Positions 1-64,000 of a stretch of 64,000 nucleotides of DNA are shown here, piece by piece. Below the pieces are notes generated by a model. It searched no databases, was not told the origin of the DNA, and saw nothing but the letters and a program-made list of their open reading frames with translations. The DNA is taken from contig JAECRG010000001.1 of the NCBI GenBank assembly GCA_015999875.1, positions 107,330 through 171,329 on the forward strand. Direction: 5' to 3'. This DNA is from Candidatus Saccharimonadota bacterium (GTDB taxonomy: Bacteria; Patescibacteriota; Saccharimonadia; Saccharimonadales; Saccharimonadaceae). Made by a program: the position numbers and the translations under genes. Within the stretch, counting starts at the first letter, position 1. Each line of letters begins with the position of its first letter.

Positions 1-413
1 AGTCGTTTTGGTAAGTAGTGTTTTGCTTCACGGCGCAACGCAGCGCGAATATGCTCGCGGAGTAAATCTTGCACTGCGTTATCGTGTAGCTGCATGGTTG
101 GCGGTAGTGTCACTACTAGTTTGAGCTCTTGGCGCGCAACACCAAGCGTCGCTCCTTCTACTACAAGCAATGAATGACTCTTTCCTATCTGCATGCCGTG
201 TTCGTATCGTACACTGGGCGCTTGTTGCGCTAGCATCTGACGAATCTCATCACGTGAATCAGATAATAGTCGCTTGAGCCCGCGTGTACTTGCAAATGCG
301 GGCATAGATGCCCTCAGACGTCCGTCAGGAGCAACACTTATTTTGACATGGCGGGCACGGTGACTTTTGCGTATGGTAATTTCACCGAATTCTTCATCTG
401 AGAGAGTTGCCAA
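1..413 (-). CDS. YgjP/DUF45-like (SprT-type) metallopeptidase, partial at window edge
   Basis: Open reading frame not in track; translates LATLSDEEFGEITIRKSHRARHVKISVAPDGRLRASMPAFASTRGLKRLLSDSRDEIRQML..., resembling the DUF45 N-terminus; TTG start inferred after an in-frame stop at 426-428. Confidence 0.65.
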   Translation of the reverse strand, partial: MATLSDEEFGEITIRKSHRARHVKISVAPDGRLRASMPAFASTRGLKRLLSDSRDEIRQMLAQQAPSVRYEHGMQIGKSHSLLVVEGATLGVARQELKLVVTLPPTMQLHDNAVQDLLREHIRAALRREAKHYLPKR

Positions 414-425
414 TGTTGCTGCTTT

Positions 426-1037
426 CTACGATATTTTGATCGAATTACCTTTTAGCACCTGGCGCTTAGGAACCTTGAGCGGCTGCACTGCTGGTCGGTT
501 TGGCTCCGCGAGTCGTTTTAATACTGTACGCACTTGAGACGCATAAGTATGTTTACCACTGATAACGACAGGCTGCTCGTCCTGAGAAGCCGGAGGCGTA
601 AATCGCTTGACTAGATAGTCATAGCGCTCTTCCGGGATGATAAGAGTTTTGTCTTTGTTGCTGCGCGTTGAGCGGGTAGAACGGGTAAAAGCAGTATCGT
701 CATCTGTTTGAACCCACACAAAGATCGATTCGTACCCTTTAGATCTCACGAACTTTGCAAGATTTTGGCGATCTATTCTAGCTTCAGTGCCACCTTCGTA
801 AAGAAACGTTTGCTTCGACTTAAGGAGCTCATTGAGCTGCAGAAGAGTAAGTCGATCTACGACATCTTGTTCGTCATGAGAGTATGTGGGCTCACCCAGC
901 ACATCACGAAGCTTGTCAACTTCCAGGAAGGGCGCGCTGAATGTGTCCGAAAATCTGGTAGCGAACTGAGTTTTGCCCACGCCGGGTTTTCCGACGACAA
1001 AGATGACATGTGGCGTCGTGAGGCTTAGCGATTTCAT
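426..1037 (-). CDS. P-loop NTPase / AAA_33-like kinase
   Basis: Walker A VVGKPGVGKTQFA; start at MKSLSLTTPHV preferred over the track start at 1106. Confidence 0.6.
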   Translation of the reverse strand: MKSLSLTTPHVIFVVGKPGVGKTQFATRFSDTFSAPFLEVDKLRDVLGEPTYSHDEQDVVDRLTLLQLNELLKSKQTFLYEGGTEARIDRQNLAKFVRSKGYESIFVWVQTDDDTAFTRSTRSTRSNKDKTLIIPEERYDYLVKRFTPPASQDEQPVVISGKHTYASQVRTVLKRLAEPNRPAVQPLKVPKRQVLKGNSIKIS

Positions 1038-1134
1038 ATAGTTAAGTATAGCAGATAGTCGCGTGACCTGCGAAATGAGTGCGCTATATAATTTACAATT
1101 CCCCACTCGCTTGGTATAGTGGTACGGATGCTAT

Positions 1135-1211
1135 AGGGGTATAGCTCAGTTGGCTAGAGCACAGGTCTCCAAAACCTGGTGTCGCGGGTTCGAGTCCCTC
1201 TACCCCTGCCA
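1135..1211 (+). tRNA. tRNA-Trp (anticodon CCA)
   Basis: Cloverleaf: acceptor aggggta/tacccct, anticodon loop CTCCAAA, T-loop GGTTCGAGTCC, encoded CCA. Confidence 0.95.
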
Positions 1212-1246
1212 AGATAAAACGAGTCCACCTGGACTCGTTTTATCTT
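1211..1246 (+). terminator. Intrinsic terminator after tRNA-Trp
   Basis: Perfect 16-bp inverted repeat aagataaaacgagtcc/ggactcgttttatctt followed by T-rich tract. Confidence 0.8.
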
Positions 1247-1312
1247 TGTTGTAAAAGTATATGTTCGTGTTGCCCGGGTGCAATCATTGATCTACACTAG
1301 CAAATAATAGTT

Positions 1313-2620
1313 ATGCCAAAAATACCCCGTTTAGTAGAGCGTACTCAGCTATGTGCCATCGATGCATCGTATCATCCCGAGCCTATGTCCAAACCTCACG
1401 ATACGCGACTTACGGGATACATCAGTCAGGAGCACAAAGCGACAGAGGCTAAGGTTAGTAAATTAATAAAGGGGATTGCATCCACGGCCGTAGGGACCGT
1501 ACTGTACGGCGCTACGCTACTTGGCGCTGATGTTACTAGTGGCATACGAGAAGGCAAAGAAGCCGTGCAAGACAGTCATGCGGAGATCCATGACATTTAC
1601 ACGGATGCAGCTGAATTCAATCCGCTTTACCAAGGGCATGCAACATTTGTGTTGACCGGGCTTGGTACTAAAGATCCGTCGAAAACAGCCGAAGTGTTGA
1701 CTATACATCAAGAAATCGGTCGTGTGTTTGGGGTAGAATACAGCAACAAAGACCTCAATACGTTCGATATAGCTAAGCGCATCATCGAGAAAACCAGAGA
1801 ATATCACATCACCGAGCTTTCGTTTGATGGCTACAGCGCTGGTGGCCCAATCTCAATCGATGTGGCGGCGCACATAGGACGGTTAGCTCCTGAGCTCAAG
1901 ATCGTCTCTATCACCCTTAATAGTTCTCCTCTGGGCAAAGAGAGTCTCACCGAGAAGAGTCGTGGCGGCGTTGATATTATGGAAGATATAATGAGTATCA
2001 ATGAAGATCTCGCATACTACAAGCATGGTCATATTGCAGTGGAGGTATTTAATCGAAACGCCGCATACCTCGAGCGTGAGAATGTAGATTCCAGTGCTTC
2101 TGCATTACTGGGTATGAATAAATTTTCACACAACGGAGTTGTCTATACAATCGATTACGGTAAGGCGATAGATGAGATGCGTGAAGTCACAGAAAAGCTC
2201 GACAATCCCGCAGCCGCAAGTGCTGAGTTAATACGTCAACAGGCACGATATACCGTGCGCTCTGATTACAAGAATAACGTTGAAACATTACCGGATGACG
2301 TACTGTATGTATACACTCGTTCTACTGATGCCTCTGCCGACCAAGTTGTCAATGTAGATAACGGTGAGGCGGCATTTATAGAAGTGATGCAAAAGCTCGG
2401 TAGAGAATTTGCAGTACAACATTCAGATGTAGGTCACGCCAATCCAGCTGAAGACTTGCAGGCATACGATCAAATGAAGAGGAGGATGCATGTCGATATT
2501 ACTCGCAAGCTACTCATGCTCTTCATAGAACGTGAAACCGTAAAAATCGAGGCTGTATCCACTACGCTGCAAAACAAAGCGCTACAACCTGCGAACCCCA
2601 TAGAAGGCACACCGAACTAG
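1313..2620 (+). CDS. alpha/beta-hydrolase-like protein
   Basis: 435 aa ORF with nucleophile-elbow-like GYSAGG and hydrolase-like context. Confidence 0.55.
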   Translation: MPKIPRLVERTQLCAIDASYHPEPMSKPHDTRLTGYISQEHKATEAKVSKLIKGIASTAVGTVLYGATLLGADVTSGIREGKEAVQDSHAEIHDIYTDAAEFNPLYQGHATFVLTGLGTKDPSKTAEVLTIHQEIGRVFGVEYSNKDLNTFDIAKRIIEKTREYHITELSFDGYSAGGPISIDVAAHIGRLAPELKIVSITLNSSPLGKESLTEKSRGGVDIMEDIMSINEDLAYYKHGHIAVEVFNRNAAYLERENVDSSASALLGMNKFSHNGVVYTIDYGKAIDEMREVTEKLDNPAAASAELIRQQARYTVRSDYKNNVETLPDDVLYVYTRSTDASADQVVNVDNGEAAFIEVMQKLGREFAVQHSDVGHANPAEDLQAYDQMKRRMHVDITRKLLMLFIERETVKIEAVSTTLQNKALQPANPIEGTPN

Positions 2621-3321
2621 ATTGTGATGTCTACTAAGCTTTTGATAAAAGGATAGATTGAGTAGCCACGGACGGGCTCTTGCTCGCCGATGAATGTCGT
2701 AGGAGTACTGTAGATATTCGCGGCGTATGCCTGTGTATCAGCTTGTTTGATTTTTTCGTCATAGCGTGTCGCATCGAGGCATGACTGAAGCTTGGCTGTA
2801 TCAATAGGAGCGTCATATGATTTCGTGAGTGTATCTGAAATTGCAGAGGAGGGAAAATCAACAAAGAATGTCGCTGCATTTACTACGAGCGTCTGATTGT
2901 TTTTGCGACTCAACGCATCATTAATGAATTCTGACATTTGCCAGTATCGACCCTGTTCATTGCTACACATGAGCAGCTCGGTGAGCGCAGCGGACTGTTC
3001 GGTTACGATACTCACCGGCCGTATTTCAAGCTTAATCTTTTTTGTCGTAACATACTCGTCGTAGAGTGGCTTGAGGGTTTCTTCGTGATACTGGGTGCAT
3101 TTATCGCACACTGGATCTGTGTAGACTACGACAGTGTCTGCGGCCGATGCGTCACCCAGAGTTACACTCAAGGCCGCTTTTTCTGGAAGTGTGTTTGTCT
3201 TGGCTATTTCTTGCTGGTACGTACGATACGCAAAGATGCCAATTACGCTTGCGAGTATTAGGACGACGGCTATAAGTATAACTTTTTCTTGACGTAGGAC
3301 GAGTTTGCGTTGAACTGACAT
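2617..3321 (-). CDS. DsbA-family thiol:disulfide oxidoreductase (membrane anchored)
   Basis: N-terminal TM segment; thioredoxin-like VVVYTDPVCDKCTQYHEETLKPLYDEYV with CxxC. Confidence 0.8.
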   Translation of the reverse strand: MSVQRKLVLRQEKVILIAVVLILASVIGIFAYRTYQQEIAKTNTLPEKAALSVTLGDASAADTVVVYTDPVCDKCTQYHEETLKPLYDEYVTTKKIKLEIRPVSIVTEQSAALTELLMCSNEQGRYWQMSEFINDALSRKNNQTLVVNAATFFVDFPSSAISDTLTKSYDAPIDTAKLQSCLDATRYDEKIKQADTQAYAANIYSTPTTFIGEQEPVRGYSIYPFIKSLVDITI

Positions 3322-3366
3322 AATTATAAATAAGTATAGCAGCTTATATGAGTGCTTGCGATACGC

Positions 3367-4350
3367 TTATGATTTTTTTTGCGGGCGTTTACGCGAGGCT
3401 ACACGTACTGCGCGTCGGAATTTGCGGTCTGCATCTACGTCGGCAAACCTAGCAATGGGCGTATGTACGACAAGTCGGTCTTTTTGATCTTGTATGCCAC
3501 GGTCAATATCCTCTATCATCTGCACGAAGTGCTTCTCGATGAGCCACTCGCGTCCGGGAAGCGTCTGGCCTATTACGCTTATGCGCCACAATTCGTCGTT
3601 CCAACGCTCGGCATAAGTGACCTTAAGAGGACTTGCGAGCATAGTCGTGCCAGTAGGGATAGTATTGATAATTTCATCAATCGCCCGCTCGCCTTTTACC
3701 CTATCGCGCACAAACACGTCAACGGCCATAGTGCGCACACCTTTTGGAGACACGTGTACGGCCTGAATCTGCTGATTGTGAACCCAGACAATCTCGCCAC
3801 TAAGCGTACGGATTTTTGTAGAGCGCAGTGTCATGCGTTCGACAACCCCGCTCACATCTATGAACGGTTCAATCTTAACAAAATCACCTATGTTATACCA
3901 CTTCTCGGCGATCATCATCATGCCCGTAGTCATGTCACGCATAAGAAGGCCGAGGCTTTGCCCTGCAAATACAATAAATAGTGCGCTGGCACCGATTGCC
4001 GCGATACCCCCACCCATAGAGGTATTTGAAGCAGGACTCAACACTCGCCACAGCACATACGCAGTGATGGCAACAATTACTGCCCGCACGGCAGCTATAG
4101 TAATGCTCAAGTATGTTTCAACTTCGCGTAAACGCTGGGCTTTGAGTTCATCGGATTCATTGTCGGTACGCACGGCCACTTTCTGGGCAATATGAATGAT
4201 TAGTTTGGCAATATATCTGCTTAGCCATATTGCGAGCATAATACTGCCAACCAGGATCAGTACGGAGCGAAATGCGTTTGGTGACACAAAAAAATCCCGC
4301 ACTTCTACAAGTACGGACTGCATCATATTGTCCAACGTATCGCTCTGCAT
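3367..4350 (-). CDS. MscS-family mechanosensitive ion channel
   Basis: TM helices plus GMMMIAEKWYNIGDFVKI...GVVERMTLRSTKIRTLSGEIVWVHNQQI, MscS core. Confidence 0.88.
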   Translation of the reverse strand: MQSDTLDNMMQSVLVEVRDFFVSPNAFRSVLILVGSIMLAIWLSRYIAKLIIHIAQKVAVRTDNESDELKAQRLREVETYLSITIAAVRAVIVAITAYVLWRVLSPASNTSMGGGIAAIGASALFIVFAGQSLGLLMRDMTTGMMMIAEKWYNIGDFVKIEPFIDVSGVVERMTLRSTKIRTLSGEIVWVHNQQIQAVHVSPKGVRTMAVDVFVRDRVKGERAIDEIINTIPTGTTMLASPLKVTYAERWNDELWRISVIGQTLPGREWLIEKHFVQMIEDIDRGIQDQKDRLVVHTPIARFADVDADRKFRRAVRVASRKRPQKKS

Positions 4351-4450
4351 TTCTTTTCTATATTATACCGTGTTTCTGGGCTTTTTACTAGTTTAATCTT
4401 GTTATGTTTTTTGCTATCATCGTAACAAGATAGCTAAGTGAAGGGTGGAT

Positions 4451-5611
4451 ATGCATACAGTTGTCATAGGGGGCGGATTCGCTGGTATCAAAACGGCACT
4501 AGAGCTTAGTCGACAACAATGCGGTCGTGTCACGCTGATCTCAAACAGACCATCTTTTTTTCATCATGGAGCAGTCTCTGCGGCCATCACCGGAGGAGAT
4601 ATTGCTCAAATGGCGATTTCTCTCGATGATATATTTGCAACACACTCTGACGTCAAGGTTGTACACGCCACTCTTACGTCCATAGACCCAGATAGAAAGT
4701 TGGCCGTCTGCGGACACGCCTCATACCAGTACGACACGCTTGTGATGGCACTAGGGTCTGAGTCTGACTACTCGGGCATAGCTGGCTCACACGAACATAT
4801 GTTTGGCGCACGAAACATAGAGCAGGTGCGACGCTTCCATGATCATTTGCATGCAACTCTTGTTGAAGACCACCATGTTGAGCGAAGTTATGTGATCGTC
4901 GGTGGAGGTGAAACCGGTGTAGAGCTTGCAGGAGCATTGCGCAGCTACGCCGATGAGCTGGCCAAGGCACACATCACCAGGCGCGCCAAAGTACATATTA
5001 CACTAGTAGAAGCGCAGTCACGACTTGTACCGCGACACTCGCATCAAGCCAGTTATCATGTGGCTAAACGACTAAAAGCCTTGGGCGTAGATGTACTCTT
5101 AAATACCAGGGTTGAACGTGTAGACGATGAATTTGTTACCATAGACAAGCGCAAGCTGCCAACAGAGACAGTATTATGGGCTGCGGGTGTGCGCAACAAC
5201 CCCTTCTACCTTAAGCATCCTCAGTACTTCGAAGTTTTATCTGACGGCAGAGTGTCTGTGAACCCATACCTTGAGGCGTACAGGGATATATATGTAATTG
5301 GTGATAATATTGACGTTAAAGATGCCGGTCGCGCACGAAGTGCTCTCGATATGGCCGTATATATCGCAGACCATCTCGTACGCAACGTTGCGAGCCGGCC
5401 TCTGTACCCATACCGACCAAGCGCATCACTCATTTGCATCCCTATCGGTGCACATTGGGCATACGCTGAATGCCTAGGGATCTATGTAACAGGCAAGCTC
5501 GGTAGTTACGTTCATCGGCGTGCAGTGAGGCGTAGTTACCTGCAAATCATGCCGCGCGCAATGGCCGATATGGCTGTTGCATCCCAGACAACAAAAACCA
5601 GGAATTTATAG
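4451..5611 (+). CDS. NDH-2-like FAD-dependent NADH dehydrogenase
   Basis: VVIGGGFAGIKTALEL Rossmann, second GGGETGVELAG, VIGDN FAD motif; ATG at 4451 preferred (track uses GTG 4445). Confidence 0.82.
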   Translation: MHTVVIGGGFAGIKTALELSRQQCGRVTLISNRPSFFHHGAVSAAITGGDIAQMAISLDDIFATHSDVKVVHATLTSIDPDRKLAVCGHASYQYDTLVMALGSESDYSGIAGSHEHMFGARNIEQVRRFHDHLHATLVEDHHVERSYVIVGGGETGVELAGALRSYADELAKAHITRRAKVHITLVEAQSRLVPRHSHQASYHVAKRLKALGVDVLLNTRVERVDDEFVTIDKRKLPTETVLWAAGVRNNPFYLKHPQYFEVLSDGRVSVNPYLEAYRDIYVIGDNIDVKDAGRARSALDMAVYIADHLVRNVASRPLYPYRPSASLICIPIGAHWAYAECLGIYVTGKLGSYVHRRAVRRSYLQIMPRAMADMAVASQTTKTRNL

Positions 5612-5700
5612 GTTGCCTAAACCATAAGCACTGGCTATAATAAGAGACAAATGTGGTAAAAAAGGAGTGGTAGCGGGTAGGGATCGCTGGCGAAACAAAT

Positions 5701-6924
5701 ATGAACATACTGATGCTCGGGTGGGAATTGCCACCACACAATAGCGGCGGATTGGGAGTAGCATGCTACCATTTGTCAAAGTCACTTGCCATGCAGGGTG
5801 CAGAGATTGACTTTGTCGTACCGTATACTGCAGAGCATCCAGATATCGATTTCATGTCAATTCACGCAGTCAGCTCCCTCTCGCCCCTAGAGCGCAATGA
5901 GCTTGGTGTTTACGATAGCAGTCGCACTGTCACAAGTCGTGAACTTCCAGATATACCTGGCGGTTCCAAAAATATACGAGATATCCAGCGTCGGTATGTG
6001 TCGTTTGTAGAAAACTTCGTCCAAGACAGCGAGGTTGATGTCATTCATGCACACGACTGGCTCACGATGGAAGCTGGCGTGCGCGCCAAAGAGCTTACCG
6101 GCAAGCCACTTATTGTACATGTGCACGCGACCGAGTTTGACCGTTCGGGCGAGCTTAGCGGTAATCCAATTGTGCATGATATCGAGCAGACTGCACTGCT
6201 GATGGCCGATCGAATCTTTGCAGTGAGCAAGATCACAAAAAGTATCATCGTACATCGCTATGGTATACCTGCCGATAAGGTCGAGGTGGTATATAACGGC
6301 TTTGACCCCGCATCGCTTGATGATGGCTATGATTATGATCAAATCACCTACCGTTATCTTGAATCCCTCAAAGAAGAAGGCTACACCGTAGTCGCAACAG
6401 TTACTCGCTTCACTGTGCAAAAAGGCTTAACCCATTTGATGCACGCTGCCGCAAAAGTACTAGAGCAATACGATAAAGTAGTATTTCTTTTTGCCGGTGA
6501 CGGTGAGCAGCGAAACGAATTGATAGATTTGGCAGCAAGGCTCGGCATAAGTGACAAAGTAATCTTCACAGGATTCGTGCGCGGCAAGAAGTGGCGTGAT
6601 GCTTACTCTGTTGCTGATGTGTTTGTGATGAGTTCTGTCAGTGAACCGTTTGGCCTCACCGCACTTGAGGCTGCTCACCACGACAATGCATTGATCATCA
6701 GCAGGCAGTCAGGTGTGGGCGAAGTATTAAACAGTATTTTCCGATTTGATTTCTGGGATGCAGGCCTACTCGCGGACCAAATCATAGGCCTTGCCACCTC
6801 GCCTGCCCTACTAGGTGAAATGAAACGTAATATTCATGACGAGTATGCCAACTTGTCATGGAACGACATTGCATCGGAATGTATTGCACACTACAGCAGC
6901 GTCCGAACGGGGGCATTAGTATGA
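5701..6924 (+). CDS. Glycosyltransferase family 4 (glycogen synthase-like)
   Basis: MNILMLGWELPPHNSGGLGVACYHLSKSL and SEPFGLTALEAA motif. Confidence 0.85.
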   Translation: MNILMLGWELPPHNSGGLGVACYHLSKSLAMQGAEIDFVVPYTAEHPDIDFMSIHAVSSLSPLERNELGVYDSSRTVTSRELPDIPGGSKNIRDIQRRYVSFVENFVQDSEVDVIHAHDWLTMEAGVRAKELTGKPLIVHVHATEFDRSGELSGNPIVHDIEQTALLMADRIFAVSKITKSIIVHRYGIPADKVEVVYNGFDPASLDDGYDYDQITYRYLESLKEEGYTVVATVTRFTVQKGLTHLMHAAAKVLEQYDKVVFLFAGDGEQRNELIDLAARLGISDKVIFTGFVRGKKWRDAYSVADVFVMSSVSEPFGLTALEAAHHDNALIISRQSGVGEVLNSIFRFDFWDAGLLADQIIGLATSPALLGEMKRNIHDEYANLSWNDIASECIAHYSSVRTGALV

Positions 6925-8132
6925 GTAGCAAGACTATAGCATTGTATTTTCAGCTTCATCAGCCATATCGCATCAAGCGCTACACTATTTTCGATGCGGC
7001 GCACGATCATATGTATTTCAATGACGAGGGAGATGGCGACACCAACAATCGACTCGTGTTCAAGCGTGTCGCCGAGAAATCATATCGGCCTATGCTTACG
7101 CTGCTGGATCGTCTCAGCGAAGAGCATGAGGGGTTCCGCTTCACGCTGAGTATGACCGGGACATTTCTAGAGCAAGCAGAGGCCTGGACGCCAGATGTAG
7201 TCGAAACGCTCAAACGCCTCGTCGCTAGAGGCAACGTCGAGCTACTGGCCGAGACATATCATCATAGCCTGTCTTTCTTCTACAGTCGACGAGAATTTGA
7301 GACAGAAGTAAATCTTCATCGCGAGAAGATATTCGCGACATTTGGCGTCATTCCTTCTGTGTTTCGCAACACTGAGCTTGCATATAGCGATGAGCTTGCC
7401 ACATGGATTGCTGGACACGAATACAAAGGTATTCTGGCTGAAGGTTGGGACGGAGCACTTGATTGGCGCAGTCCAAATCACCTCTATAAAGCCTCGGGCA
7501 CAGATTCACTAGCGCTGCTACTTAAAAACTACAAATTAAGCGATGATCTCGCATTTCGTTTCGGTGATCGTAACTGGTCTGGCTGGCCACTTACTGCCGA
7601 GGGCTACGTGGAGAGGATTCACCAGTCTGACCCATCTGGGCAAATTATCAATTTGTTTATGGACTTTGAAACGTTTGGCGAACATCAGTGGGAAGACACG
7701 GGTATCTTTGATTTCTTCAATAAGTTTGTAGCAGCGTGGTCGCGTAGTGATAATACTTTTGCGACAACTTCGGATGTGATCTCACAGCATAGCCCCGTAG
7801 ACACGATTAGTATGCCGGAAGTTATCACCTGGGCGGACAGCGAACGCGATCTGAGCGCATGGAACGGCAATGCGCTACAGCAAGAGGCTCTCAAGCACGC
7901 ATACGCACTTGAAGCCGAAGTAGTACAGTCTGGTGATAAGGAACTTGTCGCTGATTGGCGAAGGCTCCTTACGTCTGACCATACATACTACATGGCTACA
8001 AAGTGGCATGAAGATGGTAATATCCACGCATACTTTAGTCCTTATGATTCTCCATACGATGCCTTCTTGTCGTATATGAACGTTATACGAGATATTCGCT
8101 GGCGTGTTATGCAGCACCGAAAGGTCTTGTAG
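6921..8132 (+). CDS. Glycoside hydrolase family 57 (alpha-amylase-like)
   Basis: ALYFQLHQPYRIKRY, AETYHHSLSFF; ATGA overlap with upstream stop sets the start at 6921. Confidence 0.85.
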   Translation: MSSKTIALYFQLHQPYRIKRYTIFDAAHDHMYFNDEGDGDTNNRLVFKRVAEKSYRPMLTLLDRLSEEHEGFRFTLSMTGTFLEQAEAWTPDVVETLKRLVARGNVELLAETYHHSLSFFYSRREFETEVNLHREKIFATFGVIPSVFRNTELAYSDELATWIAGHEYKGILAEGWDGALDWRSPNHLYKASGTDSLALLLKNYKLSDDLAFRFGDRNWSGWPLTAEGYVERIHQSDPSGQIINLFMDFETFGEHQWEDTGIFDFFNKFVAAWSRSDNTFATTSDVISQHSPVDTISMPEVITWADSERDLSAWNGNALQQEALKHAYALEAEVVQSGDKELVADWRRLLTSDHTYYMATKWHEDGNIHAYFSPYDSPYDAFLSYMNVIRDIRWRVMQHRKVL

Positions 8133-8135
8133 GGC

Positions 8136-10088
8136 ATGACACGACCAATCGTACTTAGCAATGGCGAGCTTCATGTCGGAATAAATAATTTTGGCTTAGT
8201 GCACGATTTCTATTATCCATATGTTGGACTGGAAAACCATGCTGCTGGTAAAGATCTACGTCACCATGTGGGTGTCTGGATAGATGGAGAGATTAGCTGG
8301 CTCGACGACCACGCATCCGACTGGCAGACGACATTTTCGTATCCGCATCGAGGCTTGGTGGGTCGTGTTGCCGCAGTAAACGAAAGACTTGGGGTGATTC
8401 TTGAGTTTGATGATGCAGTAGATGCGACTATGAACGCGTTTTTTCGAAATATTCATGTGGTTAACACTCGTGAGTATGAACGTGAAATACGTTTGTTTAC
8501 GCATCAAGCATTTGTGATTGGTGATTCGCGTAGCAACACAGATACCGCGCAGTACTTACCTGATAGCGACGCAATTTTGCATTATAGAGGGCGTCGTGTG
8601 TTTGTGGTGTCCGGCTCTCACGACGGTAAGCCGTTTGATCAACACACGGTGGGTATTTTTGGTATCGAAGGCAAGGAAGGTACATACCGAGACGCCGAAG
8701 ACGGAGAGCTAAGTATGAGCAATGTCGAACACGGACGCGTCGACAGTACTTTGCGATTTACTCTTCATATTGCACCCCACGAGTCCGCGCGTGTGCATTA
8801 CTGGATAGCTGCAGGAACTTCACTGCGTGAAGCTCTACAAATCAATAAACTCATTTGGAAAGATGGAGTGGATCACTATATGCATGGCACGTTGCACTGG
8901 TGGCACAAATGGCTCGAACCCACAGAGCAAGTACTTGATCGCATGGACGAGCAATATCGAGATAGTTTCCGCCAAAGTGTCATGATCATCAAGTCACAGA
9001 TCGACAAACGCGGCGCAGTAATCGCCAGCACAGACTCCGCTATGCTTAATTATTGGCGCGATGCCTATGCATATTGCTGGCCACGAGATGGCGCATACGT
9101 ACTATGGCCTCTTATCAGGCTTGGCTACACAGAAGAGCCTCAGCGTTTCTTTGAGTTTTGTCGACGCGTCATGCACCCATCGGGCTATTTGATGCATAAA
9201 TTCCGCGCTGATGGCGCACTCGGTTCAAGCTGGCATCCATATATTCATGATGGCGTAGTAGCTCCACCGATTCAAGAAGACGAAACAGCGCTTGTGGTGT
9301 TTGTATTTGCACAGTACTACGGTATGCACAAAAACCCAAAGCTCCTCGATGATTTCTACGAAGAGATGATTAAGCCGATGGCAACTTTTCTGGCAGAATT
9401 CGTCGATGACAAGACAGGACTACCCAAGCCAAGCTACGATCTATGGGAAGAGGTGTTCCTTACGACAACATACACTACCGCCACTGTGTATGCAGCACTG
9501 CTCGCAGCGGGAGATTTGGCTGAAGCCGCAGGAGATGCTGATAACGCGGTTGCTTGGCGTGCGGCGGCGGATGATATATACGATGCTGCGCATAAGTACC
9601 TGTATAACGAAAAGCGACAGTCGTTTTACAAAGGTGTCATCACTAAAGATGGTGAGATGACATACGATGAGCGTATTGATACGTCGAGTGTATTTGGAGC
9701 ATTTATGTTTGGGCTCTTTCCGATTCGTGAGACAGAGTTGCAAAATTCCCTCCAGAGCTTGCTCAAAGCCTTCCCTACGCACGATGATGCATATGGACTG
9801 CCTCGATACGAAAACGATACGTATCTGCGTGTAGACGATGCTACGCCGGGTAACTGGTGGTTCATATCATCACTATGGCTGGCTCAGTACTGTGTCGAAA
9901 CCGGTGATACTGACATGGCACATACGATTATTCGATGGGTGCAGTCTCATGCTGGCTCAACGGGCGTGTTGTCCGAACAAGTAAATCCGCATACCGGTGA
10001 ATCATTGTCTGTCGCGCCACTGACTTGGAGTCACGCAGAATATGTCGCCACGCTTCTGGATATAATTACTGAGCCGGAGCATTCATAG
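8136..10088 (+). CDS. Glycoside hydrolase family 15 (glucoamylase-like)
   Basis: YWRDAYAYCWPRDGAYVLWPLIRLGY, QEDETALVVF, PATPGNWW-like GH15 motifs. Confidence 0.88.
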   Translation: MTRPIVLSNGELHVGINNFGLVHDFYYPYVGLENHAAGKDLRHHVGVWIDGEISWLDDHASDWQTTFSYPHRGLVGRVAAVNERLGVILEFDDAVDATMNAFFRNIHVVNTREYEREIRLFTHQAFVIGDSRSNTDTAQYLPDSDAILHYRGRRVFVVSGSHDGKPFDQHTVGIFGIEGKEGTYRDAEDGELSMSNVEHGRVDSTLRFTLHIAPHESARVHYWIAAGTSLREALQINKLIWKDGVDHYMHGTLHWWHKWLEPTEQVLDRMDEQYRDSFRQSVMIIKSQIDKRGAVIASTDSAMLNYWRDAYAYCWPRDGAYVLWPLIRLGYTEEPQRFFEFCRRVMHPSGYLMHKFRADGALGSSWHPYIHDGVVAPPIQEDETALVVFVFAQYYGMHKNPKLLDDFYEEMIKPMATFLAEFVDDKTGLPKPSYDLWEEVFLTTTYTTATVYAALLAAGDLAEAAGDADNAVAWRAAADDIYDAAHKYLYNEKRQSFYKGVITKDGEMTYDERIDTSSVFGAFMFGLFPIRETELQNSLQSLLKAFPTHDDAYGLPRYENDTYLRVDDATPGNWWFISSLWLAQYCVETGDTDMAHTIIRWVQSHAGSTGVLSEQVNPHTGESLSVAPLTWSHAEYVATLLDIITEPEHS

Positions 10089-10089
10089 T

Positions 10090-10728
10090 ATGCTCGGATC
10101 CGTGTTGCTCGCGTACTCACCGAGCGGTCGTGTCACGCAAAGCTTCAAACAGTTTGCGAAAAAAGCGGGTGTAATGTACATGGGTACCGTCAAGCAGCAT
10201 AGTGTAGAATATCATCTTGTACGTGGTTTTACGGCTTCACACAGCCACAAAGACACAGATCACTGTATCGGCACTTTTTTGCATCATGATTTCATCACCC
10301 TTAATCGCGAGACGTCCAGCGGGCGTGTTGTTATTACGGAAGTTGACCTGCATACGTTGCATCCCTTTAGCCACTTCTTCGTAGTGCCAAATACACTGCG
10401 GCGCGAGCTGTTTGATTCCATCCTGCAGCTTTATCCGCACCATCGACATGCTCCGTATGCGCCCCTCGACTCTTTTAGTGCCAAATTCAAGGATGAATAT
10501 TCAATACTATCACTTCCCACCTATTTTACTCGTTCACTACATTTTGCTGGAGACGAAGTAGCAAAGTGTATCAGTGTTCTTCACAGCACGAAGTATGTAT
10601 TTGAAGTTATTGACAATAGTCTTTTTGTATATAATTTTGCAGCAAACGAGCCAACCGAGAAATCACTTGAATTTCAGGTACGCTTTGCATGCACACTTGC
10701 AACGGCGCTCGAAACCCGCAACAAATAA
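10090..10728 (+). CDS. Hypothetical protein (downstream of GH15)
   Basis: 212 aa ORF starting 1 nt after the GH15 stop; no family recognised. Confidence 0.6.
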   Translation: MLGSVLLAYSPSGRVTQSFKQFAKKAGVMYMGTVKQHSVEYHLVRGFTASHSHKDTDHCIGTFLHHDFITLNRETSSGRVVITEVDLHTLHPFSHFFVVPNTLRRELFDSILQLYPHHRHAPYAPLDSFSAKFKDEYSILSLPTYFTRSLHFAGDEVAKCISVLHSTKYVFEVIDNSLFVYNFAANEPTEKSLEFQVRFACTLATALETRNK

Positions 10729-10757
10729 AATAACCTCCGCATTCACGGAGGCTATTT
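10727..10757. terminator. Bidirectional intrinsic terminator
   Basis: aaaataacctccg...cggaggctattt between convergent genes. Confidence 0.7.
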
Positions 10758-10763
10758 GTATGT

Positions 10764-10970
10764 TTAGCTTTTACGCTTTTTGACTTCGTTGCGTCCGAGG
10801 TTTTTCTTTGTCTCGGTGTAAGTTGCGTGCTTACGTGCAATTGGGTCATACTTCTTTAGTACGAGTTTGTCTGGAGTATTCTGGGTATTTTTGACCGTGT
10901 AGTACGTACGGTGACCAGACAAGTCACTCACGAGGCCAATCAGCTTGCGCTTTGTATTCTTCTTTGCCAC
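10764..10970 (-). CDS. rpmG: 50S ribosomal protein L33
   Basis: [55 protein letters not shown]; Cys-less form. Confidence 0.88.
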
Positions 10971-11065
10971 TTTAACTTCCTTATTAGATTACCCTGCTTG
11001 GGTTTTGATAAGACTTTCAAAGTAAGATTATAGCAAAAACACCTCTTATGCGCAAGTACTTCGAC

Positions 11066-11560
11066 CTAGCGGAAGTTTACAAATTGCAGAGGCGCGTCGA
11101 TATCGAGCTGATTAACTCGGGTCATTACCGATTGCAACTCGTCTTTACTTGCACTCGTAATCCGTAGTTCGTCCCCTTGAATTACCGGCTTGGCCTTTTT
11201 GAACTCTTCACGAATTGTCTTTGAAATAAGTTTTGCGTTTTCTTGACTCAATCCTTTCTTAAAAGGAACTTCCTTGGTCGCTTGAAGGTTTGACTCTACG
11301 ATATCTTTGCTCAGATCAAGCACTTTACTGCTTACTTCTCGACTAGCGAGCTTCTTGCGTATGATATCGAGCACTGCATCAATCTGCCATTCGTTTGCAC
11401 CGACAATCTTAATTCCCTCTTTGTCCTTGAGCCAGTCAAGCTTGGCAGGAGTACCCTTGAAGTCGTATCTGCTAGCGATTTCTTTTTCCGCCTGCTGATA
11501 CACATTGTTCATTTCTGCTTTGTCGTAATCCGACACTATGTCTAAACTAAATGTTGCCAT
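11066..11560 (-). CDS. yajQ: YajQ family nucleotide-binding protein
   Basis: MATFSLDIVSDYDKAEMNNVYQQAEKEIASRYDFKGT; start at 11560 rather than 11677, which runs into the tRNA. Confidence 0.9.
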   Translation of the reverse strand: MATFSLDIVSDYDKAEMNNVYQQAEKEIASRYDFKGTPAKLDWLKDKEGIKIVGANEWQIDAVLDIIRKKLASREVSSKVLDLSKDIVESNLQATKEVPFKKGLSQENAKLISKTIREEFKKAKPVIQGDELRITSASKDELQSVMTRVNQLDIDAPLQFVNFR

Positions 11561-11619
11561 GCACCCATTGTAACACCTCTGGAAAATGTATGTCAGTTGT
11601 GGTAATCTGGTATAGATTT

Positions 11620-11695
11620 GCCGCGATAGCTCAGTTGGTAGAGCGCATCCATGGTAAGGATGAGGTCCTGGGTTCAAATCCCAGTCGTGGCTCCA
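11620..11695 (+). tRNA. tRNA-Thr (anticodon GGT)
   Basis: gccgcga/tcgtggc acceptor, CATCC-ATGGTAA-GGATG anticodon arm, TTCAAAT T-loop, CCA. Confidence 0.94.
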
Positions 11696-11770
11696 AATGA
11701 TATGTTTACGTATCCGTAACGGGTACGTTTTTAATTTACCGTGTGAATATATCGTATTATAGATACAAAC

Positions 11771-12877
11771 ATGAGCAATTCAACACACACAGAATCTCGC
11801 AAAAAAGTATTAATAGTAGGAGCCGGCGTAGCCGGGCTTTCATTGGCGATCTTGCTTGAGAAACAAGCTGTCGCGTTTGATATAGTAGAGCGTTCATCTG
11901 AAGCCAAGCCCCAGGGCTATAGCATCACATTACCGAGCGCAGGACTCGACGTGCTTAATCAACTAGGTATATACGAAGATATCCTCGCTGCTGGCAAGCG
12001 TGTTCATGGCGTGCACATTGACTCTGACGAGCATATCCCTGGGAGACTAATCAAGCTTGAAAATATAGTAACTGTGCGTCGCAGTGACCTATACCAGTGC
12101 CTTCTCGACCAATTACGCTCACCCGTTCATTTCGACACTATGCCCACGAGGTACATCACTCAAGCAGACGGCAAGACACTCGTGACGTGTAGCGATGGCA
12201 CCAGTCGCTTATATGATTTGGTAGTGGGTGCAGACGGCATGCACTCTCGTGTGCGCAACTATATTTTTCCGGAGGCTCAACCTAAGCCCGTAGGCGTGGC
12301 CTACTGGACATTTTTTGCTGAGGCAGCTCGCATACCGACGGGTGCAAACTATATCGCACAGACATGGAAACGGGGTAAATTCGTGGGCATGTTTCCTCTG
12401 CCTTCCTCGACAGGTATTGTGCTTAGTGCGTATATCTCACCCGATACGAATTTAGATACAATTGATATTGAGGCGCTGTTTGGTGATACAGAGCACCCTA
12501 TAGGAAACATTCTACGCACGTTTGATCCGAGCATCGCGTACAAAGGACACCTGAAGGAGGTAAATCTAGAGTCATGGAGCAAGGGTAATTTCGTATTGAT
12601 TGGTGATGCTGCACATGCAATGACTCCTGCTACGGGCATGGGAGCTACGGCTGGGCTGCTTGATGCAGTAGAGCTTTCACGCGCACTCACTTCCTTTGAC
12701 GAGTGGAGCAAGGCGCTTAGACTCTATGAGAGGGCCAGGAAATGCTCTGCGCACCGGGCCCAAGTGCGCTCACGACTCATCACGCACGCCATGCTTACGG
12801 ACGGAATAGCCGGAGGCCTAAGAAAAAAAGCCGTCCGACTATTGCCGGAACGACTCTTCTTGCGCCTTGTGTCCTAG
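11771..12877 (+). CDS. FAD-dependent monooxygenase (PHBH/UbiH-like)
   Basis: VLIVGAGVAGLSLAILLEK, VVGADGMHSRVR, GNFVLIGDAAHAMTPATGMGA. Confidence 0.85.
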   Translation: MSNSTHTESRKKVLIVGAGVAGLSLAILLEKQAVAFDIVERSSEAKPQGYSITLPSAGLDVLNQLGIYEDILAAGKRVHGVHIDSDEHIPGRLIKLENIVTVRRSDLYQCLLDQLRSPVHFDTMPTRYITQADGKTLVTCSDGTSRLYDLVVGADGMHSRVRNYIFPEAQPKPVGVAYWTFFAEAARIPTGANYIAQTWKRGKFVGMFPLPSSTGIVLSAYISPDTNLDTIDIEALFGDTEHPIGNILRTFDPSIAYKGHLKEVNLESWSKGNFVLIGDAAHAMTPATGMGATAGLLDAVELSRALTSFDEWSKALRLYERARKCSAHRAQVRSRLITHAMLTDGIAGGLRKKAVRLLPERLFLRLVS

Positions 12878-12880
12878 TGA

Positions 12881-13660
12881 CTACTGCTGAAGTGGTATGT
12901 TAAATACTGCACCGCCGCCAAGATATTCGGGCATCTTACCGTCCCACTTTTCGATAGCTTGCTTTTGCAAGTATTCCTGAGATAGTGTTTCACTCTGAGC
13001 TTTTTGAGCCTCGGCGTCAGTCTTTGCGGCTTCTAGATTAAACTTGGCACGTTCAGCATTTTGCTGTGCAACCTGCTTATCTTCGATGGCCTTGCTGAAA
13101 TTAGGACTAAATTCGAAGTTCGTGATACTCAATTCATCTACAGTAATACCGTACTTTTTTAAACGTTCGCTGATGATTTTTTGCGTCTCAGCTTTTAGCT
13201 CATTTCGCTTAGATATAAGCTCTGAAGCGCTGTATTTTGCGGCCGCAGCTTTGAAAACCTCATTGATCGCAGGTGTGATTACCTTGTCTTCGTAGGTTGC
13301 GCCAATTGTTTGATGAAGCTCACTAATGTTGTCGCGGCGGAGATTGTAGTTAAGCACAATCTGACTCGATACATCCTGCAAATCGCTGCTTGCGGCCTTA
13401 CTATCAACAGTCTGTTTTTGCAACTTGATATCATACATAGTTACTTTGTTTATGCCAAAAGGTAGTACGAGCGACATGCCTTCATTTAGCTCACGACCGG
13501 TCACCTTGCCGTACTGTGTTACGACGCCAACTTGGCCTGTGCCGACGACTTTTACGCTAGAAAGCACCGCCAAAACCGCCACGACGGCTGCTACAATTAT
13601 AATTAGTCTCTTTTTTCTCGTCATACCCTCACCCACTACTACTGCTTGTTTCATATACAA
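12881..13660 (-). CDS. SPFH/Band 7 (prohibitin-like) membrane protein
   Basis: N-terminal TM then VKVVGTGQVGVVTQYGKVTGREL... and coiled-coil tail; exact start uncertain. Confidence 0.82.
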   Translation of the reverse strand: MYMKQAVVVGEGMTRKKRLIIIVAAVVAVLAVLSSVKVVGTGQVGVVTQYGKVTGRELNEGMSLVLPFGINKVTMYDIKLQKQTVDSKAASSDLQDVSSQIVLNYNLRRDNISELHQTIGATYEDKVITPAINEVFKAAAAKYSASELISKRNELKAETQKIISERLKKYGITVDELSITNFEFSPNFSKAIEDKQVAQQNAERAKFNLEAAKTDAEAQKAQSETLSQEYLQKQAIEKWDGKMPEYLGGGAVFNIPLQQ

Positions 13661-13676
13661 GTCAGTATACTATGAA

Positions 13677-13964
13677 TTACTTCTTGCGAGTAGTAGGTTT
13701 CGTGACGGCTTTTTGCTGTTCAGGTATGCGAAGCAGTACAAATGACTGCAAAAGTGCCCACGCAACAGCATTGAAGAGGAAGATTGCTATACATATGAAT
13801 GCTCCGAGAAGAATTCTCTGGCCTAAATCATAATTGATCAGACCAATGATGCCTGCGCCAAGTACGAGTCCGATAGTCGCAATCAAATATGAATGCTGCA
13901 GTTTTTGGCGTGCGTCATAATTCAGATTCCAATTTTGTAAGCTCGTGATCAAAGTGGTGAACAT
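13677..13964 (-). CDS. Small membrane protein, hypothetical
   Basis: 95 aa with two hydrophobic helices. Confidence 0.5.
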   Translation of the reverse strand: MFTTLITSLQNWNLNYDARQKLQHSYLIATIGLVLGAGIIGLINYDLGQRILLGAFICIAIFLFNAVAWALLQSFVLLRIPEQQKAVTKPTTRKK

Positions 13965-14077
13965 AGTATAGACAACTCCTTATTACTAAAGTTTAACACT
14001 TTTATATGATTTAGTCAATATTAAGCATCATTACTCTTGTCAAAAGTGCGTATGTTTTGTAGAATAGTGAATGTTAC

Positions 14078-14154
14078 GCCGATTTAGCTCAGTTGGTTAG
14101 AGCAGCTGTTTTGTAAACAGCAGGTCCTGGGTTCGAGTCCCTGAATCGGCTCCA
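14078..14154 (+). tRNA. tRNA-Thr (anticodon TGT)
   Basis: gccgatt/aatcggc acceptor, GCTGT-TTTGTAA-ACAGC anticodon arm, CCA. Confidence 0.94.
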
Positions 14155-14204
14155 CGACAAAATGATGAATAGCTCATCGTTTTGTGTATGGAAATACGAC
14201 ATAC

Positions 14205-14289
14205 GCCGGAATCGTGTAGTGGCAATCACAGGAGACTGTAAATCTCCCGCCTTTCGGCTTCGTAGGTTCGAGTCCTACTTCCGGCACCA
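14205..14289 (+). tRNA. tRNA-Tyr (anticodon GTA)
   Basis: gccggaa/ttccggc acceptor, GGAGA-CTGTAAA-TCTCC, long variable arm, CCA. Confidence 0.93.
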
Positions 14290-14312
14290 AAACAGTATTT
14301 TTACGGAAATTG

Positions 14313-14334
14313 CCGCCCTCTGGGGCGGTTTTTT
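14313..14334 (+). terminator. Terminator after tRNA-Thr/tRNA-Tyr pair
   Basis: ccgccctctggggcggtttttt. Confidence 0.75.
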
Positions 14335-14383
14335 CTCTGGCGGTGCTGTCGCTTTAGCGACTTTGGCGGTGTCGGCTTGTATC

Positions 14384-14421
14384 TACGCTATATCTAGCGT
14401 CGGTACACTAGATATAGCGTA
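14384..14421. repeat. 14-bp perfect inverted repeat
   Basis: tacgctatatctag-cgtcggtaca-ctagatatagcgta. Confidence 0.85.
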
Positions 14422-14453
14422 TTCTAGAAATGGGAGACGATTAACACTTTGTC

Positions 14454-15188
14454 TTAGCGGTCGTTACCACGGTATATGTGCTGACCACTCGCGAGAATCT
14501 GCCGTGCTTCGTCGGGCTTTGCGTCGAGCTCGTCTACACTACGGAAACCTAGAGTCATGCTTGTACGAGTTTGTCCTGACGGATTATGCCCAACACCATG
14601 GAACAGGATACCGTTAAATAGTAGTACGTCGCCTTCTCTCATTGGCACTGGTACAGCCTGGTTCTCTAATCCGGCGTATTCTTCGTGCTCGGACATCCAT
14701 GTTCCGCCACCGTTCGCTTGCGGTACACCTACGTATGGCAGGTTGTGCGAACCAGGCACTACTCTTGTCGCACCATTTTCTACTGTAGAATCTTGCAGGT
14801 ATACCGCAGCAGTCATAAGGCCTCTCGAGGGCTGTAGAATATCACGATGCATCCCTTCGGCCGGCTCGCCTTGGCGATTATTGATTGTGGCATGATTGTG
14901 TCTATTTTTAACAAACACCACGTTTGGACCGAGCAATGAGACTAATGCTCCGACGAGCGCCTGGTTGCCGATAACTCTTTTCATGAGTTCGGGGTTGCGA
15001 TCATAAAGACCATACAACTTCTTGTTTGGGTTTTCGGAGTCAAAGTCTCCGCTTGATTTTTCTGCCTCGTCTTCGATAAACTCCCGTATTTCGGTAGTTT
15101 GCTCTGCGTCAAAAACGTTAGACAGCCTGTAGTATCCTTGGTCTCTGTAAAATCTTGCCTGTTCGTGGCTCAATGCTCCGTATTTCAT
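14454..15188 (-). CDS. Phytanoyl-CoA dioxygenase (PhyH)-like 2OG-Fe(II) oxygenase
   Basis: MHRDILQP (HxD), NGATRVVPGSHNLPYVG, distal His and TRTSMTLGFR. Confidence 0.8.
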   Translation of the reverse strand: MKYGALSHEQARFYRDQGYYRLSNVFDAEQTTEIREFIEDEAEKSSGDFDSENPNKKLYGLYDRNPELMKRVIGNQALVGALVSLLGPNVVFVKNRHNHATINNRQGEPAEGMHRDILQPSRGLMTAAVYLQDSTVENGATRVVPGSHNLPYVGVPQANGGGTWMSEHEEYAGLENQAVPVPMREGDVLLFNGILFHGVGHNPSGQTRTSMTLGFRSVDELDAKPDEARQILASGQHIYRGNDR

Positions 15189-15201
15189 GGAGCATATTAT
15201 A

Positions 15202-15735
15202 CTACAATTTACCTAAATAATCAAGAGCTAGATAGGCAACCTCAATGTCCGTCATCTGACCACTGCGTAGTTGCTGACGAAATTCATCAAGAGGCATGAG
15301 TACTAGCTCGGTCTGCTCAGTGTCGGTATCTTGAGGTTCGCCAACCTTCTTGCAGTTTGTGGCCACAAAACAATGGCGCTCCATAGTTGAATAAGCGTCG
15401 TCTAGACACGTACCTATCTCAACAAACTCACCCTCGTAACCAGTTTCTTCGCGAAACTCACGCCCGATTGACTCGAGTGCATTTTCACCCGGATCAAGGT
15501 AGCCACCAGGTAGCTCGTTCAAGACTTTGCCTGGTCCTGGGCGAAATTGGCGAGCCAAGATGATCTCATTGTTGTCGGTCAGCGCGACGACCGCAGCTGC
15601 CGGTCTAGCGTTGTTGATATAAAAATCAGCTTTGTTGCCACGCGGCATCAAAAAATCCACACGGTCAATATCCCACGCGTATTTTTTGTAAACTTGTTCC
15701 CTTTTTAGCACTTTCCAAGGTAGAATCGCCATCAT
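15202..15735 (-). CDS. NUDIX hydrolase (ADP-ribose pyrophosphatase-like)
   Basis: ELPGGYLDPGENALESIGREFREETGYEGEF Nudix box. Confidence 0.88.
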   Translation of the reverse strand: MMAILPWKVLKREQVYKKYAWDIDRVDFLMPRGNKADFYINNARPAAAVVALTDNNEIILARQFRPGPGKVLNELPGGYLDPGENALESIGREFREETGYEGEFVEIGTCLDDAYSTMERHCFVATNCKKVGEPQDTDTEQTELVLMPLDEFRQQLRSGQMTDIEVAYLALDYLGKL

Positions 15736-15741
15736 GCCCCC

Positions 15742-16548
15742 CTATACGTTATGCTTTTTATTATACCGCAGATGGCTCTGTAGTTCCATATCACCATCTG
15801 AAGCCATCCATGTGGCAACGGTACCAATATCCCTGAAAAACCGCTGACCATTATTGTATGCATACAACGCGTCGTGTTCCCATGCTCGGTGTAAGCAGTC
15901 TCTATACAATGACAAAAGTCCATCGTTGCTGGCCCAGGATTGCCTTCGTAAAAAATCCGGATCAATCACTACTGCGCCCGTGCTGCTAGCACGGTAGTTG
16001 CCCTTAACAGGCGCTACATCCTCATCCTTAAACTCGGCGGAATACACTACCTTACCCTGGCTATCGACCGCAAAAGCATCTTCGTTCGGGACACCTCGAT
16101 TCAGGGTAAGCGCGATTGATGCGACGCCGCCGATTTTTTGTTTGAGTGCAAATTGCCTCGTGAATTCCTGAAGGTCTATATCTAGGATTGTGTCGACATT
16201 TTGTACGAGTATCGGCCTAGCCTGATTGGATTTATTTGCATAATCGACGATACTGCCTCCGTGACAAATTTGCCGGTCGCTTCTGGTGACGCTGACATCT
16301 TGGTCGTCGCCATACATATCTTGCACATATTCATAGACGGCTGCCTGGTCTTCGGCCGATATGATGATATCTTGTATATTTTGCTGTCGCAAATTCGCTA
16401 TGTGGTGATCGACGAACTTGACTTTCGGAACTCCGATTTCAAGCAACGCTTTTGCAATACCTATTTCAGGGTCGGACGTAAAAAGCCCATTTAATCGCGT
16501 ACCTCGACCTCCTGCATTGATGTAGCCGATAGAATTTGAAGTTTCCAT
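15742..16548 (-). CDS. Sugar-nucleotide nucleotidyltransferase
   Basis: IGYINAGGRGTRLNGLF N-terminal signature; start METSNS at 16548. Confidence 0.75.
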   Translation of the reverse strand: METSNSIGYINAGGRGTRLNGLFTSDPEIGIAKALLEIGVPKVKFVDHHIANLRQQNIQDIIISAEDQAAVYEYVQDMYGDDQDVSVTRSDRQICHGGSIVDYANKSNQARPILVQNVDTILDIDLQEFTRQFALKQKIGGVASIALTLNRGVPNEDAFAVDSQGKVVYSAEFKDEDVAPVKGNYRASSTGAVVIDPDFLRRQSWASNDGLLSLYRDCLHRAWEHDALYAYNNGQRFFRDIGTVATWMASDGDMELQSHLRYNKKHNV

Positions 16549-16637
16549 AGTATGAATTATGACATCATACGTCATATTTACAATGTATTTGTTATCTGTC
16601 GAGTGTGAAGAGCGCGTAGCGCGTCCGCTATGCCGAC

Positions 16638-16796
16638 CAGAGCCGCGACGCCTCTACTGCCCCCCGCAGTAGGCGAACCACCAGCCAACCCCTTTTCAGC
16701 TAAAAAAAGAAATTCGGCGGGGGAAATCTCAAAAAAGGCAAAGGGGGCGGCTGGTGGGGCGCGTCCGCCTTTCGGCGGACAGGCGGCGCGGCTCAG
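16638..16796. repeat. Cross-shaped inverted-repeat element (two nested stems plus two opposing 7-bp hairpins)
   Basis: Outer 16-nt arms 16638-16653/16781-16796 (2 mismatches), hairpins 16654-16672 and 16763-16780, inner 18-nt arms 16678-16695/16740-16757 (2 mismatches). Confidence 0.8.
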
Positions 16797-16845
16797 ATTA
16801 GCATTTGGCTGCGAAATGGGTTCGGATTTCGGCGTAAAATCGCAC

Positions 16846-16883
16846 CAAATAAAATTGCGACCTTCTGGTCGCTATTTTATTTG
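16846..16883. terminator. Bidirectional intrinsic terminator
   Basis: caaataaaattgcgaccttctggtcgctattttatttg. Confidence 0.75.
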
Positions 16884-16926
16884 ATTTGTTCAAGTCATCT
16901 TCTTTTTGTCTAGTGCTCCAGAGAGC

Positions 16927-17598
16927 CTACATGACCACTTTGCGAGGCTGTTTTACAGTCTTCGTGACGCCTGTAGGCGCTTTTTTCGGTATGAGCAGGG
17001 ACTTGGCTTCTTCCCTGGCCGCATCAGCCATTTCAAGCTCATCTATGCGCTCGTACGCATCTGCCAAGATACGAAGCGACTGTGGATTTTTACGGTCATC
17101 AAACCCTACGGCGAGCTCGAGAGATTCAATCATCTTCTTTTTGTGACCGAGCTTTTCCTGCACTTTGGCATAGGCTATGTGTCGAGATGGAACCGAAGCC
17201 TCCATACTGATCGCCTGTTCAAATGCAAGAGCGGCCTTGTCGTATTTCTCCGTCTCGAAATATATCAGACCGACGTTGTGTAAGCTTGAAGCGCTCGGCT
17301 CAAGGCTCTGCGCAATTTCGAAACACTCTATAGCATCAGGAAACGCCTGCTGCTTGGCATAGAGTATACCAAGACGGTTATAGGCCGTGGCATTGCGTTC
17401 ATCGACACGCAAGATAGTCAGCAACGCCTTCTCAGCACGAAGATACTTTTTATCCTGAAGAGACTCTTGAGCAATTTCCCATAGCCTATCGAGCTTATCG
17501 GCAAATTTGAGCTTGGTCTCAGAGGCCACTTCGTGAATCGTCTGCCTATGAAATACGACAGCGAGACCGATGACTATAAGTAGTAGTAGTCCGAACAT
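16927..17598 (-). CDS. TPR-repeat protein with N-terminal TM
   Basis: ATAYNRLGILYAKQQAFPDAIECFEIAQSLEP...SLHNVGLIYFETEKYDKAALAFEQAI. Confidence 0.8.
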   Translation of the reverse strand: MFGLLLLIVIGLAVVFHRQTIHEVASETKLKFADKLDRLWEIAQESLQDKKYLRAEKALLTILRVDERNATAYNRLGILYAKQQAFPDAIECFEIAQSLEPSASSLHNVGLIYFETEKYDKAALAFEQAISMEASVPSRHIAYAKVQEKLGHKKKMIESLELAVGFDDRKNPQSLRILADAYERIDELEMADAAREEAKSLLIPKKAPTGVTKTVKQPRKVVM

Positions 17599-17642
17599 TA
17601 GTTACTATTGTACTACGAAGTACGCATCGTGTGAACTTCTCG

Positions 17643-18392
17643 CTATACGATACTGCGAAGAAGCTGCAGCTTGGTATTACCATTTTTGCGAATCGCTTCA
17701 TCTATGTCTAGCAGTAGCGCAGCCTCGTCGCGTAGGCGCACAGAGAATCTCGACTGTAGGAGAGTTCGATACATCACCTGGCATACGCCAATAAACTCTA
17801 GGGCAGTATCTCGTTTATCACCCACCTGCTTGATAATGACAAGGCGCTCATACGAGGAGCCGCCTACAAAGCGTTTCGCAAGCTCAAATAGCCTGCTCCG
17901 CTGTTCAAAATACCGAGAGTCTCGCGCCAGTCGTGACTCTTCGGCCCGAGATCCGCCCGCCATAAAGCGTATACGGGCCTGCGTATCTGCTGGAAGCTCA
18001 ATATTCGCGGTGCTCTGTATAATGACAGATTGCGAGCGGGAACGAATCGTATCAAGGAGCTGCATTGGTGTATGGGTCTGCAATACGAAATGCAAACCTC
18101 TGCGCGGCTCTTCCAGGAGCTTGAGTAGTGCGTTTTGAGATTGCACCGTCATCTTCGCAGCATCTCGCAGCACCACGATAGTACGAGTGTCTTTTTTGGC
18201 TGAACGCACGTCGATTTGAAGATTGCGAATATCGTCGATATAGATGCCCCTGCTCGTCTTTGTGGTGTTTGGATGCTCATCAACATAGAGCACCTCATCC
18301 TCTGTGGATGTTCGGGCATCCAGGTAGCTATCGAGCTGTTCGCCAGGTTCTCCTGCAACGATTACCGCTTGCGGAAGATACTGCAAGTTCAT
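17643..18392 (-). CDS. DNA polymerase III delta'-like (HolB-like) subunit
   Basis: IDDIRNLQIDV...TIVVLRDAAKMTVQSQNALLKLLEEPRRGLHFVLQT...TIRSRSQSV. Confidence 0.78.
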   Translation of the reverse strand: MNLQYLPQAVIVAGEPGEQLDSYLDARTSTEDEVLYVDEHPNTTKTSRGIYIDDIRNLQIDVRSAKKDTRTIVVLRDAAKMTVQSQNALLKLLEEPRRGLHFVLQTHTPMQLLDTIRSRSQSVIIQSTANIELPADTQARIRFMAGGSRAEESRLARDSRYFEQRSRLFELAKRFVGGSSYERLVIIKQVGDKRDTALEFIGVCQVMYRTLLQSRFSVRLRDEAALLLDIDEAIRKNGNTKLQLLRSIV

Positions 18393-18396
18393 GCGG

Positions 18397-19548
18397 TTAA
18401 ATTACCTCGTGAAAACTTGCTGGTACTGGTGCTTCAAACACCTTGCGAATTCCACCGGGAAGCGTGATCTCTAGCTTGTGCGCGTGAAGATACATGCGGT
18501 CCGCAGACTCCTTACCATACACTTTATCACCAAGAATCGGCGTGCCGATATACGCCATATGGACACGAAGCTGATGTGTCCTACCGGTGCGAGGCTTAAG
18601 TGTCACTAGGGTGTGCGTATCACCCACTTCCTCAACTTCATAAACCGTCTCTGCTGTCTTGCCACTCGCATCAACACGAAATGTACTTGGGGCTGATGGA
18701 TTACGGCCGATAGGTAGATCTATCTTGGCTTTTTCTTGCTCAGGTGTACCCGAAACCACTGCCGCATACGTCTTTTTGGTAGTGCGGTTTGTAAACTGCT
18801 TGCTGATCATACTCGCTGCTTCATCATTTTTCACCATCAAGAGAACGCCGCTGGTGTCGCGATCGAGACGGTGTATGATTCCTGGTCGATTGGTGTCTGC
18901 TTTGTAGCTCGTCTTGTCTTTGACGAAATCTGCCGCAGTGTATTCTTCTGCCAAAGCGCCTTTTGCGTGAGTGAGTAGCCCGACAGGTTTGTTGATCACT
19001 ACTACATTGTCGTCTTCGTAAATCACTTCTATCTCAGTAGTCTCTATCACCGCCTCGACCGACTGTATTGTAATCACATCTGAATCCTTGACGGCACGCT
19101 TGGAAGAAAGTTCAACTTCACCATTAATAAGTACTTCACCTCGGCTAATGCGCTTTTGGTATGTGCTGCGTGATTCACCACCGAAACGCTCCACAAGTGC
19201 GAGATCAAGTCTTGCAGATTGAGGCTCATCACGGAGGAGATAGACCTCTTTTGCGCGGTACGGCAGTGCGTAAGTGGTGAGACTAGTATGCTGAGGAAGT
19301 GGTAAGAGTACATAGAAGTGTTCTTTGCCAGATTCAAGGGCCATTTCATAGACATAGTCTTCGTCATCTTCGGCAGCACCATCGATGAGTACTGCATAGT
19401 TTTTTTTGCCCACAGCAAAGCGAATCAGTACGTTTTTTTCGTGAGGTTTGGATTTACTAATACGCTCAATATGCCGTGGCATTACGTCGTCTTGGACTTC
19501 ATGAAACATGCGAAGTATAGCGACGAGATCTGATGAATCAAATTTCAT
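18397..19548 (-). CDS. RluA-family pseudouridine synthase with N-terminal extension
   Basis: GIIHRLDRDTSGVLLMVKN, PRTGRTHQLRVHMAYIGTPILGD; S4 domain preceded by about 115 unassigned residues. Confidence 0.87.
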   Translation of the reverse strand: MKFDSSDLVAILRMFHEVQDDVMPRHIERISKSKPHEKNVLIRFAVGKKNYAVLIDGAAEDDEDYVYEMALESGKEHFYVLLPLPQHTSLTTYALPYRAKEVYLLRDEPQSARLDLALVERFGGESRSTYQKRISRGEVLINGEVELSSKRAVKDSDVITIQSVEAVIETTEIEVIYEDDNVVVINKPVGLLTHAKGALAEEYTAADFVKDKTSYKADTNRPGIIHRLDRDTSGVLLMVKNDEAASMISKQFTNRTTKKTYAAVVSGTPEQEKAKIDLPIGRNPSAPSTFRVDASGKTAETVYEVEEVGDTHTLVTLKPRTGRTHQLRVHMAYIGTPILGDKVYGKESADRMYLHAHKLEITLPGGIRKVFEAPVPASFHEVI

Positions 19549-19551
19549 ATC

Positions 19552-20673
19552 TTACGCCTTTGGCCTTAGACCGACAGCTTGTTGTGTCCGTAGTAGTGTT
19601 GCATTTGCTTGTGTATTCATAGTACGCTCCGATGTTTCTAGTTTAGTAATGAGCGTGGTGCTATCTACTTGCGCAAGTCGAGTCTGGAAATCTTCTAGGA
19701 ATCGGCTCATTTCTGTTGCTACGATCTTCTTGAAATCTCCATAGCGTTCGAGACCTTCGAACTTAGCCTGAACTTCTCTCAGCGGCTTTGCCTGTAGCAG
19801 TGCCAAGATATCGAGTAGATTTGAGATGCCTGGCTGCGCTGCACGATCATACTTGACCAAAGCTTTGTCGTCTGTGGTTGCTGACATGATTTTCTTAGCA
19901 GCAGTGGCTGGCTCATCACCGAGAAAGATTACACCTTTACCGGTCTCGTCTGATTTACTCATCTTCTTCGTAGGATTTACGAGATCCATGATGCGAAGCC
20001 CCTGGTCTTTGCCGAAGAATTCGTGTTGCCTCTTTACGGATTCCGGTACCGTAAACAACTCGCCGAAGCGATTATTCATTCGCCCTGCGATGTCACGTGC
20101 GAACTCAAGGTGTTGTGTTTGGTCGTCGCCGACAGGCACGTACCGAGCATCATAGAGAAGAATATCAGCAGCCATGAGGACTGGATAGTTAAAAAGACCC
20201 AGAGACACTCGCGAGCTAGCTTTTGTCGAATCCTCGAGCGCGACAATTGTGGTGACCAGATTACTGTCCCCTGCGCTCATTGACTTTGCGTATGCGTCCT
20301 CGCCTAATTTTGCAGACTTGTCCTTGAATTGAGTCATCCGACTCATTTCACCAAATCCGGTAAAACAATCGAGTATCCAGGTCAACTCACTGTGTGCTGG
20401 CACATAACTTTGGCGGTACAAATGAATGTTGTTGTTATCAAGCGGCAACCCTGCGGCAGCGTAGAGCTTCGCATTATTCATAATTTGGCCTTGCAGCTGA
20501 TCGTGGTCGATAGGCGTCGTGAAGCTATGCAGGTCGGGTATGAACATATTAACCTGATAGTCGGCAGAGCGAGTTTTTGCCATATCAATAATCGGCAGCA
20601 TTGCACCAAAGTAATTGCCGATATGCAAGTCATTGTTTGCACGGAGGCCAGTTAGTATTACAGGCTTAGTCAT
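19552..20673 (-). CDS. trpS: Tryptophan--tRNA ligase
   Basis: LHIGNYFGAM HIGH-like, KMSKSDETGKGVIFL. Confidence 0.92.
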   Translation of the reverse strand: MTKPVILTGLRANNDLHIGNYFGAMLPIIDMAKTRSADYQVNMFIPDLHSFTTPIDHDQLQGQIMNNAKLYAAAGLPLDNNNIHLYRQSYVPAHSELTWILDCFTGFGEMSRMTQFKDKSAKLGEDAYAKSMSAGDSNLVTTIVALEDSTKASSRVSLGLFNYPVLMAADILLYDARYVPVGDDQTQHLEFARDIAGRMNNRFGELFTVPESVKRQHEFFGKDQGLRIMDLVNPTKKMSKSDETGKGVIFLGDEPATAAKKIMSATTDDKALVKYDRAAQPGISNLLDILALLQAKPLREVQAKFEGLERYGDFKKIVATEMSRFLEDFQTRLAQVDSTTLITKLETSERTMNTQANATLLRTQQAVGLRPKA

Positions 20674-20684
20674 AGTACTCCTTA

Positions 20685-21389
20685 TTATACCTTAATTTCC
20701 TCTGTTTCGCTTGCTTTGAAACCCAGATAGTCTGTTTGTTTTTTGTATGAGTTGTTTCCTGTCATAATCGGCACGAAGCCTAGATCATGTTTTTGGAAGT
20801 TGACAAAGCTTTTAGCTCGCTGCTGCGAGACGTCTTGTTTGTATATTTTCCCAAGCATTCTATAAAACTTCTTGTCTGGATGAGACTCTCTGTGTGACAC
20901 GAAATTCTGTAAATCTTGCGCGATAGCATCAAGCAACATGGGCGTGACAGCGTTGTTTGGCACTTCGTAGCCTATGACATTGTCACCAACTCCCACAATG
21001 TCTCCCATGGCCTGCACCTGGAGGACTGTGTCGATATGGGATGCACGCAGAAACTTCTTTTTTATGTCGCCGTCTAAATTATGGACTATTAGACAGTTGG
21101 GCTGTACGCAATTAGTTGTGTGCATGTCTAGCACAATGTCGGGACTAGTGATTCGTATGTACTCCTTGATCTCGCGAGCACGAAGCACTTCGTATTCGGT
21201 TCCACTTGCCTCGTAGCTTCTATTCAAATCCTTGTCTGTGTACCGCAACTTTTTTGCATACGCCTTCGGATTACCAATAACAAAATCTATCTTCTCAAGC
21301 AACGGAGAGCGTTTCTTGAGTAGTCTTTCGTATAGCTTGATACCAAGGAGTTCGTTTCCGTGTGTCGCAGCTATCAATAAAATCTTCAT
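20685..21389 (-). CDS. Aspartoacylase/succinylglutamate desuccinylase-like (M14) protein
   Basis: IAATHGNELLGIKLYERL, NPKAY, DLNRSY, DMHTTN. Confidence 0.78.
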   Translation of the reverse strand: MKILLIAATHGNELLGIKLYERLLKKRSPLLEKIDFVIGNPKAYAKKLRYTDKDLNRSYEASGTEYEVLRAREIKEYIRITSPDIVLDMHTTNCVQPNCLIVHNLDGDIKKKFLRASHIDTVLQVQAMGDIVGVGDNVIGYEVPNNAVTPMLLDAIAQDLQNFVSHRESHPDKKFYRMLGKIYKQDVSQQRAKSFVNFQKHDLGFVPIMTGNNSYKKQTDYLGFKASETEEIKV

Positions 21390-21394
21390 GCTTT

Positions 21395-22004
21395 TTATTT
21401 CCTTACTCTTGCTGTTAGTATAAGCGCATTTCCTGCACTCGCAAGACCAGAAAACTGTTGTTTGAGCGAGACTCCGCCTGATTCGAGTGGATTGTCCGCT
21501 GGATCTTCTCCTACAAATAACCCTTCTTCTCCGTATCTATTTACATGGTACAGCGCATCGATATATGTTGCGTCTGACATAGAAGTCGCCATGCCATGCA
21601 GCTCCACGTCATCAACAAGCGGGTACACTGCACTCGATTCGTTTTGGATCATTTTTATAATTGCAGGATTCCTCGTGTATGCTGCTAGGTACCCTGGATT
21701 ACACTCATTCACTAGCGTTCGTAGCATCGCCGTACCGACACCTTGGCGTTGCACCGATGGATGCACGACTCTTCCTGCAAGTTCAAGCGCACGCCCGCCA
21801 AAGGCATCCCCGAATCATCGAGAAAGCCATTAGTTCTTCTCTCACATGCGCAAGCTGAACCATATCGGCAGCGTGAATGTGGTTTTCCGTGTCTTCTCGC
21901 ATTTGAGCACTGTCTCCCTGGCCAAAGCCGATACCCGCAAGATATGCCAACTGGTCAACATCGCCCTTGGTGAATTGTTCTGGTGTTTTTGTAGTAATAC
22001 GCAT
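21395..22004 (-). pseudogene. GNAT acetyltransferase, frameshifted
   Basis: Two ORFs in different frames (21783-22004 and 21395-21766) join as AFSMIRDAFGGRALELAGRVVHPSVQRQGVGTAML if one base of the CCCC run at 21808-21811 is removed. Confidence 0.75.
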
Positions 22005-22034
22005 CTCTTCTCCTTATGCGTTACGATAATAAAT

Positions 22035-22050
22035 GAGGCCTGACGGCCTC
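22035..22050 (-). terminator. Hairpin terminator candidate
   Basis: gaggcctgacggcctc flanked by A/T tracts. Confidence 0.55.
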
Positions 22051-22179
22051 TTTCGTATTTTCAATTTTAGTGTGTTATTTCAAAACACAAAACAAGCCAT
22101 CAGAGAAGCTGTTGATGTGCCATGTGCTAAACTGATTGGTTTGTTTTATCATAGCCGAATAATACCATGACTATTGCAG

Positions 22180-22998
22180 CTACGCAAGTAATATATTACC
22201 GATGACTTCTGAGTAGGATTTACTTCTGTTTACCTCATGACCGGCGACTATAGGGTGGACTGTACAATTAGGATTATGTTTGGCGATAGATTTATAGTAT
22301 TTTTTGATCACATAGGGGTCGAGTCTGCCGTACACGAGCGACGTTGGCACATCCGTCTCAATAAGCCATTCAAATGCCGATTGGTTTTCTATAGCCATTT
22401 CAATTGAGCGAGCCACCGATCGAATATTCTTGTCATCCACTACAAAATCCGGATCGATAAATTTTACTCGCCGAGCATAGTAGTTCAACTTCTTCGTGAA
22501 ATCAGGTTTCTCTCGGAGATTTCGCAATACGTTTTTGTAGAATGTTTCCCCGTCAGGCAACTTGAATTTACTAAATATATAGCGTGGCTCCGACTTATAG
22601 AGCGGTGTACTGCAGAGTACAAGCGATTTAAGATGCATGGGGTACTTCTTAGCATATTCGATGGCCACGAGCGCACCTAACGAGTGCCCAACCAGAATCA
22701 CATCACCCGAGACATTGCACCGACGAAGAGTTGCCCGCAGACTAATCGCCTGCTCTTCCGCGTTGTAGCTACGCCAGTCTGGCTTAGGAGACTCCCCAAA
22801 CCCGAGTAAATCAACTGCAATTACTCTCGACTTAGTAGAAAGCGCATTAAGCGTTGTACTCCATACTTTGTGAGTACGGGCAAGCCCATGTACAAACACT
22901 ATCGTAGGCAGGCCAGCCTCTTGTGCAGCCTGATCAAACCCAACATGAAGAGTATGGGGTATGCCAAGTACCTTGTGTACGAGTTTGTCGCGCAACAT
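22180..22998 (-). CDS. alpha/beta hydrolase
   Basis: VFVHGLARTHKVW, VGHSLGALVAIEYAKKYP, AGHEVNRS. Confidence 0.87.
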   Translation of the reverse strand: MLRDKLVHKVLGIPHTLHVGFDQAAQEAGLPTIVFVHGLARTHKVWSTTLNALSTKSRVIAVDLLGFGESPKPDWRSYNAEEQAISLRATLRRCNVSGDVILVGHSLGALVAIEYAKKYPMHLKSLVLCSTPLYKSEPRYIFSKFKLPDGETFYKNVLRNLREKPDFTKKLNYYARRVKFIDPDFVVDDKNIRSVARSIEMAIENQSAFEWLIETDVPTSLVYGRLDPYVIKKYYKSIAKHNPNCTVHPIVAGHEVNRSKSYSEVIGNILLA

Positions 22999-23021
22999 AT
23001 AATATCCAGTTTGACACCAAA

Positions 23022-23049
23022 AAACCCTACCGTCAAATCGATAGGGTTT
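23022..23049 (-). terminator. Terminator downstream of rpsI
   Basis: aaaccctaccgtcaaatcgatagggttt. Confidence 0.65.
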
Positions 23050-23067
23050 CTGATAGACAAAACGTAT

Positions 23068-23466
23068 TTAACGCTTTGAGAATTGTTCGCGCTTACGTGC
23101 AGAACGAAGACCGTACTTCTTGCGCTCTTTTTCGCGTGAATCGCGTTTAAGCATATCTGCTTTTTTGAGTGTAGGACGCAGGTCGCTGAATCCAACGGTG
23201 ATCGCTTTTGCGATAGCCAGTTTGATTGCGTCTACTTGACCAGCGAAACCGCCACCGCTTACGCGAATAGTGATATCGAAATCTTTCTGTTTACCAACAA
23301 CTGCGAGTGGATCAGTGATCTCAGCAAGCATTGGTTTGTTGCCAGAAAGGTAGTCTACTGCTGGCTTGTCGTTGATTGTCACAGTACCCTTGCCTTTGTA
23401 GAGGCGGGCGCGAGCTGTTGAGCTCTTGCGACGACCAAGTCCGTAGAAGTATGTAGCATCAGCCAT
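23068..23466 (-). CDS. rpsI: 30S ribosomal protein S9
   Basis: YGLGRRKSSTARARLYKGKG... C-terminal GLRSARKREQFSKR. Confidence 0.95.
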   Translation of the reverse strand: MADATYFYGLGRRKSSTARARLYKGKGTVTINDKPAVDYLSGNKPMLAEITDPLAVVGKQKDFDITIRVSGGGFAGQVDAIKLAIAKAITVGFSDLRPTLKKADMLKRDSREKERKKYGLRSARKREQFSKR

Positions 23467-23467
23467 A

Positions 23468-23911
23468 TTACTTTACCTCAACTTTCTTAGGTGTTTGTGC
23501 AGTATGTGCATGTTCAGCACCTGGGAACACCTTAAGACGATTCATACGATCCGCCTGAAGCTTGTTCTTTGGCAACATACCTTTTACTGAGTGTTCGATG
23601 ATACGCTCTGGGAATTTCTCACGAACTTCTTCGAGACGAGCATCTTTGATACCACCAGGGAAGCCGGAGTGACGGTAGTAAATCTTCTGTCGCTCTTTGT
23701 CACCTGTTACTGGCACATCTTTTGCGTTGATAACTACTACGTAGTCACCTGCGTCCATGTGTGGGGTGTATGTAGGCTTACTCTTGCCAATCAAGAGATT
23801 TGCAATGATGGTACTGAGGCGACCAAGTGGCAATTCACTTGCGTCAATCAGATGCCATGAACGAGTAATCTCGCTTGGTTTTTGAGAGTAAGTCTTTGAG
23901 TTAACAACCAT
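23468..23911 (-). CDS. rplM: 50S ribosomal protein L13
   Basis: RSWHLIDASELPLGRLSTIIANLLIGKSKPTYTPHMDAGDYVVV. Confidence 0.95.
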   Translation of the reverse strand: MVVNSKTYSQKPSEITRSWHLIDASELPLGRLSTIIANLLIGKSKPTYTPHMDAGDYVVVINAKDVPVTGDKERQKIYYRHSGFPGGIKDARLEEVREKFPERIIEHSVKGMLPKNKLQADRMNRLKVFPGAEHAHTAQTPKKVEVK

Positions 23912-24297
23912 TACTTAGTCTCCTTTCCAGCAGGCTTGAGCTCATCTACGAAACCGATAGTCGCAAGCTGAGCACCGTCACCAATACGTACACGAGTACG
24001 CTCTACACGAACGTGACCACTCGTGCGGCCAGTAAGCTGTGGAGCGATTTCGTCCACAAGCTTGTAGGCAGCAGCCTGAGTAGACAGCTGTGCGATAACC
24101 TGGCGTCGGCTATGCAAGTCACCTTTTTTAGCTTTTGTGATGAGCTTTTCAATGTAACGCACCAATTCTTTGGCTTTTGGCAACGTAGTTTCAATCTTGC
24201 CGTGTTCGACAAGGCTAGTCGCCAGACCCTTCATGAGTGCGCGGCGTTGGTCGCGCTCACGACCGAACTTACGCCCTTTGTATCCATGTCGGTGCAT
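23911..24297 (-). CDS. rplQ: 50S ribosomal protein L17
   Basis: MHRHGYKGRKFGRERDQRRALMKGLATSLVEHGKIETTLPKAKEL. Confidence 0.95.
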   Translation of the reverse strand: MHRHGYKGRKFGRERDQRRALMKGLATSLVEHGKIETTLPKAKELVRYIEKLITKAKKGDLHSRRQVIAQLSTQAAAYKLVDEIAPQLTGRTSGHVRVERTRVRIGDGAQLATIGFVDELKPAGKETK

Positions 24298-24298
24298 A

Positions 24299-25222
24299 TT
24301 ACAGTTCTAACTCCGCTAATTTATCTTTTACTTCATCAAGTGCTTTTGAACCAAAGCCCTTGAGTTCACGAAGGTCCTGCTCAGTCAAAGTCACGAGGTC
24401 TTGAACTGTGCGGATTTCGTTGTTGATGAGCGCATTGGCTGTACGAGCAGTCAAGTTGAGCTCTTCAATTGGTGTATTGAGTTCGCTTACGTCATCGGCA
24501 TCAGTCTGACCAAGGGCAGGTGCCGCTTCGACAGTGGTGCTGCCTGCAAGTGCAGTGTACTGATTGACCAAGATGGCTGCAGCTTCTTCAAACGTCTCAC
24601 GTGGTGTGAGTGTGCCGTCTGTATCGATAGTTACAGTAAGCTTATCAAGATTTGTCTCTTGACCAACACGAGTGGCGTCAACCTTGTAGCGTACACGAAG
24701 TACTGGGCTGAACACTGCATCAAGTGCAATATGATCAGAGTGCAGACGACCGTCGCTCGCTTCGTCAATCGTACGATAGCCGCGGCCAGAATCGACCACA
24801 ATATCGATAACAACACCGCCCTTTGGATCGTCAACAGTACAGATAATCTGTTCTGGGTTGACAATTTCAACATCGGCAGTTGTCTTGATATCACCAGCAG
24901 TAACAACGCCAGCGCCTTTTTTCTCAAGACGTAGCTCTACCGCAGTGTCAGCGTGTACTTTGACGCGAACGTTTTTAAGGTTTAAGCTGATGTCAACGAC
25001 GTCTTCTTTAATACCTTTTACGGTTGTAAACTCGTGAGTTGCGCCTTCGATCTTGAAAGATACGATTGCACCACCCGCGATGCTCGAAAGCAGTACACGA
25101 CGTAGGCTGTTGCCTAGGGTATTGCCATAGCCAGCATGTAGTGGCTCGATGACAAATGATGCACTTGTGTTAGAGTGCTCGTCGATGCTTGCGAGTGCAG
25201 GGTTGTGAATAACTTTTGTCAT
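24299..25222 (-). CDS. rpoA: RNA polymerase alpha subunit
   Basis: FVIEPLHAGYGNTLGNSLRRVLLSSIAGGA; alpha-CTD present. Confidence 0.95.
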   Translation of the reverse strand: MTKVIHNPALASIDEHSNTSASFVIEPLHAGYGNTLGNSLRRVLLSSIAGGAIVSFKIEGATHEFTTVKGIKEDVVDISLNLKNVRVKVHADTAVELRLEKKGAGVVTAGDIKTTADVEIVNPEQIICTVDDPKGGVVIDIVVDSGRGYRTIDEASDGRLHSDHIALDAVFSPVLRVRYKVDATRVGQETNLDKLTVTIDTDGTLTPRETFEEAAAILVNQYTALAGSTTVEAAPALGQTDADDVSELNTPIEELNLTARTANALINNEIRTVQDLVTLTEQDLRELKGFGSKALDEVKDKLAELEL

Positions 25223-25242
25223 AGTTTCTAGGCTCCTTACCC

Positions 25243-25860
25243 TTATCGTGAGTAGTACTCAACGATGAGCTGTTCGTTAATATCTACTTCTGCTTCTTCG
25301 CGCTTTGGATTGCCAGTCACAGTAATAGTCAGTTTCTTTTCGTCAGACTTCATCCAACTGAGTGGACCCTGAGTTGAGTTGCTGAGTACATCGCTAATCT
25401 GTGCAAAGTAGCCGCTTTTGCTGCTCTTTGGACGGACTTCGATCACATCACCTTCTTTAAGACGGATTGATGGGATGTCGACACGACGACCGTTAAGCAT
25501 GAAATGACCATGACCTACCAGCTGACGAGCAGCACGGCGGCTTGATGCGAAGCCGGCACGGTAGACGGCGTTATCGATGCGACGCTCAAGAAGTTGAAGT
25601 AGGTTTTCCCCAGCTAGTCCTTCTTTACGTGACGCTTCATTCATAAGGTTTGCGAATTGCTTTTCAAGTAGACCGTAGGTACGGCGAACTTTTTGCTTTT
25701 CACGAAGTTGTGTCAAGTACAAGCTTGGCTTGCCTTGGCGACCATGTGCGTGCTGGCCTGGGATACCAGATTTGCGAGCCATGATTTTGTGTGCTTTTGG
25801 ATGCAGCGCGTAGCCTTCACGACGTGACTGCTTGACAATTGGAGAAGTATCTCGTGCCAT
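25243..25860 (-). CDS. rpsD: 30S ribosomal protein S4 (Cys-less)
   Basis: VKQSRREGYALHPKAHKIMARKSGIPGQHAHGRQGKPSLYLTQLREKQKVRRTYGLLEKQF. Confidence 0.95.
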   Translation of the reverse strand: MARDTSPIVKQSRREGYALHPKAHKIMARKSGIPGQHAHGRQGKPSLYLTQLREKQKVRRTYGLLEKQFANLMNEASRKEGLAGENLLQLLERRIDNAVYRAGFASSRRAARQLVGHGHFMLNGRRVDIPSIRLKEGDVIEVRPKSSKSGYFAQISDVLSNSTQGPLSWMKSDEKKLTITVTGNPKREEAEVDINEQLIVEYYSR

Positions 25861-25863
25861 CGC

Positions 25864-26256
25864 TTACGCCCTCCTTGCTTTCTTTGGACGAACGCCACCG
25901 TGAGGTACGCCTGTCACATCTTTGATACTTTCGACTGCAATCTCAAGATTGCTCATTGCACGGATAGCTGCGTCACGGCCGAGACCGACGCCTTTTACAA
26001 AAACATCAACTGAACCAAGTCCGTGAAGACCCTTTACAGTTTCAGCAGCTTTTTCTGCAGCTACTTGCGCAGCGTATGCAGTACCTTTTTTGCTTCCACG
26101 GAAGCCACAAGCGCCAGCAGATGCTGCTGCAAGTACGTTACCTTTTTTGTCAGTAAACGTAACGATTGTGTTATTGAATGTTGCCTGGATGTGCAACTGA
26201 CCAGCAGGAACTGATCGACGTTGCTTTTTCCGAGCTGTTGTTTTAGCTTCAGCCAT
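25864..26256 (-). CDS. rpsK: 30S ribosomal protein S11
   Basis: QLHIQATFNNTIVTFTDKKGNVLAAASAGACGFRGSKKGT. Confidence 0.95.
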   Translation of the reverse strand: MAEAKTTARKKQRRSVPAGQLHIQATFNNTIVTFTDKKGNVLAAASAGACGFRGSKKGTAYAAQVAAEKAAETVKGLHGLGSVDVFVKGVGLGRDAAIRAMSNLEIAVESIKDVTGVPHGGVRPKKARRA

Positions 26257-26275
26257 GTCTATCTAATTCCTTTCC

Positions 26276-26662
26276 TTAGGTCTTACTTGCCGATTTAGGT
26301 TGAGTGCCACCTACTGATTGTGCGCGTCCCTTACGAGTTCGTGCATTCGTACGAGTTCGTTGTCCGCGTACTGGCAAACCTGCCTTGTGACGCAAACCGC
26401 GATACGCGTTGACGTCCTTCAGGCGCTTAATATTATTTGTTACCAAGCGCTGTAGGTCGCCTTCCGTGGTATAGTCACCATCGACTATCTCACGAATGCG
26501 TTGTTCTTCAGCCTCGGTGAAATCTTTCACCCGAGTGGTCGGCTCTACGTTGGCCGCCGCAAGGATGTCTCGAGCAAACTTCGGACCGATACCATATATA
26601 TAGGTAAGAGCGATCTGAGCCTGCTTCTCTGATGGGATTGTTACCCCAGCAATTCGAGCCAT
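26276..26662 (-). CDS. rpsM: 30S ribosomal protein S13
   Basis: [26 protein letters not shown]...[18 protein letters not shown]. Confidence 0.95.
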
Positions 26663-26664
26663 GC

Positions 26665-26781
26665 TTAACCCTGCCTTTGCTTATTCTTAGGTTTTTTCTT
26701 GTTGATGACACGTAGGCGGCCTTTACGGCGTACCAATTGGTCATCGGGACTGATTTTTTTCACACTCGCACGAACTTTCAT
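26665..26781 (-). CDS. rpmJ: 50S ribosomal protein L36 (Cys-less)
   Basis: 38 aa ORF missing from track: [38 protein letters not shown]. Confidence 0.92.
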
Positions 26782-26832
26782 GAGCGTCTACAAAAACTCC
26801 CTTTCACGTTAAATTTGACACTTGTAGGCAAC

Positions 26833-27078
26833 CTACGCAGATTGACGCGCAGGTTCATCCCTAAGTCGGAAGCTGATTCGGCCCTGTGTGAGATCATACG
26901 GGGTCATCTCTACTTCGACTTTATCGCCTGGCACCAGACGGATATAATGCTTTCGCATCTTTCCACTGATATGGGCGATAATTGTATGGCCATTCTCGAG
27001 TTCTACCTTAAATTTAGTACCAGGCAGTGCTTCGACTACCTTTCCTGTCATCTTAATTACTTCCTTTTGACTCGCCAT
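26833..27078 (-). CDS. infA: Translation initiation factor IF-1
   Basis: [60 protein letters not shown]. Confidence 0.95.
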
Positions 27079-27210
27079 AAATTACAGTAGTTGATTATAC
27101 ACCAAAAGGAATTAAGAGTAAAGGCCTTTTGAGAGCAAATCCGCACAGATTCGTCTGTACGCCTTTCGATATTCCAATTGTACCAAATCACACTCTCAGG
27201 TCAAGCATGA

Positions 27211-27552
27211 TTGACTGATGGTAATTATTATGCTATTATATTAGATACTGGCATCACCCGGATGTCGATGAACATTGGAGATAAAGTGGCCATAACGATA
27301 ACGCAAGAAAATGCTCATGTACAGGCCGCAAAGAGCGCCGCTACAGCTGTTTTTGCATTTATCTGTGCGATGGCAGTATTGTCTGCCGTGACAGTGCAGA
27401 CTGTCCTCGGTCTTCAGAACCAGAATATGCAGGTGCCCTTATGGTCAACTGCTTCTCTAGTAATAAGCTTCCTAGCACTAGGCTACGCCGCAATCAGCAA
27501 TGCGAGGTTGACTGTGAGATATAGTCTCATCGCCGTTACAGGCCGGCACTAG
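27211..27552 (+). CDS. Small membrane protein, hypothetical
   Basis: 113 aa ORF with two hydrophobic segments; start uncertain. Confidence 0.45.
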   Translation: MTDGNYYAIILDTGITRMSMNIGDKVAITITQENAHVQAAKSAATAVFAFICAMAVLSAVTVQTVLGLQNQNMQVPLWSTASLVISFLALGYAAISNARLTVRYSLIAVTGRH

Positions 27553-27631
27553 TCTCCAACATACCCCGCCCCACCAAGAGTCGAATCGCCCCCCTAGGCC
27601 GTTCCTCGGTGGGGCGATTCGATTTAGAGAC

Positions 27632-28318
27632 TTACTCTACAGCAATAGCCCTGATGGTAACGCGTTGATCATAGGTATTTTTTGCAGGCACCCAATTTCC
27701 AGTACATGATATCAGATTGAGTCCTTCTGATACATCACTCGCAGACTCAGACATTCTCTTCATCCCACCACTATTAAGGTCGTCGAGGGAAAGCGTTTTG
27801 TTTTCGGCAACCTCGTAGGTATACTTTTTGCCATCGCCACGTTCTATCGTAATCTGATCGCCTAGTTTGAGCTCAGGAAGTTTTTCAAACACGCCGCCTT
27901 TTGTGGGTCCACCATTATGACCATCGAGTAGCAAAGCACTACTACCTGATCCTGGAGTTGCACTTTTGTCATACCATCCGACATCAAATATATTTTTAGG
28001 TGTATCAAGTTCTCCGTTTGATTTCACACCCACCGACATCACACGTGCACTATCCACACCGAGTGCGGGTATCGATATATAGCGTGGGAGGTTCGCAGGC
28101 ACCTTGTGAGAGTCTTTTTGCTCACTGGTGACAGTAGATTCATCTACTTCAGGGTTAGCCGCTGCAAAGGCTACTGGGATAGGCGGTTGTTCTCCGGTAG
28201 TGTAATAGCGATAGCCAAACCAGCCTGCAACAACAAGTAGGACTACTAGCACGATTCCTACTATCCATGGGGTGAATCGAAATCCATTTTGTTGCTCTAT
28301 TCGTAGACCTGTTGCCAC
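27632..28318 (-). CDS. Sortase (class E/F-like)
   Basis: N-terminal TM, ISIPALGVDS, LLLDGHNG catalytic His, LNLISCTG catalytic Cys, downstream Arg. Confidence 0.85.
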   Translation of the reverse strand: MATGLRIEQQNGFRFTPWIVGIVLVVLLVVAGWFGYRYYTTGEQPPIPVAFAAANPEVDESTVTSEQKDSHKVPANLPRYISIPALGVDSARVMSVGVKSNGELDTPKNIFDVGWYDKSATPGSGSSALLLDGHNGGPTKGGVFEKLPELKLGDQITIERGDGKKYTYEVAENKTLSLDDLNSGGMKRMSESASDVSEGLNLISCTGNWVPAKNTYDQRVTIRAIAVE

Positions 28319-28344
28319 AATACCCTCCCCCTACTTACTTTTAT

Positions 28345-29757
28345 TTACTTATAATCGTCGTATGTGACCATGAGCGCACGGCTGTTGATCTGACGCAAGC
28401 TTTCAAGCGCTACAGTAACGATGATCAAGAGCCCCGTACCACCAATAGCCAAGTTCGCGTTTGATATACCCGTGAAATTGTATAGTAGGTATTCTACCGC
28501 AAATGGGGTAATAGCAATCAACCCGAGTACCAGTGATCCAAATAACACAAGACGATTTACTACTTTAGTAAGATATTTCTCTGTCTGCTTGCCGGGTCGG
28601 ACACCTTCGATAAACGCACCTTGTTTCTGTAGGTTTTCTGAAATCTCGTTTGAGTTAAATACAATTCCAGTATAGAAATACGTAAACAAGATAACGAGCA
28701 GGAAGTACATTATCGGATATATAAACGCTTCGATACTAGCACCGGTGAACTGACCAGGGTTTGGCGCCTGGAACCATTTGATTAGATTGTCTGCTACCTG
28801 CGTATAGGCAGGGTTCCCGGAAGACTTGAGTACTTGTCCTACGAATGCAGGAAGACTCAGAAAGGCTACGGCAAAGATAACAGGGATAACTCCCGCTGCG
28901 ATCATCTTGATAGGGAGCACACTCTTTATGCCACCATAACTACTATTTCCCTGTACGCGTTTGGCATAATTGATAGTGATGACACGTTGAGCTTCGTTAA
29001 TCTTAACCAACAAGTACAGCATGAGTGTAGACGCGGAGCCGAGCGCCAAGACAACATAGAATATCGTCGGATTCACTGGTATCCCAAACCAGCCGAATAC
29101 ACTCAATGAGCCCTGAGATGTATCTATGAGCGATGTCCATAGGGTAGACAGTGTTGACGGCATCTGGCTGATAATACCTGCGAAGATGAGCATACTAATA
29201 CCGTTTCCAATACCCCTTTCGGTAATAAGCTCACCAAGCCACATAAGTAGCATAGAGCCCGCTGTCATAGCAGATACTGCAACTACCCAGTCTGTAATAG
29301 ATGCCTCACCCAGGCTCGTTGAGTTACCCGCAAGAACCGACTGACGCAAGATGTAGATAAACGCAATAGACTGTACGATCGCAAGAGGCAACGTAAGCAT
29401 ACGCGTCCATTGGTTAATCTTACGACGACCAGATTCACCATCTTTATGGAGCTCTTCTAGCTTAGGGATAGCCTTAGTGAGCAATTGTGTGATGATACTT
29501 GCCGTAATGAATGGGCTCAAGCCTACCAGTACGATCGATAGCTGACTCAATGCACCGCCTGAAAGCAAATTTAAGAATCCTCCGAAATCACTTGCAGACA
29601 AGAAACTCGTGATTACATCCTTGAGTTTGCTTGGCTCAGCCAGCGGCACTGGTATATGCGCAAGCAATCGATATACTGCGATGAGCGCAAGTACGATCAA
29701 GAATCGCTGCTGCATATCCTTATTTTTAACTGATTTAAATATGTTTTTCCAGTTCAT
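28345..29757 (-). CDS. secY: Preprotein translocase subunit SecY
   Basis: Multi-TM SecY signature; GGALSQLSIVLVGLSPFITASIITQLLT. Confidence 0.94.
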   Translation of the reverse strand: MNWKNIFKSVKNKDMQQRFLIVLALIAVYRLLAHIPVPLAEPSKLKDVITSFLSASDFGGFLNLLSGGALSQLSIVLVGLSPFITASIITQLLTKAIPKLEELHKDGESGRRKINQWTRMLTLPLAIVQSIAFIYILRQSVLAGNSTSLGEASITDWVVAVSAMTAGSMLLMWLGELITERGIGNGISMLIFAGIISQMPSTLSTLWTSLIDTSQGSLSVFGWFGIPVNPTIFYVVLALGSASTLMLYLLVKINEAQRVITINYAKRVQGNSSYGGIKSVLPIKMIAAGVIPVIFAVAFLSLPAFVGQVLKSSGNPAYTQVADNLIKWFQAPNPGQFTGASIEAFIYPIMYFLLVILFTYFYTGIVFNSNEISENLQKQGAFIEGVRPGKQTEKYLTKVVNRLVLFGSLVLGLIAITPFAVEYLLYNFTGISNANLAIGGTGLLIIVTVALESLRQINSRALMVTYDDYK

Positions 29758-29914
29758 GAATATATCTCTACCCTTTATGAATTTTCAGTCTCTCACCGTC
29801 ACTCTGGACGTAGTTCCCTACCAGTATACAACAAAAAAAGCTCCCTCGCTATGGAACTTGTAGTGTTAATTACGATTACCTTATGTCCGTACAGGTCATG
29901 CGCAAGTGTCAAAA

Positions 29915-29943
29915 ACAAACAGCCTCTATTTGAGGCTGTTTGT
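29915..29943 (-). terminator. Terminator downstream of rplO
   Basis: acaaacagcctctatttgaggctgtttgt. Confidence 0.75.
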
Positions 29944-29961
29944 AGAGAAAAGAAAACCTAA

Positions 29962-30444
29962 CTACTTCTCAGCTTTTTCTGCTTCTTTAGCAGACTGCTT
30001 GAGTGGCGTAGCTGTCTTTTCAAACGTACCACCCGCTTTTACGACGGCTTCTTGTACGCTCTTAGATGCAGCTTGCACCTTGAGTGTTACTTTTTCTGTA
30101 AGCTCGCCACGTGCAATTACCTTTACAGTGTGGAAAGGCGTTGCAACATAACCCTGCTCAAACAACGTAAAGTTGTCGGCAGTCTTACCCTTGAACGTGT
30201 TGAGGTGATCGAGATATACGACTTGTGCAGGAGCTTTAAAGCTTTTAAAACCACGGTTCTTTGGTGCGCGCTGTGCAAGCGGACCAGAACCACCCTGGAA
30301 CATAGCACGAAGCTTCTTACCAGTACGTGATTTCTGACCTTTTGTACCACGGCCAGCTGTTTTACCGCCACCGGCTGAGATACCACGACCAACACGTTTC
30401 TTGTCTTTGTTGGCTGTAATGTTTAGTTCGTTGTACTTAGTCAT
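29962..30444 (-). CDS. rplO: 50S ribosomal protein L15
   Basis: KKRVGRGISAGGGKTAGRGTKGQKSRTGKKLRAMFQGGSGPLAQRAPKNRGF. Confidence 0.93.
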   Translation of the reverse strand: MTKYNELNITANKDKKRVGRGISAGGGKTAGRGTKGQKSRTGKKLRAMFQGGSGPLAQRAPKNRGFKSFKAPAQVVYLDHLNTFKGKTADNFTLFEQGYVATPFHTVKVIARGELTEKVTLKVQAASKSVQEAVVKAGGTFEKTATPLKQSAKEAEKAEK

Positions 30445-31070
30445 TATTTAGCCTCCACTTTAGCCGCATCGTCAGCTGCTTTTTTAGCAGTTTTCTTAGG
30501 GGCGTTGAGCCACTGGTCGCGCGGAACAAGTGTCTTGAGCGCATCAATAGTAGCATATGCGATATTGACCTTGTTCGTAGAGCCAAGGCTCTTTGAAAGC
30601 AAGTTTCGTACACCGGTAACACCAATAACCTGACGAACTACGCCGCCGGCAATAATACCGGTACCTGGAGCTGCTGGCTTGATGAGCACCTGTGCGCCGC
30701 TTACTTTGACCTCTGCATCATGCGGAATAGTCTCGTTTGCGATTGGCACAGTGATGAGGTTTTTCTTAGCCACGTCTGTCGCTTTTGCGATAGCAGTCTG
30801 GACATCTTGACCTTTGCTCACGCCGACACCAACTTTGTCTTTGCGGTTACCCACTACGACAAGTGCCTTGAAGCGGAAACGACGTCCACCTTTGACTACG
30901 CGAGCCACACGGTCGATGTTGATTACTACTTCTTCGAACTCTTTTGGTGCAGCATCAGCTGCGTTTCGTCGGTCATCGCGACGACCGCCACGCTGAGGTC
31001 GACCACCGCCTTGGCGGTTGTCGGTACCTGGGCGAGGGGTAGTATTTGCTGGGGCTGGTGCATCAGCCAT
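30444..31070 (-). CDS. rpsE: 30S ribosomal protein S5
   Basis: [42 protein letters not shown]; start MADAPAPAN at 31070. Confidence 0.94.
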   Translation of the reverse strand: [208 protein letters not shown]

Positions 31071-31071
31071 A

Positions 31072-31425
31072 CTAGAACTCCAATCCTTCTTTACGAGCAG
31101 CATCTGCGAGTGCAGCAAGACGTCCAGCGTACTGGCGACCGTTGCGATCGAAGACGACTGCAGTTATTTTAGCTTTTTTTGCCTTCTTGCCAATATCTGT
31201 ACCGACGCTTGCAGCACGCTCTGTGAGCGTCCCTGTAGCTTTGGCACCGATTGTCGTAGCAGCTGCTACAGTATGACCTTTTGAGTCGTCGATCAGCTGT
31301 GCACTCACATGAGTGTTACTGATAGTGACCGTAAGACGCGGGCGCTCAGTAGTACCAGTGACCTTAGCGCGAACGCGACCTTTGCGAAGACTCTTGTTGA
31401 GTGCTTTTCTTGCCTGATCAGCCAT
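31072..31425 (-). CDS. rplR: 50S ribosomal protein L18
   Basis: RPRLTVTISNTHVSAQLIDDSKGHTVAAATT...VVFDRNGRQYAGRLAALADAARKEGLEF. Confidence 0.94.
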   Translation of the reverse strand: MADQARKALNKSLRKGRVRAKVTGTTERPRLTVTISNTHVSAQLIDDSKGHTVAAATTIGAKATGTLTERAASVGTDIGKKAKKAKITAVVFDRNGRQYAGRLAALADAARKEGLEF

Positions 31426-31427
31426 GG

Positions 31428-31961
31428 TTACTTACCTGCCTTTCCTGCCTTGCGAAGGACAACTTCGTCAGCATATTTAATACCTTTGCCCTTATACGGC
31501 TCAGGTTTTTTCAATGAACGAATTTCTGCAGCAACTTGTCCAACCTGCTGCTTGTCGATGCCAGTCACAGTGATTGCCATCTTCTCGCTCGTGATAGTCA
31601 CGCCGGCAGGAGCTTTGTACTTAACAGGGTGGCTAAAGCCAAGAGCCATATCAAGTTCGTTGTTGCTGGTAGCGACACGGAAACCAACGCCGTTAACTTC
31701 GAGTTTCTTTTCGAAACCTTGGGTTACGCCTACAACTGCGTTGTTGAGCAATGCTCGTTGCAATCCGTGCTGCGCTTTTGCGATGCGCTCATCGTCATTT
31801 CGTGTAACTGTCGCTACACCTTCATCTACGGCAACTGTCACGTCGCTCAGATGTGGTACGGTAAGTTCGCCTTTGGCGCCTTTGACCGTGATAACATCTG
31901 AATCGACCGTGATTGTCACGCCTGATGGAATCTCAATTGGTAGTTTTCCGATTCGACTCAT
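31428..31961 (-). CDS. rplF: 50S ribosomal protein L6
   Basis: MSRIGKLPIEIPSGVTITV...PEPYKGKGIKYADEVVLRKAGKAGK. Confidence 0.95.
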   Translation of the reverse strand: MSRIGKLPIEIPSGVTITVDSDVITVKGAKGELTVPHLSDVTVAVDEGVATVTRNDDERIAKAQHGLQRALLNNAVVGVTQGFEKKLEVNGVGFRVATSNNELDMALGFSHPVKYKAPAGVTITSEKMAITVTGIDKQQVGQVAAEIRSLKKPEPYKGKGIKYADEVVLRKAGKAGK

Positions 31962-32070
31962 ACTTACCTTTCTTTACAGGCAAGCGAAATGTTTGTTTCT
32001 GGGCTAACACATCTCTTAGAAATGTGAGCGCAAAATCTCCCGATTTCACTCGCAAATTATTATCCTGACA

Positions 32071-32099
32071 ATTGTAGCACACTAGTGTTATTTAGTAAA
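32071..32099 (-). promoter_or_regulatory. Promoter candidate upstream of rplF
   Basis: Minus strand TTTACT-N17-TACAAT located between the HEPN-like gene and rplF. Confidence 0.6.
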
Positions 32100-32117
32100 C
32101 CTACACATAGACCTTCT

Positions 32118-32870
32118 TTAACCTATCCCGTCAATCTTTAGGCCTTTTTTAGTAATCGTATCTTCAATAACACAAAAAAGGGCAATGAAATCATCCTTCG
32201 CTTCATCGTACAGTGATTTTGTGATTACTATCCTTTCTCCCTCTCGCTCTGTTTCGCTTGCTACTATCTTTTTTGAGTTATTAAGGTACCTAGCGTCTAC
32301 GACTCCGTCAGAATGCACCAAAACATGCCGCTTCATCCAGATAAGAGCTATCCTTTTTAGTAAATCTTCATTATCGCTTGATATGTCTATCCCAAACATT
32401 CTTTGAAAAGTTGCTGCGGTAGTCTGTATATTTTGAAAGTTTATTTTTTCATTTGCATTTTTGTTATTAAATATCTGCCTTATGACACTTTCAGCCAGCT
32501 GAATAGAGACAAAATCTCCCTGCTCATTTTTCTCAATAATTTTCTTCATCTCATCTAGCGTAAACACTATTCCGCCAATATTGTTCATCTTTATCAAGTT
32601 TTCCAATATTAGGTCTTCTAGCACATCTTTCAAAAGCGCTTCAACGCCCCCGGTCATGAGTATGAATGCCTGTGTGTGAAGTGAATCTGATAACTCCTGT
32701 TGTTTTGCCTTAGCTGATTTTTTTGTTTTGTCGTACAGAGCCATTTTATCCTGGGAAACATTAGCCGCCACTAACACCCCCCTGTAAACTTCATGGAGCG
32801 AGCTATACGATTCAAATATAACCTTTAATGATTCAGTGCGACTATAGAAAGCTTCGACAATTTTCCCCAT
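32118..32870 (-). CDS. HEPN-like domain protein inserted in the spc operon
   Basis: 250 aa; IALIWMKRHVLVHSDGVVDARYL carries an R-x4-H HEPN-type motif; strong SD aaaggaggg. Confidence 0.65.
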   Translation of the reverse strand: MGKIVEAFYSRTESLKVIFESYSSLHEVYRGVLVAANVSQDKMALYDKTKKSAKAKQQELSDSLHTQAFILMTGGVEALLKDVLEDLILENLIKMNNIGGIVFTLDEMKKIIEKNEQGDFVSIQLAESVIRQIFNNKNANEKINFQNIQTTAATFQRMFGIDISSDNEDLLKRIALIWMKRHVLVHSDGVVDARYLNNSKKIVASETEREGERIVITKSLYDEAKDDFIALFCVIEDTITKKGLKIDGIG

Positions 32871-32902
32871 TAGACCCTCCTTTCTCCCAGTATAACCAAA
32901 AA

Positions 32903-32920
32903 ACTCCCCTTGCGAGGAGT
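32903..32920 (-). terminator. Terminator between rpsH and the HEPN-like gene
   Basis: actccccttgcgaggagt with T-tract on the minus strand. Confidence 0.75.
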
Positions 32921-32941
32921 TTTTTGAACTAAAGCCTGATT

Positions 32942-33343
32942 CTAGTAAACCTTGAGAAGTAGTTCACCACCAAGACCCTGCTTGACAGCTTCACGTCCAG
33001 TAATAACACCCTGAGATGTTGAAACTAGTACGATACCACGTCCGCTCTTTACCTTAGGAATCTCATCTGCTTTTACGTAGACGCGACGACCTGGCTTAGA
33101 AAGACGGGTAATTTCGTTGATAGTGCTGTTTTCACCTGGTTTGTTGATTGTGATTACGATTGTGTCGCGTGGCTTACCAGCTTCACGTTTTACCTCAGCG
33201 AGGTAGCCGCTCTTTTTGAGCTGCTTCGCAATCACTTCTTTGATTTTGCTCGCAGGAACGCGAACTTCTGTTTTACCAACCATCTTAGCGTTTCGAATAC
33301 GGGTTAGAAGGTCGGCTATTGGATCTGTAGTTTGCATAGACAT
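32942..33343 (-). CDS. rpsH: 30S ribosomal protein S8
   Basis: TDPIADLLTRIRNAKMVGKTEV...GRGIVLVSTSQGVITGREAVKQGLGGELLLKVY. Confidence 0.95.
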   Translation of the reverse strand: MSMQTTDPIADLLTRIRNAKMVGKTEVRVPASKIKEVIAKQLKKSGYLAEVKREAGKPRDTIVITINKPGENSTINEITRLSKPGRRVYVKADEIPKVKSGRGIVLVSTSQGVITGREAVKQGLGGELLLKVY

Positions 33344-33360
33344 ATCTGATTCCTTCCTTC

Positions 33361-33630
33361 TTACCAGCTACTCTTTACGACACCAGGGATTTCACCCTTG
33401 GATGCTTTTTCACGGAAATTAATACGGTTGAGTCCAAAACGGCGCATATATGCGTGTGGACGGCCGTGCAGTACATCTCGGTTCTTCCAGCGAGTTGGGC
33501 TAGAGTTGCGTGGCAACTTCTGAAGACCTTCTTGGTCGCCCATCTCTTTGAGTTCTTCGCGCTTGCCTGCGAATTTCTTGATCATCTTCTTGCGTTTTTC
33601 ATCGCGAGCGATGCTAGATTTCTTAGCCAT
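33361..33630 (-). CDS. rpsN: 30S ribosomal protein S14 (Cys-less)
   Basis: [16 protein letters not shown]...[51 protein letters not shown]. Confidence 0.94.
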
Positions 33631-34217
33631 TAGCGTCGGCCTCCTTCTTTCTCAAACGGCACACCAAACTTCTCAAGTAGTGCACGTGAGTGTGCTTTGT
33701 CTTCGTTTGCGATTACAAATGTTACCTGCAAGCCGTGAATCAGCTGTGTCTCTTCGAACGTAAGCTCTGGGAAAATTGACTGATCGTTAATACCGACATT
33801 GTAGTTACCACCCTTATCAAAAGCTTTTGCACCGACACCGTGGAAGTCACGGATACGTGGCATAGCTACGTTGACGAAGCGATCGAGAAATTCGTACATG
33901 TTAGCGCCGCGAAGCGTTACATTGATACCTACGCGGTTCATACCGGCGCGAATCTTAAAACCTGCGATCGATTTCTTAGCCATACGATCAACTGGTGCCT
34001 GACCAGTAATCTTATTGAGCGTATTTTTGACAGCTTCATAGTGACGCTTGTCATCCTTGTTTTTACCAAGTCCTACGCTCACAACGATTTTCTCGAGCTT
34101 CGGTACTTGATGTACGTTAGCAAGTCCGAGTTCGGCCTGGAGTTCTTTTTTAATTGTACCTTGGTACAAAGCTTTCAGGCGAGGAGTGTAGGCAGTATCT
34201 TTAGTAGCTGTTGCCAT
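33630..34217 (-). CDS. rplE: 50S ribosomal protein L5
   Basis: [17 protein letters not shown]...[31 protein letters not shown]. Confidence 0.95.
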
Positions 34218-34537
34218 TATTTAATCTCCCTGTTCTTTAGTTGACGAGCAACACGGACTGTCTTGCCGTCATCTGTTTTCTTGTAACCAACGCGGCTAGT
34301 TGTGCTAGCTTTTTCGTCTACTACAAGCGCTACCTTGTGAAGCGGTGTTGGGACATGGATGTCTTTTACACCACCACGAGGGTTGAGCTGACTTGGCTTC
34401 ACCTTGCGGCTTGCCACGCCAACACCTTCGATAAGAACAGCGTTTTTCTTCGGTAGGACGGCAACAACTTTGCCAGTCTTTCCTTTGTGCTTGCCACCAA
34501 GAAGTTTTACGATATCGTCTTTACGAATACGTGACAT
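34217..34537 (-). CDS. rplX: 50S ribosomal protein L24
   Basis: RKDDIVKLLGGKHKGKTGKVVAVLPKKNAVLIEGVGVASRKVKPSQLNPRGG. Confidence 0.95.
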   Translation of the reverse strand: MSRIRKDDIVKLLGGKHKGKTGKVVAVLPKKNAVLIEGVGVASRKVKPSQLNPRGGVKDIHVPTPLHKVALVVDEKASTTSRVGYKKTDDGKTVRVARQLKNREIK

Positions 34538-34538
34538 G

Positions 34539-34907
34539 CTAGAGTACCTCCGGAGCTAGGCTGATGATCTTCGAGTAGTTCATGTCACGTAGTTCACGTG
34601 GCACAGGACCAAAGATACGAGTAGCCTTCGGGTTCTTGTCGTCACCAATGATGACAGCTGCGTTGTCATCGAAACGAATTGTAGAACCGTCTTTGCGCTT
34701 GATTTGATTGCGAGTGCGTACGATGACTGCTTTTTGAACAGTTTTCTTCTTGACGTTACCACCTGGGTTAGCGTCTTTGATCGTCACAACGACAACATCA
34801 CCAACGTGAGCGAAACGGCGGCGCGTACCACCAAGCACTCGGATGATGAGTGCTTCTTTTGCACCACTGTTGTCAGTGATCTTAATACGTGATTCTTGTT
34901 GTAACAT
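34539..34907 (-). CDS. rplN: 50S ribosomal protein L14
   Basis: [46 protein letters not shown]. Confidence 0.95.
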
Positions 34908-35191
34908 TACGCAGCAACCTCCTCAACGTCATCTTTTAGTTCGACGGCACCACGAGATTTCTCTTCGATGATATCAAGCTTGAAAGATTTGGTCTTTGAG
35001 ATAGGACGAGTCTCCACAATGCGAACTTTGTCGCCGAGCTTTGATTCGTTGTTTTCGTCGTGGGCTGTATATTTACGACTTACAGTATACTGCTTGCCAT
35101 AAATAGGGTGCGTTTCACGACTAGTTACAGTGACGGTGATTGTCTTGTCGCGAACATCCGATGTCACGATACCGGTCAGTGTCTTGGCCAT
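34907..35191 (-). CDS. rpsQ: 30S ribosomal protein S17
   Basis: [46 protein letters not shown]; start at 35191. Confidence 0.93.
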
Positions 35192-35192
35192 A

Positions 35193-35429
35193 TTACTTGT
35201 CTCCCTTCTCGGCGAGCTCAGCTGCTCGGATAGCAGTGTGCAAGCGCGCGATTTCTTTGCGAGTCGCAGTGATAACGCGTGGGTTTTGTAGTTCACCGGC
35301 CGCGAGACCGCGACGTGCTTCTACGATTTCCAGTTGTTTAGCCGAAAGATCCTTACGGAGCTCTTCGATTGTTTTCACTTCAGAAGCGTCTTTAGCTTTT
35401 TTCGTAGCTTTTGGTGCTGCAGTTGCCAT
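35193..35429 (-). CDS. rpmC: 50S ribosomal protein L29
   Basis: [49 protein letters not shown]. Confidence 0.93.
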
Positions 35430-35430
35430 A

Positions 35431-35844
35431 TTACGCTTCCTCTCGCTTGATGAATTTAGTTTTCACTGGTAGTTTGTGGGCTGCTAGGCGCATTGCTTCG
35501 CGTGCCACTTCTTCTTCTACACCCTTCATCTCGAACAGTACGGTGCCCGCCTTGACTTTAGCTGCGAAGAATTCTGGATTACCTTTACCCATACCCATTT
35601 TGAGTCCCACGGGTTTGCGAGATATTGGAGTATGAGGGAAGATACGAATCCAGATCTTACCACCACGCTTGATATGACGGGTCATTGCCTGACGAGCTGA
35701 CTCGATCTGGCGACTTGTGATATCGTTGTTTGCTTGTGATTGTAGGGCATAGTCGCCAAAGGCTATGTAGTTACCGCGAGTCGCGATACCGTCATTTTTA
35801 CCTTTAAACGCTTTGCGAAATTTGGTTTTCTTTGGGAGTAACAT
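35431..35844 (-). CDS. rplP: 50S ribosomal protein L16
   Basis: [25 protein letters not shown]...[31 protein letters not shown]. Confidence 0.95.
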
Positions 35845-36482
35845 TACGCATCACTCCTTTCGCCTTTGTAGATCCATACCTTCACACCAATGATACCGAC
35901 ACCTGCAGCCATTGCGCGTGCAGAGTGGAAATCAATATCGGCACGAAGTGTGTGGAGTGGCACAGAGCCCTCAATAGTCTTTTCGCGACGAGCCATCTCA
36001 GCATTGTTGAGACGCCCCGCTACTTCGATACGAATACCTTTTGCACCAGCATTGATGGTGTTTAGAGCAGCCATCTTAGTTGCGCGGCGGAAGTTGATAC
36101 GGCGCTCAAGCTGTCGTGCAATATTCTCGGCTACGAGCTTTGCTGACAGTTCTGGTCGCTTCACTTCTTCGATATTGATACGAACCGGTAGGCTCGCGAT
36201 CTTTTCAAGTTGAGTCTTGAGCTCTTGTACACCCGCACCACCACGACCAATCACAACACCTGCTTTTGCGGTATGGATTGTCACAGTAACTTGGTTTGCA
36301 GAACGCTCGATCTCGATACGATCAATGGTCGGACGAGAAGCGAACTTCTTTTCGATCAACTCACGCATCTTGATGTCTTCTGCGAGCCACTTGCTAAAAT
36401 CACGCTTGTTTGCAAACCAGCGAGAATCCCAGTTCTTGTGAATCTGCAGACGGAAGCTGATTGGATTGACTTTCTGTCCCAT
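35844..36482 (-). CDS. rpsC: 30S ribosomal protein S3
   Basis: [38 protein letters not shown]. Confidence 0.95.
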
Positions 36483-36483
36483 C

Positions 36484-36903
36484 TTACTTCTCCTCTTCTT
36501 TCTTAGCTGGCTTTGCTGTAGCTTCGGCCTTCTTAGCGACAGGCGTCTTCTTTGGCTTCTCTACTCCAGAAACTTCTACCAAAATATGAGTAGTCTTCTT
36601 CTGGAATGGAAGTGCCATACCACGCATGTGTGGCTTGAAGCGCTTGAGGCGCGGACCTGCCGTCACACTTAGTGTGGAGATTGCGAGTGACTTATTATCA
36701 AGTCCGTGGTTGTTTGTTGCGTTTGCAGCCGCCGAAGCGATTGCTTTTCGCATTGGTGTAGCCGCACGACGTGGCGTGTGTTCTAGGATCACAAGCGCGT
36801 CTGCCACGGTACGACCACGCACCAAAGCTGCAACTGCGCTGACTTTTCGTGGAGTCAGGTCAACACCTTTGATATACGCACGAACTGTAAGTGTGTCAGC
36901 CAT
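36484..36903 (-). CDS. rplV: 50S ribosomal protein L22
   Basis: VDLTPRKVSAVAALVRGRTVADALVILEHTPRRAATPMRKAIASAAANATNN. Confidence 0.94.
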   Translation of the reverse strand: MADTLTVRAYIKGVDLTPRKVSAVAALVRGRTVADALVILEHTPRRAATPMRKAIASAAANATNNHGLDNKSLAISTLSVTAGPRLKRFKPHMRGMALPFQKKTTHILVEVSGVEKPKKTPVAKKAEATAKPAKKEEEK

Positions 36904-37169
36904 TACTTCTTATCCTTTCCACCATGCTTGCGGAATTTACGTGTTGGGCTAAACTCGCCGAGTTTGTGTCCAACCATGTTTTCCGTGACAAGCACAGGTA
37001 CGTGTACGCGACCGTTGTGAACGGCGATAGTGCGACCAACCATCTCTGGTGTGATAGTACTTGCACGTGCCCACGTTTTGATAACAGTACGATCGTCGGG
37101 GCCAAGCGCCGCCACTTTACGAGCGAGCTTGAAGTCGACGAATGGACCTTTTTTAAGTGATCGACTCAT
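36903..37169 (-). CDS. rpsS: 30S ribosomal protein S19
   Basis: [19 protein letters not shown]...[41 protein letters not shown]. Confidence 0.95.
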
Positions 37170-37172
37170 ATA

Positions 37173-38012
37173 TTACTTCTTCCTTTTCGCGTCATGGCGA
37201 CTTTTAACGATTAGCTTGCCAGTGTCTTTACGACGACGAGTACGGAAACCGAGTGTAAGCTGACCCCATGGTGTGCGTGGTGGTTTACCACTACCATGGC
37301 GACCGCCGTCACCACCACCGTGAGGGTGGTCAGTCGCGTTCATTACGACACCGCGCACGGAAGGACGAATGCCCTTGCGGCGATTGCGACCGGCAGAACC
37401 AATCTTGACGTTCTGATGCTGGACGTTTCCGACAACACCGATTGTTGCTTCACACTCTAGGCGGAAGCGACGGACTTCACCAGATGGCAATTTGACCTGA
37501 GCGTATTCGCCTTCTTTGGCCATAAGCTGTGCTTTTGTACCAGCTGAGCGTACCATCTGTGAACCCTTACCGTGCTGCATCTCGATCGCGTAGATCTGAG
37601 TACCAACAGGGATACGAGACAATGGCATACGGTTTGAAGCTTCGATAGGAGCTTCTGAGCCCGCTTCGATCTTCTTGCCCTTTGTCATCTGAGTGTCGGC
37701 AAGTATGTAGTGGTAGAGACCGTGTTGGTCTTTTACACGAGCGATACGCGCTGAACGGTTCGGATCGTATTCTATCTCCTCAACTGTAAGCTGAAGACCA
37801 TCTGCCAATCGGTGATTGAGCAAACGATAGTGACGCTTCACGCCGCCACCGCGGTGGCGAACTGTGATACGACCAGTATTGTTGCGGCCAGCGTTTTGTT
37901 TCTTACTCTTGATTAGGCTCTTGAGTGGCTTCTTAGTAGTGATTTCGCTCAAATCTTGGCTAGTCATACCGCGACGCGCAGGAGTGGTTGGATTGTATTG
38001 CTGGATAGCCAT
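37173..38012 (-). CDS. rplB: 50S ribosomal protein L2
   Basis: GRITVRHRGGGVKRHYR...VRGVVMNATDHPHGGGDGGRHGSGKPPRTPWG. Confidence 0.95.
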   Translation of the reverse strand: MAIQQYNPTTPARRGMTSQDLSEITTKKPLKSLIKSKKQNAGRNNTGRITVRHRGGGVKRHYRLLNHRLADGLQLTVEEIEYDPNRSARIARVKDQHGLYHYILADTQMTKGKKIEAGSEAPIEASNRMPLSRIPVGTQIYAIEMQHGKGSQMVRSAGTKAQLMAKEGEYAQVKLPSGEVRRFRLECEATIGVVGNVQHQNVKIGSAGRNRRKGIRPSVRGVVMNATDHPHGGGDGGRHGSGKPPRTPWGQLTLGFRTRRRKDTGKLIVKSRHDAKRKK

Positions 38013-38329
38013 TACTTCTTCTCACTTTCTGCTGGTTGGTCAAAAACTTGGATCGAGCTACCTTCGGCGAGCTTTACGTAAGCTTTCTTAGTATCTTTGC
38101 GTTTAGTAGTGCCTGGGTAGCGGTTCTTACCTCGAGAGAATCGAACTGCCTTACCTTGCTGTACGAGCGTCTTGATACCAGCAACCTTCACTTCGAATTG
38201 CGCTTCGATCGCTTCTGCGATCTGCTGCTTGTTTGCCGTAAGTGGCACATCGAAGAGATAGGTGTTTTTAGCTGTAATTTGTGTATACGCCTTTTCTGTA
38301 GGACGTGGGATAACGCTAATGTGTGTCAT
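38012..38329 (-). CDS. rplW: 50S ribosomal protein L23
   Basis: PRPTEKAYTQITAKNTYLFDVPLTANKQQIAEAIEAQFEVKVAGIKTLVQQGK; start [10 protein letters not shown] at 38329. Confidence 0.93.
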   Translation of the reverse strand: MTHISVIPRPTEKAYTQITAKNTYLFDVPLTANKQQIAEAIEAQFEVKVAGIKTLVQQGKAVRFSRGKNRYPGTTKRKDTKKAYVKLAEGSSIQVFDQPAESEKK

Positions 38330-38940
38330 TATGCTTCTCCTCCTGTCAGCCAAGTCTTGATACCGTCGACAGATTTTGCGCTGATCACAATATGGTCTGC
38401 GTTGAGTATGTCAAAGACATTCAAATACATCGGGCTTACAAGCTTGATTTGCTGAACGTTGCTTGTTGCTCGGATAAGCTCTGGTGTCTTTTCGGACACT
38501 ACGAGCACCTTGCGTTCAAGCTTTTTGTCTATCAAATACTTCGCAATTTCAGCTGTCTTGCCAGTAGTCTTGATGTCATCGATGACGACTTTCTTAGCCT
38601 GGTTAGCGAGTGTAAGTGCTTGCTTTACAGCAACACGCTTGCTTGTCTTTGATAGTTTCTTTGTGTAGTTTTCGTTGCCACGTGGGCCGAAAACAATACC
38701 ACCACCGCGCCAGATAGGGTTACGTGACGAACCAAATCGTGCACGACCAGTACCTTTTTGCTTCCATGGCTTCTTACCACCACCGCGTACTTCACCACGT
38801 TGCTTTGTGGTTGCGCTTGCGAGGCGGTTGTTTGCTAGATATGAGTCATATGCTAGCTTCAGTAGATCGTGGCTAGGCACTTCTACTGCAAAAACTTCAC
38901 TAGGTAGTGATGTCTTCTTTGTTGTCGCAGTCTCAGCCAT
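38329..38940 (-). CDS. rplD: 50S ribosomal protein L4
   Basis: [44 protein letters not shown]. Confidence 0.95.
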
Positions 38941-39563
38941 TATGCCTTACCTCCGATTACTACAAGACCCTTGCGTGGTCCAGGAACAGCACCTTTGAGG
39001 CCGATCAAGTTTGTCTCCGCGTCGATGTACGCGACTGCGAGGTTCTTGACGGTCACTTGGTCGTGGCCCATCTGGCCAGCCATGCGCTTACCTTTGAAGA
39101 CCTTCTGTGGATACATAGATCCGATAGAACCAGGCTTACGGACGTTGCCGTTACCACCGTGGGTGCTCTTGCTTGTATTAAAGTTGTGGCGTTTTACCGT
39201 ACCGGCAAAACCTTTACCTTTTGATGTACCGGTCGCCTGAACTAACTCACCAAGTTCAAACGTGTTTACATCTACGCGATCTCCTACCTTGAGGCCTTCA
39301 GGTAGTTCTTCTACGCGTATTTCCCGAATATGTTTCGGAGTCACTTTGGCGGACTTAACATGTCCAGCCACGGCCTTGCTCAGGTTCTTACCTTCACCAT
39401 ATGCTACCTGAACTGCGTTGTAACCATCGGTTTCGATAGTTTTTACCTGAGTCACAGTCACAGGGCCAGCTTGGATGAGTGTGATTGGAGTCACACGACC
39501 ATCTTCACCAATGATTTGGGTCATACCAATTTTGGTACCGAGAAGTGCTTTCATTGCCTTCAT
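38940..39563 (-). CDS. rplC: 50S ribosomal protein L3
   Basis: [13 protein letters not shown]...[33 protein letters not shown]. Confidence 0.95.
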
Positions 39564-39579
39564 TCTCCCACTTAAAACC

Positions 39580-39647
39580 CTTGGTGGCCGACGGTTTCCC
39601 TGCCGCTTTCGTTTCCTCCAGCTCCGGGACCTATCGATTCACCAAGG
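39580..39647 (-). ncRNA. Structured 5' leader candidate of rplC
   Basis: Closed by CCUUGGUG/CACCAAGG (8 bp) with purine-rich internal loops, in the rplC 5' UTR. Confidence 0.6.
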
Positions 39648-39683
39648 TCGTTAATATTGTCTGTACATAAAAGTAACCTTGCT

Positions 39684-39713
39684 AGCATAGCATAGATTAG
39701 GGGTAGAAGTCAA
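39684..39713 (-). promoter_or_regulatory. Promoter candidate for the rplC operon
   Basis: Minus strand TTGACT-N18-TATGCT upstream of the structured leader. Confidence 0.55.
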
Positions 39714-39744
39714 GAGTTCTAAGATGTTACTACGTGGCCTAATA

Positions 39745-41481
39745 CTACTGATTTCTTAACTTTTCGATTTCATGCGTGAGAGCCGCAATGTTCGCCCATG
39801 AGCTTTTATCTGACATGATACTAAGCACATATGTACCATTTGGACTATATACAATAGCCGCGTCATGCAAGAACCCATCGAGGAAGCCTACTTTGTCCGC
39901 CACTGTGCCATTTACCCCTGCTGGTATACCCTGCCTATAGACATTGCGCTTGAGTGCATCAACAAACCGTGTTTTACTGTCTACACTCAGCGGTATTTGC
40001 CCAGTGGCGAGTGACGCCATGAAGGTGCTCAAATCTCCAGCAGTGGTCTTATAGCTTTCTGCATCCAAAAATGTCGTGCTACCGCTCACAATACCTTGAG
40101 CGTCAGTAGTGAGCGGGCGAAAACCGATCTTGGCAACTAACGCCTCTGCGCATGCGTTATCAGACTTCACGATCATATCATCGAAGCATTTCTCAAGATT
40201 TCGACCACCAGATATTTGATCCGACCACTTCAACTCGCCAGACTCTATGCGTTTGAGTGCACTATACCCTACATAAAGCTTATACGTACTGGCCGTCGTA
40301 AACTTTTGAGTATCGTTAAATGCTGCGCGCCGACGCTTGCCATCGAGCTCTATAAGCGACGCACCGTATGTACCCGGGTGACTTTCGGCGAAATTTTTAA
40401 TAAGTGCCGATATACCTGTATCAGTGTTACTGTAAGAACGAGTATACTGAACCTCTGGCGGCACGATCGCTTCGCCTACCGCTATAGTGGTTGCTTTAGC
40501 AAGCAGGTATGACTTGATATTTTCAAGTGTCTTATCGGTGCTAAGCCTACGGCCGCTCTGCCCATCTTGACGAGATACTTCTACGAAATCATGCGTAGTA
40601 ACCTTGCTCACACCCGCGGCTCGCTCAAGCGGCTTACTCAGCTTACTTTGCAAATAAGCATCTGCTTTTGTCACGTCAAAGCGCACGTCAAACACATCAC
40701 CTTCAGTGCTAAATACAAGCCAGCTTCGTACAGTACTCGCTTCGACTAATTCTGATTTTCCGTCGTATTTTAGGGTAATTGGCGTAGCTAATTGTTTGTT
40801 GAGCGTTTCAACCACCGGCTGTACGTCTTTTTCGACCAGCTTAGCCGGGATTGGCTCCATATCTACGCGCACAGCAGCAGCTCGTTCAAGCGAAGGAGTG
40901 AGCATAGCGAGACTCTTCTGTACGTCTGCTTCTTTGCAAGCTCCTCCATCATCCTGCTTCACGATTTCTATCTTGTCGCCTGCCACTTTCGCCGTAGCGT
41001 TGACAGGAGCTACCTGGCAACTACCTCCGAGCTGCTTCTGTAAGTACTCACCTAGCTTTTTACTATCATGCCCATAAACTGGGTCTCCGTCATCTATTGT
41101 TGCATGAGACCATAGCAGAGATGTTGGCACGAGGCGAAGATACCATGGATAATTCATCCGTTCTAGGCGAGCTGCATTATCGACAGTGAGCCCAAATTCA
41201 CCAAATTTGGGGCTATACTGAGGCTTTTTGGCATCTCCAAAATACAGCGCCAGAGTGCGTGCCCTATATAGACTATCTAGTTGCGAACTTGCTTCGTTTT
41301 TTGTCTTGAGTCCCACAGCTTGCCCGTCAACCTGCTGCCATGGCACAAGTCTGTCACTAGGGTATAAGAATTGCACCAGTATGATAAACACCAATAGAGC
41401 ACCGGTCGCGATAAAAAGCAGCTTTTTATGCTGCTGTAGCCATCGATGCACCCTCACCTTGTGTATCGTCATGAATCCCAT
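39745..41481 (-). CDS. Membrane-anchored class A beta-lactamase-like serine hydrolase
   Basis: N-terminal TM; TTASTYKLYVGYSALKRIESGEL (SxxK), KSDNACAEAL (SDN), DKVGF (KTG-like). Confidence 0.78.
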   Translation of the reverse strand: MGFMTIHKVRVHRWLQQHKKLLFIATGALLVFIILVQFLYPSDRLVPWQQVDGQAVGLKTKNEASSQLDSLYRARTLALYFGDAKKPQYSPKFGEFGLTVDNAARLERMNYPWYLRLVPTSLLWSHATIDDGDPVYGHDSKKLGEYLQKQLGGSCQVAPVNATAKVAGDKIEIVKQDDGGACKEADVQKSLAMLTPSLERAAAVRVDMEPIPAKLVEKDVQPVVETLNKQLATPITLKYDGKSELVEASTVRSWLVFSTEGDVFDVRFDVTKADAYLQSKLSKPLERAAGVSKVTTHDFVEVSRQDGQSGRRLSTDKTLENIKSYLLAKATTIAVGEAIVPPEVQYTRSYSNTDTGISALIKNFAESHPGTYGASLIELDGKRRRAAFNDTQKFTTASTYKLYVGYSALKRIESGELKWSDQISGGRNLEKCFDDMIVKSDNACAEALVAKIGFRPLTTDAQGIVSGSTTFLDAESYKTTAGDLSTFMASLATGQIPLSVDSKTRFVDALKRNVYRQGIPAGVNGTVADKVGFLDGFLHDAAIVYSPNGTYVLSIMSDKSSWANIAALTHEIEKLRNQ

Positions 41482-41495
41482 TATATCAAACTAGC

Positions 41496-41864
41496 TTAAA
41501 TGATGATGCCTGCGTCGAGAAAAAAGCCGATAATCGTTACGACTACAAGCACCGCGTAAAGTATCTTGCGATTAAACTGAGCTTTTTCAAGCCATGCGAT
41601 CAGCACTAATGCGACAATTGAGCCTGCCGGGAATGCACCTATCGGTACTATGCCACCGATAAGTATTGGCTCCACTAGACGTAGCCACATGAGCCCTGCA
41701 AGCGTCACCACGATAAGCTTAAACAAATATACACCATCTGGCTCAAACACATTCTCGATACCTTTTCGGCTTACAACCGGGCGATTACGTGCATATGTGC
41801 GAACTTTATTTGGTTTTTGTTTTGCCATAAGTACTTTCAATTGTAGCACAGCAGGCAATTTCAC
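41496..41864 (-). CDS. Small membrane protein, hypothetical
   Basis: 122 aa with hydrophobic helices. Confidence 0.5.
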
Positions 41865-41874
41865 TACCCAAGCA

Positions 41875-41904
41875 AAAGAGACACCCGAGTCTGGGTGTCT
41901 CTTT
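41875..41904 (-). terminator. Terminator downstream of rpsJ
   Basis: aaagagacacccgagtctgggtgtctcttt. Confidence 0.8.
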
Positions 41905-41918
41905 GAGCATGTAGTTGA

Positions 41919-42233
41919 TTACATACGAATTTCTGCATCTACGCCAGCTGGCAAGCTGAGGTTTTGCAGGCTATCAATAGTCTTTGGAGATGCGTTTGTG
42001 ATGTCGATAAGACGTTTATGTACGCGCATTTCAAATGCTTCACCGCCCTTTTTGTACACGTGTGGGCTTTTGACTACTGTAAATGTACTTCGGCGTGTAG
42101 GGAGTGGAATAGGTCCAGCTACATCTGCACCAGTACGAACAGCCGTGTCGATAATTTGCTTTGCTGATTGGTCGATCACTTTGTGATCATACGCCTTGAG
42201 GCGAATGCGAATTTTGAGACCTGCGTCTGCCAT
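41919..42233 (-). CDS. rpsJ: 30S ribosomal protein S10
   Basis: [72 protein letters not shown]. Confidence 0.95.
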
Positions 42234-42455
42234 GATGGCTCCTGTTGTTTACATCCCGTAACCTCTGCTCGAATAGTGTTGCTATGCACTCACCTCTGAC
42301 CGAGTTATCGGAGAAATTTATATTACCACACAACTTTACCACGATTCGCAGCTTCCGTCTACGGTGTGAAGAATATATTATCCTGTGCGATACACTACTG
42401 TTGGCTTTGATATAGTATTTTTTGACACTATTTACAGTTGGACACGTAGTATGGA

Positions 42456-43466
42456 TTAAATGTCTATACTACGTAGCGGCACCTCAACGCCGCCGATGGC
42501 AGCTCGCTCGGTTACCGGCATAATTGTATGCGAGACAGTATCTTCGACGGATTCAGCGCCGAGGTTATCAGTGACCTTATAGCCAAATACAAGCGTTGCG
42601 CCTGCAATTGTCGCTGGCGCCTCGTACGTCCTCGCTACACCTGAGCCATTGATCACCACAACAGGGCTTCCGCTCACCTGTCGCCACGTTCGAGTTGCAA
42701 TCGTACCGTCAGTGTCGTTGTCAGTACCCATCAAGGTAATTGTATCCCACGGTTCGATGTTAGGAATATCAAGGCCTGCATCAGCCGAGGGTATAGCATT
42801 AACTGGACGCACAGGAAGCAGTAAGGATGTGTTGCCGTCATCAGCCGTAACACCTCGAATATAGTAACCAGAGCCCGTCGTATCCCAAGCCGACGCACCC
42901 GGCTTACCAAAATGACAGTTAGCAAGCGCTACGATACCTGCATTGAATGCAGCCGAACTATAGGCAGGGTCCGCTGGAGTCTGAGCATAATCCAGGTAAT
43001 ACGCTGCGCTTACTACGCCAGTGGTGGTTGAAGCACCTGGTTGAACGACAAAACTAATCGTAACCGGAGTGCCATCCGTCGGAAGAGTTGTCGGAAAAGT
43101 ATATACCGAAGTACCCGCTGCATTAAACACCTGTAATTTACCAGCAGTATTCAGATAGATACGTGCGGCGGCTGTCGAAGCATTTCGCACCGTCATGAGT
43201 TCACTCGTCGCAGAAGGTGGCGTGCTCGGCACTTTAATAGTCATACTTATTGAATATGTAGTGTTCGTAGCAAAGCTACCCCAGACAGCAGCCGCCGTCT
43301 GTGAGGCGATGCCATTTACGCGATACCACCCGTTCTCATGAACGAGACTACTTCCAGCACCTACGCTAATCGAGCTAAATGCAGTATTTGTTCCGCCTCC
43401 TGAATTTACGCCAGTAACAACTGTGCCGTTAGGTTGTCCAAATGAAGAGTTAGTACGTAAACTCAT
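42456..43466 (-). CDS. LamG-like/PKD-like surface protein
   Basis: C-terminal PSADAGLDIPNIEPWDTITLMGTDNDTDGTIATRTWRQVSG...YKVTDNLGAESVEDTVSHT is PKD-like. Confidence 0.6.
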   Translation of the reverse strand: MSLRTNSSFGQPNGTVVTGVNSGGGTNTAFSSISVGAGSSLVHENGWYRVNGIASQTAAAVWGSFATNTTYSISMTIKVPSTPPSATSELMTVRNASTAAARIYLNTAGKLQVFNAAGTSVYTFPTTLPTDGTPVTISFVVQPGASTTTGVVSAAYYLDYAQTPADPAYSSAAFNAGIVALANCHFGKPGASAWDTTGSGYYIRGVTADDGNTSLLLPVRPVNAIPSADAGLDIPNIEPWDTITLMGTDNDTDGTIATRTWRQVSGSPVVVINGSGVARTYEAPATIAGATLVFGYKVTDNLGAESVEDTVSHTIMPVTERAAIGGVEVPLRSIDI

Positions 43467-43467
43467 G

Positions 43468-44496
43468 TTATGTCGCCCTCCGCACTAGCACTGGCGCACT
43501 TGTGTCTTCATACACATTTGCATTTGCACCCGAGGCCGGAATAGTGCAAGTCGGAGTAGGATGAATACGTATTGTTTGAGTTGTATTTGTACCTTGCTGC
43601 GCAACATCAAAATATTGATCATGATCAAACTTATTGCGCTGAAAACTTCCGAGCGTTACTGCAGTTGATATCGCCGTTCCATTGACAGCGATCTGGCCAC
43701 CGTACATCCAGTTATCCTCGCAGACCATACCCGACAGCTCACCCACGTTTCGGTTGAGCTGTATGCACGAATTTGTTTGATGACAAGCTGGAGAAAGTGG
43801 CGTTCCAGTGCCATCAACATTAAGCCCGCCAGTATTACCGGTATTTTGATCAATAACACCCTGAAGCAAGTTGCCACGAATGACAATCCCTCCTGTACCA
43901 CCTTGTAACTGAATGCAGTCATTGTGCGTACCGTCAACATGCGCGCCACCATCTGGGTAAAACTTCGTCATATTTTCAACCCAGCACGAAAGGATAGTGA
44001 CGTTCACTGGCGTATCGGGCGCAGTAGCGTTAAATACGCCGAACCCATCAGTTGTTCGGCGAGTACGTACCCGCAGCGCAGTATAGTCATGCCCTTGAAT
44101 AGCATCCCAGCCATACTGTGGTGTCTGGCATTCTATAAGCGTATCTTTGATTGTTGCACGAAGAGTTCCAGCTGAGCTGCAGTGGATCAATCCCTTTGAA
44201 CCCCCTGGTGGCACAGTCTGACCCACTGGACCGCGAATATGACAATTTTCAACCAATTGGTCGACTCCGCGCATTTCGACGAACCCATTGACGATAGTGT
44301 CTACTAACTTCTGACCATTTGTCGTCATAATAACGTTGCCGTCTATTACCGTCATGGGTCGGGCTGGATCATTAAGCAAGCCAGTATTCGTTGCGTTTGG
44401 CTTGTAGGTACCTGGTACCAAACTATCCCTACTACCGCCATCTGGGCGCCCTCTTCGCTTCAATGCACCCGTAAGTGGATACCAAGTTTGTGTCAT
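43468..44496 (-). CDS. Right-handed beta-helix (pectate-lyase-like/tail-spike-like) protein
   Basis: Repeating beta-helix-like pattern (VDTIVNGFVEMRGVDQLVENCHIRGP..., LSCWVENMTKFYPDGGAHVDGTHNDCIQLQGGTGGIVIRGNLL). Confidence 0.6.
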   Translation of the reverse strand: MTQTWYPLTGALKRRGRPDGGSRDSLVPGTYKPNATNTGLLNDPARPMTVIDGNVIMTTNGQKLVDTIVNGFVEMRGVDQLVENCHIRGPVGQTVPPGGSKGLIHCSSAGTLRATIKDTLIECQTPQYGWDAIQGHDYTALRVRTRRTTDGFGVFNATAPDTPVNVTILSCWVENMTKFYPDGGAHVDGTHNDCIQLQGGTGGIVIRGNLLQGVIDQNTGNTGGLNVDGTGTPLSPACHQTNSCIQLNRNVGELSGMVCEDNWMYGGQIAVNGTAISTAVTLGSFQRNKFDHDQYFDVAQQGTNTTQTIRIHPTPTCTIPASGANANVYEDTSAPVLVRRAT

Positions 44497-45275
44497 ACTG
44501 GCGTGACAAGCCTTACGTCAACATTATCTAGCATACCGCCAGTGCCTGACACCACAATAGCAGGCGATGGGTCTACCCCTTTCCATTGAACAGTAATGTC
44601 TGCTCGTGCAGTAGGTCGTGCCGGCCACGAGCCAGCTTTTTGCACCGTAATTGTAGAGCCCGCAGGAAGCATTTCTATCGTCAATGCAGCAGCCGTCGGC
44701 AGCTGCCCCGAAGGAACTTTACCCGATGAATCAAGCGACGCATAGCCATTCAATTGGCCTTTTTCACTTGTACTTTGTTTCGCATTTAGCGCAGTCTGCG
44801 CAGCACTACTCAGAGGTTTGGTCGCGTCACTAGTATTGTCGACGTTCGCCAATGCAACCGCGTTCTTGTCGAGAGTCTGCCATGTCTTATCGCCACGGTA
44901 ATATTGGCTAGCCGTACCTGCCGATATCGACGGCTCTTTATTTGCAAGTCCGGGAACCGTCGGAGAAGCTGCCGTACCACTCAAGTCACCCGCTAACTGA
45001 ACAGCACCTTTACTACTAGTGGTTGCATCCGCGACACCGGAAGGGTCTGTCCAGCGAAATCCGCCGCTCTGAGTACTGTCTTTGCTGAGTAACTGACCAT
45101 TGGTGCCGCCACTGACTGCAAGCTTCCCTATTGTCACCGCTCCATCTGTAATTGTTGTTGCGGTCACTGTCGCAGGCTTGAGTGTTCCATCTGAAGTATG
45201 CGCTTGCGCAAGATAATCATTCAGAATACTTCCCCAGCTGCCTGCGTCTGATCCAGGATTGGGTAATCGTGCCAT
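44493..45275 (-). CDS. Phage tail-fibre-like protein
   Basis: MARLPNPGSDAGSWGSILNDYLAQAHTSDGTLK; ASQYYRGDKTWQTLDKNAVALANVDNTSDATKPLSSAAQTALNAK tail-fibre-type sequence. Confidence 0.68.
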   Translation of the reverse strand: MARLPNPGSDAGSWGSILNDYLAQAHTSDGTLKPATVTATTITDGAVTIGKLAVSGGTNGQLLSKDSTQSGGFRWTDPSGVADATTSSKGAVQLAGDLSGTAASPTVPGLANKEPSISAGTASQYYRGDKTWQTLDKNAVALANVDNTSDATKPLSSAAQTALNAKQSTSEKGQLNGYASLDSSGKVPSGQLPTAAALTIEMLPAGSTITVQKAGSWPARPTARADITVQWKGVDPSPAIVVSGTGGMLDNVDVRLVTPV

Positions 45276-45441
45276 CTATTTCACTCCACTAAAAATAATT
45301 ATGTTTATGATTATACACAAAAGATTATGCAAAATATAGATTTACATGACGGACATAGTTCCCTTCTAAAGACCAGGGAGTGCTCACCAGCCAATGCATG
45401 CTATATAGCACAACAAAGAAATGAACTGATCATGGCAGTAC

Positions 45442-45470
45442 TTGACCCTACATCACATAGATGTTATGAT
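45442..45470 (+). promoter_or_regulatory. Promoter candidate
   Basis: TTGACC-N17-TATGAT. Confidence 0.6.
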
Positions 45471-45536
45471 AATATATGTGCCCAAAAATATTGGGTTGAG
45501 TTGCTTCGGCAACACTTGACTCAGAGGAAAGTACGA

Positions 45537-45980
45537 TTGAATATCGCAAAACAGATCATCGGCATACCGTTTCTACTCGCGCGCAAGCTTGTGGCGGATC
45601 CGATCTACGCACTAGACCAGGTCTTTGGAGCTGGCATGCCCGTTCGTCGCCCAATCAAAGATGAAATCTTCATCGGTGATAATCTGGACAAAACCGACGC
45701 CAAGACCCGTGTCGAGCAGGCGATTATCGACCTAGTCACCGACCCCACCGTAGGTAGGCAGGTCAATAAATCCCTGGAGCTTCACGGTCATGTGGAAATT
45801 GTGGTAATCCTGGCAGATGCTGATGCTCACCCGAGCTTGGAGCTGAAGATGGACTACCTCCAAAAGCAGATCACGGAACGCTACGAATCCCCTGTCGGTA
45901 TCCGAGTGGACGTGCTCCGCCAAGGAACAGCATCGTCCGATAAACCAGAGTGTATCGTCATCGCTATCGACAAGACATAG
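45537..45980 (+). CDS. Hypothetical protein (re-annotated TTG start)
   Basis: Track ORF starts at 45327, but a promoter at 45442-45470 and SD agaggaaag precede an in-frame TTG at 45537. Confidence 0.5.
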   Translation: MNIAKQIIGIPFLLARKLVADPIYALDQVFGAGMPVRRPIKDEIFIGDNLDKTDAKTRVEQAIIDLVTDPTVGRQVNKSLELHGHVEIVVILADADAHPSLELKMDYLQKQITERYESPVGIRVDVLRQGTASSDKPECIVIAIDKT

Positions 45981-46044
45981 CCCTAGTGCGTAGCGACCCA
46001 GTCTGAAATCCTCTGAGTCGCTACGCATTTGTACTCATAACACA

Positions 46045-46076
46045 AAAACACCTCCGATATTACTCGGAGGTGTTTT
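46045..46076 (-). terminator. Terminator downstream of tuf
   Basis: aaaacacctccgatattactcggaggtgtttt. Confidence 0.85.
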
Positions 46077-46093
46077 ATATAATCTAGGATAGA

Positions 46094-47275
46094 TTATTTG
46101 TTGATCTTAGTAACAACACCGGCACCAACAGTACGGCCACCTTCGCGAATAGCGAAGTTGAGACCTTGCTCCATCGCGATAGGAGCGAGGAGTTTCACCT
46201 TGAAGGTAAGTGTGTCACCAGGCATGACCATTTCTTTGTCAGCTGGAAGTTCAACTTCACCAGTTACGTCAGTAGTACGGAAGTAGAACTGTGGCTTGTA
46301 ACCCTTTGAGAAAGGAGTATGACGTCCGCCTTCTTCTTTCTTAAGGATGTATACTTCAGCTTCAAACTCTGTGTGTGGAGTAATTGAACCTGGCTTTGCA
46401 AGCACTTGACCACGTTCGATTTGATCACGCTCAATACCACGGAGCAATAGACCAGCATTGTCGCCAGCTTGACCTTGGTCGAGGCTCTTCTTGAAAGCTT
46501 CGATACCTGTCACAACTGATTTTTGGCTGTCTTTGATACCAACGATTTCAACTTCGTCGTTGAGCTTGATGATACCTTGCTCGATACGACCAGTTGCTAC
46601 AGTACCACGACCTTTGATCGAAAATACATCTTCGATAGGCATAAGGAATGGCTTATCAAGATCACGTGGTGGTTCTGGAACGTAGTCGTCGAGAGCCTTT
46701 ACAAGAGCCATAATAGCGTCTTCGTTTTCAGCATCACCTTCGAGGGCTTTAGTAGCTGATCCCTTGATGATTGGTGCGCTGTCGTCGAAACCATTCTTTG
46801 CAAGAAGCTCTTGGATGTCCATTTCAACTAGTTCAACTAGTTCAGGATCAGCAAGGTCCATCTTGTTGAGGAAGACAACGATCTTTGGCACACCGACTTG
46901 CTTAGCAAGAAGTACGTGCTCACGAGTCTGTGGCAATGGACCATCGTTTGCAGCAACTACAAGGATGGCGCCGTCGATCTGTGCAGCACCAGTGATCATG
47001 TTTTTGACATAATCGGCGTGTCCTGGCATGTCAACGTGTGCGTAGTGACGAGCTTCTGACTCGTATTCCTGGTGAGAAGAAGCGATCGTGATACCACGTG
47101 CTTTTTCTTCTGGCGCGTTGTCGATCTCATCGTAATTACGTGGCTGGTTAGTAGCACTTGGAAGGCGCTTCGAAAGTACGTGAGTAATCGCAGCGGTTAG
47201 AGTTGTTTTACCGTGGTCGACGTGGCCCATTGTACCAACGTTGACGTGAGGCTTGGTTCGATCGAAATCTGCCAT
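46094..47275 (-). CDS. tuf: Elongation factor Tu
   Basis: [48 protein letters not shown]. Confidence 0.97.
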
Positions 47276-47399
47276 TGTAGGTTAATTCTCCTGATTACTT
47301 ATATTTTCGCGCGGGCAATCTATAACAAAAGACTCCACGGCGTATAGGATAAGTATACAGGTTTTCTCACTTTTCGTAAAGTACATTAGCGACGCTGCG

Positions 47400-47942
47400 C
47401 TAACTATTCGCCCCAGAGGCCGCACCACCTTGAGCATTCATACCCCTTCCACCGCCCATCTGAGGATTAATCTCTATGGATTCGGCCATGGTTTCATCAT
47501 CAGCATTCGCTCGCACTATTACACGATCACCGCTCTTTATGTCCGCAATTGCCGCTGAATTACCGCTATTTGTAACTTTAGTATTACTCGAAATCTTGTA
47601 TGTTGTTGTAGTAGTACCAGATGAATTGCCCAACCGACCGTCACGCCCCATCGGTGGCGCCTGAGATTCGACAGTAATGCTTGCCTCAGACACTTGCGTA
47701 ACAATGCCCATGCCAGCACCCATCATACCCATACCACCCCTTCCGCCTGGATTTTGCTCGTTCATGATTTTACTTACGGAGTCGTCCGACCTACTGCCTA
47801 CTTGTACACCGGCAAAAAATCCGCTGAGCGTGGCGACAACTACAATTACGACAGCTGCCACATACCAGATAGGTGTACCGGGTCGTAAACTTTGCGTCTT
47901 CAGTGGTTCTGCGACCTCTTCCGCCTGCTTCGGTTGTTTCAT
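47400..47942 (-). CDS. Single-pass membrane protein with DUF5666-like domain
   Basis: TM then GIVTQVSEASITVESQ...TYKISSNTKVTNSGN..ADIKSGDRVIVRANAD. Confidence 0.6.
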   Translation of the reverse strand: MKQPKQAEEVAEPLKTQSLRPGTPIWYVAAVVIVVVATLSGFFAGVQVGSRSDDSVSKIMNEQNPGGRGGMGMMGAGMGIVTQVSEASITVESQAPPMGRDGRLGNSSGTTTTTYKISSNTKVTNSGNSAAIADIKSGDRVIVRANADDETMAESIEINPQMGGGRGMNAQGGAASGANS

Positions 47943-48015
47943 ATCACTCCTTTCGTCATGTTCTATAGATTTCTTATAGCGTACGAAAGGAGTATTAACA
48001 CAGTCTTAAAATGAG

Positions 48016-49704
48016 CTATTCTTTACGACGAAGTGCTGCACGTCCGATTTTTACCATGTGCTTTTCTCGATAATTTTCAAAACTTTGCTTGCTGATACCA
48101 TGTGTTGATATGAATGTATTAAGACGCTCAGAGCCGATGAAATGCGGCAACATGACGTAGGTCGCACCGAGCTGATACAATTCCGCTGCTTCATTGTAGC
48201 TATTTGCATAAAGCACAATCACTGCGTCTTTGTTGCGCTTTCGTACGTATTTCACAAGCGAGAGATTGATCGTTTTGTCGCTGATAGTATTTACCACCAG
48301 CTTTGCACCATCCATATGAATCTCAGCAAGTAGCTCGGGATCGGTCGCATCGCCATATAGGTAATCGACATTTGCGCGATGCAAATCTTCGATAACTTCA
48401 GGATCGTAATCTACTACTACAAATTTCTTTTTCAGTGAACGGAACGTACGAAGATATTGATGCCCCCCGTTTTTATAACCAAATAGTATCAGAGGGTACT
48501 CCTTTGCTTCTTGGTGCGCATCTACTGCGCCCCTGCGCTCAAACATGCGCAAACGATGATCTATCTTCTGGTAAATTTGATTATCATATTGCATCAAATA
48601 CGTCGATACGGTGATAGTAATCAGGGCAACGAGTGTCACGATTGCGCTAAGTTCCATGCTCACCATACCAGTAGATGCCGCGAGCACGATAAGTATGATA
48701 GAGAATTCACTAATCTGAGACAGGTTGATACCAGTCTTGAAGCTAGTGCGACGCGTATAGCCAAGTAGTCCGAGCGACGTCATGACCACGAGCGGCTTGA
48801 GCACCAACACAAGTGCCGAGATGATAAGAGCCGGTACGACAGCCGCAGATAAGTTGCTGAAGTTGAGGTTTTCACCAAGACTAATGAAGAAGAGTACGAC
48901 GAAGAAATCTCGGAGTGGCTTAAGTCGTGCACCAATCTGATGGGCGTACGGTAAGTGCGCAAGTGCAACACCTGCGAATAGAGCACCAATTTCGATAGAA
49001 AAACCGACATAGTTTACGGCAGTAGCTACGCCAAAGCCCCATGCCAATGCGAATAGAAAGAGCAACTCTTGTGATTTAGCGACCGACTTAACCGCTTTTG
49101 GTAGTATTTTAGTAGCAATAAATGCCAACACACCGATAACTACGACCCCTTTAAGGAGAAGTAGTCCTATCTCCACAGGGCCTAGCGCCTCACCCGAACT
49201 AGATGCCGCGACAAAGAGCAATGCAAAGGTAGCTATGATGTCGTCTATCAAGATAACACCGATAGCAATTTGGCCATTGAGGCGAGATATCTCCTTTTTG
49301 TCGCTCAAGACCTTCGCGATAATGATAGTACTACTAAAGAACATGGCCAAGCCAAGTAATATAGCCTCTTGCGAGGTAAAATTAAATGCGCTCCCGATCA
49401 AAAACCCAGTAGTACCAACCGTCGCAAGTATGGCGGCGGCAGTGAGAAACACTGGCTTACCAAGCCGTTTGATTACCGACACACTCAGCTCAAGCCCGAT
49501 AATAAAGAGCAGGAGCGCAATACCAATTTCACTAAACGTCTCAAATGAATGTTTATCTTCGATAAGATGCAACATACTCGGGCCCACTAGAATACCAGTG
49601 AGAATGTGACCGACTATGAGTGGCTGTTTGAGCTTGCGCATAAGTAGCGCCATAAGCGTCGCGACGACAAGCACCACGGACAATTGAGTAAATACATCTC
49701 CCAT
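48016..49704 (-). CDS. Kef-type (CPA2) cation:proton antiporter with TrkA-N domain
   Basis: LKQPLIVGHILTGILVGPSMLHLI...FSEIGIALLLFIIGLELS; C-terminal PLILFGYKNGGHQYLRTFR...VVDYDPEVIEDL. Confidence 0.88.
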   Translation of the reverse strand: MGDVFTQLSVVLVVATLMALLMRKLKQPLIVGHILTGILVGPSMLHLIEDKHSFETFSEIGIALLLFIIGLELSVSVIKRLGKPVFLTAAAILATVGTTGFLIGSAFNFTSQEAILLGLAMFFSSTIIIAKVLSDKKEISRLNGQIAIGVILIDDIIATFALLFVAASSSGEALGPVEIGLLLLKGVVVIGVLAFIATKILPKAVKSVAKSQELLFLFALAWGFGVATAVNYVGFSIEIGALFAGVALAHLPYAHQIGARLKPLRDFFVVLFFISLGENLNFSNLSAAVVPALIISALVLVLKPLVVMTSLGLLGYTRRTSFKTGINLSQISEFSIILIVLAASTGMVSMELSAIVTLVALITITVSTYLMQYDNQIYQKIDHRLRMFERRGAVDAHQEAKEYPLILFGYKNGGHQYLRTFRSLKKKFVVVDYDPEVIEDLHRANVDYLYGDATDPELLAEIHMDGAKLVVNTISDKTINLSLVKYVRKRNKDAVIVLYANSYNEAAELYQLGATYVMLPHFIGSERLNTFISTHGISKQSFENYREKHMVKIGRAALRRKE

Positions 49705-49940
49705 TCGCTAGGCTCCTTTTGTTTGTTTTGAGTGTAGCATTACTACAATTGTAGCATACGATTTAACGTGGTCGTGATGCGCAATGTACTCTAAATACTA
49801 TCTTGCTACCTTCATTCACGACTCAGATTCGTTTTAACAATCTAGCGCTAGTTACATCATGCGGGCAGATCGATAAGGTAGTGGCTCTTCAGCCAAGCGA
49901 GCACCAGCGCACACCTCGATGCTAATCTAAACGCTTAAAA

Positions 49941-49978
49941 TAGCAAACACACCGCTCTTGCGAGTGGTGTGTTTGCTA
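49941..49978 (-). terminator. Terminator downstream of fusA
   Basis: tagcaaacacaccgctcttgcgagtggtgtgtttgcta. Confidence 0.82.
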
Positions 49979-49994
49979 GTAAATCTAACGAATA

Positions 49995-52091
49995 CTATTT
50001 GCTGCTACGCTTTTCGATGATCTCTTGCGCAACGTTTGGCGGCACTTCTTCATACTGCGCGAGCTCCATTGTGCTTGCTGCACGACCCTGGCTCATCGAG
50101 CGAATATCGTTTGTATAGCCAAACATACTTGCAAGTGGCACAAATCCACGAATCAGCTTAGCACCACCAGGGATGTCTTCCATTGCGTCGATACGACCAC
50201 GTCGTGAGTTAAGGTCACCGATCACATCACCCATGAATTCTTCTGGTGTTGAGACCTCTACCTTCATGATCGGCTCAAGAAGGATTGGCTTTGCCTGCTT
50301 GATACCTTCACGTGTAGCAATACTACCAGCGAGCTTAAAGGCAAGTTCGCTTGAGTCGACATCATGGTAGCTACCGTCATAGAGAGTCGCTTTGACGTCC
50401 ACTACTGGATAGCCCGCAATCACACCGCCGTCGAGTGTCTCACGGACACCTTGTTCAACAGGTTTGCGGAATTCTTGTGGAACAACACCACCTTTGATGA
50501 TATCGAAGAATTCGAAGCCCTTGCCTGGTTCGTTTGGTTCAAACTCAATCCACACATCACCAAACTGACCGCGTCCACCAGACTGCTTGGCGTGCTTACC
50601 TTGTACTTTTGAAGTACCTCGAATCGATTCGCGGAACGCTACCTGAGGCTCGCCTACGTTTGCTTCGACGTTGAACTCACGTTTCATACGATCGATCAAA
50701 ATGTCGAGATGAAGCTCACCCATACCAGACATGATCGTCTGACCCGTCTCGTCATCTGTGTGAATACGGAATGTTGGGTCTTCTTCGGCGAGTCGACTAA
50801 GTGCAATACCCATCTTTTCCTGGTCTGCTTTTGTCTTTGGCTCTACGGCGATAGACACAGGTGGCTCAGGGAAATCGATAGATTCAAGAGTGATTGGATG
50901 TGCAGGATCAGACAGTGTCGCACCAGTGAAAGTGTCCTTAAGTCCTACGACCGCTGCGATGTCGCCAGCACCGATAGAATCGATCTCTTCTCGCTTGTCA
51001 GCATGCATACGGACAATACGTCCCACACGTTCTTTTTTACCTGTAGTGGTGTTGAGGATATGTGATCCAGCTGTCAATACACCGCTATAGACGCGGACGA
51101 AGATCAAACGGCCAACAAATGGGTCGGTTGCAATCTTAAAGGCAAGACCACACATAGGATCGTCCGCACTTGGTTTGCGTTCCACTTCTTCACCAGTCTT
51201 AGGGTTCTGGCCCCAGATACCATTCACGTCCAATGGAGATGGAAGATAATCAGCGACGAGGTCAAGTACTTTTTCTACAATCACACCTCGGCCGTCACCA
51301 CCAGTCACGAGGAAGAAGTCACCGGCAAGTACACGAGTACGGAGCGCAGCCTTAAGTTCGTCTATAGAAATAGCTTCTTCACCGCCTTCAAAGAACTTGT
51401 TCATCAAAGCGTCATCAGCTTCTACCGCAGCTTCTACGAGTAGTGAGCGAGCATTCTTGGCTTTTTCAAGCATATCTGCAGGAATTTCCCCTACCTTAAG
51501 CTCGTGGTCAGCGTAGTCATCGTAGGTGTACGCTTTCATATCGACGAGATCAACTACACCATTGATTTCTTTTTCGAAACCAATAGGAAGATGAATAGGA
51601 AGTGCATGCTTGCTAAGACGTGTGTGTATTGTCTCGAGGCTCTTATAGAAGTCACCGCCAGTTTGGTTGATTTTATTAACGAAACAAATACGAGGTACGC
51701 CATACTTGTTTGCCTGGCGCCAAACCGTCTCAGTCTGAGCCTCGACACCCATCTTGCCATCAAACACTGTTACTGCACCGTCGAGAACACGAAGTGAACG
51801 CTCAACCTCGGCCGTGAAGTCGATGTGTCCCGGAGTGTCGATGATATTGATTTTGTGGCCTTTCCACATAGCTGTCACGGCAGCAGAGGTAATAGTAATA
51901 CCACGCTCTTTTTCCTGCGCCATCCAGTCAGTCGTCGCACCTGCTGGGTCATCACCCTTAACAACACCGATTTTGTGCGTCAAACCTGTGCGATACAAGA
52001 TACCTTCTGTAGTTGTGGTCTTACCAGCGTCGATGTGAGCGATAATACCGATATTGCGATATTGATTGAGGGGGACGTTCTTCGTAGCCAT
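49995..52091 (-). CDS. fusA: Elongation factor G
   Basis: [24 protein letters not shown]; full domain set. Confidence 0.97.
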
Positions 52092-52199
52092 GGGGGCGTA
52101 ATCTTTTCCTTCGTTATTTATTACTTACCTATTTTTTGCCATAAAAAATAGCTCTTACTCTCAATTATAGCAGATTTCCAATATATTTGCCAGTAGTAG

Positions 52200-52877
52200 C
52201 TACCCGAGCAGCCTAGCAAGCTCGTCATCCCAGTCGCCATTGAACTTACCTTCAGACATGTCTCGTCTCAGACCGTTCTCATTAAACATACCGTGTGCAC
52301 GTAGCGCGGCATATGCCACAACTCCACATCCGACTGCAAAATACCTTTGTGTTGAAAAATCAGCAGCTTCCTCGAAACTAAGTGAATCCAGTTGCTCAAT
52401 AGCTGGTTCACTCATCACGTCCACACCTTGCATGCCAGTTTTAACGAAAAAAGCGCCCATCGCATGATTTCTTTCCGCTAGATCTTCAATCTCATTAATA
52501 CTCGCCGGGAATACAGGTACTATCTTACCCAAGTCCACAGAAGTATCATGCGCGCGAGGCACAAATAAACGTCCGAATACAACACCCCTCACGACGGCTT
52601 TGGCTATTTTTTGGTGTGAATCCACAAACTCACCTGTTGTTCTATCCTGAGGTTCAATCACCCCGCCTATAGTCAGAGCTGCGTTCATATACTCCGCATA
52701 CTCCGGATTCTGACCTGCGTAACCCCTAAAGACAGGTAAAACATCTCGTCCACTACGTATATGCTCAGCCTCAATCGTCATCTGTATTGCGCGCATATAG
52801 TCATCTGGCTGTGGCGGAGGTATTTCGCCAGGCGTTCGGAGTCTCGTCATAGTACAAAATAGTACTCCTTTTTCCAA
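52200..52877 (-). CDS. Hypothetical protein
   Basis: 225 aa ORF; start possibly the internal MTRLRTPGE. Confidence 0.5.
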   Translation of the reverse strand: MEKGVLFCTMTRLRTPGEIPPPQPDDYMRAIQMTIEAEHIRSGRDVLPVFRGYAGQNPEYAEYMNAALTIGGVIEPQDRTTGEFVDSHQKIAKAVVRGVVFGRLFVPRAHDTSVDLGKIVPVFPASINEIEDLAERNHAMGAFFVKTGMQGVDVMSEPAIEQLDSLSFEEAADFSTQRYFAVGCGVVAYAALRAHGMFNENGLRRDMSEGKFNGDWDDELARLLG

Positions 52878-52895
52878 AATATTGCCAACTACCAG

Positions 52896-53426
52896 CTATT
52901 CGCCCGCAAGTAGCTTAATGGCAACCACACCCACACCAATGCTCATCTCAAGCAAGCTAATTGTCAATATCTTGAGAAATGAATCATAGATGCGACGACT
53001 ACCGAGTACAGAAAAAAGAAACATTGAAGCGAGTAGTACGATCATCGACACAAGCAAAGCAGTCGATAAATCCATCGCGCCAGCCTTACTAGCAACAACC
53101 AGAAGGACTGGCACCAGCGCTGGCGTAAGTAGTCCAGATGCAGAGAAAAATATCTCTCGGTACTTCTCAAGCGGCATACCTTTTCCGTGTATTGCGCGGT
53201 ATGACATGCGTGCCGACATGAGCGTCGCAAGCCACAATGCCACAACCGTACCCGCGATAGCCGCCAACGCGCCAAGATGCGAGTGGTGTGCCGAGCTATG
53301 CCATAGCGCAGTTGCAACAGCAAGTAGTGTGATTGTTGAGTATATTCGCTCTTTTGTGTTTTCTGCGTAGCGCTCCCGAGCTTCGAGCGGCAGGTCTTCA
53401 AAGCGCCTTCTTCGTATTGATTTCAT
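52896..53426 (-). CDS. Hypothetical multi-pass membrane protein
   Basis: Several hydrophobic helices. Confidence 0.55.
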   Translation of the reverse strand: MKSIRRRRFEDLPLEARERYAENTKERIYSTITLLAVATALWHSSAHHSHLGALAAIAGTVVALWLATLMSARMSYRAIHGKGMPLEKYREIFFSASGLLTPALVPVLLVVASKAGAMDLSTALLVSMIVLLASMFLFSVLGSRRIYDSFLKILTISLLEMSIGVGVVAIKLLAGE

Positions 53427-53481
53427 ATACCAAGTATAGCAGGCACTACCTTATATGCCGCTTGGTCGGTATACTGGTAAC

Positions 53482-54009
53482 ATGCGAACTCATATGCAAC
53501 GGTTTGACGATACCGTCACACAATCCATTCAGTCCTTGCCACGAAGCTGGCGAGGCTTCTTCAAACAAATGACCCTCATAGGTCAGCCGGTTTTTGCGCT
53601 ACTTGCAGCCGCTGCCGTATCTTACTACGGTGAGTATACCGGTGAGTGGCGGCTCATCATTGCCGGAATTATTGTTGCCACAGCACTACTTTTTGCAAGT
53701 GGACTCAAATACGTACTCCGGCGCAAGCGACCGCTCACCGAGTACGCCGCTGCCATGTTCTTCAAGACATACAGCTTCCCTAGTGGTCATGCGGCGGCGT
53801 CTATTTCGTGCTACGGACTTGTTGCGTACCTGTGCCTATCGTCCGGCAATCCTGTAATTATCGCGACAGGTATAGCTCTGGTGCCCTTCATTATCTCTAT
53901 TGGTATCTCACGTATCTACTTGGGTGCACATTTTCCATCGGATATCATCGGCGGTTGGTTCTTCGGTGGCATAGGTCTTGGGCTAGCAATCTGGATATTA
54001 CACCTATGA
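53482..54009 (+). CDS. PAP2-family phosphatase
   Basis: KYVLRRKRP, SFPSGHAA, SRIYLGAHFPSDIIGG. Confidence 0.87.
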   Translation: MRTHMQRFDDTVTQSIQSLPRSWRGFFKQMTLIGQPVFALLAAAAVSYYGEYTGEWRLIIAGIIVATALLFASGLKYVLRRKRPLTEYAAAMFFKTYSFPSGHAAASISCYGLVAYLCLSSGNPVIIATGIALVPFIISIGISRIYLGAHFPSDIIGGWFFGGIGLGLAIWILHL

Positions 54010-54848
54010 ACATCGTACTAGTCTATAATCCTAAGTCTGGTACTGCCCTACCGATTGAAGAGCTGCGGAGCAAATGTAAAGCGCACGATATCACCATAGA
54101 CCATGCCATTGATATTACTGATGGGTTCCCTGATTCACTCCACCCCCACCTCAGAGCGGACGCACTGATAGCTGCTATTGGTGGCGATGGCACACTAAAC
54201 TCTGTCGCCCAGGAATTATACGACACGGATGCAGTTTTTATACCCCTCCCTGGCGGCACCTTAAATCACTTTACTAAAGATGCCGGTATCGCACAGACGC
54301 TCGACGAGGCACTTGCAGCCTTGGCAACTGCGAGCGCTCGCAAAGTAGACATCGCTCTCGTAAATGACAAGTTATTCCTCAACAACTCTAGTATCGGTAT
54401 CTATCCCACCTCACTTCGAGTGCGAGAGTCAGTAGAAACTCGTCTCGGCAAATGGCCCTCTGCGGTAGTGGGAGTCATCCAGGCTCTAGTGAAGTTCAAG
54501 CTATATACTGTGACTATGGAAGGCGAAACATTTCGCACACCCTTCATATTTATCGGAAACAATGACTACCATCTCGACAACGGCGGCCAAAGAGATTCTC
54601 TCACATCTGGTAAACTCTGCGCCTACGCCGTTCGCTCACCGCGCCGCAGCACACTAGCGACACTTCTCCTGTATGCAATCTTCGGAAAGCTTCGCGAAGC
54701 AGATGAATTTGTGATACACGACGACACCAAACTGAGCATCGCCACTAAACAATCGCAGGTGAGCGTGTCAGCAGATGGCGAAGTCTTGCTACTCGACGCT
54801 CCTTTGCGCTATCGGTGTGTTGCAGGTAGCCTCACAATCCTCGGATAG
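54006..54848 (+). CDS. Diacylglycerol kinase catalytic-domain lipid kinase
   Basis: VYNPKSG, IAAIGGDGTLNSVAQEL, PLPGGTLNHFTKD; ATGA overlap with PAP2 gene sets the start at 54006. Confidence 0.85.
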   Translation: MNIVLVYNPKSGTALPIEELRSKCKAHDITIDHAIDITDGFPDSLHPHLRADALIAAIGGDGTLNSVAQELYDTDAVFIPLPGGTLNHFTKDAGIAQTLDEALAALATASARKVDIALVNDKLFLNNSSIGIYPTSLRVRESVETRLGKWPSAVVGVIQALVKFKLYTVTMEGETFRTPFIFIGNNDYHLDNGGQRDSLTSGKLCAYAVRSPRRSTLATLLLYAIFGKLREADEFVIHDDTKLSIATKQSQVSVSADGEVLLLDAPLRYRCVAGSLTILG

Positions 54849-54873
54849 TATCACTATTCATATGAGTCTGCAT

Positions 54874-54908
54874 AAATAAAATCGCCCATAGTATGGGCGA
54901 TTTTATTT
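54874..54908. terminator. Bidirectional terminator
   Basis: aaataaaatcgcccatagtatgggcgattttattt. Confidence 0.8.
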
Positions 54909-54926
54909 GAGGCAAATACCGACAGG

Positions 54927-55406
54927 CTAGCTGCGGGCAAAGTGTGCAAACGCGCGGTTTGCTTCTGCCATCTTGTGTGTGTCTTCTTTTTTCTTGAAGG
55001 CAGCACCGGCTTCGTTGTGAGCATCGATAATCTCGAGTGCAAGACGACGAGAGTACGGAATGCCTTTACGAGCACGAGCGCTCTGTACCAACCAGCTAAA
55101 TGAGTAGTGTAATTGGCGGTGACCAGCTACAGGAAACGGAATCTGGTAGTTTGCACCACCAACACGGCGAGATTTTACCTCGAAGTTTGGTGATACGTTT
55201 TTAAGAGCTTTTTCGAATACCGCAAGTGGATCTTCGCTTTTAAGTTCTTTTGCTGCTTGTTCGAGCGCACCATAGACGGCACGTTCTGCAACAAGTTTTT
55301 TGCCATCAAGCATAGACTTGTTGATCAATCGTTGTACGAGTACTGACTGGTACTTACGATCTGGCTGGAGCTCACGCTGGAGCTTTTTAGTAACTTTACG
55401 AGGCAT
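54927..55406 (-). CDS. rpsG: 30S ribosomal protein S7
   Basis: QSVLVQRLINKSMLDGKKLVAERAVYGALE...RVGGANYQIP. Confidence 0.95.
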   Translation of the reverse strand: MPRKVTKKLQRELQPDRKYQSVLVQRLINKSMLDGKKLVAERAVYGALEQAAKELKSEDPLAVFEKALKNVSPNFEVKSRRVGGANYQIPFPVAGHRQLHYSFSWLVQSARARKGIPYSRRLALEIIDAHNEAGAAFKKKEDTHKMAEANRAFAHFARS

Positions 55407-55822
55407 TACTTTTTATCCTCCTTTTTAGCACCGTATTTAGAACGACCCTGAGCACGCTTAGCGACACCCTGAAGGTCAAGTGCACCACGGACGATATGGT
55501 AGCGCACACCCGGAAGATCTGGAACACGACCGCCACGTACGAGCACTACAGCGTGCTCCTGAAGATTGTGACCTTCGCCACCGATATATGCCCATACTTC
55601 TTGGTTGTTTGTAAGACGCACACGAGCAACTTTACGAAGTGCTGAGTTTGGCTTCTTTGGTGTCTTAGTTGTGACACGAATACACACACCACGTTTGAGT
55701 GGAGCGTTCTGATCGTAGTAACGAACCTTGAGCGCATTATGAATGCGACCAAGAGCTGGAGACTTCGACTTTTTATTGGCAGTTTGGCGAGGTTTTCGCA
55801 CTAACTGATTGATTGTTGGCAT
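55406..55822 (-). CDS. rpsL: 30S ribosomal protein S12
   Basis: [13 protein letters not shown]...[53 protein letters not shown]. Confidence 0.96.
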
Positions 55823-55992
55823 CAAAAATCCCTTCTTAGTATTGTTCGATTGGGTATGTACAGGTCTGATTCAGCATCTCTCGCCTGTGTCTATGCCTTT
55901 TCGCCCGCGCATGGTGTGTACACATTCATCTCACCTCACACGTCGAAAAGAGGAAACTCTTGAGCTATTATAGCAAAAAAGTGCCGAGTACA

Positions 55993-56022
55993 CAATACCG
56001 CCACATTTCTATGGCGGTATTG
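55993..56022 (-). terminator. Hairpin downstream of rpoC
   Basis: caataccgccacatttctatggcggtattg. Confidence 0.65.
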
Positions 56023-56044
56023 TTTGACACTTCTAGCCTACAGA

Positions 56045-59000
56045 CTATAGGTTTGCAATTGAATCGACTTCTTCGAGAATGTCGGCTTCGTTTGCAACCT
56101 CAGTCGTACGAGCACCTGTACCTACAGGAATCTTGCGACCGATGATCACATTCTCCTTGAGGCCACCGAGGTAGTCCGCACGTCCGCTTGTCGCAGCGTT
56201 GATCAGCACACGAGTCGTGTCCTGGAACGATGCAGCTGAAAGCCAGCTATCAGACCAGATCGAGACCTTGGTGATACCGAGTAGCAACTGCGTATAGCCC
56301 ACAGGTTCTTTACCTGCTTCGAGTAGGCGCGCATTTTCCTCGACAACAGCTGCCTTAGAGACAATATCGCCAGTGACAAATGTACTTTCGCTTGGCTCTT
56401 CGATCTGCACACGCGAGAACATCTGACGTACGATGATCTCGAGGTGCTTGTCTGCCACATCCTGGCCTTGTGCTGCATAGATATTGAGCACTTGGTTAAT
56501 GATGTAACGCTGTGTCGCTTCTGTACCCTTAAGACGCATGAGGTCTTGAAGGTTCAATGAACCGATAGTGAGACGGTCACCGGCTACAACTGCATCGTTT
56601 GCCTTGACGACAAGCTGCGCTGTACCTGGAATTTCATAGCGAGTTGGCGCGCTTGCATTTGCGGCGATGACGATAGTTTGGTCTGTTGCTTCGATTACAC
56701 CATCGAATGGTGCAACAAGTGGCGCAGCACCCTTGTCGCCAGTCGCAATTACGTCACCAACCTTCACGTTACTACCTTCTTTGACTGCAAGCTTGCGGCC
56801 ATCGAGTGGAATCTTCTCTACTTTACCAGAGTCCGGTGTAACCTGGACGATGTACTTCTTGCCATCTTCCCAGATGTCTACAAGTCCAGTCACTTCAGTG
56901 ATGAATGCCTGACCCTTAGGTGAGCGAGCTTCAAACAACTCTTCGACACGAGGGAGACCCTGAGTAATGTCACCACCGGCAACACCAGAGTTGTGGAATG
57001 TACGGAGCGTAAGCTGAGTACCAGGCTCACCGACAGATTGTGCGGCGATGACACCGACAGGCTGTGCGTTTGCGATGAGCTTGCCAGTTGCCATGTCGAT
57101 ACCGTAACTCTTACGTGGGATACCGCGAAGGTTCTTAGTAGAGAGCACGCTCTGGATCTTTACATCGGTTACTGCTGGATCGGCTTCGATACCATCAGCA
57201 ACTTCACGATTGATAAGCTGATCAGCATCGATATGACCTGGAACTGCCTGCGCAGTATAGCGACCAGTCAAACGGTTGCTAAAGTTGATCATCGTGTCAT
57301 CAGTCTCAGAGCGATAAATTGTATATCCTTCGTCGTCGCCAGCTGCGTCTTCGACCGTGAACACGTCTTGCGATACATCAACAAGACGACGGGTCAAGTA
57401 ACCTGAGTCAGCTGTCTTGAGTGCGGTATCAATCAGACCCTTACGTGCACCACGGGTAGCCACGAAGGCTTCGAGGCTCGAAAGACCCTTCTTGAAGTTT
57501 GAGCGGATAGGAAGCTCAATTTCGCGGTTAGTTGCATCAACCTGGATACCAATCATCGCGCTAGCAAGCTTGACGTTTGAGATATCACCACGAGCACCAG
57601 AGTTCACCATCACAGAGATACTTGTATCCATGCTTGCAAGCTGATCACGTAGGAAATCCGTCACCTGATTGTCGACAGTACGCCACGTGCTTACGGTGAG
57701 GCTATAGCGCTCATCTTCTGTCAAAAGACCTTCGTCGAATTGATCAGATACAAGGGCTGCTTTTGCGTCACCTTCTGCGACGAATTCGCCAATCTGCTCG
57801 AAGTTGACATAGTCATCTTTACCAGTAGATACAGCGGCAACAGTCGCAAATCGGAATGCGAGACCCTTGATACGGTCAGCAGAGTTTGCAGTCTGCTCAG
57901 CACCGTATTGTTCAAAGATTTTTGCAAGTACCTTTTTGAGACGCTTCTTAGTCTGTACGCTTTCGTCATACGGGAAATCTGCAGGCAGCACTTCGTTGAA
58001 GAATACGCGACCAAGTGTGGTATCGCGAATCTCACCCTTTGCGAACACACGAATCGGTGTCTGGAGCTGGATCTTTTTGCTATCATACGCCATCTCAGCT
58101 TCATATACAGAGCTGAAAGCCTTGCGTTCTTTAGTCTGAGCACTTGGTTTTTCGTATGTAAGATAGTAGTTACCGAGTACAACGTCCTGTGCGATAGCTA
58201 GTACTGGCGAACCGTCAGCAGGCTTAAGCAAGTTATTTGTTGCGCTCATCAATTCACGAGCTTCACGCTGTGCGTCATCTGACAGAGGCAAGTGAACAGC
58301 CATCTGGTCACCGTCGTAGTCGGCGTTGAAACCGTTGGCTACGAGCGGATGAAGCTGGATTGCTTTACCTTCTACAAGTACTGGCATGAATGCCTGGATC
58401 GAGAGTCGGTGAAGTGACGGTGCACGGTTAAGTAGCACATACTTTCCTTCAATCACAGCATCGAGTGCGTCCCACACCACTGCATCGCCCGCTTCGATAA
58501 GACGAGTTGCACTACGGATGTTATGAGCGTGCTCGTTGCGAAGCAACCAGCTGATAACAAATGGCTTAAACAGTTCGAGTGCCATTTGCTTTGGAAGACC
58601 ACACTGGTTGATCTTGAGCTTAGGACCTACTACGATAACCGAACGACCGGAGTAGTCGACACGCTTACCTAGCAAGTTCTGACGGAAACGACCCTGCTTA
58701 CCCTTGAGCATGTCGCTCAAAGACTTGAGGCGTCGGCGACCACCGGTTGCATTAACTGCGCGGCCACCACGAGCAGCGCTGTTATCTACAAGTGCGTCTA
58801 CGGCTTCTTGAAGCATGCGCATCTCGTTGCGACGAATTACTTCTGGAGCGTTGAGGTCGAGAAGCTTCTTAAGACGGTTGTTTCGGTTGATGACACGACG
58901 ATACAGATCGTTGAGGTCACTTGTCGCAAAACGACCACCCGTAAGCTGCACCATCGGACGAAGGTCTGGTGGAATGACAGGCAATACTGTAAGTGTGAGG

Positions 59001-59875
59001 CTACTTGGTTTGATGCCAGCTGCGAGCATGCTCTCAAGTACCTTAAGGCGCTTGAGCAGCTTCTTTTCGCGCTGACCCTTGGCAGATTCAACTTCTTCAG
59101 ATAGCTGCTTGATAAGCACAGGCAGTTCGATTTCATCGAGCATTGCCTTAAGTGCAGTACCACCCATACCAACTTCAGCGATCTCCTCGTATTCTTCAGG
59201 AAGATTACGGAAATCAGTTTCGTTGATAAGTGCACTCTTGACCAAACTATCAAGCTGACCTTTGCGCACAGTATAGTTTTCGTTGAGCTCTTCAACTTCA
59301 CGGCTCTGTGCTTCAGCAAGCGCTTTTACATCAGCACCCTCAGCTTCGGCCTCACGCTCATAGCGAATTTTGATTGCTGCACGACCTGCTTCTGTCTCAG
59401 CTTCGAGGTCGGCTAGGAATTGATCACGTTTTTCTACATTTACGTTTAGGATAACGTAGTTGGCAAAATATGCGACGCGTTCGATATTACGAACAGTCAT
59501 ACCCAAAAGCAAGCTCATTGCGCTTGGAGTACCGCGCATAAACCAGATGTGTGCCACAGGAGCAGCAAGCTCTATATGACCCATTCGTTCACGACGTACA
59601 ATTGATTTTGTAACTAATTCACCGTTTTTGTCGATAGCTGCTTCTCGAGAGCGAACTCCTTTGAGCTTGCTATCGTGCGGATTAATGTCCTTGACTGGAC
59701 CGAAAATTCGCTCACAGAACAAGCCATCACGCTCGGGTTTTTGAGTACGATAATTAATCGTCTCTGGTTTCGTCACTTCACCGTGACTCCACTTGCGAAT
59801 GTCTTCTGGACTCGCGACTGCGAGGCGCACCGCGTCAAAATCCGCGATGCCTGTGCCAGGAACTACTCGTGACAT
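56045..59875 (-). CDS. rpoC: RNA polymerase beta' subunit
   Basis: 1276 aa; [48 protein letters not shown]. Confidence 0.96.
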
Positions 59876-59876
59876 A

Positions 59877-62800
59877 TTACGCCTCCTCCTTATATTCCGC
59901 TTCTGCGGCTTCTTCTATTTCATCTTCACCTTCACTCAGTTCTTCAAGTGAAATTCCGCCATCTTCGAGGTCACCTTCGATATCAAGCTCTACAACTTCT
60001 GCCAGAGTGACAGTCTCTGCGACAGGCTCTGATGGCATCGCTGCTGCAATCACATGTTCGGCATCGATTTCGGCACCCTCATCTTCATCAAGTAGGTCAA
60101 CACGAAGACCAAGACCCTGGAGCTCTTTAACGAGGACGTTGAATGATTCTGGTAGCTTAGGACCGACGATTGCTTCATCTTTGATAATCGACTCATAGGC
60201 TTTTGCACGACCATACACATCGTCTGACTTGATTGTCAGCATTTCTTGCAAGGTTGTAGCTGCGCCGTATGCTTCGAGCGCCCATACTTCCATTTCACCA
60301 AATCGCTGACCACCGTTTTGCGCTTTACCACCGAGTGGCTGCTGGGTAACCATAGTATATGGACCAGTTGAACGTGCATGGATCTTGTCGCTTACCATGT
60401 GATGGAGTTTGATCATATGCATGACACCAACGGTTGTTCGTTCTTCGAACTGTTCACCGGTACGGCCGTCAGCAAGCTGAACTTTACCGTCACGAGCGAA
60501 TCCTGCTTTTTCAAGCTCATCAGAGATTTTCTCATCGCTGACACCATTAAACGGAGGGGTTGCCACTTTATAGCCAAGTGTATGAGCTGCGAGGCCAAGG
60601 TGCGTTTCAAACAGCTGACCGATGTTCATACGGCTTGGTACACCGAGCGGGTTCAAGATCACGTCGACAGGTGTACCGTCTTCCATGAAAGGCATATCCT
60701 CGACAGGGAGAATACGTGCGACAACACCCTTGTTACCGTGGCGTCCAGCCAACTTGTCACCTACAGAAATCTTGCGAGTCTGTGCCACAAAGATCTGGAT
60801 TTGCATCAAGACACCGGCCTTAAGCTCATGACCATCTTCACGTGTGAAGCGTTTGACGCCGACAACTTTACCGCCACCAGCATTGTTCATACGCTGTGAG
60901 GTATCACGTACATCTTTGGCTTTTTCACCGAAGATTGCGCGGAGTAGTCGCTCTTCAGAGCTGAGTTCTTGCTCACCCTTAGGAGTAATCTTACCTACTA
61001 GCACATCGCCAGCTTTGACTTCAGCGCCGACCTGTACAATACCCTCTTCGTCGAGATGACGGAGAGTGTACTCGGATACATTCGGAATATCGCGAGTAGT
61101 TTGCTCGTTACCAAGCTTTGTTTCACGTACTTCTACCATATAGTCTTTGATGTTGATGCTTGTAAGCTCATCATCTTCTACGAGACGATTCGACAAAATG
61201 ATCGCATCGTCCATGTTATAACCACCCCAAGGCATGAATGCTACACGAAGATCGCGACCAAGTGCAATTTCACCGTCGGCCACAGATGCGCCTTCGATCA
61301 AAATATCACCTTCATTAACCTTGTCGCCGCGTACTACGCGAACTTTTTGGTTAATAGAACGATCATCGTTGCTCTTCTGGAAGTGGATTAGCTCGTAGCT
61401 TTTTGCACCGTCTTTGTATTTGACAGTCACTACGTCGCCATCAGCACGTGTTACTTCACCTGCGCCTTCGGCTACAACAAGTTGGCTTGAGTTGCGTGCG
61501 ATAGTTGCTTCAATACCAGTACCCACTGTGGCAGTTTCAGGGGTAATCAGCGGTACTGCCTGGCGTTGCATGTTTGAACCAGTCAAAGAGCGGTCAATAC
61601 GGTTCTTCTCGATAAACGGCACGAGGCTTGCTGTGCTACCGAGGATCTGCTTGTGCGCGGCGTCCATGTAAGTAACTTCAGTTGCGTCGATCTGACCAGG
61701 CTTAAGGTCGATACGAGCAGATACACGCTCGTCGGTAAATTTACCTTTTTCGTCGATCTCTGCACCAGCGTCGGCGATAACTTCGCCGCGTTCGCCAGCT
61801 GCATCGAGGTAGACTACTTCATCAGTAACTGTACCGTTTTTTACCTTGAGGTAAGGTGTTTCGATGAACCCGTACTCATTGACACGAGCATAAGCCGCAA
61901 GGTTGAGCACCAGTCCGATATTGGCACCTTCTGGTGTTTCCACTGAACAGAGGCGACCATAGTGTGTCGGGTGAGCGTCACGCACATCAAATCCTGCACG
62001 TTCACGAGAAAGTCCACCAGGACCCATCGAGCTCAAACGGCGCTTATGGCTTAGTTCTGCAAGTGGGTTTGTCTCATCCATCAACTGGCTGAGCTGTGAG
62101 CTTGCGAAGAATTCGCGTACAGCAGCAACAACAGGACGAGCATTAATAAGCTGGCTAGGTGTTACGCTTTCGAGGTCACTCATACTCATACGATCCATCG
62201 CGTTACGCTGCATGCGGAGCATACCTACACGGAACTGACGAGCCACGAGCTCACCTACTAGGTTTACACGGCGATTGCTGAGTGCATCGATATCATCTGC
62301 AGGTTCCTGTGTATTGTTGAGACGGATAATCTCTTTGATGATAGCGATCAAGTCGCTCATCTGGAACACACGGTTTTCTGTAGTGTTTGGCAAATCAACA
62401 CCTAGGCGCTGATTGAGCTTGTAGCGTCCGACTCGGCTATAGTCAAAACGTTTGAAATCATAGAACATTCGTTCAATCATGCCACGTGCATTCTCGACAG
62501 TAGCAAGATCACCCGGGCGGAGACGACGATACACTTCGATAAGTGCCTCATTGCTGCCACGTGTCGTGTCTTTTTCGAGTGTTGCATCGATGTGCTTCAC
62601 GTCGCCAGTATCTACATCTGCAAACAAAGCCTTGAGCTCGCTTGACTTGCTGTGGCCCAGTGCGCGTAGCAACGTAGTTACAGGGAGCTTACGACGGCGA
62701 TCGATCTTTACGTACAATGCACCGTTTGATGCTGTCTCAAATTCAAGCCATGCTCCACGACCTGGAATAAGCTTCGCACCGTAGTTGTTGTGGCCAGCTG

Positions 62801-63245
62801 CAGCATCTGCAGTAAAGAACACACCCGCAGAACGGATAAGCTGCGAGACAACAACACGCTCTGTGCCATTGATTACAAAAGTGCCGCGCTCAGTCATCCA
62901 TGGGTAATCACCAAGATAAATCTGCTGCTCTTTAACTTCGCCTGTTACCTTGTTGGTAAGTTCGACATTTGCCTGCAACGGCGCGTCAAAGGTAACATTG
63001 TTCTCTTTTGCGTAGCGTTCTGAATTCTTTGGTTCCTGGAACGCGTATTCTTTAAATCGAAGTTCGAGTTTTTGCCCGGTGTAGTCTTCGATTGGATTTA
63101 ATTCCGCAAAGATCTCACCCAAACCAGTTTCTATAAATTCTTTCCAAGAATTTTTCTGGTGTGCAATGAGATCAGGGATTTCAAGTGCTGTATCGTCAGC
63201 GGTGAAAAACACACGCTTACTAGCACTAGGTGACGTTTTAGCCAT
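59877..63245 (-). CDS. rpoB: RNA polymerase beta subunit
   Basis: 1122 aa; [41 protein letters not shown]. Confidence 0.97.
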   Translation of the reverse strand: [1122 protein letters not shown]

Positions 63246-63448
63246 CTATAGCTCCTCGCAGTTAGTTATGTTAGTGACTCTGAATCTGGCGCCGAAGATT
63301 CTCTCTCGCGTTATGACCTAGAACTGCCAACCTCTAGACATACCTAACCCGAGTTACACTGCTTCTTGTTACCCATTATGCACGAGTTTGAGCAATTTTT
63401 CAAGAGGCTCGAAGACTATTTTGTCGCCAGTGCTATAATAGGATTACC

Positions 63449-64000
63449 ATGGAATCATCTACACAAAAAGAATCTACAAATGCCCTACTTAACAAACTAC
63501 GCGCCGCCGTACTCGGCGCCAACGACGGCGTTGTTAGCACATCTGCTGTGGTTATGGGTGTCGCGGGCGCTTCTTCCGACAATCAAGCTATCGCGACAGC
63601 AGGTTTTGCCGCACTCGTAGCAGGTGCGCTGTCGATGGCTGTTGGCGAGTACGTATCTGTAAGCAGTCAGAGCGACACAGAGAAGGCATTCATACATAGG
63701 GAGAAGAGGCTGCTACGCAAAAACCCCATAGACGAAGAACGCCAACTCGCTAAATACTATGAATCTCAAGGAGTATCCGCGGGCACTGCTAAAAAAGTCG
63801 CTGCTGACTTGCATGAATCAAACGCACTTCAGGCACACCTGCGTATGCATTTCGGGATCGACGAAGATGATCTCAATAGCCCCTTGCAGGCTGCTATCGC
63901 ATCGTTAGTCGCATTCACTGCCGGTGGACTCGTGCCTTTTCTTGCAGTCATCCTCGCGCCAGACCCATACAAGCTCATTGCTACTTTTGTTGCCGTACTC
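63449..64000 (+). CDS. VIT1/CCC1-family transporter, partial at window edge
   Basis: LRAAVLGANDGVVSTSAVVMGVAGASSDNQAIATAGFAALVAGALSMAVGEYVSVSSQ; absent from track because truncated. Confidence 0.87.
   Translation, partial: MESSTQKESTNALLNKLRAAVLGANDGVVSTSAVVMGVAGASSDNQAIATAGFAALVAGALSMAVGEYVSVSSQSDTEKAFIHREKRLLRKNPIDEERQLAKYYESQGVSAGTAKKVAADLHESNALQAHLRMHFGIDEDDLNSPLQAAIASLVAFTAGGLVPFLAVILAPDPYKLIATFVAVL

Follow-up and report, generated by a model that had tools for sequence, protein, structure and literature searches.

The locus behind tRNA-Tyr

The window, a stretch of 64,000 nucleotides from a contig of a Candidatus Saccharimonadota bacterium, carries a tRNA-Tyr gene, three cargo genes on the opposite strand, a cross-shaped block of inverted repeats, a terminator and a TPR gene. 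The CCA of the tRNA (14289) is separated by 2,558 bp from the end of a second CCA at 16847. This stretch of 2.56 kb (14290–16847) is an integrated element, inserted after the CCA of tRNA-Tyr. The features are listed below; relatives are denoted by locus (L) and genome (G) numbers.

14205–14289, + strand: tRNA-Tyr (gta), the insertion target (ARAGORN; empty site in G001, G002 and G003); bases 72–73 are CA at 14285–14286, CCA at 14287–14289
14290–14339, + strand: the sole remaining terminal repeat of recombinase-module type (CGGAAATTGCCGCCC..GGGCGGTTTTTTCTCTGG), with a terminator-like hairpin; the same sequence class stands directly after the tRNA CCA in L034, L041, L047, L051 and others
14340–14376, − strand: truncated end B, a 'type 2' side hairpin (GTCGC-TTTA-GCGAC) plus outer arm, matching the inner flank of end A in L046 (GCCAAGTCGCTAAAGCGACACGCC)
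14384–14421, no strand assigned: hairpin TACGCTATATCTAGCGT..ACACTAGATATAGCGTA inside end B; a similar hairpin lies at the corresponding place in L046
14454–15188, − strand: cargo, PhyH-type 2OG-Fe(II) dioxygenase (Pfam PF05721, E 2.5e-25)
15202–15735, − strand: cargo, NUDIX hydrolase (Pfam PF00293)
15742–16575, − strand: cargo, NTP transferase (Pfam PF12804/PF00483), whose start may be further in
16640–16794, + strand: four-way junction of outer helix, side hairpin 1, long inner helix with loop, and side hairpin 2 (folds; partner-swap covariation)
16677–16847, + strand: terminal inverted repeat unit, ~176 bp and near-identical at both ends in intact elements (end comparison)
16714–16738, + strand: conserved inner loop TCGGCGGGGGAAATCTCAAAAAA, the family's most conserved sequence in the order (alignments; scan of genome contigs)
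16810–16847, + strand: attachment half-site AAATGGGTTCGG..GTAAAATCG-CA-CCA; the CA at 16843–16844 equals tRNA-Tyr 72–73
16846–16883, no strand assigned: native tRNA-Tyr terminator, displaced by the insertion; found directly after tRNA-Tyr in L100 (G002) and L101 (G003)
16927–17598, − strand: TPR gene (Pfam TPR), a conserved chromosomal flank outside the element, present in G001, G002 and G003

The outer helix of the cross pairs 16640–16652 with 16782–16794, side hairpin 1 pairs 16654–16660 with 16666–16672 and side hairpin 2 pairs 16763–16769 with 16774–16780, while the inner helix extends over approximately 16677–16695 and 16740–16758 and is closed by a purine-rich loop. Arms, side hairpins and inner loop are all present where the sequence-only reading had placed them. 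The same holds for the position of the block between a nucleotidyltransferase and a TPR gene, which Pfam bears out, and for its high GC content (61% versus about 38–53% in the surroundings). At the search setting used, no inverted repeat of the 64-kb window is listed ahead of the inner arms. When folded as RNA, the region 16600–16890 reaches −142.2 kcal/mol, whereas shuffled sequences average −103.9 (z −7.5; none of 200 shuffles as good). Folded as DNA, 16606–16849 returns this four-way junction from either strand (z −6.0 and −4.8). The feature runs beyond 16796, the end first assigned to it, up to 16847 (GGTTCGG..GTAAAATCG-CA-CCA, the end reading ...GGTTCGGATTTCGGCGTAAAATCG-CA-CCA). The terminator that had been noticed at 16846–16883 is indeed there, but it had been overlooked that it belongs to tRNA-Tyr, 2.56 kb upstream.

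In three genomes of the same genus (G001, G002, G003) the element is absent and tRNA-Tyr runs directly into a terminator. In G002 and G003 this terminator is the one that follows 16847 in the window, and the TPR gene region comes next; in G001 it differs in sequence from that of the window. The tRNA-Tyr genes of G002 and G003 end in ..GGCACCA or ..AGCACCA, and these two genomes match the block only from 16842 onward. Since the 2,558 bp are present in the window and absent at the empty site of the relatives, the block is the tRNA-distal end of an integrated element. With its insertion at a tRNA 3′ end and an empty site in relatives, the locus has the hallmarks of a tRNA-associated genomic island. 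The NTP transferase gene was found in only one of 60 other relatives searched.

Within its family the window copy is a decayed one, missing the recombinase and truncated at one end. Its end A is complete and both outer junctions are kept. The segment 14290–14339 is the remnant of a module that has lost its recombinase gene and second repeat, and end B, deprived of its core and attachment half, consists of an inner hairpin fused to one recombinase-module repeat. As the module repeat contains GGTTTTTTCTCTGGCGG, which is similar to GGTTTTTCTGGCGG of the element ends, the deletion may have passed through this short similarity. The copy is probably immobile unless helped in trans. The window genome holds no second copy of the block, so that the further copies suggested as a check did not turn up, and its serine recombinases are only distant (26–36% identity). 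Elsewhere in the window, perfect 17-bp inverted repeats with loops of 1–2 nt lie at 1211–1246, directly 3′ of tRNA-Trp, and at 54874–54908; both are terminator-like.

A family of inverted ends at tRNA genes

A search of the order with a covariance model picked up homologues of the block in 45 out of 392 genomes, which belong to 29 of its 156 genera; carrier genomes have about 1–7 hits each at E<=0.001. Beyond the order, weaker homologues turned up in 24 of the genomes sampled from the phylum's other classes. Exact matching of the loop sequence across 85,462 species returned 17 stretches, nearly all from Saccharibacteria/Patescibacteria records or unnamed MAGs. No DNA similarity to phages was found, and the only plasmid hits were two weak partial matches to unrelated proteobacterial records. 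We found no earlier description of the element family in the open-licence PMC literature. The genomes are mostly metagenome assemblies, in which contigs often break at repeats.

The matches in relatives occur as inverted pairs 1–3 kb apart. In the fetched loci, 31 units are outward-facing inverted pairs with a CCA-to-CCA distance of 1.3–8.5 kb (median 2.2 kb). Within a unit, both ends have an inverted repeat in common (median 176 bp, 99.4% identical), which in most units starts with the left arm of the inner helix and closes with NNCCA. Just inward of this repeat come the outer-left arm and side hairpin 1, which are not alike at the two ends. Single ends also exist, for example L072 and L073. 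In L040 (G070) two units with two different recombinases stand in tandem behind one tRNA-Leu, a stacking that has the look of array-like accretion.

The units face tRNA genes for Leu, Arg, Lys, Gln, Gly, Met, Phe, Ser and Val, to which the window adds Tyr. The two element bases before CCA equal tRNA positions 72–73 in 54 of 58 comparisons (shuffling of loci gives a mean of 17.3 and at most 35; p<=1e-4), a count that includes two L045 rows wrongly paired with the tRNA-Lys of that contig, as the target tRNA of L045 lies off the contig. At tRNA positions 69–71 the match to the element is at or below chance. The unit ends follow the isotype, reading CT-CCA at Lys, AG-CCA at Gln, CG-CCA at Ser and TA-CCA at Arg. 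At this end, the attachment half-site (GGTTCKAGC..GTAAAA..NN-CCA) resembles the stretch from the T arm to the CCA end of a tRNA. GGTTC stands 19 nt away from NN in the element and 15 nt away from it in the tRNA, and is thus shifted by 4. A third copy of NNCCA lies at the junction of the recombinase module and end B. With NN matched and position 71 unmatched, the units have the two-base matched core that attL, attR and attP of a large serine recombinase element would have in common. Because CCA is invariant, this core may measure anything from 2 to 5 bp. A complete end pair behind tRNA-Leu was also seen in L096 (SSHD01000112.1), a 5.8-kb contig binned as Acinetobacter; here NN is CA, mismatching the TA of the tRNA. 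This assignment is probably a binning error, with host transfer as a possibility.

In 19 of 29 units the tRNA and the proximal end are 1.76–2.20 kb apart, the space being taken by a ~1.8-kb module with inverted repeats of its own. A large serine recombinase gene is recognisable in 18 of these 19 long modules; L047 (4702–6521) has a broken copy, L053 a shortened one, and L049 yielded none. L047 and L053 are otherwise intact units, and recombinase decay may therefore be common. The one recombinase that was scanned has the Pfam domains Resolvase, Recombinase and Zn_ribbon, and the catalytic motif is kept in ten aligned recombinases from nine loci. The family hence encodes a large serine recombinase with catalytic YxRxS and zinc ribbon, the gene being absent from the window copy. 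Element and recombinase co-occur: 20 of 29 genomes with a close recombinase homologue carry the element, compared with 25 of 363 others (Fisher p 9e-15). Six recombinase-positive genomes that the model had left out were fetched. In five of them the recombinase lies near a contig end; the sixth (L123) has both sides on the contig and shows the full layout, in which the end has diverged and the recombinase is enclosed by perfect inverted repeats of 174 bp.

In the ten remaining units, the tRNA and the proximal end are only 35–221 bp apart, and this short stretch, without a recombinase, is the tRNA's terminator only or a short remnant. These units make a trans-acting or different enzyme possible. 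In three recombinase-free loci (L061, L079, L046) the tRNA's own palindromic terminator stands between the tRNA and the proximal end, and it is found also 3′ of the distal end in L061 (both ends) and, almost fully, in L046.

Pairing in the cross, probably at the level of DNA

When each arm was folded with its own partner or with a partner swapped in from another copy, the own partner gave the better energy for side hairpin 2 (−11.3 versus −6.2 kcal/mol), the inner helix (−27.2 versus −22.7), the outer helix (−17.5 versus −15.6) and a small hairpin before NNCCA (−3.5 versus −2.1), each with p<=0.0005 in a permutation that ignores kinship among the copies. A control segment showed no effect, and the segment between the outer arm and GGTTC gave no pairing signal. 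Copies from other classes form the same junction from a different sequence. Homologues with a conserved fold, which had been set as a check on the block, therefore exist, and their pairing is kept through compensating changes.

The kind of pairs is informative about the molecule that folds. In helix registers chosen without favouring wobbles, the helices of the cross show 1293 Watson-Crick pairs besides 16 G·T and 22 A·C; for the acceptor and T stems of the tRNAs at the same loci, the counts are 453 Watson-Crick pairs, 27 G·T and no A·C. Selection on an RNA would favour G·T on one strand; equally rare G·T and A·C are the pattern expected of folded DNA and point to selection at the DNA rather than the RNA level. 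A structured non-coding RNA had been proposed from the sequence alone. Such an RNA, with a terminator, might by chance have come to ride on mobile DNA, and this reading could draw on the strong fold, the covarying helices and the terminator found 3′ of the outer end in most copies. Yet this terminator is the tRNA's own or that of the recombinase module, Rfam returned nothing credible at gathering or permissive thresholds, and G·U-tolerant covariation on one strand was not found, wobbles being as rare as A·C, which is unlike the tRNA stems. Neither strand energy nor wobble counts support an RNA read from the + strand, which is not favoured; the energy test even favours, by a small margin (50 of 75), the strand that reads inward, which leaves some room for an inward-reading RNA. 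All in all, we consider an RNA unlikely.

Proposed integration route and related systems

The insertion and its empty site, the pairing of inverted ends, the agreement of NN, the linkage to a recombinase and the conservation of the fold are observations; the block itself we read, with a probability of about 0.8, as the tRNA-distal end of a small integrative element that inserts site-specifically in Saccharibacteria and other Patescibacteria. Of the earlier suggestions, a hairpin substrate or degenerate mobile element comes closest, in that the block is a structured terminal repeat of an integrative element in a decayed copy, but it is neither attC nor REP. An intact element begins with tRNA-N72N73-CCA, a repeat, the large serine recombinase gene, an inverted repeat and TGG-NN, followed by end B, the cargo genes, end A, NN-CCA and the native tRNA terminator. 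Ends A and B are inverted, near-identical repeats, each made of a four-way junction of DNA helices and an attachment half-site.

We propose that a circular form carries A-NNCCA-recombinase module-TGGNN-B and that the serine recombinase exchanges strands at N72N73 between the site on the circle and the tRNA end. An exchange at NN between such a circle and tRNA-NNCCA-terminator would yield exactly the integrated order seen. The tRNA sequence would remain unchanged, and the module would supply a new terminator. A sharp two-base match beside a constant CCA is what the central dinucleotide of a serine integrase would give. Against this mechanism stand the ten units that lack a recombinase, the distant recombinases of the window genome (26–36% identity) and the GGTTC shift of 4, which is similar but not identical to the 5 bp reported for serine integrases, whose attP has the zinc-domain motif that much more distant from the core than attB (PMC3783163). 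No circular form or joined attachment site was seen. With less firmness, we suggest that the four-way junction acts as folded DNA, not RNA, and serves as an accessory signal for recombination, replication or single-strand transfer. It is also possible that the cross insulates the cargo from the promoter of the tRNA.

That the cross marks an origin or a transfer signal of the circular form (a single-strand origin or a competence-uptake fold) instead of a recombination signal would agree with the DNA-level pairing, the presence at both ends and the conserved loop flanked by A-runs. As no replication protein was noticed in the units and the adjoining attachment half-site suggests a link to recombination, we regard it as rather doubtful. 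Far less probable is a transposon, of DDE type or another, whose ends are long inverted repeats and whose insertion duplicates 5 bp of the target (NNCCA). Inverted repeats and an apparent duplication are present, but the third NNCCA at the junction of module and end B is unexplained by a simple target duplication, the matching is confined to tRNA ends, and the unit ORFs inspected revealed no transposase but a serine recombinase in 18 of 19 long modules. It is similarly hard to believe that each end is a solo element in its own right (MITE- or REP-like), with A and B flanking the cargo by chance or selected to insulate it from tRNA transcription. The strong folding of the ends and the occasional single end (L072, L073) would fit; on the other hand, outward pairs dominate, their ends are near-identical within a unit, NN matches at both ends, and the whole 2.56 kb is absent at the empty site.

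The integrative element that we favour shares features with several known systems. Tycheposons and other tRNA-associated islands are likewise small cargo-carrying elements at tRNA 3′ ends, with defence and metabolic genes among their load. However, tycheposons use tyrosine recombinases and rebuild the tRNA 3′ end, whereas the present units encode a serine recombinase and have no more than NNCCA in common with the tRNA, positions 69–71 being unmatched. Casposons have inverted terminal repeats and insert at tRNA 3′ ends as well; the serine recombinase sets the present family apart, and no Cas1 or polymerase was noticed in the units, whose cargo was sampled. With integron cassettes it has in common mobile gene units, folded-DNA ends of little sequence but conserved shape, and tandem accretion (L040). 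Nevertheless, instead of one direct attC of ~60–140 bp per gene there are inverted pairs of ~176–240 bp (31 outward pairs), insertion is at tRNA CCA ends, and the recombinase in the tRNA-adjacent module is of the serine type, with no integron tyrosine integrase noticed. REP/RAYT elements with many dispersed copies and a Y1 transposase are a poor match, as the window genome has one copy. There is likeness also to elements of large serine recombinases (phage and ICE integrases), with an enzyme of ~500–550 aa with Resolvase, Recombinase and zinc-ribbon domains, a short exchange core, half-sites that flank two bases, and a tRNA-like motif shifted between element and target (19 versus 15 nt; 5 bp reported, PMC3783163). 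In contrast to these, the family targets the CCA end of many tRNA isotypes, has two inverted attachment sites and a recombinase module with its own inverted repeats, and its ends are folded four-way junctions.

More tentatively, and at odds that we place somewhat below even, the family could be a phylum-wide class of Patescibacteria in which the end junctions work in recombination or single-strand DNA transfer, the serine recombinase reads the universal CCA of tRNAs, and cargo is swapped behind almost any tRNA without damage to it. Genomes of Patescibacteria are tiny, and little is known about gene gain in them. The cross together with the NNCCA end offers a marker for finding gene-sized mobile cassettes, and DNA cruciform ends are kept across several classes. 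The mechanism is testable: the serine recombinase may use the two bases before CCA as core and could thereby insert behind many tRNAs. As integration tools, too, such recombinases are of interest.

The cargo, sampled rather than surveyed, includes metabolic genes as well as restriction-modification systems, a TIR protein of the Thoeris type and a retron-type reverse transcriptase. The reverse transcriptase (L033:2406–4630 in G018; best PADLOC hit RT_VI, E 3e-49) lies beside an EamA transporter. It was considered as the mobilising enzyme and rejected, as it occurs in one unit only and looks like retron-type cargo. Defence cargo stands behind tRNA genes in L043:2834–7295, L046:3141–6264 and L076:614–2446. 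These units carry type II restriction-modification systems, that of L043 being NgoFVII-type with a helicase and Vsr, and the cargo of L046 includes a ThsB-type TIR protein (Thoeris-type).
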